A stretch of DNA of 42,862 bases from Campylobacterales bacterium. Lineage in GTDB: Bacteria > Campylobacterota > Campylobacteria > Campylobacterales > Sulfurimonadaceae. Location of the stretch: positions 1-42,862 of the forward strand of contig JACUTT010000018.1 in assembly GCA_014859655.1 (NCBI GenBank), given 5' to 3'. This document shows positions 1-42,862 of this stretch, one piece after another. The first letter of the stretch is position 1. Each line of letters starts with the position of its first letter. Below the pieces are notes generated by a model that was not told where the DNA came from, did no database searches, and worked only from the letters and a program-made list of their open reading frames with translations. A program made the position numbers and the translations under genes.

Positions 1-54
1 TGATTGTGAGCATCTCTCTATCGCTGAAGGCAACTGGGGTTTTTAGAGGTGCCC
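1..54. repeat. Dispersed palindromic repeat, copy A (right arm)
   Basis: The right arm (29-54) ends in the inverted form of the family signature: an ACTGGGG block, TTTTTAGAGGTGCCC, then TGA. It is the reverse complement of the left arms at 7014, 38292 and 42809. The left arm would lie outside the window. The arm ends 8 nt before the thpR start codon, so it forms that gene's leader. Translating through it gives a spurious 19-residue N-terminal extension of thpR. Confidence 0.8.
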
Positions 55-62
55 TGAAGATT

Positions 63-584
63 ATGGATCGATTTTTTCTTGCAATGCCGGTGACACTGTT
101 CGATTATAAACGTCTGCAAAGTGATTTTGAACAGAGTGTTCACGGCAGATGGACCCCGCAGCCAAACCTTCATCTAACCCTGCAGTTCTTTGGGCAGAGG
201 TATAAAAAAGAGTTTCTCATTACAACGCTCAGCGCTCCTCACCTGAAAACAGAAGACTCCGAACTAAAGAGCCTGGCGCTTCTGAAAAAGAACCGCATTC
301 TCTACGCAAAAACACAAAATACTTCGCTCTCTTCTCTTTTTCTAAGGGTACAGAACGCTTTTGGCCTCTTTGATGCACGAGAGTTTACTCCCCATGTCAC
401 CTTGATGCGCATCACAAATATTCCTCACAATGAGCTGCTGCAAAAAAGAGTGCTGTAGTATGAAGACAAGCTTATCGGCAAAGTGCATGGGGAGATACTC
501 TTGATGCAGAGCCATCTTGAGCCTGATGGAGTGCGCTATAGCGTGGTAAAAAGATTTGACTATCCTAACAGTGCCGACATATAG
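63..584 (+). pseudogene. thpR: RNA 2',3'-cyclic phosphodiesterase (2H family), broken by an in-frame TAG
   Basis: The 2H phosphoesterase family acts on 2',3'-cyclic RNA ends. The reading frame from ATG 63 (MDRFFLAMP) has both catalytic motifs: HLTLQFFG with H37/T39 and HVTLMR with H111/T113. Translation stops at TAG 456-458 after 131 residues. Beyond the stop the same frame continues as YEDKLIGKVHGEILLMQS and ends with the family's usual C-terminal strand (SHLEPDGVRYSVVKRF) at TAG 582-584. The full frame is about 173 codons, a normal family length, so a single nonsense change separates the two parts. The 3' end overlaps the convergent amrB gene by 25 bp. The truncated protein keeps both motifs but lacks the last strands. 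A sequencing error is the main alternative. Confidence 0.78.
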
Positions 585-1351
585 CCCACAACTCGGCTAG
601 CGTCCAAACTCGCATCATAGCTGGTCCGATAATCGATCACCCGGCTTTGCAAGCCGGCCTTCTTTGCCGCATGTATCAGGGCTTTGACCCCTGTCATCCC
701 GCAGGCTTCGCATCCCAGATCCAGATTTTCTATGCTCATCTGCTCAACTGCTTTCACACAGATAGAATCAAGCACATTCGCCTCTTTCAGGCCATAAAAA
801 TGGCTCAGATCCGTACTGATGATGACAAAGCTCTCCTCTTCTTCAAGCACATCAGCGATGAGCGGCACCAGATCCTTGAACCTTATATCCCCATAAACGA
901 TCTCCACCAACTCAACATCATTGAAATAGTGTTCAACAAAGGGAACCTGGGTCTCTGTCGAGTGCTCCATGTGCGCAGAAGGCTCAAAGCAGAGCGCATC
1001 ATGACGCTCTATCAGCGATTGCGAGTAGGCTTGGTCGATCCTGAACTCTTTACAGGGGGAGCGGTAGTTCTTATGCAAGGCGACGCTGGCACCTTTGAGA
1101 TAAACGCGGTGGCTGGGACCTATGATAATGACCCGTTTGATCGCAGCCGGATCTATCAGGCTGTAGGCCGCATTGGCCGTAAATCCGCTGTAGATATAAC
1201 CCGCGTGCGGGGAGATTATCGCCCTGGGAGTGAACTCAAGTTTCACTCTGTTTTTCAAGGAGTGGCCGAAACTGTCCATATATCTCTTCATCTCCCGGCA
1301 CTGCGCCGGGTAGAAACTCCCGGCCACACTCATCTCTCTATTGTTCATCAA
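560..1351 (-). CDS. amrB: AmmeMemoRadiSam system protein B (MEMO family)
   Basis: This is a 263-residue MEMO-family protein, related to extradiol dioxygenase-like folds. Conserved elements include SPHAGYIYSG (His49), the HSTETQVPF segment, the DLSHF segment and the late CGMTG segment with a conserved Cys; the histidines and Cys resemble the metal/active site of human MEMO1. The start (ATG 1351 or 1348) overlaps the 3' end of the radical SAM gene by 14 nt, so translation is probably coupled. Its exact reaction is unknown; co-occurrence with amrS and amrA is the established fact about it. Confidence 0.9.
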   Translation of the reverse strand: MMNNREMSVAGSFYPAQCREMKRYMDSFGHSLKNRVKLEFTPRAIISPHAGYIYSGFTANAAYSLIDPAAIKRVIIIGPSHRVYLKGASVALHKNYRSPCKEFRIDQAYSQSLIERHDALCFEPSAHMEHSTETQVPFVEHYFNDVELVEIVYGDIRFKDLVPLIADVLEEEESFVIISTDLSHFYGLKEANVLDSICVKAVEQMSIENLDLGCEACGMTGVKALIHAAKKAGLQSRVIDYRTSYDASLDASRVVGYMSALLG

Positions 1352-2333
1352 AGACTCCTGCTATAGCGGTCCCGCATTTGGGGCAATGCGAACCCTTGAG
1401 ATAGTTTTTAGTGTTTCTAAAATAGTCTCTTTCTATCACCACCTCAGCGCAGTTGGGGCACAAAGTAGGACTCTCCTGGGCGACATTTCCCTTGTAGACA
1501 TAGTGCAAGCCGTGTTTCTTGCCGATCTCGTAGGCTCTGTCGAGACTCTCTATCGAGGTGCAGGGAAGATCACGTGTTTTATAGTCGGGATGAAAGGCCG
1601 TGATATGCCAAGGAACGTCTGTACCCAGCTCATTGGCGATAAAGCCCGCTATGTTGCTCAGCTCCTCATCGCTGTCATTTTGCGTCGGGATGACCAGGGT
1701 CGTCACCTCCGTCCATATTTTGTTGGCCACAAAGTGTTTGAGGTTTTCGAGTATCTTTTCTAGATCTCCGCCGAGTTCTTTTTTGTAATACTTCGCATCA
1801 AAAGATTTCAGATCGACGTTGGCCGCGTCCATGATCCCCTTCATGTCATCGATCACCTCGCTCGACTCAAAGCCGTTGGTGACAAAGACATTTTTTAGAC
1901 CCTTTTTCTTTGCCTCAAGCGCAATGTCACGGGCATAAGGGTAGAAGATGGTGGGTTCGTTGTAGGTGTAGGCGATGGATTGGCAGTCGTTGTCAATGGC
2001 CATTTGCACCATCAACTCAGGAGAGAAGTAGCGCGAGGTGTCTACCTCCCGTGTCTGCGAGATCGTCCAGTTTTGGCAAAAAGGACAGTGGAAATTGCAG
2101 CCGACGGTACCGAAGGAGAAGGCCTTGGTGCCCGGCAGAAAATGGTAGAGCGGTTTTTTCTCTATGGGGTCTACGTTGATGGACGAGGGATACCCGTAGA
2201 CTAGACACTCTATCTTGTCACCGACGTTTTTATTGACCCCGCAGATGCCGGTTTGCCCCTCCTTGATCTTGCAGTAGTGCTGGCAGAGGATGCACATCAG
2301 ACGCTCTTTTTTATAGGGTTTATAGAATTTCAT
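1338..2333 (-). CDS. amrS: AmmeMemoRadiSam system radical SAM enzyme
   Basis: This 331-residue protein has the radical SAM cluster motif CxxxCxxC (C79, C83, C86 in GCNFHCPFCQNW), an N-terminal Cys cluster (C14, C17, C21, C31), and a C-terminal zinc-ribbon-like pair (CPNC and CPKC). These are typical of the PflA-like AmrS family. I chose ATG 2333 over an upstream in-frame ATG at 2417 because it forms an ATGA overlap with the amrA stop and has AAGGAAA about 6 nt upstream. The octamer GCTATAGC lies in its last codons (Ala-Ile-Ala). The substrate is unknown. Confidence 0.92.
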   Translation of the reverse strand: MKFYKPYKKERLMCILCQHYCKIKEGQTGICGVNKNVGDKIECLVYGYPSSINVDPIEKKPLYHFLPGTKAFSFGTVGCNFHCPFCQNWTISQTREVDTSRYFSPELMVQMAIDNDCQSIAYTYNEPTIFYPYARDIALEAKKKGLKNVFVTNGFESSEVIDDMKGIMDAANVDLKSFDAKYYKKELGGDLEKILENLKHFVANKIWTEVTTLVIPTQNDSDEELSNIAGFIANELGTDVPWHITAFHPDYKTRDLPCTSIESLDRAYEIGKKHGLHYVYKGNVAQESPTLCPNCAEVVIERDYFRNTKNYLKGSHCPKCGTAIAGVFDEQ

Positions 2334-2875
2334 AATTCTGTTTCCTTTTCGACCTGATAGGTGTAGATCTCGGGATGCGCTTCCAGGCAGTCCTCCTTCA
2401 GACCCGCTTTTTGGCACAGATGCGAAAAGAAGAGCTCAAACTGCTTCAACTCCTCCCAGACCTGCGGTAAAAAGGTTGCCTGATGCTCCTGTGCCTTCAG
2501 TATCACCCCATCGCTGCCAGAGCGGATCTTCTCTTTGAGATCCTGCGTATCGCGGTACTCCAAAAGCTGAGGCGGACGCAGCAAGGAGAGCTCGATCTTT
2601 GTCTTTTCGAGTTCATCTTCTTGCAGCGGCGCGAAACGGGGGTCTTTAAATGCCGCCGAACGGGCATTGGCGATGATGTCCTCTAAAAGAGAGCGGTGGG
2701 CGACAAGAGAGCCAATGCAACCTCTCAAGCGCCCCTCTTGCCTCAGTGTCACAAAACAGGCGCCCCGCTTCTCCAGCTCGGGATAGGCATGCAGTAAGGC
2801 CTCTTTGTCTATCTCCAGCGGCTCAAAGCAGCTTTTGATCGCATCTCTGGCAATACTAAGCAGTATCGTCTTCAT
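2330..2875 (-). CDS. amrA: AmmeMemoRadiSam system protein A (AMMECR1 domain)
   Basis: This is a 181-residue AMMECR1-domain protein with the signature LRGCIGSL and the downstream segment NARSAAFKDPRFAPL, which matches the family layout. It is the first gene of the overlapping amrA-amrS-amrB run. AGGAG lies about 6 nt before ATG 2875, and a TATAAT box at 2903-2908 on this strand fits its promoter. AMMECR1 proteins lack an assigned biochemical role; the AmrS/AmrB partnership suggests a shared radical modification pathway. Confidence 0.9.
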   Translation of the reverse strand: MKTILLSIARDAIKSCFEPLEIDKEALLHAYPELEKRGACFVTLRQEGRLRGCIGSLVAHRSLLEDIIANARSAAFKDPRFAPLQEDELEKTKIELSLLRPPQLLEYRDTQDLKEKIRSGSDGVILKAQEHQATFLPQVWEELKQFELFFSHLCQKAGLKEDCLEAHPEIYTYQVEKETEL

Positions 2876-2902
2876 ACCGGCTCCTCTTTTTAATGTATAA
2901 AT

Positions 2903-2908
2903 ATTATA
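2903..2908 (-). promoter_or_regulatory. Probable -10 box of the amrA-amrS-amrB operon
   Basis: A perfect TATAAT on the minus strand, about 28 nt before the amrA start, in an AT-rich divergent intergenic region shared with panE. No clear -35 is seen, which is usual in this phylum. Confidence 0.6.
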
Positions 2909-2947
2909 TAACTTTTTAGATTACATCACAACATTTTTATTTTAAAG

Positions 2948-2953
2948 TATAAT
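2948..2953 (+). promoter_or_regulatory. Probable -10 box of panE
   Basis: TATAAT 25 nt before the panE ATG. The predicted transcript would have a leader of roughly 19 nt that contains the AAGGAG ribosome binding site (2968-2973). Confidence 0.6.
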
Positions 2954-2978
2954 GACACATTGATTTTAAGGAGTGCAG

Positions 2979-3854
2979 ATGAGAATTGCTATCGTAGGAC
3001 TGGGCGGTGTCGGCGCATACATAGGGGCGAAATTTTGCGCTCTCAAAGAGGAGCACGAGATACTCTTCATTGCGCGCGGCGAGCACCTCCGCCAGATCCA
3101 AAAACATGGCTTGAAGCTGATCGACATCAACGAAGAGCAAGTCTATCACCCCACAGCGGCCCTCAAAAAGACCGATCTGCCTTTGGACCTCATCTTCTTG
3201 TGCACCAAGAGCTACCACGCCAAGGCTGCTATAGCAGAACTTTCACACGCTATCAGCGAAAAGACCCTGATCATCCCTGTTGCCAACGGGGTAAACAACG
3301 CCGAGCGGCTTCGCAGCCTCACTCCCGCTCGACTCATCGATGCCTGCGTCTACATCGTCTCGCACAAACTGCGCGAAGGCGTGGTGAAAAAAGAGACATC
3401 CACCTTTGCGCTCATCCTCGACGAGAGCGTAAAAACCGTTCTGGAACCTCTGTTTGAAAAGGCGCATCTGCGGGTCAAGTTTTCGCCAGAGATTAAAAAT
3501 GAGCTCTGGAAGAAGTTTCTTTTTATTGCCGCTATGGGTGCTATGACCTCTTATTATCAAGAAGGCATGGGAAGCATCTACCGCGATCACAAAGATGAAC
3601 TCGAAGCACTGCTTCAAGAGATAGCGCGCCTTGGCCAGGCGGAAGAAGTCGCACTTGGTGCACATGAGGTAAACAAGGCACTCCAGACAGCCGCAACGCT
3701 CCCTCTCGATGCCCCCACCTCTTTGTGGCTTGACCTTCAAAACGGCGCGCAGAACGAGCTGGACATGCTTTGCCATTATGTAATAGAAAGAGCGCAACAC
3801 CATCTCCTCCCCGTGCCCATCATGCAAAAGATATATGACAGGCTAAAAAACTAG
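2979..3854 (+). CDS. panE: 2-dehydropantoate 2-reductase
   Basis: This NADPH-dependent ketopantoate reductase makes pantoate for coenzyme A. It has 291 residues, an N-terminal Rossmann motif (IVGLGGVGAYIG), the CTKSYH segment, the PVANGVNN segment and the helical C-terminal domain with NELWKKFLF. An in-frame GTG lies at 2973, but the AAGGAG at 2968-2973 overlaps it and sits 5 nt before ATG 2979, so 2979 is the start. panB lies 4 kb downstream in a separate unit. A GCTATAGC octamer is at 3228 (Ala-Ile-Ala). Confidence 0.9.
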   Translation: MRIAIVGLGGVGAYIGAKFCALKEEHEILFIARGEHLRQIQKHGLKLIDINEEQVYHPTAALKKTDLPLDLIFLCTKSYHAKAAIAELSHAISEKTLIIPVANGVNNAERLRSLTPARLIDACVYIVSHKLREGVVKKETSTFALILDESVKTVLEPLFEKAHLRVKFSPEIKNELWKKFLFIAAMGAMTSYYQEGMGSIYRDHKDELEALLQEIARLGQAEEVALGAHEVNKALQTAATLPLDAPTSLWLDLQNGAQNELDMLCHYVIERAQHHLLPVPIMQKIYDRLKN

Positions 3855-4119
3855 CGGTAGATAAAGGCGGAGTAAAATCCCTCTTTGTTGGCCTCTTTGT
3901 CATGTTAAACCGTGCACCGACATGCTCCGCCCAATGCTCCAGCACATAGTACTCCACCTCCCAATCCTGTGAGAACCTATGCTCTACGCAGCGGCGCTGC
4001 TGCTTCCATTCAAGATGCACCTCGCCCTGATCAACATCATGAAGCTCATTCTCAGGCCATTGAAAATCAACCAGTATTTGCGGATACGCACTAAAATGTT
4101 CTGCCTCTCTCTTCTGCAT
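3820..4119 (-). CDS. Small uncharacterised protein, possibly frameshifted at its C-terminus
   Basis: I do not recognise this family. ATG 4119 has AAGGAG close upstream, so the gene looks real. The product (99 aa) is acidic and aromatic (WPENELHDVDQGEVHLEWKQ, EVEYYVLEHWAEH). Its last 27 residues turn basic and low-quality and run 35 bp into convergent panE. Another frame, from about 3905, instead encodes DKEANKEGFYSAFIYR and stops at 3851, overlapping panE by only 3 bp. That reads like the natural end, and the span 3851-4119 is one base short of a whole codon number. A one-base deletion near 3900-3910 would explain this. Confidence 0.6.
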   Translation of the reverse strand: MQKREAEHFSAYPQILVDFQWPENELHDVDQGEVHLEWKQQRRCVEHRFSQDWEVEYYVLEHWAEHVGARFNMTKRPTKRDFTPPLSTASFLACHISFA

Positions 4120-4168
4120 GACAACTCCTTGCATGTATTTAAAACTTATACAGCAAAACGTCTGCCAC

Positions 4169-4230
4169 GTTTCTTTAGAAAATGTATTTCCGTATGTTTC
4201 TTTAGCAAACGCGCCAGTGTGTTTCTTTAG
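4169..4230. repeat. Three direct repeats of GTTTCTTTAG upstream of the small gene
   Basis: GTTTCTTTAG occurs at 4169-4178, 4196-4205 and 4221-4230, each followed by (A/C)AAA, with spacings of 27 and 25 bp. The second and third copies also share a trailing CCAGTG. The array lies 50-110 bp upstream of the start codon of the minus-strand gene at 3820-4119. It could be a set of protein-binding sites; nothing shows which protein would bind. Confidence 0.55.
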
Positions 4231-4316
4231 AAAAAACATTCCAGTGCAGTTTTAAAAAAGTTCTACAGGGTTAGTGGGGCTTAATGTTAAGGGGAGCTCT
4301 TGCGCAGACAGGAAGT

Positions 4317-4673
4317 CTATGCAGGGTTGCCAAAGGCAGCTTCGTACTCTTCGCTCAAAGATAGGTTCATGCAGGGTTCAAGAAGCCCGTGAAGTCCCAT
4401 CTCCTGACCGCTCACATCGCACACCTCATGCCCCTCTCTATCCAAAAAGACAAAGCGCTCATAACGGTGGTCCCTCTTCTTGATGAACTTTGAAAAGACC
4501 ACAAAATGCGCATCTTTGAGCTCTGGGATCGCTTCGCAGGCCTTAAGATACTTCTCGCAGCTCTTGTTCACGCTCTTGATCTCCAAAAAATCCGACTGTA
4601 TCGCATCCAGCAAAACTTGCTGCAATTTTGGAAGTTCATTCTCAATATTTTCATATTTATTTACTGTGCTCAT
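4317..4673 (-). CDS. Small uncharacterised protein (118 aa)
   Basis: The start ATG 4673 is preceded by AAGGAAAG at good spacing and by a TATAGA-type -10 at 4693-4698. An upstream in-frame start at 4736 would place the promoter and ribosome site inside the gene. The product begins MSTVNKYENIENELPKLQQ, is soluble and mostly helical in its first half (VLLDAIQSDFLEIKSVNKS), and has no signal peptide or membrane segment. The middle (HFVVFSKFIKKRDHRYERFVFLDREGHEV) suggests beta strands. I see no known domain. Confidence 0.7.
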   Translation of the reverse strand: MSTVNKYENIENELPKLQQVLLDAIQSDFLEIKSVNKSCEKYLKACEAIPELKDAHFVVFSKFIKKRDHRYERFVFLDREGHEVCDVSGQEMGLHGLLEPCMNLSLSEEYEAAFGNPA

Positions 4674-5099
4674 AATCTTTCCTTTTAAAAATTCTATACC
4701 GATTGGCGTAACAGCTCTCTTAGAAATAATAATCAATTTTACCTGCTAAAGATTAAAGACAAATAATTTTCCCATCATACTGCTATTTTTTATTTGACAC
4801 GCTGACTTTTGCACGACCATACTTTTTCAACACTTCAGAATTTCTTATAATTTAAACTAGTCTTAAACAGATACTTACAATATTATTATAATGCTCCCCT
4901 AGAACCAAACCAGTAAATTCTATTTTTAATTCCAAAATGTTAAAACTCCAAACAACAAGATAACCCTGCATCATTTTTTAAAATTGGGAATAGACAAGTG
5001 AGGGATTGTAGATGGCTGAAAAAAGGTGACAAATAGATATTCCAATGCATCTCAAATGCTCTTCAAGTCCATGTTTGTAGGGGTTTGTTTGTTTGTGGC
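4674..5099. other. Gene-free AT-rich stretch between the small gene and tmRNA
   Basis: This stretch of about 426 bp is clearly AT-richer than its surroundings. It holds the promoter of the minus-strand small gene near 4693 and several TATAAT-like strings (4846-4851, 4887-4892), but no ORF of note, no convincing hairpin terminator and no tRNA. An unannotated short RNA cannot be excluded. Confidence 0.5.
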
Positions 5100-5476
5100 T
5101 GGTGGAGACGTGCGGGATCGAACCGCAGTCCTAAAATAGCTAGAAAAAGGCGTCTACATGTTTAGTTAGCTTGATTGGTTTGATCTTGCTTCGCACAAGC
5201 TGCAAGGCTATGCAAGACGAGTCTCTAAATTCGTTTTCAGTCGAGACCCACTGAAAGTATATCTATCATAAGGGTTATACTTCAAAATCTCTTCTAGGAT
5301 AGAACCGAAGAGTGAAGCAGCCCGCCTCTTTCGAGGGGATAAACTTATGCTACTGCGTAAGCTGGGCGGTAATTAGTGTTGTTTGCATTTAAGCAAGGTG
5401 AGCCGCGTAACGGAAATGCTCAGTCCGACATGCAACCTAATCCCGAAACTACTCCAGTCGAAGCCAAGTCGTCCCC
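5100..5476 (-). ncRNA. ssrA: Transfer-messenger RNA (tmRNA)
   Basis: On the minus strand the 5' end GGGGACGACTTGGCTTCGAC matches the tmRNA start. The 3' end has a T-arm (GGTTCGATCCC) followed by CGTCTCCACCA. GGGGACG pairs with CGTCTCC to form the acceptor stem, with a G-U pair and an encoded CCA. The resume codon GCA lies at 5386, and the tag (5345-5386) reads ANNTNYRPAYAVA then TAA, the form expected for Sulfurimonas-like bacteria. The RNA is about 377 nt. It rescues stalled ribosomes with SmpB. Its upstream promoter region is occupied by a dispersed repeat starting 13 nt away. Confidence 0.97.
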
Positions 5477-5483
5477 AAGATTG

Positions 5484-5489
5484 TGAATA
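5484..5489 (-). promoter_or_regulatory. Possible -10 box of ssrA
   Basis: TATTCA on the minus strand ends exactly 7 nt before the tmRNA 5' nucleotide (5476). The matching -35 position (about 5507-5512) lies inside the adjacent 266-bp repeat and reads GTGTAG, so any upstream promoter element comes from the repeat. Confidence 0.45.
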
Positions 5490-5755
5490 GGGCACCTCTA
5501 TAAACCCTACACTCTCTCAGCGTTAAGAGAGCTTTGCTATTGCGAGGCAGATGTACGAAGGAGCTACATGTAGCTTCAAATATATCTAACGAAGCAAGAG
5601 TGAATCTCTCTTAACGCCCTGCGGGAGGTACAAAGAAGCACAATCTTTCCTCCTTTTTCCCCTCACCTTAGCTATGGCTAGGGTTTCGTGAAAAAAAGAG
5701 AAAATCTTACGCTTCTTTGTACCTCTGAGAGAGTGTAGGGTTTCTAGAGATGCCC
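5490..5755. repeat. 266-bp structured repeat (copy B) with nested inverted repeats
   Basis: The 31-bp ends (5490-5520 and 5725-5755) are inverted repeats with about two mismatches and begin GGGCACCTCTATAAACCC, like the short palindromes elsewhere. Inside are two further perfect stems: 12 bp (5520-5531 with 5606-5617, GCGTTAAGAGAG) and 15 bp (5625-5639 with 5711-5725, GAGGTACAAAGAAGC). Smaller palindromes, such as AGCTACATGTAGCT (5562-5575), sit in the loops. The whole can fold as a three-way junction. There is no ORF of useful size. It fills the gap between tmRNA and trpA. A MITE-like element is likely; a structured RNA is the alternative. Confidence 0.8.
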
Positions 5756-5793
5756 TGAAGTAACACTAACGATGGGATTATACCATTGTTTTG

Positions 5794-6534
5794 CTAAGAG
5801 TTGATCTTCTCTTTGATCTCGCGTGCCAGTGCTGAGCAATTTTCTATCTTTTGGCTCTTTGAGAGCGCGTCGTCAAGCAGGATCTGAATAAATGCCGATC
5901 CTACGATCACGCCGTCTGCGCCCTCCACCTTCTCTTTTGCTGTTTTTTCATTGACACCGAAACCGACATAGACCGGGGTAGATGTCTGCTCTTTGATGGA
6001 GGTGATGATCCCTTGCAGGTCTTCTGCCTGGCCCGAGCCCGTGATCCCCGCATAGGCGACGAGATAGATGAACTTCTGAGAGTCCTGCACGATCTCTTTG
6101 ATGCGCTCGGGTGAGTCCGTTGGAGCTACAAAGGTGATGTTCGCCACATGGTTCGCCTTGAAAATCTCTTTGTACGCCAGAGCCTCTTCGTGAGGGAGGT
6201 CTGGAACGATCATCCCGCTCACACCGAGCGCTTTGGCTTTTTGCAGAAGGTTTTCCATCCCGTACTGATAAAAGAGATTGAAGTAACCCATCCACAGGAT
6301 ATCCGCTTTTTTGGCGACCTGCTCAGAGACCTCCAGAAGATCCTTGAACTTGAAGCCCAGATCCAGAGCCTTGTGGTTTGCTAACTCTATAACCGGACCA
6401 TCCGCAACAGGGTCGGAAAAAGGGACCCCAAGTTCGATGGAGTCGACGCCGTTTTGCGAGAGGGCCAGTGCCAGGTCAGCGGTAAAGTTTTTATCAGGAA
6501 AACCTGTTGTGATGTATCCTACTAAGTGTTTCAA
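5794..6534 (-). CDS. trpA: Tryptophan synthase alpha chain
   Basis: This 246-residue TIM barrel cleaves indole-3-glycerol phosphate to indole and passes it to TrpB. The signature IELGVPFSDPVADGP holds the catalytic acids Glu34 and Asp45; GITGSG and the late GFGV and GVIVGSA phosphate-binding segments are present. It is slightly shorter than the Escherichia coli enzyme, as is common in this phylum. Its start overlaps the stop of the upstream Hpt gene (ATGA), so the two are probably co-transcribed. trpB is not in the window. Confidence 0.95.
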   Translation of the reverse strand: MKHLVGYITTGFPDKNFTADLALALSQNGVDSIELGVPFSDPVADGPVIELANHKALDLGFKFKDLLEVSEQVAKKADILWMGYFNLFYQYGMENLLQKAKALGVSGMIVPDLPHEEALAYKEIFKANHVANITFVAPTDSPERIKEIVQDSQKFIYLVAYAGITGSGQAEDLQGIITSIKEQTSTPVYVGFGVNEKTAKEKVEGADGVIVGSAFIQILLDDALSKSQKIENCSALAREIKEKINS

Positions 6535-6935
6535 AAAATCTCCATATCGGGCAGTTTTAAAAGTGAGAACTTTATTTTTGTCATAGGGCTGTCAAGCTTG
6601 AGGTCTTCTTGCCACTGGATGAACATGTCGTTGACGGAAATCAGCCAGGCTAGCACCTCTTCGTTGGCGGGGCCCTCCTGGTAGCGCATCTTCTCGAGCG
6701 AATCCTCGATAAAGGTAGCCAGACGCACCATCGGCTCAATCTTCAAAAAGCCCGAAGCCGACTTGATGTTGTGAAAGATCCGAAACAGTTCTTCCAAAGC
6801 GTGTTCGTACCGCTCCGTCTTCCCGAGCTCAATGATTAAGGGTTCCATGATCTCGACCATCATCGCGTAGTGGTCTAAAAACTCGTCCACGATCTCAAAA
6901 TCATAATTCTCTTCTAAATCACGACGAATACCCAT
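6531..6935 (-). CDS. Hpt-domain phosphotransfer protein
   Basis: This 134-residue all-helical protein has the histidine phosphotransfer signature FRIFHNIKSASGFL, with His55 the likely phosphorylated residue. It lacks kinase, receiver or membrane segments, so it should relay phosphate between a hybrid kinase and a response regulator, or serve as a CheA-P1-like module. The partner is not obvious; cheY and the sensor kinase/regulator pair are far away. It precedes trpA with a 4-nt overlap. Confidence 0.85.
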   Translation of the reverse strand: MGIRRDLEENYDFEIVDEFLDHYAMMVEIMEPLIIELGKTERYEHALEELFRIFHNIKSASGFLKIEPMVRLATFIEDSLEKMRYQEGPANEEVLAWLISVNDMFIQWQEDLKLDSPMTKIKFSLLKLPDMEIF

Positions 6936-7013
6936 ACGTTCTCCCTAATTTGAGCCTTATTATACCAGCATAGCTTAAATATTTCCACTTGACTTCCTAA
7001 AAAACCCTATCAT

Positions 7014-7075
7014 GGGCACCTTTAAAAACCCCAACTGCCTATCGTTAAAGGCGACTGGGGTTTTTAGAAGTGCCC
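7014..7075. repeat. Dispersed palindromic repeat, copy C
   Basis: A complete 62-bp copy: a left arm beginning GGGCACCTTTAAAAACCCCA, a short middle (TATCGTTAAA), and a right arm ending TTTTTAGAAGTGCCC. It lies between the divergent Hpt/trpA unit and panB, just before the panB promoter. Confidence 0.85.
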
Positions 7076-7094
7076 TTAATTCAATTTGATTTAG

Positions 7095-7100
7095 TATAAT
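7095..7100 (+). promoter_or_regulatory. Probable -10 box of panB-ruvB
   Basis: TATAAT in the context TTTAGTATAATACG. It predicts a leader of about 80 nt before panB, which contains a GCTATAGC octamer at 7129-7136. Confidence 0.55.
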
Positions 7101-7187
7101 ACGCTAAGATTCACGAAGCGCCTTTGCTGCTATAGCGCAGGTCGTAAAATACGCAAGAAAAAGACCACAACTGCAGGGAGACAAAAA

Positions 7188-7985
7188 ATGTCAAGTCCTA
7201 AAAAACTATCAATCAACAGTATAAAAAAAGCTAAAAACGAACGTCTTTTGACCGTGATCACAGCCTATGATGCCCTTTTTGCGACGCTGTTTGAAGAGAG
7301 TGCCGACATTATCCTCGTGGGTGATAGTCTCAACATGAGTTTCAATGGCAAAGCGGACACCCTGAGCGCGACGCTTGATCAGATGATCTACCACACCAAC
7401 GCCGTCTGCCGAGGTGCAAAAAACACTTTTGTGATCTGCGATATGCCCTTTGGCACCTATAATAACGACGAAGAAGCGCTCAAAAACGCCATCCGTGTCT
7501 ACCAGGAGTCTCCTGCCGATGCCATCAAGATCGAAGGCGGAAAAGAGAAGGCGGCCCTTGTCCGCAACCTGTGCAAACACGGCATTGCCGTCTGCGGGCA
7601 CATCGGTCTGCTTCCGCAGTCAGTCCGTGCGGAAGGCGGCTATCTCGTCAAGGGAAAGACCCCTCACGACATCGAAAAACTGATCGAAGATGCCGAAGCG
7701 ATTGAAGATGCGGGCGTGTTTTGTCTTGTCGTAGAAGGCGTAAAAGCCGAGGCGGCCAAGCTGATAGCGGATGCGGTCAAGATACCTGTCATCGGCATTG
7801 GTGCGGGGAACGGCGTGGACGGACAGGTTCTGGTCTTTTCGGACATGCTGGGTCTTTTTGAGGCCTTTACGCCCAAGTTTGTCAAAAAATATATGGACGG
7901 TTCCACCCTCGTCAAAGAGGCGGTAAAGAGCTTCAAAAACGAGATTGAAAACCGCACATTTCCTCAACAGGAACACACCTATTGA
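7188..7985 (+). CDS. panB: 3-methyl-2-oxobutanoate hydroxymethyltransferase
   Basis: This TIM-barrel enzyme adds a hydroxymethyl group from methylene-tetrahydrofolate to alpha-ketoisovalerate, the first pantothenate step. It has 265 residues and the family segments [39 protein letters not shown] and [14 protein letters not shown] precedes ATG 7188. Its TGA stop shares one base with the ruvB ATG, indicating coupled translation. Confidence 0.96.
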
Positions 7986-8995
7986 TGGAACGTATTGTTG
8001 AGATAGAGAAGTTTACCACCGAGACAGAGCTGGAGAGATCGCTGCGCCCGGACTGCTGGGATGAGTACATCGGCCAGGAACAGCTGAAAAAAAACCTCGG
8101 CGTCTTTATAGAGGCGAGCAAAAAACGCGGCGAGGCACTTGACCATGTTCTATTTTACGGCCCTCCGGGTCTGGGCAAGACGACCCTGGGGCTCATCATC
8201 GCCAGCGAGATGAACACCAACATCAAGGTCACTGCCGCGCCGATGATAGAAAAAAGCGGTGATCTCGCGGCGATCTTGACCAACCTCGAAGAAGGCGACA
8301 TTCTCTTCATCGACGAGATCCACCGTCTCTCGCCTGCGGTCGAAGAGATCTTGTACCCTGCTATGGAAGACTTTCGGCTCGACATCATCATCGGCAGCGG
8401 TCCGGCCGCGCAGACGGTCAAGATCGACCTGCCCAACTTTACACTTATCGGCGCCACGACCCGGGCCGGAATGCTTTCCAACCCGCTTCGCGACCGCTTC
8501 GGTATGAACTTCAGACTGCAGTTTTACAACCCCGAAGAGCTGGCGACCATCATCGAAAAGGCCTCTCACAAGCTGGACAAGCCCATCGGCAGAGAAGCCG
8601 CACTGGAGATCTCGCGCCGCAGCCGGGGAACGCCCCGCATCGCCCTGCGTCTGCTGCGCCGTGTGCGTGACTTTGCTGAGGTGGCGGATGAGCTGAGCAT
8701 TCTTTTGGAGCGTACGCAGTATGCACTCAATGAGCTGGGCATCAACGACAACGGCTTTGACGAGATGGACCTTCGCCTTCTGAACCTTCTGCTTGATGCC
8801 AAAGGCAAGGCGATGGGACTGAGCACCATCGCCGCCGCGCTTAGCGAGGACGAGGGAACGATAGAGGATGTTTTCGAACCCTATCTTTTGGCCAACGGCT
8901 ATCTCGAACGTACGGCGCGCGGGCGTATCGCCACGAAGAAGACCTATGAGACTTTGAAGTTTACACCATTGCAAGAAGACGACACGCTTTTTTAG
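7985..8995 (+). CDS. ruvB: Holliday junction branch migration helicase RuvB
   Basis: This is the AAA+ motor of RuvAB branch migration, 336 residues. Walker A is GPPGLGKT (59-66) and Walker B is [10 protein letters not shown]. The sensor region GATTRAGML, the arginine-finger region [13 protein letters not shown], and the C-terminal winged helix ending in RTARGRIAT follow. An in-frame TTG at 7982 exists, but ATG 7985 in the TGATG overlap with panB is the better start. Confidence 0.97.
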
Positions 8996-9020
8996 TCAAC
9001 ATTATTCGGGAGAATTTTCA

Positions 9021-10067
9021 ATGCGTCCACAACACTTTCTGCTGCTGCTTTTTACCTTTGCCCTGTACTGGATGTATGAGCTCTATCATGCCTATTGGAT
9101 GCCCATCCTCATCGGTTCGCTTCTGGCGATTTCGACCTCAAACATACAAAAAAGATTCCTTCTGCTGTTTAAAAACAACCTCATAGCCGCCCTGCTTTCG
9201 AGTGTTCTGCTGGCCATCCTGCTCTTTGCTCCGCTAAGCTACTTTTTAACGGCCCTGACCATGAAGCTGCAGAGTGCAAACATCGACACCTTCGCCTATG
9301 TGTATACAAAGATCGAAATGTGGATCATAAGCCTGCCCGAGTCTTTGGATTTTCTAAAAGTCCAGCTTATCAATTTTATCGACTACAACCACCTGACCGT
9401 ATTGGCCGGTGACTCGCTAGGACTCGCGGCAAGTCTGGGGAAATACAGCGCCTCCTTTTTAAAAGATGCCTTTTTGATCATCATCTTTTACTTTTTTGCC
9501 CAGTACTACGGCAAAACCATTATGCACTATCTCATCAAGATCATCCGCCTCCCCCAGCAGGATACCACCCTGCTGAGCATTGAAGTCTCCAATGTCATGA
9601 GCGTCGTTTTCTACTCCATCATCGCAACCGCGACCCTTGAAGGAGCGCTTTTTGGGATGATGATCAGCCTGATCGGCTATAATGGTCTTCTGTTTGGTTT
9701 TATCTACGGTTTTGCCTCTTTGATCCCTATCGTCGGCGGGGCCTTGATGTGGGTGCCCTTTATGATCTACGAACTCTCGCTCGGACACACCGGCAACGCC
9801 CTTATCATTGCCGTCTACTCGATCATCGTGATCTCCATCGTTGCGGACACCTTTGTCAAACCGCTCATTATCAAGTATATCAATCTTAACATCATCAAAT
9901 CCAGCACCAAGACCAACGAACTTCTTATCTTCTTCTCTATACTGGCGGGATTGACGGCATTTGGTTTTTGGGGAATGATACTCGGACCCGCGATCACCTC
10001 GTTTTTTATGGCACTTCTCAAGCTCTACGAGATGCGCGAAGAGGATTATCCTACAACGCAAAAGTAA
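9021..10067 (+). CDS. AI-2E/PerM family membrane transporter
   Basis: This 348-residue polytopic protein belongs to the UPF0118/AI-2E exporter-like family. It has paired N-terminal membrane segments, a long soluble stretch around residues 75-140, and the conserved C-terminal block GFIYGFASLIPIVGGALMWVPF followed by FGFWGMILGPAI. GGGAGAA lies before ATG 9021, 25 nt after ruvB. The substrate cannot be read from sequence, and the AI-2 label is historical. It converges with lgt with only 3 bp between. Confidence 0.85.
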   Translation: MRPQHFLLLLFTFALYWMYELYHAYWMPILIGSLLAISTSNIQKRFLLLFKNNLIAALLSSVLLAILLFAPLSYFLTALTMKLQSANIDTFAYVYTKIEMWIISLPESLDFLKVQLINFIDYNHLTVLAGDSLGLAASLGKYSASFLKDAFLIIIFYFFAQYYGKTIMHYLIKIIRLPQQDTTLLSIEVSNVMSVVFYSIIATATLEGALFGMMISLIGYNGLLFGFIYGFASLIPIVGGALMWVPFMIYELSLGHTGNALIIAVYSIIVISIVADTFVKPLIIKYINLNIIKSSTKTNELLIFFSILAGLTAFGFWGMILGPAITSFFMALLKLYEMREEDYPTTQK

Positions 10068-10070
10068 TGT

Positions 10071-10904
10071 TTACAGCTTCAAACGGCGGGGGTATCTTTT
10101 TTTTGAAAGGCAGTAGATCCCGGCCAGCGAGATAAAAATCATCGGCAAGGATAGAAGCTGCCCCTGCGTCATCCACTCTCCATAGACATACCCCAGCTGG
10201 CTGTCAGGCGCGCGCCAAAACTCCGCGACAAAGCGCGCCAGACCGTAGAGCGCACCGTAAATCAGCGTCAGACCGCCGGCAAAGGCAAGACGTTTACGGA
10301 TCGCATAAATGACAAGCGCGACCACGACACCCTCGAGTGCCGCTTCATAAAGCTGGGAAGGATGGCGCAGGATACCGTCGACATAGATCCCCCACGAAAC
10401 CTCCGTTGTCCGTCCGATGAGCTCTTGGTTTAAGAAGTTTCCTATGCGCCCGAAAATGTAGCCAACCGGAACGGCGATCGCGACGATATCCATCAAAAAC
10501 CAGAAAGAGTACTTGTGCTTGCGCGCAAAAAGGTAGCTGCCGAGCAAAAAACCGAGCAAAGCGCCGTGATAGCTCATCCCGCGGATGCCTACAAACTCCC
10601 CGTTCTCGTCAAAGGGGTTGAAGATCTGCCAGGGATGGGTAAGATAATAGCTGGTATTGGGATCGTAAAAAAGGATGTAGCCCAGACGCGCGCCCAGGAT
10701 CACGCCGATCTCGATCCAGATGAAGTAGTCGTCCAAAATCCCCTTCTCTATGGGCAGTTTGTCTCGTGTGACGATCCATTTCGCCATAAAGAGCGCGGAG
10801 AGAAGTGCGAGGACATACATTATCCCGTACCAGTGGACGTTGAGGCCAAAGAGGCTGAAGGCTACAGGTTCAAAATGCTCGTAGATATGGTTCCAAAAGT
10901 TCAT
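10071..10904 (-). CDS. lgt: Prolipoprotein diacylglyceryl transferase
   Basis: Lgt adds diacylglycerol to the lipobox cysteine of preprolipoproteins in the inner membrane. The 277-residue protein has multiple membrane helices and the family signatures HWYGIMYV, GARLGYILFYD, GIRGMSYHGALLG, GRIGNFLNQELIGR and HPSQLYEA, including the expected His, Arg and Asn residues. It would process, among others, the lipoprotein encoded at 19.1-20.4 kb. Confidence 0.96.
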   Translation of the reverse strand: MNFWNHIYEHFEPVAFSLFGLNVHWYGIMYVLALLSALFMAKWIVTRDKLPIEKGILDDYFIWIEIGVILGARLGYILFYDPNTSYYLTHPWQIFNPFDENGEFVGIRGMSYHGALLGFLLGSYLFARKHKYSFWFLMDIVAIAVPVGYIFGRIGNFLNQELIGRTTEVSWGIYVDGILRHPSQLYEAALEGVVVALVIYAIRKRLAFAGGLTLIYGALYGLARFVAEFWRAPDSQLGYVYGEWMTQGQLLSLPMIFISLAGIYCLSKKRYPRRLKL

Positions 10905-10955
10905 AGTGCTCCAAAATTATGTTTTTGCAAGCACCCAAACGCTGCTATAGCAGGT

Positions 10956-12251
10956 TTAGGCTTTCTCTTCGAGGGCATCGGCGATGAGTTCGATGGGGTT
11001 TTTGAAGAGGGTGTCCACATTTCCCTCGAACATCGCGTTGGTCAGCTGCATTCGGCACGCCGAGCATTCCGAGGAGACATACTCCGCCTGGGTCTCTTTG
11101 ATCATGGCCGCCTTCGGTTTTCCCGCCGCCTGGGCAAAATGGAATTTCTCCGTCTGCATCGTCACCCCGCCAAAGCCGCAGCAGCGGTTCGGATCGCTCA
11201 TCTCGACCAGGTTGTAGTTCTCTCTCAGGAGGCTTCTAGGCTCTTTGAAAATCCCCTGCATCTTCTTCGCATGGCAGGGGTCGTGGTAAGTGATACGCAT
11301 ATCTTTTCCGTCGTGCTCTTTCAAGAGATCGTGGATATTCGTCATTTTTTCCAACCACTCGGTCACCATGTAGATCTTGCTTTTGAGCTTGAGCGCTCGC
11401 TCTCTCCACTCGCTCTGGTCGTGGAAATAGTGCTCGTAGTCGATCTTGATCATTGCCGAACAGGTCGCCTCGGGGATGATGATCGCTTCGACATCGTCTA
11501 TAAAACTCTCAAAATACTCGATGTTCTTTTTAGCCAGCGCGTCGACTGTGTTAAAGTCTCCGGTAAAGTAAGCCGGCGCCGAGCAGCACATCTGTCCCTT
11601 TGCCAAAAAGGCGTTGATATGCAGCTCTTTGAGCACCTTGAGCAAAGAGTCGCCGATGTTGGTGTAGTTGTAGTTGGCAAGACAGCCGATGAAGATAGCG
11701 ACCGTCCGCTCTCCTCCGTTGTCGATATTTTCGGGGTATTTGTTGAGAAAAGAGGTCTTGCCCAGTGCCGGAAGCAGCCTATCTTTTTTGATGATGGGCA
11801 GGGAGAAGCGCGGCAACATAGAGCTCTTCTCGGGCTTGATCTTGAACCCGCAGGTCTGAAAGACGTAGCCGAGCTTAAACATGAGGTCCATCATTGTTCT
11901 GTGGCGCAGCAGGTAGAAGAAAACCCGCTTGAACCAGGCGATACCGAACTTATCGGCGATATCTGCGCGGACCTGCTCGATGACCATATCTGTCGGAAGC
12001 GACTTGGGGCAGACCTCGACACAGGCCGTACACAAGAAACAGCTCTCGAAGATGTCTTTGGCGTTCTTATCCAGCTCCAGTTTGCCTTTTTGGTAGGCGC
12101 CCAAAAGATCAAGAAAACCGCGCGGGCTGGTGACCTCATCTGCATTGACATTGTAAATCGTACAGACGGGGACGCACTTTGCGCACTTGACACAGGGGTC
12201 CGTAAACTCTGCAAAATTAAATATTTCTTCGGGTTTTTTAGCTTCTTTCAC
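10956..12251 (-). CDS. (Fe-S)-binding oxidoreductase subunit, GlpC/HdrD/LutA-like
   Basis: The 431-residue protein has two N-terminal 4Fe-4S motifs (CVKCAKCVPVC and CFLCTACVEVCP) and two C-terminal CCG-type regions (FIGCLANYNY with MCCSAPAYF, then HDPCHAKK with RCCGFGG). This layout is shared by GlpC, glycolate oxidase iron-sulfur subunits and heterodisulfide reductase D; it should pass electrons from a dehydrogenase to quinone. The start is a GTG at 12251 with a weak ribosome site. It follows hemN with 15 nt between, an arrangement I recall from Campylobacter (Cj0992c-Cj0991c). The partner dehydrogenase is not in the window. Confidence 0.85.
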   Translation of the reverse strand: MKEAKKPEEIFNFAEFTDPCVKCAKCVPVCTIYNVNADEVTSPRGFLDLLGAYQKGKLELDKNAKDIFESCFLCTACVEVCPKSLPTDMVIEQVRADIADKFGIAWFKRVFFYLLRHRTMMDLMFKLGYVFQTCGFKIKPEKSSMLPRFSLPIIKKDRLLPALGKTSFLNKYPENIDNGGERTVAIFIGCLANYNYTNIGDSLLKVLKELHINAFLAKGQMCCSAPAYFTGDFNTVDALAKKNIEYFESFIDDVEAIIIPEATCSAMIKIDYEHYFHDQSEWRERALKLKSKIYMVTEWLEKMTNIHDLLKEHDGKDMRITYHDPCHAKKMQGIFKEPRSLLRENYNLVEMSDPNRCCGFGGVTMQTEKFHFAQAAGKPKAAMIKETQAEYVSSECSACRMQLTNAMFEGNVDTLFKNPIELIADALEEKA

Positions 12252-12266
12252 TGTCCGTCTTTCAAA

Positions 12267-13634
12267 TTAAACTGTTTTGGAAAAGGTTTTTTCATTTCCC
12301 GAATGCACTTTCATGTAGGCATCGAAGGGCATCACTATGTTACGAATCAGCATCGTCCCCGTTGAGAAGACCTCGATCTTCTCATCACTCACGGCCACAA
12401 GTTCAGCTGCTTCAAACTCTTTTAAAGCCTCAAGCGCATCGGCGAAATACTCTTTGAAATTGATAGCGAATAATGACTCAAAACGCTTGATATCCAGCTT
12501 GAAGTTACTCATTAGTTCCATAATCACAAACTGTCGGATCCGGTCGTCTTCGCTCAGTACAATACCGCGCTCGAAAGGAAGTTTTCCCGCATCGATCGCC
12601 GCTTCATACTCCGCCATCTCTTTGTGGTTTTGCGCGTAGTAGTCTACGCCCTCGCCTATGGAGGTGATGCCGATGCCGATAAGATCCGCGCCCCCTTTGG
12701 TCGTGTAGCCCTGGAAGTTTCGGTGAAGCTCGCCCTTCTCTATGGCCAGAAACAGCTCGTCGCCCGGCTTGGCGAAGTGGTCCATTCCGATCATCTTGTA
12801 GCCGTTGTGCTCGAAGAAATCTATGGTGTATTTCAAGATATTGAGCTTGACATCAGGACGTGGCAGGGTCGTCTCGTCGATCTTGCGCATCGTCTTTTTC
12901 AGCCAGGGCACATGCGCGTAGTTGAAGACGGCCAGACGGTCAGGGTCAAGGGTAAGCGTAAGCTCAAGCGTCTTCTTGAAGCTCTCGAAGGTCTGGTAGG
13001 GAAGGCCGTAGATCAGATCGACATTGATGCTATTTATCCCGTATTTTCGGGCAAGATCGACCGCATTTTTCGTGATGTCGTAGGGCTGGATGCGATGCAC
13101 CGCGGTCTGCACCTTCTCGTCAAAGTCCTGCTGGCCGAAGCTCACACGGTTGAAGCCGTTTTCGACCATCAGTTTCATCTGCTCTTCATCCAGAAAACGC
13201 GGATCGATCTCGCAGCTCACCTCGGCATCTTTTTGAAAATTCGCAAAGGTCTCTTTGATCTTTGCAATGATGCGTCCGAGCTGCTCTGCGGAAAAGAAGG
13301 TCGGTGTTCCGCCGCCGAAGTGAAGTTGCATCACCTCTCGGGAGGTGTCAAGATGCGCTTTGAGTATCTCCATCTCTGCAAAAAGATAGTCGATGTAGCG
13401 CTCTTTCTTCTCCTCTTTTGAGGTAAAGACGACGTTGCAGCCGCAAAAGTAGCAGGCAGAACGGCAAAAGGGAAGATGAAAATAGAGTGAAAGCGGACGG
13501 GAACTCTCCTGGTTCTCGAGCTTGCTGATGTAGGTCGTGTAGCTGAAGCTGTCTGAAAACTCTAAGGCGGTAGGGTAGGAAGTGTAGCGCGGTCCCGGTT
13601 TGGAATATTTTATGTATTTTTCAAAATCCAGCAT
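12267..13634 (-). CDS. hemN: Oxygen-independent coproporphyrinogen III dehydrogenase
   Basis: This radical SAM enzyme makes protoporphyrinogen for heme without oxygen. It has 455 residues and the HemN-specific cluster motif [15 protein letters not shown], with the extra Cys after CxxxCxxC. GGGTPTF, EIDPRF and RVSFGQQDF segments follow. ATG 13634 is preceded by AGGGTG and by TATAAA about 20 nt upstream on this strand. Similarity covers the full length, unlike the shorter HemW proteins. Confidence 0.94.
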
Positions 13635-13759
13635 TTTTCACCCTAATAATCATTTTTATAATGGGCGATTATGCCTAAAGGCGTCTAAAAAAGAGTTAAA
13701 GCGCTTCTGTGAGCTGTCTGCAGTGAAGGAAAAGGGTCTAAATTTAACCATATTTTTGC

Positions 13760-13765
13760 TATACT
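13760..13765 (+). promoter_or_regulatory. Extended -10 box of serS
   Basis: TGCTATACT gives an extended -10 (TGn plus TATACT), 26 nt before the serS ATG, in a T-rich context. Confidence 0.6.
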
Positions 13766-13791
13766 TAAAAACTTTTTACTCTAGGAATCCC

Positions 13792-15036
13792 ATGATCGAT
13801 ATCAAACTTTTACACAAAGACTTTGAGGGTGTGGCCCAGATGCTGCAGCGCCGCAAAGTCGATCCTTTGCTGCTTGAAGAGCTGCGCTCAGTCCACCAGG
13901 TCTACAAGCGCATTCGCCAGGAGCTTGAGAGTGCCCAGGCCCTGCAAAATGAAAAATCAAAACTTTTCGGTATCTACAAACATGAGAGGAAAGATGTCGC
14001 CGCGCTCAAAGCCGAAGTCGATGCCAACAAGATCGTCATCGCCGACAAGCAGGAACTCTGCCGCGCTGAAGAAGAGAAGCTCGACACCATTCTCAGCGCT
14101 ATCCCCAACATCCCCGACGAAGACGTCCCCGTCGGCGCAGATGAAGAGGAAAACATCGAACTCAAAAGGGTTCTTGAGCCGCGCAGCTTCGACTTTACGC
14201 CCAAAGAGCACTGGGAACTGGCCGAGAACAACCAGTGGATCAGCTTTGAAAAAGGAGTGAAACTCGCCAAAAGCCGCTTTTCGGTAATGCAGGGCATGGG
14301 CGCGAAACTCGAACGCGCGCTGGTGAACTTTATGCTTGACTTCAACAGCGAACGCGGTTTTGCGGAGTACTCCCTGCCCGTCATCACCAATGCAGAGTGT
14401 CTTATGGGCACCGGACAGCTTCCGAAGTTCAAAGATGACCTCTACCGCCTTGAGAGCGAAGGGCTCTACCTCATCCCCACCGCCGAAGTGCCCCTGACCA
14501 ACCTTTATCAAGACGAGATCATCCCGCTTGATCAGCTGCCTCTAAAGATGACCGCCTTTACCCAGTGCTTCCGAAAAGAGGCCGGTGCGGCCGGACGCGA
14601 CACCCGCGGCATCATCCGCCAGCACCAGTTCCCAAAAGTCGAACTTGTCGCGATTGCCTCGCCCGAGCAGAGCGACGAAATCTTCACAGAGATGGTAGAG
14701 TGCGCCTCGGATATGCTCGAAGCCTTGGGCCTTCCCTTCAGACAGATGCAGCTGTGCACAGGCGACATGGGCTTCTCCGCCGCACGCACTATAGACCTCG
14801 AAGTGTGGCTGCCGGGCCAGGGCTGCTATAGGGAGATCTCTTCCATCTCCAACACAAGAGACTTCCAGGCAAGACGGGCCAAGATCCGTTTCAAAGACGG
14901 TAAGAAAAACTCCCTCGTCCACACCCTAAACGGCTCCTCTCTTGCGGTCGGACGCACGATCGTCGCGATCATGGAGAACTACCAGAACGAAGACGGCTCG
15001 ATCACCATTCCCGAGATTCTTAAACCTTACCTGTAA
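13792..15036 (+). CDS. serS: Serine--tRNA ligase
   Basis: This class II synthetase has 414 residues. It has an N-terminal coiled-coil arm (about residues 30-105) that grips the tRNA. Motif 2 is [25 protein letters not shown], and motif 3 is [11 protein letters not shown]. The ORF opens 64 codons upstream at 13600, but only ATG 13792 gives the family N-terminus ([11 protein letters not shown]), with AGGAA upstream and a promoter inside the apparent extension. Confidence 0.96.
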
Positions 15037-15042
15037 GTGCGC

Positions 15043-15076
15043 AGCCTGCTTTGGCAGGCTACTGGACTTTTTTAAA
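15043..15076 (+). terminator. Probable terminator of serS
   Basis: A perfect 7-bp stem AGCCTGC/GCAGGCT (15043-15060) with a 4-nt loop begins 6 nt after the stop codon. A six-T run follows about 8 nt later, so the U-tract is displaced from the stem; moderate confidence. Confidence 0.5.
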
Positions 15077-15146
15077 AAGATACTTTCTGCTGTGTTACCC
15101 CATCTGTTTTGCTGGTGCACCGAAATATCCAAGCGTGCCGCTAAAA

Positions 15147-15572
15147 TCATAGGGCACCTCTAAAGTGTTTTTGCAACTTCTTATATGAATACATTCCCGA
15201 GAGTTTTGCCCTCAGAGGGTAGAGTCTGCCAAGAGTGCTCCCCTGAAGATCAAAAGAGGTAAGTATCATGGCGCCGTGTCCTGCGGTTTTGCACCCTCAA
15301 AGGGGTCTCCTCAAGCGAAAAGAGCATTTTGGCGAAGTAAAGATACTCCTCAAGTACGTCCTTGCAGCGGCCAGCCTCCCCAGAGCTTCTCAGTCGACCT
15401 TTGTGCTGTGTTTTTCAGCCAGCTCGCAAAAGTCAAAGAGATGGCGCAGGGCTAGGTACTTATTACAGTGGTAGCCATGCTGCATCCCCGTGTGAAAAAA
15501 TGCATAGCAGGGCTGAAGAGGCGCGAAATAGCGCCAGGCAGCGCTCTTCCTCATCCGTATAAACAGGAGCAT
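15147..15572 (-). pseudogene. Decayed gene of unknown function, split across three frames
   Basis: Minus-strand frames hand over in order. Frame 1 (15572-15390) runs MLLFIRMRKSAAWRYFAPLQ to LFDFCELAEKHSTKVD. Frame 2 continues with SSGEAGRCKDVLEEYLYFAK and MLFSLEETPL. Frame 3 gives GHGAMILTSFDLQGSTLGRL and ends KKLQKHFRGAL at 15147. Together they read like one protein of about 140 residues with two frameshifts. I do not recognise the family. The start touches the stop of the upstream GGDEF gene (TAA then ATG), so it was probably its operon partner. The end overlaps a half-copy of the dispersed repeat. Competing plus-strand ORFs here look like shadows. Confidence 0.45.
15152..15164. repeat. Dispersed palindromic repeat, copy D (half)
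   Basis: Only the terminal GGGCACCTCTAAA is present, with no matching right arm nearby. It coincides with the 3' end of the decayed gene. Confidence 0.5.
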
Positions 15573-16922
15573 TTAGGCGTGCAGACGTACCTGGTTTCGC
15601 CCTGATTTTTTAGCGACATAGCAGGCCTGATCGGCGTGGTGCATCACCGCTTTGATGTCCTGCATCGACGCATCGAGCGTCGCCAAACCGATGCTGGCTC
15701 CGATGCTGAAATGCTGCTCTTCCCAGATAAAGTCATAAGCACCCGCCTTCTCGCAGATCTCCTGACAGACATTCAGGGCCTCCTGCTGGGTCACGTCTTG
15801 AAACAAGATCGCAAACTCGTCCCCGCCGAGCCTTCCTATGGAGCCCTTCTGGCCGACACTCTGTGCGAAAATGGAAGACATATCGCAAAGCAGCCTGTCG
15901 CCCGCGAGGTGCCCGACGGCATCGTTGATCGCCTTGAATTTGTCTAGATCGATGAAGGCCAGATGCGAAGAGGGCCTTGCAGCATCCATACCCTCAAAGG
16001 CATCAATCAGGATCTTTTCAAAGGAGAAGCGGTTGTAAAGTCCCGTCAGCATGTCGTGCGTCGCCATGTACTCGATGTCGGCAGTACGGCGCTTGACCTC
16101 CGCTTCTAGTGAGAGCGCATGGTTTTTGAGTTTTGTGTTCAGTGTAATATTGGCATCATTGCTCTGAGCGAGTTCGTCGGTTGTGTAGTTTATCTGATAG
16201 CCCAGCCAGAAGATAAGCCCCATGATGAGAAGAATGTTCAACTGGATAAAGGTCTGGTTCTCGACAAACAAAAACGCCGCCAAGAGCAGCCCGATGATGA
16301 TGACCGTACTGTTAAACTTTGTCCCCAGACACTCGCTGATGGTAATATGGCAGCTGTCGCAGCGCTTGTAGGGGGTGAAACACTGTTTGGCAAGAATACA
16401 GTTTTCGTTCAGATGCGAACGTGCACCGCCAATGGAGCTGACGCAGGTAAAAGAGGACTGTGCAGAGAGATCCGATTTAAACTTTTTACGCAGATTCTCA
16501 AGGCCGATGTAACTCAGCGCGGAGAGGCAAAAACCGAAATAGGCGCTGAGCATCATAAAGACACTGAGAAAACTCACCACACTCCAGGCAATGATCTCGG
16601 CGCCGCTATAGTAGAAAATAAGTGCCATCAAGGAGGCCATGAGCCGCAATATATGGTCAATGACGTCCATAGAGGTGTTGATCTGATAGTAACGGACATG
16701 GTGCTCGGAGATGTGCACAAGGTCGCGGGAAAATACTGCGCGGAAAAGCTTGTAGAAGAGCGTCGGAAGGCTGTACTCGGTGCCCAAAAAAATACTAAAA
16801 AACGTGATCGCAAAAAAGAGCCATACCAGGTCAATCTCACGAAAAAACAGCGAGGCTATAGCCAGCCAGCCCATTACGATACGCTGAAACTTCACATGTG
16901 AAGGCAGTGCCTCTTTATACAT
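15573..16922 (-). CDS. Membrane-bound GGDEF diguanylate cyclase
   Basis: This 449-residue protein probably makes cyclic di-GMP. Several N-terminal membrane helices (about residues 10-125, with FGFCLSALSYIG) may resemble DUF4395. Next come a cysteine-rich segment (CILAKQCFTPYKRCDSCHITISEC), two more helices, a coiled coil (LNTKLKNHALSLEAEVKRR) and a C-terminal GGDEF domain with the active-site motif RLGGDEF intact. No RxxD inhibitory site lies five residues before it. ATG 16922 has GGGGAG upstream; the longer ORF start at 16973 would begin inside a repeat. The cysteines suggest redox or metal sensing (inference). Confidence 0.88.
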   Translation of the reverse strand: MYKEALPSHVKFQRIVMGWLAIASLFFREIDLVWLFFAITFFSIFLGTEYSLPTLFYKLFRAVFSRDLVHISEHHVRYYQINTSMDVIDHILRLMASLMALIFYYSGAEIIAWSVVSFLSVFMMLSAYFGFCLSALSYIGLENLRKKFKSDLSAQSSFTCVSSIGGARSHLNENCILAKQCFTPYKRCDSCHITISECLGTKFNSTVIIIGLLLAAFLFVENQTFIQLNILLIMGLIFWLGYQINYTTDELAQSNDANITLNTKLKNHALSLEAEVKRRTADIEYMATHDMLTGLYNRFSFEKILIDAFEGMDAARPSSHLAFIDLDKFKAINDAVGHLAGDRLLCDMSSIFAQSVGQKGSIGRLGGDEFAILFQDVTQQEALNVCQEICEKAGAYDFIWEEQHFSIGASIGLATLDASMQDIKAVMHHADQACYVAKKSGRNQVRLHA

Positions 16923-16946
16923 CCTTGTGCTCCCCTTTAGACTTTT

Positions 16947-16985
16947 GGGCACCTCTAAAAACCCCAACTGCATTTTAGAGGTGCC
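16947..16985. repeat. Dispersed palindromic repeat, copy E (shortened)
   Basis: GGGCACCTCTAAAAACCCCA starts the element, but the right arm lacks the inner block, leaving a 13-bp stem (GGCACCTCTAAAA with TTTTAGAGGTGCC) and a run of seven Ts on the plus strand. It looks like a terminator, but no plus-strand gene precedes it; it lies between two minus-strand genes. Confidence 0.8.
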
Positions 16986-17065
16986 TTTTTTTCCATTATA
17001 TTATAAATTATAGCTATACAATGTTTATAAAACTTTAAAACTGCTCTCATAAAGCCCATCCGCCA

Positions 17066-18953
17066 TCAAAATGCGCTCTGCAGTGACACATAATAGCTGC
17101 GGCCCTGCGTCGGGTAGCCGTACTTCCACTCATAGGCTTCGTCAAGAAGGTTCTTGATGCCAACACGCAGTTTCGTCTGCACGGAGATCTCGTAGAGCGC
17201 CTGGGCCTCGAGCAGATGGCAGACGCCGAGCCTTTTAAGTTCCTCACTGTAGGTCGCGGTGTTCGTGCTATAGCGCGCACCGAGGTACTGGTAGCTCAGG
17301 TAGCCCTTCCACGCCTTTGCAATCGCAAGCGTGTCTTCGAGTTTCACGCGGTGCTCCGGGATCAAGACCAAGGCTTTTTCCTCAGAGTCGCGGGAATGGG
17401 CATAGGCGTAACTCAAACGCAGCTGGTGGCGTTCATACGCCTCGCTCTCCATGCGCAGCTCCGCCCCGTAGTGCTTTGCCTTTTCGCGGTTGCTATAGCT
17501 CATACTACTGGAGACGATAAGATCGCGGATATCATAATAGTAGAGCGAGAGATCAATCAGGCTTGTCTCGCCCAGCATCTGCTGATAGCCGCCGCTGTAC
17601 TGCAGGCTTTTTTCGGGTTTGAGCCCGGGGTTGGCCGTGATCCAGGGAAAAGGAAAAAAGGTAAACATCTCCACCATAGAGGGCATACGGCTCTTTTTTG
17701 AAATACTTGCGTAGAGCGTACTCTCATCCCCGGTGTGGCTGAGCTTCGCCTGGGCGTCAAGGGCCTCTTTGTCTTCGGCGGGGTTGAGCGCGCCCGCGCC
17801 TGATTCTTTTTTCGCCTGCAGCTGCGTGTAAGAGAGGCCGCCCTCAAACTTCAAGTCCTCGCTCAGCGCCCACTCGTGAAGGTAGCTAGCCTTCAGCGTG
17901 TCGGCCTGAAACGCTGCATTTGGCATGGCGCCGCCTTGGCGATTGTGCACATTCTGTTCGGCCTGAAACAAAAAGCTCTCTTTGTGCGACTCCTGCGTCA
18001 TAGACGCCTTTGCTATGGCGCCCAGTCGGGTGTCGTCATAGCTCGTCTTCGGCTGGACCGAGCTATAAAGAGCGTCGTCATAGATGCTCCAGATGTCTCT
18101 ATACTCGTCATAATAGCCCCTGAGACTAAGCGCATACGCTTTTTCTTTGTAGTCCCCATAAAGATAGAAGCTGTTGAGATCTTTTTTGTCAATGCGCGAG
18201 TAGGCGTCCCAGACGGGGTTTTGCAGGTCCGTGTAGACATTGGCGGGGAGTCCGTACTGCGAACGGCTCAGGCTCAGTTTTGCCGCGAGATGGGTCTTCT
18301 CGTTCAGGTAGATGCCGCTTTTGAGGGCAATGTCATACTGCTCTTTGTCGCTGTTGCTGCGCTTTCCCTCCGGCTGAGCGGGTGGCTTCGTACTCTGAAG
18401 AGAGGCGGTAGTCGGAGCGGTGGTAATAGCCCAGATCGGCCTGAAAATAGAGCTTCTCCCCGCGCCCGCCCAGACTCGCCTGATAGTACTCGTCATTGCT
18501 TGAGAGTGTCGTGTTTATGCTGCTTTGGAGGGATTTTTGCGGGGCTTTGGAGTTCACCTGCACCTCGCCGCCCATCGGCGCCACCCCCATCGAGGTCGGA
18601 GCCGAGCCGTCGTTGAGGCTAAGGTCTGCACTGCTCATGACAAACTTCGTGTCTACAAAGCCGTTGACGCTGCGATAAAGCGGGATGCCGTCCTGGACAT
18701 AATCCGTTGCGCGAAAATCGACCCCGCGAAAAGAGACCGCCCCCTCCCCTTTGACATCGTTCACACGGCTAAACGAGACCTCGCGCTCCAGACGCTCCTG
18801 AAGCGTAATGCTCCTCGTCTGCAAGGCCTCCTCACCGCTCAGCACAAAAGTGCCCGAACGAAGGGCAGCCTCCTCGATCTGCAGCGCATCAAGCAGCACC
18901 GTCTCCGCCCAGAGCAGCGTGCTCAAAAGTGCCAAAATTATCCCTATTTTCAT
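17066..18953 (-). pseudogene. TonB-dependent outer-membrane receptor with a one-base frameshift
   Basis: The 5' frame (18953-18333) begins with a signal peptide (MKIGIILALLSTLLWAE). It contains a plug domain (ITLQERLEREVSFSRVNDVK, FRGVDFRATDYVQDGIPLYR, GGEVQVNSKAP). The 3' frame (from about 18370 to 17066) supplies the barrel and ends SYYVSLQSAF, with the terminal Phe typical of outer-membrane proteins. The two frames meet at a GGAGGGAAA run (plus strand CCC 18366-18368); removing one G gives SAGGKRSNSDKEQYDI. The span 17066-18953 is 3n+1 bases, consistent with one inserted base and about 628 residues. The substrate is unknown; the protein is short for a siderophore receptor. Sequencing error in the G run is possible. 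Confidence 0.85.
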
Positions 18954-19051
18954 ACAGCCCTCTGCCTTTTTTCGATATGGACGGCATTATACTTGTTTAG
19001 GTCTGTTTTATTCTGATTTGGGGTTGAAACGGGGTTTTTTGAAGAGTAAGA

Positions 19052-19071
19052 AGAGCTGCTATAGCAGCTCT
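19052..19071. repeat. 20-bp perfect palindrome around GCTATAGC
   Basis: AGAGCTGCTATAGCAGCTCT is self-complementary with no loop. It lies between the TonB receptor start and the lipoprotein stop and contains one of the 17 GCTATAGC octamers. Confidence 0.7.
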
Positions 19072-19089
19072 GTTGTTTGTCAAGCTGCC

Positions 19090-19113
19090 TTTTCCGTCAT
19101 TTCTGACGGAAAA
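19090..19113 (-). terminator. Hairpin after the lipoprotein gene
   Basis: A perfect 10-bp stem TTTTCCGTCA/TGACGGAAAA with a 4-nt loop lies about 20 nt beyond the lipoprotein stop. The T/A-rich stem base could serve termination in either direction; there is no long U-tract after it on the minus strand. Confidence 0.5.
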
Positions 19114-19130
19114 AGGAGTTTGCTGGATTG

Positions 19131-20447
19131 TTAAGGCAGCGTATTCATATAAGCCTGTGCATCGGCTTGATTTGTGAAAAAATACTCTGTGGCTGTGGTG
19201 CAACTTTCAACTTCACTATATAATTCGCCGTCGCATAGCGATATTTTGCTACCATCAATGGCAAGAATCTTATAATGTTGTCCATCGCTACCAGAATCTA
19301 AGTTACTTCCTTCATCTACTGTTATATAACCTGACAAATCAATAGTATAAGGGTAATCATAATCACTCAATTCCAAGATGTTTAGTCTGTTATTTTCAAA
19401 AGCAAATGTATACTTCCCTCATAGGCCAGTGCCGTCATCTTGAGCAACGGCCCAGATAGTTCTTCCATCTAGCCACTCCGCACTAAACCCTCCTGCCACT
19501 GAAACAGTTGCAGTCGTCGTTGATCCTGATTGCAATGAAGCGAATTTTACATCCGCCTTGGCTTTGTCAAAATAGAAATATTCACTAACCGTAGAATCAT
19601 CCGCAGTGTACTCAATATAATCGGTTGTAACACTTTTAATTGTCAAATAAAAAACCGGATCAGAGCCGAATTGTGGAGTAACTTTTAATTTGCCATCACT
19701 TGTAATTTCATAGGGCTCACTAAAAGTACCATCAATCGTGTCTACCCATGTTACTTGTCCATCGGATCCGAATATTGTTTCAAATGTTTGCCAACCGTCA
19801 TTCCCCCAGTATTGAATAGCATAAAATGTTTTGCCGTTTAAGTATTCCTGAGTGAATTTTTTATCATACTGAAGAGAATTTTCAGTTAGATAATTGTTCA
19901 TGTTTGTAGTAGCCTGAAACGCACTTATTACAGAGTTGTCGTTTTGATCTATCTTGGCAGCAATAGCCGGTACTGCCAACAAAGCATTCATAGAAGACTC
20001 TAACGCCGGATCAGACAGGTTTACATCTGAGAAATCATAATTAGCAAACAGAGCATTGATGACCAGTACTCCCACATTGGTTCTGTTCTGGTCCAGGTTT
20101 TGCAAAAGCATCGCTATGTTTTGAGCTTTTGTAGACGGGTTTGATATGTCTGTGTCTCCTGCCATAGTGTAGGGCGTTACCAAGGACTGGGCCGCTACTT
20201 TTCCAAAGGAGAGGTTTCCTAAAGAGAACTCCACTTGCTCGCCATTGACAAACTTGAATTCCCCTTTATCATTCGTGAACCCGTTTTGAGTTGCGGTGGC
20301 GTATTTCAGTCCTTGTACCGGGGCATCTACAAAAGTACCCGTTTGTGTGACGGGTGCTGTTGTACCTGAGTCACTGCTTCCGCATCCTATAAATGCAGCG
20401 GCAGCTGCGCATGAAAGCACTAAGGCTTTGAATTTTGACAAATTCAT
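19131..20447 (-). pseudogene. Surface lipoprotein interrupted by an in-frame TGA
   Basis: ATG 20447, with AGGAG 5 nt upstream, starts a lipoprotein signal (MNLSKFKALVLSCAAAAAFIGC, Cys22). The GTFVDAPVQGLKYATATQNG / GEFKFVNGEQVEFSLGNLSFG region follows, and then two tandem similar domains. Domain 1 begins EYLNGKTFYAIQYW and ends VSEYFYFDKAKADVKFASL; domain 2 begins EWLDGRTIWAVAQDDGTGL and ends ATEYFFTNQADAQAYMNTLP. TGA 19419-19421 (codon 343) splits domain 2, but the same frame continues to TAA 19131. A TGG-to-TGA change fits best. The truncated form would keep domain 1. It is transcribed divergently from the sensor kinase, with a shared dyad between them. Confidence 0.82.
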
Positions 20448-20489
20448 CTTGTCTCCTGATTTTAAATTTGCACCATCGCAGCAAACCCA

Positions 20490-20509
20490 AATGCCATCGG
20501 TATGACATT
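20490..20509. promoter_or_regulatory. Candidate operator dyad, site 1 (lipoprotein / sensor kinase)
   Basis: AATGCCAT-CGGT-ATGACATT: inverted 8-bp arms with one mismatch and a 4-bp spacer, flanked by TTTAAAA. It lies 28 nt before the kinase ATG and 42 nt before the lipoprotein ATG. The same sequence, inverted, recurs at 22171-22190. Confidence 0.65.
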
Positions 20510-20537
20510 TTAAAACTTTTAGATTATTTCCGTTAAA

Positions 20538-22202
20538 ATGCCAACAATTGCCCACGCGGAGAGCCCAATCAAAACCAGAGACTTTAAAACTTCCTCCTTT
20601 ATCTTTGTCATCATCGGCATCTTTTTGCTCATCGATCTTGTCGGTTATCGCCTGCTTTACAACAACATCACCCAAAGCCATGAAAAAGATACGCAGCTCT
20701 TTTTTTATCAGATCAAGAACACGACGAGTGACTTTTTGTCCAAGCTTCTGTATGAGTACAGCACGCAAAAAAGCATTTTGCTCGAAAAGCACGCGGAGGT
20801 GCTTGAGTATCTGAAGACGCATCCTCAAGGTGGCGATCTTAGCGAGATACACAGGCAGATCAATGAAGACGGGGCCTACAATATCTACATCACTGACAAA
20901 GAGCTGATTATTCGCAACAGCACCTATGCTCCTGACATCGGATTCGATCTGAGTTTTGCCAAGAGCACCTTTGATGAGCATTACGAGAAGGGCATCATCG
21001 GCTGCTCCTCTCCCATCTTTGAAAGACACTCTAAAAAGTTTCTGAGTTTTTCGGACTCCTACCTTGCACAAAACGGCGATGAGAAAAGTGCCATCGTGCA
21101 GGTGAGCTACACCTACAGCGACACCAAACATCAGCTAAAACAGCTGCATAAACTCATCGACACCTTTGCCAATGTCAAAGATGCCAAGGCCTATATCATC
21201 GTCAATACCGAGCTTATCAACGATCTGATCTTGAAAGACTACCCCTCCTACAAGCCCAACATCAATGAAATCGTTTCGCAGACAGAAGAGGGGGGCGCTA
21301 TCGCCGCAAAACTTCACGGGGCCAGCCTGGTCACAGACTATTTTGTCGACGAGGGCACCCCCTACAAGGTGCTCTACGTCTCCACGATGAGTGCGATATT
21401 TGACGACACGAAGATCATCTACTCCATCTTGTTTGACGAGAGCGAGTTTCACGAGAGTCTGGACAGGCTGAACTACCTGATGCTTCTGATAACCGTTCTG
21501 GGCATCGTCGCAATCATCATCATCTCCAAGGTGCGCACCAAAGAGATGCGCCTTGGCGAGCAGGACCGGTTTGTGCAAAGCGCCATGCATGAGATCAAAA
21601 CGCCGCTGAGCATCATCACGCTTAACAATGAGCTGCGCGAACTCGAATTCGGAGAGGACGAGTATAGCGGGGAGATCAACACGGCCCTGAAAACCCTGCG
21701 CAGCTCCTATGACGACATGAGTTTCATTCTCACCAAAGAGCGGCTGCACTATCCCGTAGAGCTTCTGAGCCTTGACGCGGTTCTGCACTCGCGCATCGAC
21801 TATTTTCAAAGCATCGCAAGGGCAAACTCCAAAACGATCCTCTTCGAAAATAGGGGCGGCTGCACCGTAGAGATCTCGCACACCGAACTGCTGCGGCTCA
21901 TCGACAACACCCTCTCCAACGCCATCAAATACAGTGCGCCGAAAAGCCGCATCACCGTCACTCTCGATCAGGCCATGATCTCTTTTCACAACAGCGGAAA
22001 AGCTATACAAAACAGCACAAAGATATTTGACAAATATTTCAGAGAGAACAGCGTTCTTGGCGGCTATGGTCTGGGTCTTAGCATCGTCAGCGAGATTGCA
22101 AAAAAATATTCCATTGAAATAAGCCTTGAGTCGGATGAAAAAACAGGAACAATTTTTACATATTTTTTAAAATGTCATACCGATGACATTCCATCTGTGT
22201 AA
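20538..22202 (+). CDS. Membrane sensor histidine kinase
   Basis: The 554-residue protein has a first membrane helix (about 20-42), a large periplasmic sensor region (about 43-313), a second helix (about 314-334) and a cytoplasmic kinase. The H box is FVQSAMHEIKTPLSII with His351, the N box DNTLSNAIKYS (about 457), and the G box GGYGLGLSIVSEIAKKYS (about 510). No HAMP domain is evident between helix 2 and the H box. ATG 20538 lacks a clear ribosome site, and no alternative start is better. It is 9 nt upstream of the response regulator, its evident partner. Confidence 0.92.
   Translation: MPTIAHAESPIKTRDFKTSSFIFVIIGIFLLIDLVGYRLLYNNITQSHEKDTQLFFYQIKNTTSDFLSKLLYEYSTQKSILLEKHAEVLEYLKTHPQGGDLSEIHRQINEDGAYNIYITDKELIIRNSTYAPDIGFDLSFAKSTFDEHYEKGIIGCSSPIFERHSKKFLSFSDSYLAQNGDEKSAIVQVSYTYSDTKHQLKQLHKLIDTFANVKDAKAYIIVNTELINDLILKDYPSYKPNINEIVSQTEEGGAIAAKLHGASLVTDYFVDEGTPYKVLYVSTMSAIFDDTKIIYSILFDESEFHESLDRLNYLMLLITVLGIVAIIIISKVRTKEMRLGEQDRFVQSAMHEIKTPLSIITLNNELRELEFGEDEYSGEINTALKTLRSSYDDMSFILTKERLHYPVELLSLDAVLHSRIDYFQSIARANSKTILFENRGGCTVEISHTELLRLIDNTLSNAIKYSAPKSRITVTLDQAMISFHNSGKAIQNSTKIFDKYFRENSVLGGYGLGLSIVSEIAKKYSIEISLESDEKTGTIFTYFLKCHTDDIPSV
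22171..22190. promoter_or_regulatory. Candidate operator dyad, site 2 (before the response regulator)
   Basis: AATGTCATACCGATGACATT: perfect 8-bp inverted arms around ACCG, embedded in the last codons of the kinase gene and 21 nt before the regulator ATG. It repeats site 1 in opposite orientation, including the adjoining TTTTAAAA. Confidence 0.65.
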
Positions 22203-22211
22203 AATGCACGC

Positions 22212-23426
22212 ATGAAAATCCTACTCCTTGAAGATAACATCTCTTTAAACCGGGCCATTGTAAAAGTCCTGAAGCTTGACAGCCATACCGTGCAGAGCTA
22301 TCTTGACGGGCAGGATGTCTTGAACGCGCTGGGTGAACGCTTCGACCTCTACATCCTCGACATCAACGTACCCCATGTCAACGGCCTGGAACTGCTCAAA
22401 GCGATCACCGCAGAGCACAGCGAGGCCAACGTCATGATGATAAGCTCGAACACGGACCTGGGCTCCTTGCAAAAAGCTTATGAACTCGGCTGCGTCGATT
22501 ATCTGAAAAAGCCCTTTCATCTTGAGGAGCTGAGGATGAAGATCGCCAAACTCACCCCGCCCGAACTCTCTGCCTGTGCGAGCCTGCAGCGAAGAAGAAA
22601 GGACGACACCCTGACAAAGCGCGAACGCGCACTTTTGGAGCTGCTTCTTGACAATCCGCACAGTGTCGTGGACTACGCGATGATCGAAGCGGTGGTCTAC
22701 AAAGACAAGGTAATGAGCAGAGACGGTTTGCGCGCGCTGGTGCGAAGGCTGAGGACAAAACTGCATGACGACACTATCCACAATGTTATCGACGAGGGCT
22801 ACAGCCTCTCGCAGCAGCCCGTCCATCTCACCCCCGGTCTCGACAAGATCATCGAGCAAAAGACCAGAGCACTCGAAGCAGCCAACAACGAACTCAAGCT
22901 GAAAAACAGGGCATTGTTGAAGAGGTCAAACACCGACCCGCTTACCGGACTGTGCAACCGCCGCAAGATCGAAGAGTCGTTTGCGCAGGAGAGAGAAAAG
23001 TTCGCCGAGACCGGCCGTGCGCTCTGCCTTATCTTGATGGATCTGGACTATTTCAAGGCCGTAAACGACACCTACGGCCACAACGCCGGAGACGGCTACC
23101 TCAAAGAGATCACACAGATACTCAAAAAAACATTCAGAAGCAGCGACACCATCGGACGCTGGGGAGGCGAGGAGTTTGTGATCTTGCTGCCCAAAACCGA
23201 CCTCATGGCAGCGCAGGAGATCGCCCTGAGACTGCGCGATCAGATACAACAGTGCGGTTTTGGACAGATCGGCAGGCAAACCGCGTCTTTTGGCATCGCA
23301 GAACTTCATGAAAACGACTCCCTGCACAGCATCGTTGAGCGCGCTGATGCTGCCTTGTACCGCGCCAAAAAGATGGGCAGAAACAGGGTGGAGCTCTCTT
23401 ACAAACTCTCGCCGCTCAATGCCTAA
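22212..23426 (+). CDS. Response regulator with receiver, OmpR-type DNA-binding and GGDEF domains
   Basis: The 404-residue protein has a receiver domain (1-120; acidic pocket E7/D8, phosphoacceptor Asp50, Lys in YLKKPF). A winged helix follows at about 130-200 (LTKRERALLELLLDNP, the recognition-helix region MSRDGLRALVRRLRTKL, VIDEGYSL). Then come a coiled-coil linker (about 215-240) and a GGDEF domain (about 245-400) with active-site GGEEF (318-322) and an inhibitory RSSD motif five residues earlier. All key residues are present, so it may both bind DNA and make cyclic di-GMP. The gene starts 9 nt after the kinase stop. Confidence 0.92.
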   Translation: MKILLLEDNISLNRAIVKVLKLDSHTVQSYLDGQDVLNALGERFDLYILDINVPHVNGLELLKAITAEHSEANVMMISSNTDLGSLQKAYELGCVDYLKKPFHLEELRMKIAKLTPPELSACASLQRRRKDDTLTKRERALLELLLDNPHSVVDYAMIEAVVYKDKVMSRDGLRALVRRLRTKLHDDTIHNVIDEGYSLSQQPVHLTPGLDKIIEQKTRALEAANNELKLKNRALLKRSNTDPLTGLCNRRKIEESFAQEREKFAETGRALCLILMDLDYFKAVNDTYGHNAGDGYLKEITQILKKTFRSSDTIGRWGGEEFVILLPKTDLMAAQEIALRLRDQIQQCGFGQIGRQTASFGIAELHENDSLHSIVERADAALYRAKKMGRNRVELSYKLSPLNA

Positions 23427-23495
23427 GACTCTTTCAGAAGACCTGCTATAGCAGGCTGTGCTGGCCAACCCAAGAATTTAAAACAGCTTATGTGT

Positions 23496-23501
23496 TATAA
23501 T
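23496..23501 (+). promoter_or_regulatory. Probable -10 box of the TPR membrane protein gene
   Basis: TATAAT in GTGTTATAATATAG, 40 nt before the proposed start at 23536. The octamer palindrome CCTGCTATAGCAGG lies just upstream (23443-23456). Confidence 0.55.
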
Positions 23502-23535
23502 ATAGATTATTTGTAAACCTCTCAAAGGAACGGTG

Positions 23536-25836
23536 TTGGCTAATTACGATGAAGAGATAATCATAATCGAAGAGGAGGAGGCTGCCGGGGTCGGCTCCTT
23601 CGAGCACCGCTACGACGACAAGGGCGAAAAGAAGCCCTCTTCGAAGAAAAAGTTTCTTCTTATCGGTTCTGCGCTTGCGCTTGTTCTTCTTACTTTACTT
23701 CTGTTTTTACTTCTCAGCAGCGACGATGCCCCCTACTATCAAGAAGAGATCGAACTTAGCCCGAAACAGACGACGCAAGAGGAGATAAAAAAACTTTCCT
23801 CTTCCGATCTTGAGCAGATGATAAAGCGGGCAAACCACCTCTACGAACACGGCTACAAGCCCGATGCGCTCAAACTCTACGAAAAGATCGCGACCTACAG
23901 CGAGTCCATCTCCTACTACAACCTCGGCGTTGCCCAGTTCAAAGACAAGCAGTATGAAAAAGCGATTAAGAGCTTTGATCTGGCCATACAAAACAGACAA
24001 AACCTCTGCGTCAGTGCGATCAATGCGGCCGTTGCCTCTTTGGAGCTGAAAGACCAGAAAAGATTTGAAAAGTACATCAACCTGGCCCAATCCTACCTGA
24101 GCCAGGAGACCGCATCACCGATGTACTCCTACTATTTTGCCCTGATCAGCTTCTATCAAGAGAACTACCTCGAGGCTCTCTCTGCGCTGACACATAGAAG
24201 TTCGCAAGAGTATGCCGCCCTTCAAAACCAGCTCCAGGCCAAGATCAGCACACTTTTTGGCTCCTACCATACGGCTATAGCAAGTCTTGAAAAAGAGTAT
24301 CAGGACGAAAATGCCCTGAGCCTGGGCCTGCTCTATGCCAACCTTGGCGATCTCATTCTTGCCAAAAAATACCTTCGCTCCGCCATCCAGCAGGGGATCT
24401 CACCCGCAAAAAGCCAGGTTGCCCTGGCCCTTGTCGATCTAAAATCCGGACAGGTGCACAATGCGGCAAACCTTCTGAAAAACATTACCGAGATGTACCC
24501 CGAAGAGGTCTACAGCTACTACCCTGTCGAGACATTTTTAAAAGAGTCGCTTTTTGATGTCACTCTGGCACAGCAGAATTTTCATGACAACATCATCCAC
24601 AACCAAAGCACGATCTATCAAGTCCTTTTCTATTTTGCTCCCTTCAAGATCTTTAACGCCAACCAGACGATCTCCTATATCCGTAAGGGAAATGCCAGCG
24701 TCTCCATCGACAATGTCTCAAGTGCGAGCGACTATCTCAACCAGAGTGCCTCGCTTTCCAAAGTCAATCTCAACATCGCCCAGTCTATTCGGATGGCGCT
24801 CGGTTTTCACCTGCACGAGGCCAATCAGCGCCTCAAAGAGATGGCAGAGCTCCACCCGCGCCACGCGATCGTACACTACAATCTGGCCCTGACCTATGCG
24901 CAGATGGGCGAACTCTCCCTTGCCCATAAACACTTTGTCCAGTCCTACCACCTCGATGCCAAAAACTACCTCTCGGGTATTTTTGCCATACTGTGTGCAA
25001 AAGTGACGAACCAGGAGAACCAGAAATTCAACCAGATCATCAAAGAGAACCTTGCTCTAGAGCCCAAAGACGAGGAGTTTGATTTTTATCGCGCGCTGAT
25101 CCACTTCAAAGAGGCGAACTTTCCCGCGACCTACCAATGGATGCAGCAGAAGAAGAAAGAGCGCCCTCTTAACCTGGCTTTTGATGCGCTTATCGCGATG
25201 AGCATAGGAAAAGAGGCACTCGCACAGCAGAGCACGCAAAAACTGATCACAATGCTGCCCAATGACATTCTGCCTCATCTGCTCTACATCGATGCGCATT
25301 ACGCCAAAGAAGAGAGCAAGATGTTTGCACGAAATGCTATCGCCCATCTCAAGCGCCAAAACTTCAGTATGAATGACTTTTATTACGGGCCGTTTATCAC
25401 CAAATATCTCTATATGCAGTACGCACAGATAACAGGCGCGCTCCATCCGCTTCGCCAACAGCTCACAGAGAAGATGCGTATGGAAAAAGAGAGTCCGATA
25501 GGGATTATTCAGGCCCTGGCCCTGGTCAGCATCTACACCCAAAACTTCGAAGAGGCCTTTAGCCTTTACAATGAACTCATCGACACCTACAAACAGCAGG
25601 ACTCGCACACTCTTTTTCTTGCGGCTATAGCAGCGACAGGCGCCAAGCACCCCGCCAATGCCATCGCACTTCTAGAACTCTCCAAGAGAAAGAACCCAAA
25701 ACACAAAGAGAGCCGATATGCTCTGGGACTGCTCTACCTGCAAACGCAAAACAACGAGGGAGCTGTCGTCGCCTTTAGGAACATCTCTGAAGCTGACTTC
25801 CAGTCGCAATTTTTTGATTTTAAGATCAACAAATAG
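23536..25836 (+). CDS. Single-pass membrane protein with TPR repeats, possibly PflB-like
   Basis: The 766-residue protein has an acidic cytoplasmic tail (ANYDEEIIIIEEEE), one membrane helix (about 42-63, FLLIGSALALVLLTLLLFLLL) and a long outward-facing region of helical repeats. Clear TPR units include ANHLYEHGYKPDALKLYEKI, YYNLGVAQFKDKQYEKAIKS and VHYNLALTYAQMGELSLAHK. Size and layout resemble the flagellar motor scaffold PflB of Campylobacter, a tentative match. Both GTG 23533 and TTG 23536 are possible starts; AAAGGA at 23524-23529 is better spaced for the TTG. It converges with pssA. Confidence 0.8.
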   Translation: MANYDEEIIIIEEEEAAGVGSFEHRYDDKGEKKPSSKKKFLLIGSALALVLLTLLLFLLLSSDDAPYYQEEIELSPKQTTQEEIKKLSSSDLEQMIKRANHLYEHGYKPDALKLYEKIATYSESISYYNLGVAQFKDKQYEKAIKSFDLAIQNRQNLCVSAINAAVASLELKDQKRFEKYINLAQSYLSQETASPMYSYYFALISFYQENYLEALSALTHRSSQEYAALQNQLQAKISTLFGSYHTAIASLEKEYQDENALSLGLLYANLGDLILAKKYLRSAIQQGISPAKSQVALALVDLKSGQVHNAANLLKNITEMYPEEVYSYYPVETFLKESLFDVTLAQQNFHDNIIHNQSTIYQVLFYFAPFKIFNANQTISYIRKGNASVSIDNVSSASDYLNQSASLSKVNLNIAQSIRMALGFHLHEANQRLKEMAELHPRHAIVHYNLALTYAQMGELSLAHKHFVQSYHLDAKNYLSGIFAILCAKVTNQENQKFNQIIKENLALEPKDEEFDFYRALIHFKEANFPATYQWMQQKKKERPLNLAFDALIAMSIGKEALAQQSTQKLITMLPNDILPHLLYIDAHYAKEESKMFARNAIAHLKRQNFSMNDFYYGPFITKYLYMQYAQITGALHPLRQQLTEKMRMEKESPIGIIQALALVSIYTQNFEEAFSLYNELIDTYKQQDSHTLFLAAIAATGAKHPANAIALLELSKRKNPKHKESRYALGLLYLQTQNNEGAVVAFRNISEADFQSQFFDFKINK

Positions 25837-25852
25837 AACAGAAGTTTTTTTT

Positions 25853-26581
25853 CTACTCTTTGTTGCTTTCGTGCTTTTTCAGCAGCTGTTTGAAAAAGTA
25901 GAGTGAGGCTCGGCTTACGCCAAAAAGAAGATAGCCCCCTATAAGGAGGGCCAGGGTTTCTACGGGGTAGATAAAAACAAATGAAGCGGCAACCACCAGA
26001 GCAACCAAAACCTTGATAAAGTGCGCTTTTTGAAGATCAATCTTTTTGAAGCTTGGATAACGGATATTGCTCACCATCAAAATGGAAACAAAAAGAGCCA
26101 CGAGAAGAAGCGGCAGATACATCGTAAGCGCGTACTTCTCATACAGCAAGATCAGTATAGAGACAAACACAGCGGCCGTCGGAATAGGCACACCGATAAA
26201 GACAGAAGGCTCGATCTCCATGGTCGTCACATTAAAACGGGCAAGACGAATAGCGCCAAAAATGACATAGAGTGCACTCACCACCATCCCAAAACGGCCG
26301 TAATCCACTCCGCAGAATTGGTACAGAAGCATAGCCGGAGCGACCCCAAATGAGATAACATCGGCCAGAGAGTCGAACTCAAGACCAAACTTTGATGTCG
26401 TCTTAGTCAAACGCGCGATGCGTCCGTCCAGACCGTCAAAGAGCAGTGCAAGCAGGATCAGCCAGGCGGCGTACTCGAATTTTCCCGAGCTGCTCATCAC
26501 CAGGCTCATCATGCCCGAAAAGATACCACCGGCCGTAAAAAGATTGGGTAGGACGTAGATGAGCTGTTTAGGCTGTTTCAC
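25853..26581 (-). CDS. pssA: CDP-diacylglycerol--serine O-phosphatidyltransferase
   Basis: This integral membrane enzyme makes phosphatidylserine. It has 242 residues and the complete CDP-alcohol phosphotransferase motif (D52-G-x2-A-R-x8-G66-x3-D70-x3-D74), with about seven further membrane segments. Its start overlaps the end of the psd-like gene by 14 nt, closing the cheY-prmA-ftsH-psd-pssA run known from Campylobacter (Cj1118c-Cj1114c). Confidence 0.95.
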   Translation of the reverse strand: MKQPKQLIYVLPNLFTAGGIFSGMMSLVMSSSGKFEYAAWLILLALLFDGLDGRIARLTKTTSKFGLEFDSLADVISFGVAPAMLLYQFCGVDYGRFGMVVSALYVIFGAIRLARFNVTTMEIEPSVFIGVPIPTAAVFVSILILLYEKYALTMYLPLLLVALFVSILMVSNIRYPSFKKIDLQKAHFIKVLVALVVAASFVFIYPVETLALLIGGYLLFGVSRASLYFFKQLLKKHESNKE

Positions 26582-27218
26582 TGAAGAAGCCTATCACGGA
26601 TTCACCCGCGCGCAAGGGCATCCCCTCTTTGATAGCGACACGAGAGTTAGACGGAAGATAGATAGTAGTGACTCCGTTTAGCATAAACCCATAACGCTGA
26701 GCCTGCATCACATCCCCCTCACTGCCAAAGCGTAACGGGCGTGTCCATGAGCCCAAAAGGTGCCGGACAAGCACACTTCCCCGCTTTGAAGAGAAACGGA
26801 CATCTGCCGTCTCATTCAGCTCCTTAAGCGAAGAGCTCAGGTTCAGCATCGAACCGCGGCGAAGTTTGTCAATGCCCATCACCGAAGAGATCGGTGCGCG
26901 CAAGATGGCGACATCGGCATATCCCGACTCGATAAGAAGCTCAAAGCCCGGCTTGCCGTCGATAGGAGAGTTTTCGATGGAACTGATACGCTTGAGCTTG
27001 CCGTCGATAGGAGAAAGTATGGCACCATCTTGCGCATAACTTGAAATGCGCTCAGGATTGCGGTGGACAAACAGCAAAAAAGTAAACAGCACCAACACCA
27101 AAAAAGTGGAAAATGTAAAACCGACAATCAGAAGAAGAGACAGGCTCAAGACACCCAAAGGCATCACTAGATCCCAGCCATAGCGAGAGATAAAAAATAT
27201 GTCAGTTCGCGGGTTCAC
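26568..27218 (-). CDS. Phosphatidylserine decarboxylase-related membrane protein
   Basis: The 216-residue protein has two N-terminal membrane helices and a psd-like domain: FVHRNPERISSYAQDGAILSPIDGKL, VAILRAPISSV and a C-terminal RYGFMLNGVTTIYLPSNSRV. In the short Psd family the last block normally contains the Gly-Ser pair whose cleavage creates the pyruvoyl cofactor. Here that position reads Asn-Gly, so autoprocessing may be impossible. It lies between ftsH (2 nt gap) and pssA (14 nt overlap), so a phospholipid role is likely, but decarboxylase activity is doubtful. Confidence 0.75.
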   Translation of the reverse strand: MNPRTDIFFISRYGWDLVMPLGVLSLSLLLIVGFTFSTFLVLVLFTFLLFVHRNPERISSYAQDGAILSPIDGKLKRISSIENSPIDGKPGFELLIESGYADVAILRAPISSVMGIDKLRRGSMLNLSSSLKELNETADVRFSSKRGSVLVRHLLGSWTRPLRFGSEGDVMQAQRYGFMLNGVTTIYLPSNSRVAIKEGMPLRAGESVIGFFSETA

Positions 27219-27220
27219 CT

Positions 27221-29188
27221 CTACTCGCCTTTCAATTCAGAAGAGATCTCTTCATCCTCTTTTTTCTCTTTTTCCAGACCGGTTTTCTTTTTTTCTTGAA
27301 GACGCGTTGCCATGCCATTTTCTATTTCATATTCAGCAATAATACGGCGCACTTCATCTCCGTCAATCGTCTCTTTTTCAAACAGAGAGCTTACCATGGT
27401 CTCGATAGCATCTTTGTACATATTTAGCGAGTTTACGACTTGGGCATAGTGTGCCGCCAGCTCAGATTTGATATGCTGATCCATGTCTTCTGCCATTTTT
27501 TCACTGTACTCGCGAGCTGAGCCCATGCCACCGCCTAGGAAGGTAGTACGCTGTTTTTCAAGGACCATCAGTCCCGCAACATCACTCATACCATAAAGCT
27601 GAACCATGTTTTTTATAATGTCTGTCGCACGTTCAAGATCGTTGCTAGCACCCGTTGAGATCTCTTTGATAAAGACCTCTTCTGCTGCACGTCCGCCCAA
27701 AAGGACATCGACTTCGGCCATCAGCTCATGCTTTTGCGCCAGGTATTTGTTCTCTTCGGGTGTGTTGAGCGTGTAACCCAAAGCAGCCAATCCGCGCGGG
27801 ATGATAGAGACCTTTGAGACGCGCTTGGCACCTTTTGTGATCTCTGCCATAAGGGCATGTCCGCACTCATGATACGCAACAATGCGTTTCTCTTTCGGAT
27901 CAATTCGGCGGCTCTTTTTGGAAAGTCCTGCTATAGCACGTTCTACGGCTTCAAGAAGGTCGTCCTGCGTGACACTCAGCTGCTTTTTTCGTCCGGCCAA
28001 AAGTGCAGCCTCATTGATGATGTTGGCCAGATCTGCACCGGCCAGGCCTGCTGTTAGTCGTGCCAGTTCTTCAAGGTCAGCCTTGGGGTCAAGTTTGATC
28101 CCCTTGACGTGGACATTCAGTATCTGCTTTCGCCCTTCGAAGTCGGGCTTGTCAACGAGCACCTGCCGGTCAAAACGGCCCGGACGCATCAGCGCAGGGT
28201 CCAGGATCTCAGGACGGTTGGTTGCTGCGAGGACAATGATCGGTATATCTGTACTAAAGCCGTCCATCTCAGCCAACAGCTGATTGAGTGTCTGTTCGCG
28301 CTCATCATTTCCGCCCATGTTTCCGCTGGCTGCACGGCTCTTACCGATAGCGTCGATCTCATCAATAAAGATGATAGAGGGTGCATCTTTTTTAGCCTGC
28401 TCGAAGAGGTCACGTACACGCGCAGCACCGACACCGACAAACATCTCGATAAAGCTCGAGCCTGAGACCGAGAAAAACGGCACATCCGCTTCACCGGCAA
28501 CTGCCTTGGCCAGGAGTGTTTTTCCCGTACCCGGGCTGCCCACGAGAAGCACCCCTTTTGGGATTTTTGCGCCAAGCTGAATATACTGCTGAGGATATTT
28601 CAAGAAGTCAACAATCTCTTTGACCTCATCCTTGGCTTCCTGAACTCCGGCGACATCATCAAATTTTGTTTTCGGTTTTTCCGAGTTGATCAGTTTTTTC
28701 GAATTTCCCATGCCAAGCATGCCGCTGCCCATACTCTTTTGCATACGTCCGGCAAAGAACATCCATATCCCAAGAATAAGGAAGAAAGGCAGGAGCCAGC
28801 CGAACATCTCTGTAAACCAGTTGCTCTCGCTAAAGCCCTTGTACTCGATCCCTTTCTCGTCCAAAAGTTTGATCAGATCCGGGTCTTGATGAACCAGCCG
28901 AGCCGTATAGATGACCTTTCTTCCGTTCTCGCTTGCAACTCCGCGTACAAAGTTCTGTCCAATCGCCACCTCAGAGATCTCCTCAGACGCTACAAGCTTT
29001 TTGAGCTCAGAGTAGGTAACCTCTTTGTTTTTCACCGCACCGGCATTCATCTGCGAACCGATGGCAGAGTTCTCATCACCGATAAGCAGCTTAAACACAA
29101 GTATAATTACCACAGAAAAGATGGCAAATGTCAGTAAAGGGTTTTGGTTAAAAAAGTTGTTATTTTTGTTGTTTTTAGGTTCTTTCAT
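27221..29188 (-). CDS. ftsH: ATP-dependent zinc metalloprotease FtsH
   Basis: This is a membrane-anchored AAA+ protease of about 655 residues. Two membrane helices (near 20-40 and 125-145) flank a periplasmic domain. Walker A is GSPGTGKT, Walker B is IIFIDEID, the second region of homology is present, and the protease motif is HECGH with the third zinc ligand region further on. I chose ATG 29188 (MKEPKNN), which overlaps the prmA stop (ATGA) and has GGAG upstream; the ORF also opens at 29215. A GCTATAGC octamer lies at 27930. Confidence 0.96.
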
Positions 29189-30006
29189 TGTTTCTCCATA
29201 ACTAAGCTGATCCACTCGCCGTCACAAATGCGTTCGATGCACTTCATGTCGGAAAATTTCTTTTGAACTTTTTCTTCATATTTGTCTAATATCCCCGAAA
29301 GGAGAAGTTTTGAACGTGTTGCTTTTTTTAAATCGCTTGCGATAAATATGAGCACATCCGCAACGATATTGGCGATCACAAGGTCATAGGTTTTTTCCGT
29401 GTTGTTGATCGAACCCTCCCAGATCTCACGATACTCCGTCTCATTTAAGAGAAAATTCTCTTTCGCATTCTCAACAGAAACTGAATCCGTATCGCACAGA
29501 TCTACAACAGCGCCTAGTTTTCGCGCGGCTATAGCGAGTATTCCGCTTCCACAGCCGACATCAACAACTTCCATCCCTGGTTTCAGGTGGTTCGAAATCG
29601 CCTTCAGACAGCTCGACGTCGTCGGATGATGTCCCGTGCCAAAGGCCAAAGCGGGGTCAAGCTTGATGTTGATGAGCTCTTTGCTCCCCTCGCTCCAGGT
29701 CGGATGGATATAAAACTTTCCGACCTGTACGGGCTCTATCCCCTCTTGGTACTTGCCTATCCAGTCTTCATTCTTCTTTTTGCACAGTTCCAAAGTGACC
29801 GTGACCTCTTCATTCAGCGCTTCGCTGAGCGCATGAGCAAACTGCTCTACACCCCACGCCAAAGTCTCAAGCTCATCCTCACTTCGCACGATCAGATGCT
29901 CTTTCTCTTCTTCAAACCCTACCGGCAACGATGCACTTAAAAAATCACTGAAATTCTCAATGTGCGCCGAAGGGCGTATCACCAACTCATAATATGTGTC
30001 TTGCAT
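29185..30006 (-). CDS. prmA: Ribosomal protein L11 methyltransferase
   Basis: This SAM-dependent enzyme methylates ribosomal protein L11. It has 273 residues, motif I VVDVGCGSGILAIAARKLGA, the FGTGHHPTT substrate loop and the ANIVADVL motif typical of PrmA. Its ATG shares one base with the cheY stop (TGATG), and its stop overlaps the ftsH start. The GCTATAGC at 29528 encodes Ala-Ile-Ala in motif I. Confidence 0.95.
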   Translation of the reverse strand: MQDTYYELVIRPSAHIENFSDFLSASLPVGFEEEKEHLIVRSEDELETLAWGVEQFAHALSEALNEEVTVTLELCKKKNEDWIGKYQEGIEPVQVGKFYIHPTWSEGSKELINIKLDPALAFGTGHHPTTSSCLKAISNHLKPGMEVVDVGCGSGILAIAARKLGAVVDLCDTDSVSVENAKENFLLNETEYREIWEGSINNTEKTYDLVIANIVADVLIFIASDLKKATRSKLLLSGILDKYEEKVQKKFSDMKCIERICDGEWISLVMEKQ

Positions 30007-30380
30007 CAGCCTTCTATGCCCAGTACCGCAGCAAGCTTCTCTTTTAATACCTGAGGCGTAAAGGGCTTGACAATGTAGTTGTTTACCCCCGCCTTCAAGG
30101 CAGTGATCACTTCGGCTTTGCCGCCTTCAGTAGTAACCATAATGATAGGAAGATCACTAAATCGTGCATCCGCACGGACTTTTTTGACCAGCTCCAGGCC
30201 ATTCATCTCCGGCATATTCCAATCGGTGATCAGCATGCCAGCATCAGGATTGCTGTCCAATACAGCCCATCCCTGCACTCCATCTTCACCCTCTAGAATA
30301 TCTTTGTATCCGAGGCGTGAGAGCGTATTTTTGATGATACGACGCATTGTTGAACTATCATCTACTACTATTAATTTCAA
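30006..30380 (-). CDS. cheY: Chemotaxis response regulator CheY
   Basis: This stand-alone receiver domain of 124 residues has acidic pocket D7/D8, phosphoacceptor Asp53 (ITDWNMPEMNG), the TTEGGK switch segment and Lys in IVKPF. It controls flagellar motor switching. The start is TTG 30380, with AAGGA six nt upstream. It heads the cheY-prmA-ftsH-psd-pssA cluster, 53 nt after hisA. Confidence 0.93.
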   Translation of the reverse strand: MKLIVVDDSSTMRRIIKNTLSRLGYKDILEGEDGVQGWAVLDSNPDAGMLITDWNMPEMNGLELVKKVRADARFSDLPIIMVTTEGGKAEVITALKAGVNNYIVKPFTPQVLKEKLAAVLGIEG

Positions 30381-30433
30381 TATTTATCCTTGCAAGGTAT
30401 CTTAAATATGCACAATAATAACTTATTCTACTT

Positions 30434-31141
30434 TTAGCGAACTTTAAAAACTTTCTTAAGATCTATTGTACCCTCATAAAAGGCTTTTCCGATGATCACA
30501 CCGGAAATATTGCCTGCTTTTTCAAGTTTTACTATGTCGCTCTCATCGCGTACGCCGCCGCTAGCAATTGTTGCGACACCCGAAGCTTCGGCGATCGACT
30601 GGGTAAACTCGACATTGACTCCGCTTAAGGTCCCGTCGCGGCCGACATCCGTACAGATGATCGCCTCTACACCCGCGTCCGCAAAAGCGCGGGCCAGCTC
30701 AGTCGCACGCATCTGCGAAGTCTGCGCCCAGCCCTCCACCGCCACATAGCCGTCTATAGCGTCGATTCCGACGGCGATAGGGTACTTTTTCGCCATCTGC
30801 TTTACAAACTCGGGGTCCTTGACGGCAATAGAGCCCAAGATAAGCCTGTCGATGCCCAGCTCAAGATAGCGCACTATCGTTGCTTCGTCGCGTATGCCTC
30901 CGCCGAGTTCAAGCTTCATTGTGCAGTTCGCGCGGATCTGACGGATCTGCTCCAGGTTTTTCGGCTCTCCTGCAAAGGCGCCGTTGAGATCTACCAGGTG
31001 TGTCCATTTTGACCCCATCTCTTCAAAGGTCTTGACCAGCTGCCACGGCTCATCCGAGTAGATCTTTGCGCTCTCCATCAAGCCCTTGGTCAGGCGTACT
31101 GCTTTGCCGTCTTTAAGATCGATTGCCGGTAGAATGTCCAT
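30434..31141 (-). CDS. hisA: Phosphoribosylformimino-5-aminoimidazole carboxamide ribotide isomerase
   Basis: The histidine-pathway ProFAR isomerase, a TIM barrel of 235 residues. [15 protein letters not shown] carries the first catalytic Asp, [12 protein letters not shown] the second, with phosphate-binding segments ELGGGIRDE and [10 protein letters not shown]. It follows hisH by 8 nt. Confidence 0.96.
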
Positions 31142-31149
31142 TAAAATCC

Positions 31150-31761
31150 TTATAAATCAATAAAATTTTTCAGTATTGCCAAGCCGTTTTTATGGCTTTT
31201 TTCCGGATGGGGCTGAATACCTAAAATGTTTCCGTTTTGAACAGATGAAGCAAAACGGTAACCGTACTCCGTTTCGCCGATAATATTCTCTTCATTGTCG
31301 CACACCGCGTGAAAAGAGTGGACAAAATAAAGATAGTGCTCCTGGTCCATCCCCTTAAACAGAGGGTGCTCTTTGGTAAATAAGCGGTTCCATCCCATAT
31401 GCGGTATTTTCAAAGGGTGAGAGAACCTGCTGCTGTCAAAACCGACAACCTTCCCCTTGATAAGGCCCAAGCCTTCGTGCCTGCCGAACTCTTCACTGGA
31501 GTCAAAAAGCAGCTGCATCCCTAAGCAGATGCCCAGCATGTAGTTGCCGCTTTTGGCGAACTCTTTTACTGCCTGATCCATGCCGTTAGCCCCGAGGTGC
31601 TCCATGGCGTCACCATACGCGCCGACACCGGGCAGAATAATCTTCTCATAGCGGCTTAAATTCTCAGGATTCGACTCGACAATCACCTCTTCGCCTAAAC
31701 GAGAAAATGCATTTTTCACAGAGGCCAAATTGCCTATGTTGTAATCAACAATTGCTATCAA
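31150..31761 (-). CDS. hisH: Imidazole glycerol phosphate synthase, glutaminase subunit
   Basis: This class I glutamine amidotransferase of 203 residues feeds ammonia to HisF. The nucleophile elbow is [10 protein letters not shown], and the His/Glu pair is in IQPHPEKS. The start overlaps the stop of the upstream membrane protein gene by 4 nt. hisF is not in the window. Confidence 0.95.
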
Positions 31762-32666
31762 TCTTCTTCACCTTCTGACTGTTTCGTAAGTTTTATATAG
31801 CCCGCGAGGGTTATTGTCAGCATTGCCACTCCGCCGATGAGATAGATCGCATGGATAAGCATATCCGGCTCAATAAGGGCAAACTTAAAGACCAGCATCA
31901 GCGCCTCTATGGAGAGCGCTATAATGATCGATCCTAGAAATTTGATCATTGTCCGGTTTGCCCCGGAGTTTGAACGCCGGTGCATCCCCATAACCTCTTC
32001 TTCAAAGATGGTTTTCACCAGATCGAATATCGCCAGAGAGAGGGTCAAAAGGATCGTCGCCTCGAAAATCGTTTTGATCTCCAGGGCATGGTAATCAAAA
32101 CCGTGTGAAAGAAAATTCTCTACTCCCTTGACAAAGAGCAGCAGTGCCACCATCGCCAATGCCAGAGAAAAAAGCGAGTAGGCCAGTTTGCTCACCCGTC
32201 CGAAAAACGAGGAACCTGCCGTGGGATGCGCAAGCTTGACGACACTAAGCAAAGACATATCCAAACAGGCCACATACATGACCTTTCCACTTTCATCAAA
32301 AATAGGCTGAGAACCCGTAACCGTGAGATCATGGGTGATCAGTGAGGGGTAAGGATCCGTGATCGTACAGCGTTTTTCTTTCATTGCCCGGTAGTAGTAG
32401 GCGCGGCTTGAACGGATATGGCCGATATCATCGATTTTTGTACCGTCTTGAAGATAGGTCGGCGAAATTTGTACGCCTTTATCATCCAGAAGATAGACAC
32501 CCTCGGCGTCTTGAAGATCCCCCATGACCTTGCGCAGACGGTTAGTCACCGACTCGGGGGAGATATCAGGAAGGCGATTGGGAAGGTTTTTAGAAAAGAG
32601 GTAACAAAAATAGGCACGCGCTTTTGTGCGTATCTCAGAAAACTGCTGTAAGTCGCGTACTACCAT
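31758..32666 (-). CDS. PDC-sensor-like membrane protein
   Basis: The 302-residue protein has an N-terminal PDC/Cache-like region of about 150 residues (EGVYLLDDKGVQISPTY, HIRSSRAYYYRAMKEKRCTITDPYPS, TVTGSQPIFDESGKVMYVACLDMS). Four predicted helices follow, then a short charged tail. There is no kinase, GGDEF or methyl-accepting domain, so how it would signal is unclear. No N-terminal membrane helix precedes the PDC region, which is odd for an extracytoplasmic sensor. GGAG precedes ATG 32666. It heads the his/chemotaxis/phospholipid run. Confidence 0.75.
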   Translation of the reverse strand: MVVRDLQQFSEIRTKARAYFCYLFSKNLPNRLPDISPESVTNRLRKVMGDLQDAEGVYLLDDKGVQISPTYLQDGTKIDDIGHIRSSRAYYYRAMKEKRCTITDPYPSLITHDLTVTGSQPIFDESGKVMYVACLDMSLLSVVKLAHPTAGSSFFGRVSKLAYSLFSLALAMVALLLFVKGVENFLSHGFDYHALEIKTIFEATILLTLSLAIFDLVKTIFEEEVMGMHRRSNSGANRTMIKFLGSIIIALSIEALMLVFKFALIEPDMLIHAIYLIGGVAMLTITLAGYIKLTKQSEGEED

Positions 32667-32784
32667 CTTTAACTCCGGATTTCGGATTTTTTGAGAATTA
32701 TACCCGATTTAGCTTATGGATAGCTCTATACAAGCCAAAAATGGCCTTCTCTCAAGTGGGCCTGTGCATCTTTTCGTATTTTGC

Positions 32785-32790
32785 TATAAT
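32785..32790 (+). promoter_or_regulatory. Extended -10 box of waaC-lpxL
   Basis: TGCTATAAT: consensus TATAAT with a TGn extension, 24 nt before the waaC ATG, after a T-rich stretch. Confidence 0.65.
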
Positions 32791-32813
32791 TGTGAAAAAA
32801 TTGAGTGAGACAT

Positions 32814-33809
32814 ATGCGCATAGCTATCATTCGGCTCTCTGCTTTGGGGGACATCATCAATTCGGCGCTGATCTTGCAGTTTATCAAAAAGGCCTACCCC
32901 AAGGCTCGCATTGAGTGGATCTGTGAGGAGGCTTTTGCGCCTGTCTTAAAGGACCACCCCGACCTTCATGCTGTCCACACCGTCGCGATCAAGCGAGCGA
33001 AAAAGACAAGATCCCTGCGTCTGCTTTTTCAGAGTGCCTCCAAACTCCGCGCACTTGGAGAGTTCGATGCCATCATCGACCTGCAGGGACTCCTGAAATC
33101 GGCCCTTGTCGCGCGTCTTGTCGGCAAAGATGTCCACGGCTTTGCCAAGGACTCCCTGCGCGAGCCTATTGCTTCGCTCTTTTACAGCTTTTACACGCAT
33201 ATTCCCTACGCTGAAAACTCCATCTGGCGGAGTCTAGTACTGGTGAGCGAAGCCCTGCAGATACCCATCACAAAAGAAATGGTGGACGCAAAAAAACCTG
33301 CTCTCTCTTACAAGGAGTCAGACAATGTCGCCTGCGAACTTTTGAGCACAACACAGAAAAATATCGCCTTTGTCATCGGAGCAAGCTGGCCGTCAAAATG
33401 CTATCCGCGCGAGAGCTTCAGCTCTTTGGCACAGAAGTTTGATGCCAACGTCATTCTGATCTGGGGAAGCGCTGCCGAGAGAGAAGATGCCCTCTATATT
33501 GCACAAAACAGTTCTGCCAGACTGGCTCCGAAACTCTCCCTCAAACAGCTTGTCGCCCTTGTCGACAGTGTCGATCTTCTCATCGGAAATGATACCGGGC
33601 CGACGCATATCGCCTGGGCGATGAACAAACCCTCCATTACTCTATTTGGACCGACACCGGCTAAGAAGATGATGTGGCAGACAAGGATAAACATTTCCCT
33701 CGAATCAGACTCGAAGGTCGATCCTCTAAAACTCGACCGAAGCGACATCTCCATCAAAGAGATCCCGGTTGAACTCGTTTATGAAAAAGCGATGGAGCTG
33801 CTTTCATGA
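32814..33809 (+). CDS. waaC: Lipopolysaccharide heptosyltransferase I
   Basis: This family 9 glycosyltransferase adds the first heptose to Kdo in the LPS inner core. It has 331 residues, an N-terminal MRIAIIRLSALGDIINS with the conserved Asp, and the donor-binding segment LLIGNDTGPTHIAWAMNKPSITLFGPT. An in-frame GTG at 32805 exists, but ATG 32814 matches the family N-terminus. Its stop overlaps the acyltransferase start (ATGA). Confidence 0.92.
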   Translation: MRIAIIRLSALGDIINSALILQFIKKAYPKARIEWICEEAFAPVLKDHPDLHAVHTVAIKRAKKTRSLRLLFQSASKLRALGEFDAIIDLQGLLKSALVARLVGKDVHGFAKDSLREPIASLFYSFYTHIPYAENSIWRSLVLVSEALQIPITKEMVDAKKPALSYKESDNVACELLSTTQKNIAFVIGASWPSKCYPRESFSSLAQKFDANVILIWGSAAEREDALYIAQNSSARLAPKLSLKQLVALVDSVDLLIGNDTGPTHIAWAMNKPSITLFGPTPAKKMMWQTRINISLESDSKVDPLKLDRSDISIKEIPVELVYEKAMELLS

Positions 33810-34690
33810 TCTCCTACGCTTTTTTTCGTATCTTTGAAACCCTCTTTCTGGCCCTGCCCCGTGGTGCCCAGAAGTCTCTCATCCTTTTTCTGGCCACACT
33901 CGCATTTTGGATTGACACCAAGCACAAGAGGGTCATTCGGGCCAATCTCGACCTGAGCCTAAAAGATCAGATCAGCGAAGAAAAGTACGACAGCATCCTG
34001 GGCTACTGCCATAAAAACCTCGCCCTTGTCCTTTGGCAGGTGCTTCGCAGCAGCCGCTTAAGCATCAAGGACCTTGAAAAGAGCGTGAGTTTTGAGAACA
34101 GGCACTACATTGACGAGGCGATGAAAACAGGCAGACCCATCATCATCATCTCCGCGCATTATGGCAACTGGGAGCTGGGCGCAACGGCGATCGGCGGACT
34201 CATCTCGCCTATCACCTCTATCCACAAGAAGATGAACAACCCCTATTTTGATGCGTATCTGATGAAGTCACGCACGAAATTCAATATGAAAATGGTGGAA
34301 AAAAGAGGCGCGATCAAGCATCTGCTCAAGGCGCTCAAAGAGGGGAAGATCATTACGATGATGATCGATCAGAATGTCAACCCCAAAGACGGGATCTACA
34401 TCGACTTTCTCGGGGCAAAAGCGACGCAGACGGCCGCACCTGCATTTTTGGCACGCAAGTTTGACGCGCTTATCATTCCGATACTGATCAACACCTCCCC
34501 CGAAAAAGAGAGTGTCATCACCTTTTTCGAGCCTATCGAGACGGCAAAAACAGAAGATGAAAAAAGGGACATTCTCCAATCGACCCAGGCCCAGGCCGAT
34601 TTTCTTGCCAAGGCCATCAAAGCCTATCCCGAACCCTGGTTCTGGTGCCATAAACGCTGGAAGTCAGCGCATAAAGAGATCTACAAATAA
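33806..34690 (+). CDS. Lipid A biosynthesis lauroyl acyltransferase (LpxL/HtrB family)
   Basis: The 294-residue inner-membrane protein adds a secondary acyl chain to lipid A. The catalytic HxxxxE motif is HYGNWE (about 117-122), followed by MMIDQNVNPKDGIYIDFLG and the late WFWCHKRWK motif. It is translationally coupled to waaC, as in Campylobacter (Cj1133-Cj1134). Chain specificity cannot be read. Confidence 0.92.
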   Translation: MISYAFFRIFETLFLALPRGAQKSLILFLATLAFWIDTKHKRVIRANLDLSLKDQISEEKYDSILGYCHKNLALVLWQVLRSSRLSIKDLEKSVSFENRHYIDEAMKTGRPIIIISAHYGNWELGATAIGGLISPITSIHKKMNNPYFDAYLMKSRTKFNMKMVEKRGAIKHLLKALKEGKIITMMIDQNVNPKDGIYIDFLGAKATQTAAPAFLARKFDALIIPILINTSPEKESVITFFEPIETAKTEDEKRDILQSTQAQADFLAKAIKAYPEPWFWCHKRWKSAHKEIYK

Positions 34691-34732
34691 GTTTTTGTCT
34701 GCTATAGCAGCGCAGAGGATGCGCCCTGAGGT

Positions 34733-36148
34733 TTAGTAGTTCACCTGGACCTGGAAACGAAGGGCCGCGCCGCTGAAACGTTCGCCGTAGCCGTTCGACT
34801 GCTGTACATCGCTGCGGTTCATGGCGTGGTAGACAGTAGAGAACTCGACCTCTTTGGCGGCCTGCCACTCAAAACCGATCTCCCAGTCGTTGACCTGGTT
34901 GCGCGGCGAGTTTAGCTCCGCCTTGGAGTAGCCGTCAAAATATTGCCATTTGGCAAAAAGGGTCAGGGCATCATTGTCTTTTATCGCGTCGGTAAAACGG
35001 TACATACTCTGGATATAGCCGCCGTTCAGGTTCTTCTCGCTGATTGAAGTCACTCCCTCGACAGCTTTGCCATCTGCACCCGGTGTCTTACCCCAGTTCC
35101 ACTCTGCCTGCAGACCGAAGGGCTGCTGATACATAATGGCGGAGATACCGATACGCTCGTCGTTGATGCCTTTGGGATCCGTCAATGTTACCAATGGAGT
35201 AACTTTACTAAATTCATCTGTTTTAGTAGAGACATTCGGCGACACATATTTTCCCTTGTACCCCTGAACACCAAACTCAAAGATCTGTCCGCTTTGCGTC
35301 TTGAAAGGATAGGTCAGACGGGTAACGGTGTGGTAGTTGCCGTTGCTTTCGCTTCTGTTTGCCCCCTGGCCGTTGTAGGCACCTAGCGCGAACATACCGT
35401 AGTTGCCGGTGCTTTTCAGGCCCTTGGCATCGATCTCAGCGAAAAGCTCCTGCACGGCAACGGGCGTGTAGTAGTAAAAGGCACCGATGTCGCGCTCGTC
35501 GCGCACCGCGCTGTTTAAGGCATCGTTGCGGTCGTGGGCCAGACGCTTGGAGCTTGACTGCAAGTTTTCAAAACCGTAAGGAACCTTTGACTGCCCCACG
35601 CGAACGCGGTGCACCTTTGTCTTGTCATAATAGATATCCCCGTAGAAATCGCGTAACTGTCCGATGTGGTTGGTCGAACCCGCAGAACTTGCGAAGTCAG
35701 GCTGGATGTAGATGCCTAAATGCTCACCGACATTTCCCGAAATGACAACACGCGCGCGGCGGATTAAAAAGTTTTGGTCGTTTCTTGTCGATTTGTCCGC
35801 CCAGTACCCTTTGAAGCTTCCGTCATTTAGCTTATTTTCGCCGCTGAGATACTCGGTGTTTCGAAACTGCATATAACCGCCGATCTTGAGCTTGTTAGAC
35901 CAGCTTTTCTTGTCTTTTTCTATGTAGCCCTGCATTGCGCTCTCGTACTCGGAGACTTTGGCAGCCTGCTCGCTAAGCTGGGTGTCGACCTCTTTGGCAT
36001 CGATAAAGTCGCCCATCTTGACACGCCCATCGTGTGGCGTGGTAAAGACCTGCCCTGTTTCAGGATCAGTGTACAGACTCATCGCATCGGCGCAGAGCGC
36101 ACCGCTCATCGCTACTGCTGCAAGGGCAGATAAAGCTACTTTTTTCAT
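34733..36148 (-). CDS. Outer-membrane porin, OprO/OprP-like
   Basis: The 471-residue protein has a signal peptide (MKKVALSALAAVAMSGALCADA), a short periplasmic segment with a coiled coil (DTQLSEQAAKVSEYESAMQGYIEKD), and a beta barrel. Porin_O_P-like stretches include RVRVGQSKVPYGFENLQSSSKRLAHDR and FALGAYNGQGAN. The C-terminus (ALRFQVQVNY) ends in an aromatic residue. AGGAG precedes ATG 36148; the ORF opens upstream at 36190 without a ribosome site. The OprP name implies phosphate or polyphosphate, but specificity is not established. Confidence 0.87.
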   Translation of the reverse strand: MKKVALSALAAVAMSGALCADAMSLYTDPETGQVFTTPHDGRVKMGDFIDAKEVDTQLSEQAAKVSEYESAMQGYIEKDKKSWSNKLKIGGYMQFRNTEYLSGENKLNDGSFKGYWADKSTRNDQNFLIRRARVVISGNVGEHLGIYIQPDFASSAGSTNHIGQLRDFYGDIYYDKTKVHRVRVGQSKVPYGFENLQSSSKRLAHDRNDALNSAVRDERDIGAFYYYTPVAVQELFAEIDAKGLKSTGNYGMFALGAYNGQGANRSESNGNYHTVTRLTYPFKTQSGQIFEFGVQGYKGKYVSPNVSTKTDEFSKVTPLVTLTDPKGINDERIGISAIMYQQPFGLQAEWNWGKTPGADGKAVEGVTSISEKNLNGGYIQSMYRFTDAIKDNDALTLFAKWQYFDGYSKAELNSPRNQVNDWEIGFEWQAAKEVEFSTVYHAMNRSDVQQSNGYGERFSGAALRFQVQVNY

Positions 36149-36205
36149 AAAAAACTCTCCTCTATTGTGTTGACGACATTTTAGAGACATTTGATTACAA
36201 TAGGG

Positions 36206-36631
36206 TTACAATCCGCTTTCAGACCTCCTTAAACAATACTCCCTCATGATCTGCGCATGGTCAAAGACCAGCTTCGCAAAAGGGATCTCCTCACGTGCGT
36301 AGACGATCGCCTCTTGTGCATCATCAAGGCCTCTTGGCTCCCCTTCCGCCTTGCAGACATAAACGACAGAGGCCGTGTGAAAGCGTGGATCGCGTCCGGG
36401 ATCTGAGTAGACGCCCAGAAGATATTCTATGCGCACATCCAGGTCCGTCTCTTCCTTCATCTCACGCACAAGAGCCGTTTCGACGCTCTCGCCTATGTCG
36501 ACAAAACCGCCGGGAATGGCAAGGCCAAAGGGAGGGTTTAGGCGCTCAATGAGGACGATCCCCTTAAACCTGCCCTCTTCATAGAGTTCGATAATGCCGT
36601 CAACGCTGAGATGGGGTGTCTTAATGGCCAT
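36206..36631 (-). CDS. NUDIX hydrolase
   Basis: This 141-residue protein has a complete NUDIX box (GGFVDIGESVETALVREMKEETDL, about 41-64), preceded by a family-typical PPFGLAIP. NUDIX enzymes hydrolyse nucleoside diphosphates linked to another group; an ADP-ribose-type substrate is plausible. ATG 36631 overlaps the upstream gene by 11 nt and has AAAGG 9 nt before it. Confidence 0.9.
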   Translation of the reverse strand: MAIKTPHLSVDGIIELYEEGRFKGIVLIERLNPPFGLAIPGGFVDIGESVETALVREMKEETDLDVRIEYLLGVYSDPGRDPRFHTASVVYVCKAEGEPRGLDDAQEAIVYAREEIPFAKLVFDHAQIMREYCLRRSESGL

Positions 36632-36998
36632 TGTCGCGTACCTTTTGTACCAAAGAAACATAAGCATCTTCGTGCCGGCGGATCATTGCATCGAGGTACT
36701 CAAAATCAAACATTTGTTGCAGATTGAGATGCTCCAGCGTGATTTTGCCTTTGCGTGACAGGTACTCCAAAATAACCCATGCAGAGTAGCAGTCAAGAAG
36801 ATAAGGCAGATGCTCGATGCCCAGAGCGTGTACCTCTTGCATGGGAATGATCTGCAGCATCATCTCTTGAAGCCGTGCGGTCTTAGGCTCGTCATGCCGT
36901 CTTAGGCGCAGATCAAAGGCCTCTCTCAGGGCCTCGATCAAAATTTCATCTGTAGCTTCTTTGCTGACGATCTGATCAGGTTTAAAACTAAGGTGCAT
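36621..36998 (-). CDS. Uncharacterised helical protein (125 aa)
   Basis: I do not recognise this family. The product is helical, has no signal or membrane segment, and contains a hydrophobic core (HALGIEHLPYLLDCYSAWVILEYLSRKGK). ATG 36998 has AAAGGAAA upstream, and the 11-nt overlap with the NUDIX gene indicates one operon. Confidence 0.75.
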   Translation of the reverse strand: MHLSFKPDQIVSKEATDEILIEALREAFDLRLRRHDEPKTARLQEMMLQIIPMQEVHALGIEHLPYLLDCYSAWVILEYLSRKGKITLEHLNLQQMFDFEYLDAMIRRHEDAYVSLVQKVRDNGH

Positions 36999-37063
36999 AG
37001 GTTTCCTTTGCCAATATAAGGAGGAATAGCCCGTATCATACCACTATCAAATAAATAATTATC

Positions 37064-37074
37064 TTAGAGGTGCC
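37064..37074. repeat. Dispersed palindromic repeat, copy F (half)
   Basis: TTAGAGGTGCC, the terminal block of the family only, ends immediately next to the stop codon of the flavoprotein gene. It may be a decayed copy or chance. Confidence 0.4.
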
Positions 37075-38241
37075 TTAGCCTAAGAGCTTTTTTTTCAAAG
37101 CAGCGGCGCAGACAACCGCGCTGCTGAATGCCCACTGGAAGTTGTAGCCGCCTAGTTCACCCGTGACATCGACTACCTCGCCGATAAAGTAGAGGTTTTC
37201 CTGTATTGTGCTCTGCATACTCGAAGCATCGATCTCGCAGGTCTTGACCCCGCCGCGGCAGGCCTCCGCTTTTTTAAGACCGAAATTGCCTGCGGGCGAC
37301 ATACGGTAGGCTTTGAGCGCAGAGAGTTTTTCCCACTCCTGCGGACTTAGTTTCTGCAGGGTCTTGTCCTCGACACCGATGCTTTCCAACAGAAGTTTTG
37401 TCAAACGTTTTGGGAGGTTCAGTTGGGTCGATATCTGTTTCTTTCTCTCTTGCAGCGCCTCGTGAAGCGTACTGTTTGGCAAGAAGTCGAGGCTTACTGG
37501 GCCTTTTTTCCAGTACAAAGAGGCAGAGAGGACTGCGGGACCGCTGATGCCCTTGTGCGCAAAGAGAAGGTCGCCGAAGAGCTTTTTGTGGCCGACGTCT
37601 ACGCTGACATAGGCCGATATCCCGCTGAGCTCCTTCATCCAAAACTGCTCTTTCTGCACCGTCCAGCCGACCAAAACAGGCGCAAAAGCTTCGACACTGT
37701 GTCCCATTTTTTGCGCAAGCTTAAGCCCGATATCGCTTCCGCCGACCTGAGGATAGGCCGGCGAGCCTGTCGCAACAACAAGATGTTTCGCCCTAAACTC
37801 CGCCTTATCTGTCTTGACAATGTAGCTGCCCGATCTGTCCAAAGAGAGGTCACAAATGGCATACGAGAGAAAAAAGTCCGCATCTTTGATCTCTCTTTGC
37901 AAGGCTCCGATCACCTCATCTGCGCTCTTTTGACAAAAATACTGACCTAAAGAACGGATCTTCGGCACTACGCCCTTCTCTTTTAAAAATTCTAAAAGCG
38001 CACTCGGGGTGTATCTCGAGAGCACTGAATCTACAAATGCAGACTCGCCCAGGTAGTTATCCGCGCTCACATCGGTGTTGGTGACATTGCATTTTCCACC
38101 GCCGGATATCTTGATCTTCATTGCGATGCTTGGATTGTGCTCGATAATGGCTATGTTTTTAACCCCGCTTCTATTTAAAGATGAGGCAAGCATCAATCCG
38201 CTGGCACCCGCGCCTAGTATTACAAGATCATATTGCTTAAT
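37075..38241 (-). CDS. NAD(P)/FAD-dependent oxidoreductase (HI0933/BaiN family), apparent ATT start
   Basis: This HI0933-type flavoprotein of 388 residues has the FAD-binding YDLVILGAGASGLMLASSL, the ISGGGKCNVTN motif, and a C-terminal GELGGYNFQWAFSSA segment. The only ATG near the start (38196) falls after the GxGxxG motif and would delete it. Upstream in frame there is no ATG, GTG or TTG before the stop at about 38264. There is, however, an ATT at 38241 exactly 5 nt after AAGGAG, and TATAAT at 38262-38267 leaves a leader of about 14 nt. ATT is therefore the likely start. A point change from ATG or a sequencing error is the alternative. Confidence 0.85.
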   Translation of the reverse strand: MKQYDLVILGAGASGLMLASSLNRSGVKNIAIIEHNPSIAMKIKISGGGKCNVTNTDVSADNYLGESAFVDSVLSRYTPSALLEFLKEKGVVPKIRSLGQYFCQKSADEVIGALQREIKDADFFLSYAICDLSLDRSGSYIVKTDKAEFRAKHLVVATGSPAYPQVGGSDIGLKLAQKMGHSVEAFAPVLVGWTVQKEQFWMKELSGISAYVSVDVGHKKLFGDLLFAHKGISGPAVLSASLYWKKGPVSLDFLPNSTLHEALQERKKQISTQLNLPKRLTKLLLESIGVEDKTLQKLSPQEWEKLSALKAYRMSPAGNFGLKKAEACRGGVKTCEIDASSMQSTIQENLYFIGEVVDVTGELGGYNFQWAFSSAVVCAAALKKKLLG

Positions 38242-38261
38242 GCTCTCTCCTTTTTTATTAA

Positions 38262-38267
38262 ATTATA
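38262..38267 (-). promoter_or_regulatory. Probable -10 box of the BaiN-like gene
   Basis: TATAAT on the minus strand. Its position fixes the transcript start near 38255, which confines the start codon to the ATT region. Confidence 0.6.
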
Positions 38268-38291
38268 ACATAACCTTATTGTCAGCATAAA

Positions 38292-38347
38292 GGGCACCTC
38301 TAAAAACCCCAGTTACCTTCAGCGAGTTGGGGTTTTTAGAGGTGCCC
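38292..38347. repeat. Dispersed palindromic repeat, copy G
   Basis: A complete 56-bp copy. Its outer 20 bp (GGGCACCTCTAAAAACCCCA) are perfectly inverted at the right end, around a TTCAGCGA-type middle. It lies between divergent genes, 84 bp before the cyclic-nucleotide-binding protein gene. Confidence 0.9.
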
Positions 38348-38393
38348 TGAATACTCATTTGCGTCTTTTAATCTCTATTCAAAGCTCACACTG

Positions 38394-38399
38394 TATAAT
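38394..38399 (+). promoter_or_regulatory. Probable -10 box of the cyclic-nucleotide-binding protein gene
   Basis: TATAAT in CTGTATAATAATTC, 32 nt before ATG 38431. Confidence 0.6.
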
Positions 38400-38430
38400 A
38401 ATTCATAAAAAATGCAATTCAGAGGGTGTC

Positions 38431-39117
38431 ATGGCGCTTCCAATCAGTTCAGAAGAGATCTTACTGCCCGAACAGTTTTTACAAGAGGCTGAACTCTACA
38501 TCCGAAAAATCACGGACTACAAGCTCAACAAAATCATCTTGCTTGAAGATAGCGTTATCCCCTCTGTTGTCATCATGAAGTATGACCGGCTTAACAAACT
38601 GCTCTCGACCGGCGGCGGAGTCGATCCCATCAACAAAGACAAACTCAGCCGCGAGATGAGTATGCTGCTCGCTGTTCGTAAAAAGATCCACTTTTTTGAT
38701 GCCTTAAACGATGAAGAGGTCGTCGCGCTGACCAAAGCGTCTGAGTTCATACGTCCCGCCAAGGGTATACATCTCTTTGAGCAGGGTGACTTTGGCCAAG
38801 AGATCTACTATATCGTCAATGGGAAAGTCGATATTTACGGTTATAACGAGCAGGTCCAGAGCGATGATCCTTTTTCACATCTCAACACCCTGCATGAGGG
38901 AATGGTCTTTGGCGAGATCGCGGCTATAACAGGGGACACGCGAACAGCCCGGGCAACTGTTGCCTCGGATGATGCCTTTATCCTAAGCATCACAATGCAC
39001 ACCGAACTCTCCTGCGCCAACACCCTAGCCTTTGTCAAGATGTACAAAAATGTCATCGGCTCACTCGCGGCCAAACTCGTCACCACCAACAACCAGCTCT
39101 ATCCCTTCATCAAATAG
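38431..39117 (+). CDS. Cyclic-nucleotide-binding-domain protein
   Basis: The 228-residue protein has a helical N-terminal region (about 1-85) and a C-terminal CAP_ED-type beta roll (about 90-215; FFDALNDEEVVALTKAS, GIHLFEQGDFGQEIYYIVNGKVDIY, GMVFGEIAAITGDTRTARATV). The phosphate-binding cassette GEIAAITGDTRTAR keeps the Glu and Arg used for cNMP contact. No helix-turn-helix follows, so it is not a CRP-type transcription factor. GAGGG precedes ATG 38431; the ORF opens earlier at 38359, upstream of the promoter. Confidence 0.88.
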   Translation: MALPISSEEILLPEQFLQEAELYIRKITDYKLNKIILLEDSVIPSVVIMKYDRLNKLLSTGGGVDPINKDKLSREMSMLLAVRKKIHFFDALNDEEVVALTKASEFIRPAKGIHLFEQGDFGQEIYYIVNGKVDIYGYNEQVQSDDPFSHLNTLHEGMVFGEIAAITGDTRTARATVASDDAFILSITMHTELSCANTLAFVKMYKNVIGSLAAKLVTTNNQLYPFIK

Positions 39118-39131
39118 AGCTTCTTGTGCGC

Positions 39132-39728
39132 CTATCGCTTTACCAGCCGCAAAGCCAGGAGTCCTGCCAGCACTACCACATAAATCGCCACATTCATACC
39201 AATGACTTTTTGAGACATCATATAGTGCAGGGCGATCAATACACTGGCCAGATAGACCAGCTTATGCCATGAAGCGAACTTTGCAAACAGTTTCTTGTGC
39301 GAGGTGGCTGCCATCATCGTCAAAATAAGAAAGGCACTAGCACCAAAAAGAACAAAGGGGCGCTTGAACATATCGGCATACATCAGTTCAAGACTTCCCT
39401 CATTTTCTGCCAGAAAGAAATAGAGCGAGTGCATCAGCGCATAGGCAAAGGCCCAGAGCCCAAGCAAACGTCTGTACTTCAAAAGATTTATCTTCAGGTA
39501 AGACTTTAGCGGGGTGACGCTCAGGCTAGCAATAAGAAACTGAAGCGCCGTAATTCCGAACAGGTCCGCCATAAACTTCATCGGGTCGTTGGGTAGTTTT
39601 CCCAAAAAACTCCCCCCGTTATGGTAGATAAAAGAGCTGATGCTTCGCGCGTATTCAAACCCCCATGAGAGCTTATAGGCCACATAGAGCAGGGGTAAAA
39701 ATGCTATCGTCCAAATAATTGTTTTCAC
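39132..39728 (-). CDS. msrQ: MsrQ, heme-binding membrane subunit of methionine sulfoxide reductase
   Basis: This ferric-reductase-like membrane protein of 198 residues has about six helices and heme-ligand histidines in YALMHSLYF, ASWHKLVYLA and IALHYMM. It passes quinone-derived electrons to periplasmic MsrP. The start is GTG 39728 with AGGAG 4-5 nt upstream, 12 nt after msrP. Confidence 0.93.
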   Translation of the reverse strand: MKTIIWTIAFLPLLYVAYKLSWGFEYARSISSFIYHNGGSFLGKLPNDPMKFMADLFGITALQFLIASLSVTPLKSYLKINLLKYRRLLGLWAFAYALMHSLYFFLAENEGSLELMYADMFKRPFVLFGASAFLILTMMAATSHKKLFAKFASWHKLVYLASVLIALHYMMSQKVIGMNVAIYVVVLAGLLALRLVKR

Positions 39729-39740
39729 TGTACTCCTGTT

Positions 39741-40703
39741 TTAAAAATGCTTGCGCAGATCCATCCCGGTATACAGATGTGAGACTTCGTCTGCGTATCC
39801 ATTGAAATGCTGCGTCTTTTGCTTAAAGAACTCGCCCAGAGGACGCTCTTTGGCTTGTGACCAGCGCGGATGATCAACGTCGGGATTGACATTGGAATAA
39901 AAACCGTATTCACGCGGATTTACCTCATTCCAGGTGCTGCGTGTCATGCTCGCACTGACATGGATCTTTGTGATGGACTTGATACTTTTAAACCCATACT
40001 TCCACGGAACGACCAGACGGATAGGCGCGCCGTTTTGTTTGGGCAGCGTCTTGCCGTAAAGACCGACGCTCAACAGTGTCAAAGGGTGCATCGCCTCATC
40101 AATACGCAGCCCTTCGACATACGGAAAAGGAATATTACCGAAAAAGCCTTCACTTTTTTGTTCAGGAAACATCTGCGGGTCATATTTGGTCTGAAACTGA
40201 ACAAATTTTGATTGAGAGGTGAGCCCTGCTTTTTTCAGAAGGCAGGAGAGTTCAAACCCAATCCACGGCACAACCATCGACCACCCCTCCACACACCGGA
40301 AACGGTATATCCTCTCCTCAAGAGGATATTTTGCAAGGATCTGTGCCACATCGACTGTCATCGGTTTTTCTACTTCGCCGCTTATCTCTATCGTCCAGGG
40401 TTCGGGTATGAGGGTGTGCGCCAGTTTGGAAGGGCCCTCTTTGGAGAGAGAGAACTCGTAGAAGTTATTGTAGGTCGTGATCTTCTCATACTCTGTCGGC
40501 GAGAGGTCTCTATATGCCTTGTTTGGGGCGAAACTGAGTGCTCTGGGCACATAAGTGGCAGATGCTTTGAGCGAAAAAGGAACCATCGCGCCCGCGCCTG
40601 CTATAGCCGCCATCTTCATCAGACGGCGCCTTTCATTGTATATCTTCTCGTCCGTTACACTCTTTTCACCCAGCTGCCAGGCCTTTGTTTTGATGATATG
40701 CAT
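39741..40703 (-). CDS. msrP: MsrP, molybdenum-dependent methionine sulfoxide reductase
   Basis: This 320-residue Tat-exported enzyme repairs oxidised methionines in periplasmic proteins. The Tat signal has ERRRLMKMAAIAGAGA, with GCTATAGC in the Ala-Ile-Ala codons. The molybdenum ligand is the Cys of RFRCVEGWSMVVPW, and the pterin-binding segments (RLVVPWKYGFKSIKSI) follow. AAGGAG precedes ATG 40703. It forms an operon with msrQ. Confidence 0.95.
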   Translation of the reverse strand: MHIIKTKAWQLGEKSVTDEKIYNERRRLMKMAAIAGAGAMVPFSLKASATYVPRALSFAPNKAYRDLSPTEYEKITTYNNFYEFSLSKEGPSKLAHTLIPEPWTIEISGEVEKPMTVDVAQILAKYPLEERIYRFRCVEGWSMVVPWIGFELSCLLKKAGLTSQSKFVQFQTKYDPQMFPEQKSEGFFGNIPFPYVEGLRIDEAMHPLTLLSVGLYGKTLPKQNGAPIRLVVPWKYGFKSIKSITKIHVSASMTRSTWNEVNPREYGFYSNVNPDVDHPRWSQAKERPLGEFFKQKTQHFNGYADEVSHLYTGMDLRKHF

Positions 40704-40790
40704 TGCGACTCCTTCTTCACCTCATTTTGTCCTTATTCTATCAAATTTGACTCAATCTGATGGAGCGTTTAGCTGTTTGTAAAATTTCGT

Positions 40791-40796
40791 TATAAT
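40791..40796 (+). promoter_or_regulatory. Probable -10 box of the sulfatase gene
   Basis: TATAAT in TTCGTTATAATTGCGC, 26 nt before ATG 40822. Confidence 0.6.
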
Positions 40797-40821
40797 TGCG
40801 CAAAATATTTTTAGGAATCTT

Positions 40822-42780
40822 ATGCGAAAACCTCTTTCAAGCACACAGACCATAATAGCTACTTTACGCGAACTTCTCACTTTTTATTTTATCTTTATTG
40901 CCATCTTTACGGCAGGAAGAGCCCTCTTTTTTATACTCTATTATGACCGTATTGTCGATGCTGATGTCAACCACTGGTACAGTTTTGTGCTGGGCCTGCA
41001 AATGGATACGATCGTCGCATCCATCATCTTGACCGTCCCGGTGCTGCTGCTGTTTAGCCTGCCAAAAATATTTGCTCCCCTGGCACGTCTTTTTATCCGC
41101 ATCTATCTTCTCTTGTTTTTGCTCTTGGCCATTTATATTGAAAATGCAAGTTTTCCCTTTTTAGCAGAGTTTGACGCCCGTCCGAATGATATTTTCATTA
41201 ATTACCTCGCCTACCCCAAAGAGGTTTTAGGCAATATCTGGGCCTCCTACAAACCCGAACTCTTTCTTGCTTTTTTGATGATGGCTATAGCCGGAGGATA
41301 CTACTGGAAGTTGACCCGGCACAGTTTTGAGAATGCTTTTGATGCGCCCTGGTGGTTGCGAGCACTCTTTATTCTTCCCCTGGCTGCGATCTTGTTTATC
41401 GGCATCCGTTCATCACTCGGCCACCGTGCGGCAAATATATCAACAGCAGTCCATACCAACTCGCATCTGGTGAACGAGATCACAAAAAATAGCCTCTACG
41501 CAATCGGATACTCCTATTATTCGCAAAAACAGCACGGCGGAAATATCTCCAACTACGGAAAAATAGATATCAAAGAGGCCTATGAAAGGGTTTCCAAGCA
41601 GCTTCGTATTCCTATAGGGGAGAGTGAACGCCCGTTTAACCGCACACAGCTCACCCATTTTAAAGCCGATAAGCCCAAAAACCTTGTCATCTTCGTGCAA
41701 GAGAGCCTCGGGGCGCAGTTTGTCGGTGAACTTAGCCGCGAGAAGGGGATAACGCCCAATATTGACCGTTTGAGCAAGGAAGCGATCTTTTTTGACAATC
41801 TCTACTCGAACGGAACGCGCAGTGTACGCGGTATTGCAGGCAGTGTCGCCGGGATACTTGCTGTCCCTGGAGAAGGCGTACTCAAGCGCAATAAAGCACA
41901 AAGCGGTTTTTTCACCGTTGCATCGCTGCTAAAGTCGCACGGCTACTACAGTAGTTTTATTTATGGCGGTGAAAGCAATTTTGACAATATGCGAAGCTGG
42001 TTTATGGGCAACGGATTTGATGAATTGATCGATCAGCCAGAGTTCAAGGACCCGGCATTTACAGGTATCTGGGGTGTGTGCGATGAAGATCTTGTCAAAC
42101 GCGCCAATCAGGAGTTCACCAAGCACCACGCACAAAATCAAGCCTTCGTATCGGTGCTGTTCAGTACCACCAATCACACCCCCTTTGATTTTCCTGATGG
42201 ACGGATAGAGTTGCTGGAGGGTGAGCCCAGATGCGGTGTGAAAAATGCGATCAAGTTTGCCGACTATGCTATCGGCGAGCTGATAAACGATGCAAAAAAG
42301 GGTGGCTATTTTGATGATACGGTTTTCATGATCATCTCTGACCACAATGTGCGCACTTACGGCGACGATCTGGTGCCTATCGACATGTTTCAGATCATGG
42401 GGATGATAGTCGGCGGCGGTGTTAAAGCGCAACGTGTCAATAAAAATGCTTCGCAGCCTGATGTGCTTGCAACGGCTCTTGACCTCATCGGGATTGATCT
42501 TGAGTATCCTATCCTGGGAAAATCCATCTTTGAAGACCCCAACAAAGAGGCACTTCTGATGCAGTTTCATGACATGTACGCCCTGCGAAACGGCAATGAG
42601 GTAGCAATAGTTCAGCCAAACAAAGAAGCGCTGACATTTACCTTTACAGACGGAAATATGCATCCAAGTGCCCACAACAGATCCCTTGAACAAGACGCCG
42701 TCTCTTTTGTTCATGTTCTCAACGACATGTACCAAAACCGCTTGTTCAGTTCCAAAGAAGAGACAAAGAAACTGCCTTAA
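40822..42780 (+). CDS. LTA synthase-like membrane sulfatase/phosphotransferase
   Basis: The 652-residue protein has five N-terminal membrane helices (about residues 15-195) and a periplasmic alkaline-phosphatase-superfamily domain (about 285-600). NLVIFVQESLGAQFVG provides the metal Glu, SNGTRSVRG the nucleophile Thr, FIYGGESNFDNMRSWFMGNGF the substrate loop, and ISDHNVRTYG the late metal Asp-His. The family moves phosphoglycerol or phosphoethanolamine onto surface polymers. In a Gram-negative a cyclic-glucan or LPS target is likely, but the substrate is unknown. AGGAA precedes the ATG. Confidence 0.88.
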   Translation: MRKPLSSTQTIIATLRELLTFYFIFIAIFTAGRALFFILYYDRIVDADVNHWYSFVLGLQMDTIVASIILTVPVLLLFSLPKIFAPLARLFIRIYLLLFLLLAIYIENASFPFLAEFDARPNDIFINYLAYPKEVLGNIWASYKPELFLAFLMMAIAGGYYWKLTRHSFENAFDAPWWLRALFILPLAAILFIGIRSSLGHRAANISTAVHTNSHLVNEITKNSLYAIGYSYYSQKQHGGNISNYGKIDIKEAYERVSKQLRIPIGESERPFNRTQLTHFKADKPKNLVIFVQESLGAQFVGELSREKGITPNIDRLSKEAIFFDNLYSNGTRSVRGIAGSVAGILAVPGEGVLKRNKAQSGFFTVASLLKSHGYYSSFIYGGESNFDNMRSWFMGNGFDELIDQPEFKDPAFTGIWGVCDEDLVKRANQEFTKHHAQNQAFVSVLFSTTNHTPFDFPDGRIELLEGEPRCGVKNAIKFADYAIGELINDAKKGGYFDDTVFMIISDHNVRTYGDDLVPIDMFQIMGMIVGGGVKAQRVNKNASQPDVLATALDLIGIDLEYPILGKSIFEDPNKEALLMQFHDMYALRNGNEVAIVQPNKEALTFTFTDGNMHPSAHNRSLEQDAVSFVHVLNDMYQNRLFSSKEETKKLP

Positions 42781-42808
42781 TCGGCAGGCTTGAGTCAATC
42801 ATAAATAT

Positions 42809-42862
42809 GGGCACCTCTAAAAACCCCAACTGCCTTCAGAGGGAAAAAGAGAGATGAGATTG
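42809..42862. repeat. Dispersed palindromic repeat, copy H (left arm, runs off the window)
   Basis: It begins GGGCACCTCTAAAAACCCCA, followed by ACTGCCTTCAG and an AGAGAGATG stretch. The reverse complement of the first 57 bases of the window shows the same order (signature, TTGCCTTCAG, then AGAGAGATG), so both window ends carry closely related copies. Confidence 0.85.

Follow-up and report, generated by a model that had tools for sequence, protein, structure and literature searches.

All known binding sites of OmpR/PhoB-family response regulators are direct repeats (PMC4832192). The PhoP protein of Mycobacterium tuberculosis binds as a tandem dimer to 7-bp motifs arranged as direct repeats with a strict, obligatory 4-bp spacer (7+4+7) (PMC4832192), and the pho box of Escherichia coli has the form CTGTCAT(A/T)4CTGTCAT (PMC4832192), with PhoB sites overlapping the -35 region (PMC3348028) and standing at a strict spacing to the core promoter (PMC10294691). 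An OmpR-type regulator of tetrachloroethene respiration in Sulfurospirillum, probably of the same bacterial group as the DNA examined here, binds promoters in the region of its own gene at a direct repeat that also overlaps -35 (PMC7755780). Leaderless mRNAs, for which TAnAaT stands directly before the ATG with no ribosome-binding site, are known in Campylobacter jejuni and other Epsilonproteobacteria (PMC3847290).

In this study, we analysed a stretch of 42,862 nucleotides from a Campylobacterales bacterium (hereafter the window), which carries a kinase gene, a response regulator gene and two copies of a short box. The box resembles that of E. coli PhoB in its TGTCAT-type 7-mer direct repeat, 4-bp spacer and 11-bp period (PMC4832192, PMC3348028, PMC10294691), in overlapping -35 at a fixed distance to the -10 and in its association with a regulator that has a receiver and a winged helix. 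The locus differs from the E. coli system in that the half-site is TGNCAY, the kinase has a tandem Cache-like sensor and is not PhoR, a GGDEF domain is fused to the window regulator, the regulon appears to be local, and the predicted promoter lies inside the kinase gene, with a regulator mRNA predicted to be leaderless. The 7+4+7 architecture is that of M. tuberculosis PhoP, whereas the motif and the organism are different and PhoP has no GGDEF domain. The repeat of the Sulfurospirillum regulator, in contrast, is CTATW separated by 17 bp, and its sensor and targets are different (PMC7755780). Compared with the leaderless mRNAs of Epsilonproteobacteria, the predicted leaderless start here is coupled to a putative activator box at a fixed place, for one regulator gene and in several genera. 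The mechanism is of a known kind, in a two-component family for which our limited literature search found no published description.

Two copies of a box at the kinase/regulator locus

The kinase gene (20538..22202, + strand) encodes a sensor histidine kinase of 554 amino acids with a membrane anchor, a tandem Cache-like sensor, a HisKA-like domain and HATPase_c. The sensor region had no convincing Pfam family match among 30 sequences, and the structure predicted for it (pLDDT 89) is similar to tandem Cache ligand-binding domains at low TM-scores; the kinase scored 62 bits against phoR, far below the cut-off of 334.2 for a PhoR-type kinase. The regulator gene (22212..23426, + strand) encodes 404 amino acids, in which the receiver (PF00072, 74.3 bits; cut-off 30.2) and the winged helix (PF00486, 38.7 bits; cut-off 26.2) place the protein in the OmpR/PhoB family, with the phospho-acceptor Asp50 and the acidic pair E7-D8 in the sequence, and are followed by a C-terminal GGDEF domain (PF00990, 152.9 bits) with a GGEEF motif. 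The window regulator thus departs from the usual two-domain form, in which nothing follows the winged helix and which is typical of the family but not strictly defining. The regulators of most relatives are about 200-220 amino acids long, which is two-domain length, and those of loci L085, L090 and L172 (399-411 amino acids) agree in length with the receiver-winged helix-GGDEF regulator of the window. In a regulator so built, one phosphorylation switch may serve both DNA binding and c-di-GMP synthesis. On the other side of the kinase, a divergent lipoprotein reading frame (19131..20448, - strand), whose N-terminus is 59% identical to that of the L087 lipoprotein and 39% to that of L084, is interrupted by an in-frame TGA (19419-19421, minus strand) that breaks a frame of about 440 codons, the lipoproteins of relatives having 451-458 amino acids; this reflects either a nonsense mutation or decay, or a sequencing or assembly error.

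A first-pass annotation of this DNA had pointed out a perfect dyad before the regulator, an inverted copy of it with one arm mismatch before the kinase, and a flank common to both, and the letters agree with all three points. Box 2 (22172..22189, + strand; ATGTCATACCGATGACAT) reads ATGTCAT-ACCG-ATGACAT, an ATGNCAT direct repeat with an 11-bp period in the -35 region of the predicted regulator promoter, and is located within the last codons of the kinase frame, where it spells the C-terminal tail KCHTDDI. Box 1 (20491..20508, assigned to neither strand; ATGCCATCGGTATGACAT) lies in the interval bounded by the starts of the lipoprotein (20448, minus strand) and of the kinase (20538), and reads ATGTCAT-ACCG-ATGGCAT towards the lipoprotein and ATGCCAT-CGGT-ATGACAT towards the kinase. 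In the inverted-pair comparison, the arm with box 2 and its upstream TTTTAAAA flank (22165..22190, + strand) and the arm with box 1 and the same flank (20490..20515, - strand), whose sequence in the lipoprotein direction is that of the box 2 arm, formed a 26-nt inverted pair that is complementary at 25/26 positions (96%). Because the mismatch of box 1 falls on the free middle base, both sites are perfect for ATGNCAT-N4-ATGNCAT.

The genome scan proposed along with that annotation, for TGTCAT-N4-ATGACA, gave exactly one exact match in the 2.17-Mb genome, which is site 2, and the form ATGNCAT-N4-ATGNCAT gave two exact matches, which are sites 1 and 2 only. With one mismatch allowed, the first pattern occurred at 10 places compared with 3 for a reversed control pattern, so that the loose dyad pattern by itself is weak and not clearly above control. 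The box followed after 10 bp by TANAAT, with at most one mismatch, was found only at this locus and once inside a gene. Genome-wide matches to the box with a -10 comprised the two sites and three one-mismatch places, at which the genes were partly examined, and a regulon search of the same genome yielded no convincing target beyond the kinase/regulator locus. The two sites are real and beyond chance.

The predicted -10 of the regulator promoter is TAAAAT (22200..22205, + strand), located 10 bp past box 2 and 6 nt before the regulator ATG; since no Shine-Dalgarno sequence was found between this hexamer and the ATG, the regulator mRNA is predicted to be leaderless. Weak -10-like hexamers stand on both sides of box 1, namely TGCGAT 10 bp past the box in the direction of the lipoprotein (20475..20480, - strand), where L087 has TATGAT and L084 has TATCAT, and TAGATT 11 bp past the box in the direction of the kinase (20520..20525, + strand). 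No -35 hexamer was recognisable in the box-to-promoter arrangement, and a scan for sigma-70 two-hexamer promoters gave no clear excess, as would be expected if the box replaces the -35.

The box in related loci and its putative activator role

Thirty related kinase loci from the same order were read, and in these the box was kept in the form of a direct repeat, TGNCAY-N5-TGNCAY, with a period of 11 bp. This conservation, which had been named as a check on the autoregulatory operator proposed for the two sites, supports that proposal together with the uniqueness of the sites in the genome. The core occurred 41 times in the 31 kinase loci (286 kb) compared with a mean of 1.3 (maximum 4) in dinucleotide shuffles, a perfect palindromic box scoring on both strands in the count of 41. 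At 13 loci, including the window, the core match begins 38-39 nt and the 18-mer 39-40 nt before the regulator ATG, with a -10-like hexamer (4-6 of 6 positions matching TATAAT) 10 bp on and about 6 nt before the ATG, and a Shine-Dalgarno sequence was found before the regulator in none of the 13. The suggested control of the regulator gene is strongly supported by this fixed place. Degenerate or shifted versions stand before the regulators of L088, L090 and L163. L094-L101 and L171 have no box before the regulator and mostly an AG-rich ribosome site instead; their box is located upstream of the kinase in the outward orientation, followed at exactly 10 bp by TATAAT, or by TATTAT in L096.

The gene that such an outward-facing box precedes varies. 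In many relatives it is a neighbouring gene for an exported protein (L092, L163 and L165) or for a lipoprotein, which in L087 and L084 is related to that of the window; in L094-L101 and L171 the box precedes a small acidic protein or RNA. Control of the divergent lipoprotein, as first suggested, is well supported in relatives and less so in the window, in which the promoter on this side would be weaker, with TGCGAT in place of TATGAT or TATCAT and a frame containing the TGA. As for the kinase, its control from box 1 is weakly supported, the box upstream of the kinase pointing away from it in relatives and the TAGATT of the window being a weak -10.

Where the kinase frame overlaps the box, the protein terminates in CHxxDI or a similar sequence, as these residues are encoded by the box. 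In L085, L090 and L172, another gene (with TonB-receptor homology in L085 and L090) separates the kinase and the regulator, the box is non-coding (and degenerate in L090), and the kinases are without the CHxxDI tail. As read from these loci, what is conserved is the DNA, and the non-coding boxes bear out the earlier opinion that the match is unlikely to be explained at the protein level.

Based on the uniqueness, conservation, spacing and direct-repeat form of the sites and their co-occurrence with the two-component pair, we propose, with a probability of about 0.8, that both are boxes at which the regulator (22212-23426) binds, activating its own gene and the neighbour by class II contact. 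In the proposed mechanism, the kinase would phosphorylate the receiver domain, and two regulator molecules, whose binding may depend on this step, would then occupy the box in head-to-tail order, each placing its winged helix on one ATGNCAT half, at a distance of 11 bp. With the box in the -35 place and 10 bp before the -10, the bound regulator would recruit sigma-70 RNA polymerase by class II activation as PhoB does. At box 2, the regulator mRNA would start inside the 3' end of the kinase gene, at or next to the regulator ATG, and the resulting positive feedback would increase regulator levels, and with them the GGDEF output, separately from kinase levels. The contact made at box 1 would be of the same type, with the divergent lipoprotein promoter, and possibly the kinase, as its target. 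The geometry is that of class II promoters of PhoB, in which the box stands for the -35 at a fixed distance to the -10 (10 bp in most boxes here), and this place, the lack of a -35 hexamer and the strict spacing together point to activation. With the same box and the same regulator, negative autoregulation could also be considered, in which the regulator, once bound, would obstruct RNA polymerase by occupying the -35 region, a place that repressors also use. We regard such repression as improbable, because the box-to-promoter arrangement shows no recognisable -35, most relatives have near-consensus -10 hexamers, and the 10-bp spacing is strict across genera, which repression would not need but which agrees with PhoB-activated promoters.

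Direct repeat, dyad and distribution among genomes

The description of the sites as dyads did not hold in relatives, which show head-to-tail repeats. Among 29 -10-anchored boxes, 21 fitted the direct repeat better, that is, the 7-mer repeat with a 4-bp spacer of PhoB/PhoP-type operators, 3 fitted both equally, and 5 fitted the inverted repeat better by one base, all 5 being of the ATGTCATN4ATGACAT type, which is ambiguous by composition. Inverted symmetry was not kept, the forms TTGACAT-TTAA-TTGACAT and CTGCCAC-AATC-CTGCCAC, among others, are incompatible with a dyad, and the window version merely looks palindromic because ATGNCAT is its own reverse complement. We therefore rejected the dyad reading. 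A symmetric dimer, of this or another regulator, that recognises AATGTCAT-N4-ATGACATT as a true inverted repeat would suit the perfect site 2 and the boxes of the same type in L084, L085, L172 and the polysaccharide locus of genome G343; however, this self-complementary type cannot separate the two readings, those that can (TTGACATN4TTGACAT, CTGCCACN4CTGCCAC and TTGCCACN4CTGACAC) are direct, site 1 breaks the dyad yet keeps ATGNCAT-N4-ATGNCAT, and it is direct repeats that OmpR/PhoB regulators bind (PMC4832192), so that recognition as a dyad is improbable.

Of the 399 genomes of the order, 27 (one of them the window genome) had homologues of the kinase sensor, and further ones were found in additional genomes of three families. 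Judging by gene content, these relatives are probably of Arcobacteraceae and Sulfurospirillum type. The other five genomes of the genus lacked a kinase orthologue and had only paralogous kinase domains of at most 38% identity, and a contig scan with the kinase as the query returned only distant Bacteroidetes kinases. Mis-binning of the contig was ruled out, because the next genes (a TPR protein and a phosphatidylserine-synthase-like gene) have counterparts with 64-78% identity elsewhere in the genus; the contig belongs, and judging by these comparisons the two-component pair is its variable part.

The pattern TGNCAY-N5-TGACAY-N10-TANNAT had exact matches in 20 of the 24 kinase-bearing genomes and in 5 of the 56 genomes that lack the kinase (Fisher p 1.1e-10), a test that is not fully independent, since the genomes in which the box was discovered are among the 24 and related genomes do not count as separate events. 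The reversed control pattern had one match in the 80 genomes, and 25 of the 28 matches in kinase-bearing genomes were at the kinase locus; the five kinase-less genomes that still match count against regulator binding as proposed here. A recognition helix of the form MSxDxLRALxRRLR pairs with ATGTCAT boxes and KSSDAIRSLVKRLRKK pairs with TTGCCAC, an agreement that is not independent because box type and helix type share a phylogeny. The TGTCAT half-site and the 11-bp period are those of the E. coli pho box core (PMC4832192), and the box could accordingly belong to another, global regulator, such as a real Pho box bound by PhoB; this is very unlikely, given that the pattern follows the presence of this kinase, that the box with its -10 is nearly confined to the locus in the window genome, and that the kinase, with its different Cache-like sensor, is far from PhoR. 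That the 26-nt pair is merely the terminal repeat of a mobile element or a segment copied by gene conversion, with no binding role, would account for the agreement of the arms in spacer and flank and for the patchy occurrence of the kinase, but is hardly credible when the half-sites and their spacing persist in relatives whose spacer and flanks differ, the second arm is located inside the kinase frame, and no transposase was recognised among the listed ORFs around the pair.

Boxes before other genes and the meaning of the proposed switch

In L094-L101 and L171, the box-TATAAT promoter facing away from the kinase precedes a predicted transcript of about 250-300 nt with a ribosome site and a terminator-like end. 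The transcript has a small acidic ORF with a C-terminus of about YDYIDEEFEEDDDxDWIKL and a 30-nt block, GGCATACCTTATTCTATATTCATCTAATT, that is conserved even where the ORF is decayed (L094 and L095); it is possibly a dual-function small RNA, and Rfam gave no match on the Arcobacter-type loci. Boxes with a -10 also stand before flagellin genes with large insertions, beside two-component genes (L091, 2849-2932; L170, 6763; kinase on the + strand), and genome G429 has an off-locus box before a flagellar hook-like gene (L190). In L146 (G343:C9:9470), TTTTAAAATGTCATACCAATGACAT-N10-TAAAAT, nearly identical to the window arm, precedes a polysaccharide-type gene pair named by eye as WecA/MraY-like and GDP-mannose dehydratase-like, and in L087 (3134-3151, kinase on the + strand) a box with TATGAT precedes a small TRL-family lipoprotein (PF13146).

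A wider proposal, to which we give even odds, is that the activator box of a leaderless regulator mRNA lies in the last kinase codons, as an operator that dictates CHxxDI, that the regulator and its c-di-GMP output are amplified apart from the kinase, and that the same box drives a neighbouring surface gene that changes with the lineage, be it a lipoprotein, an exported protein, a flagellin variant or a small acidic protein or RNA.

With the present analysis, a kinase/regulator pair that had no name becomes a switch open to testing, and its recognition code TGNCAY-N5-TGNCAY, promoter geometry and likely targets are readable from any genome within the order. The locus also offers a clear example of codons that contain an operator, and of a regulator that alternates between starting at a ribosome site and a predicted leaderless start in step with the loss or gain of its putative activator box.
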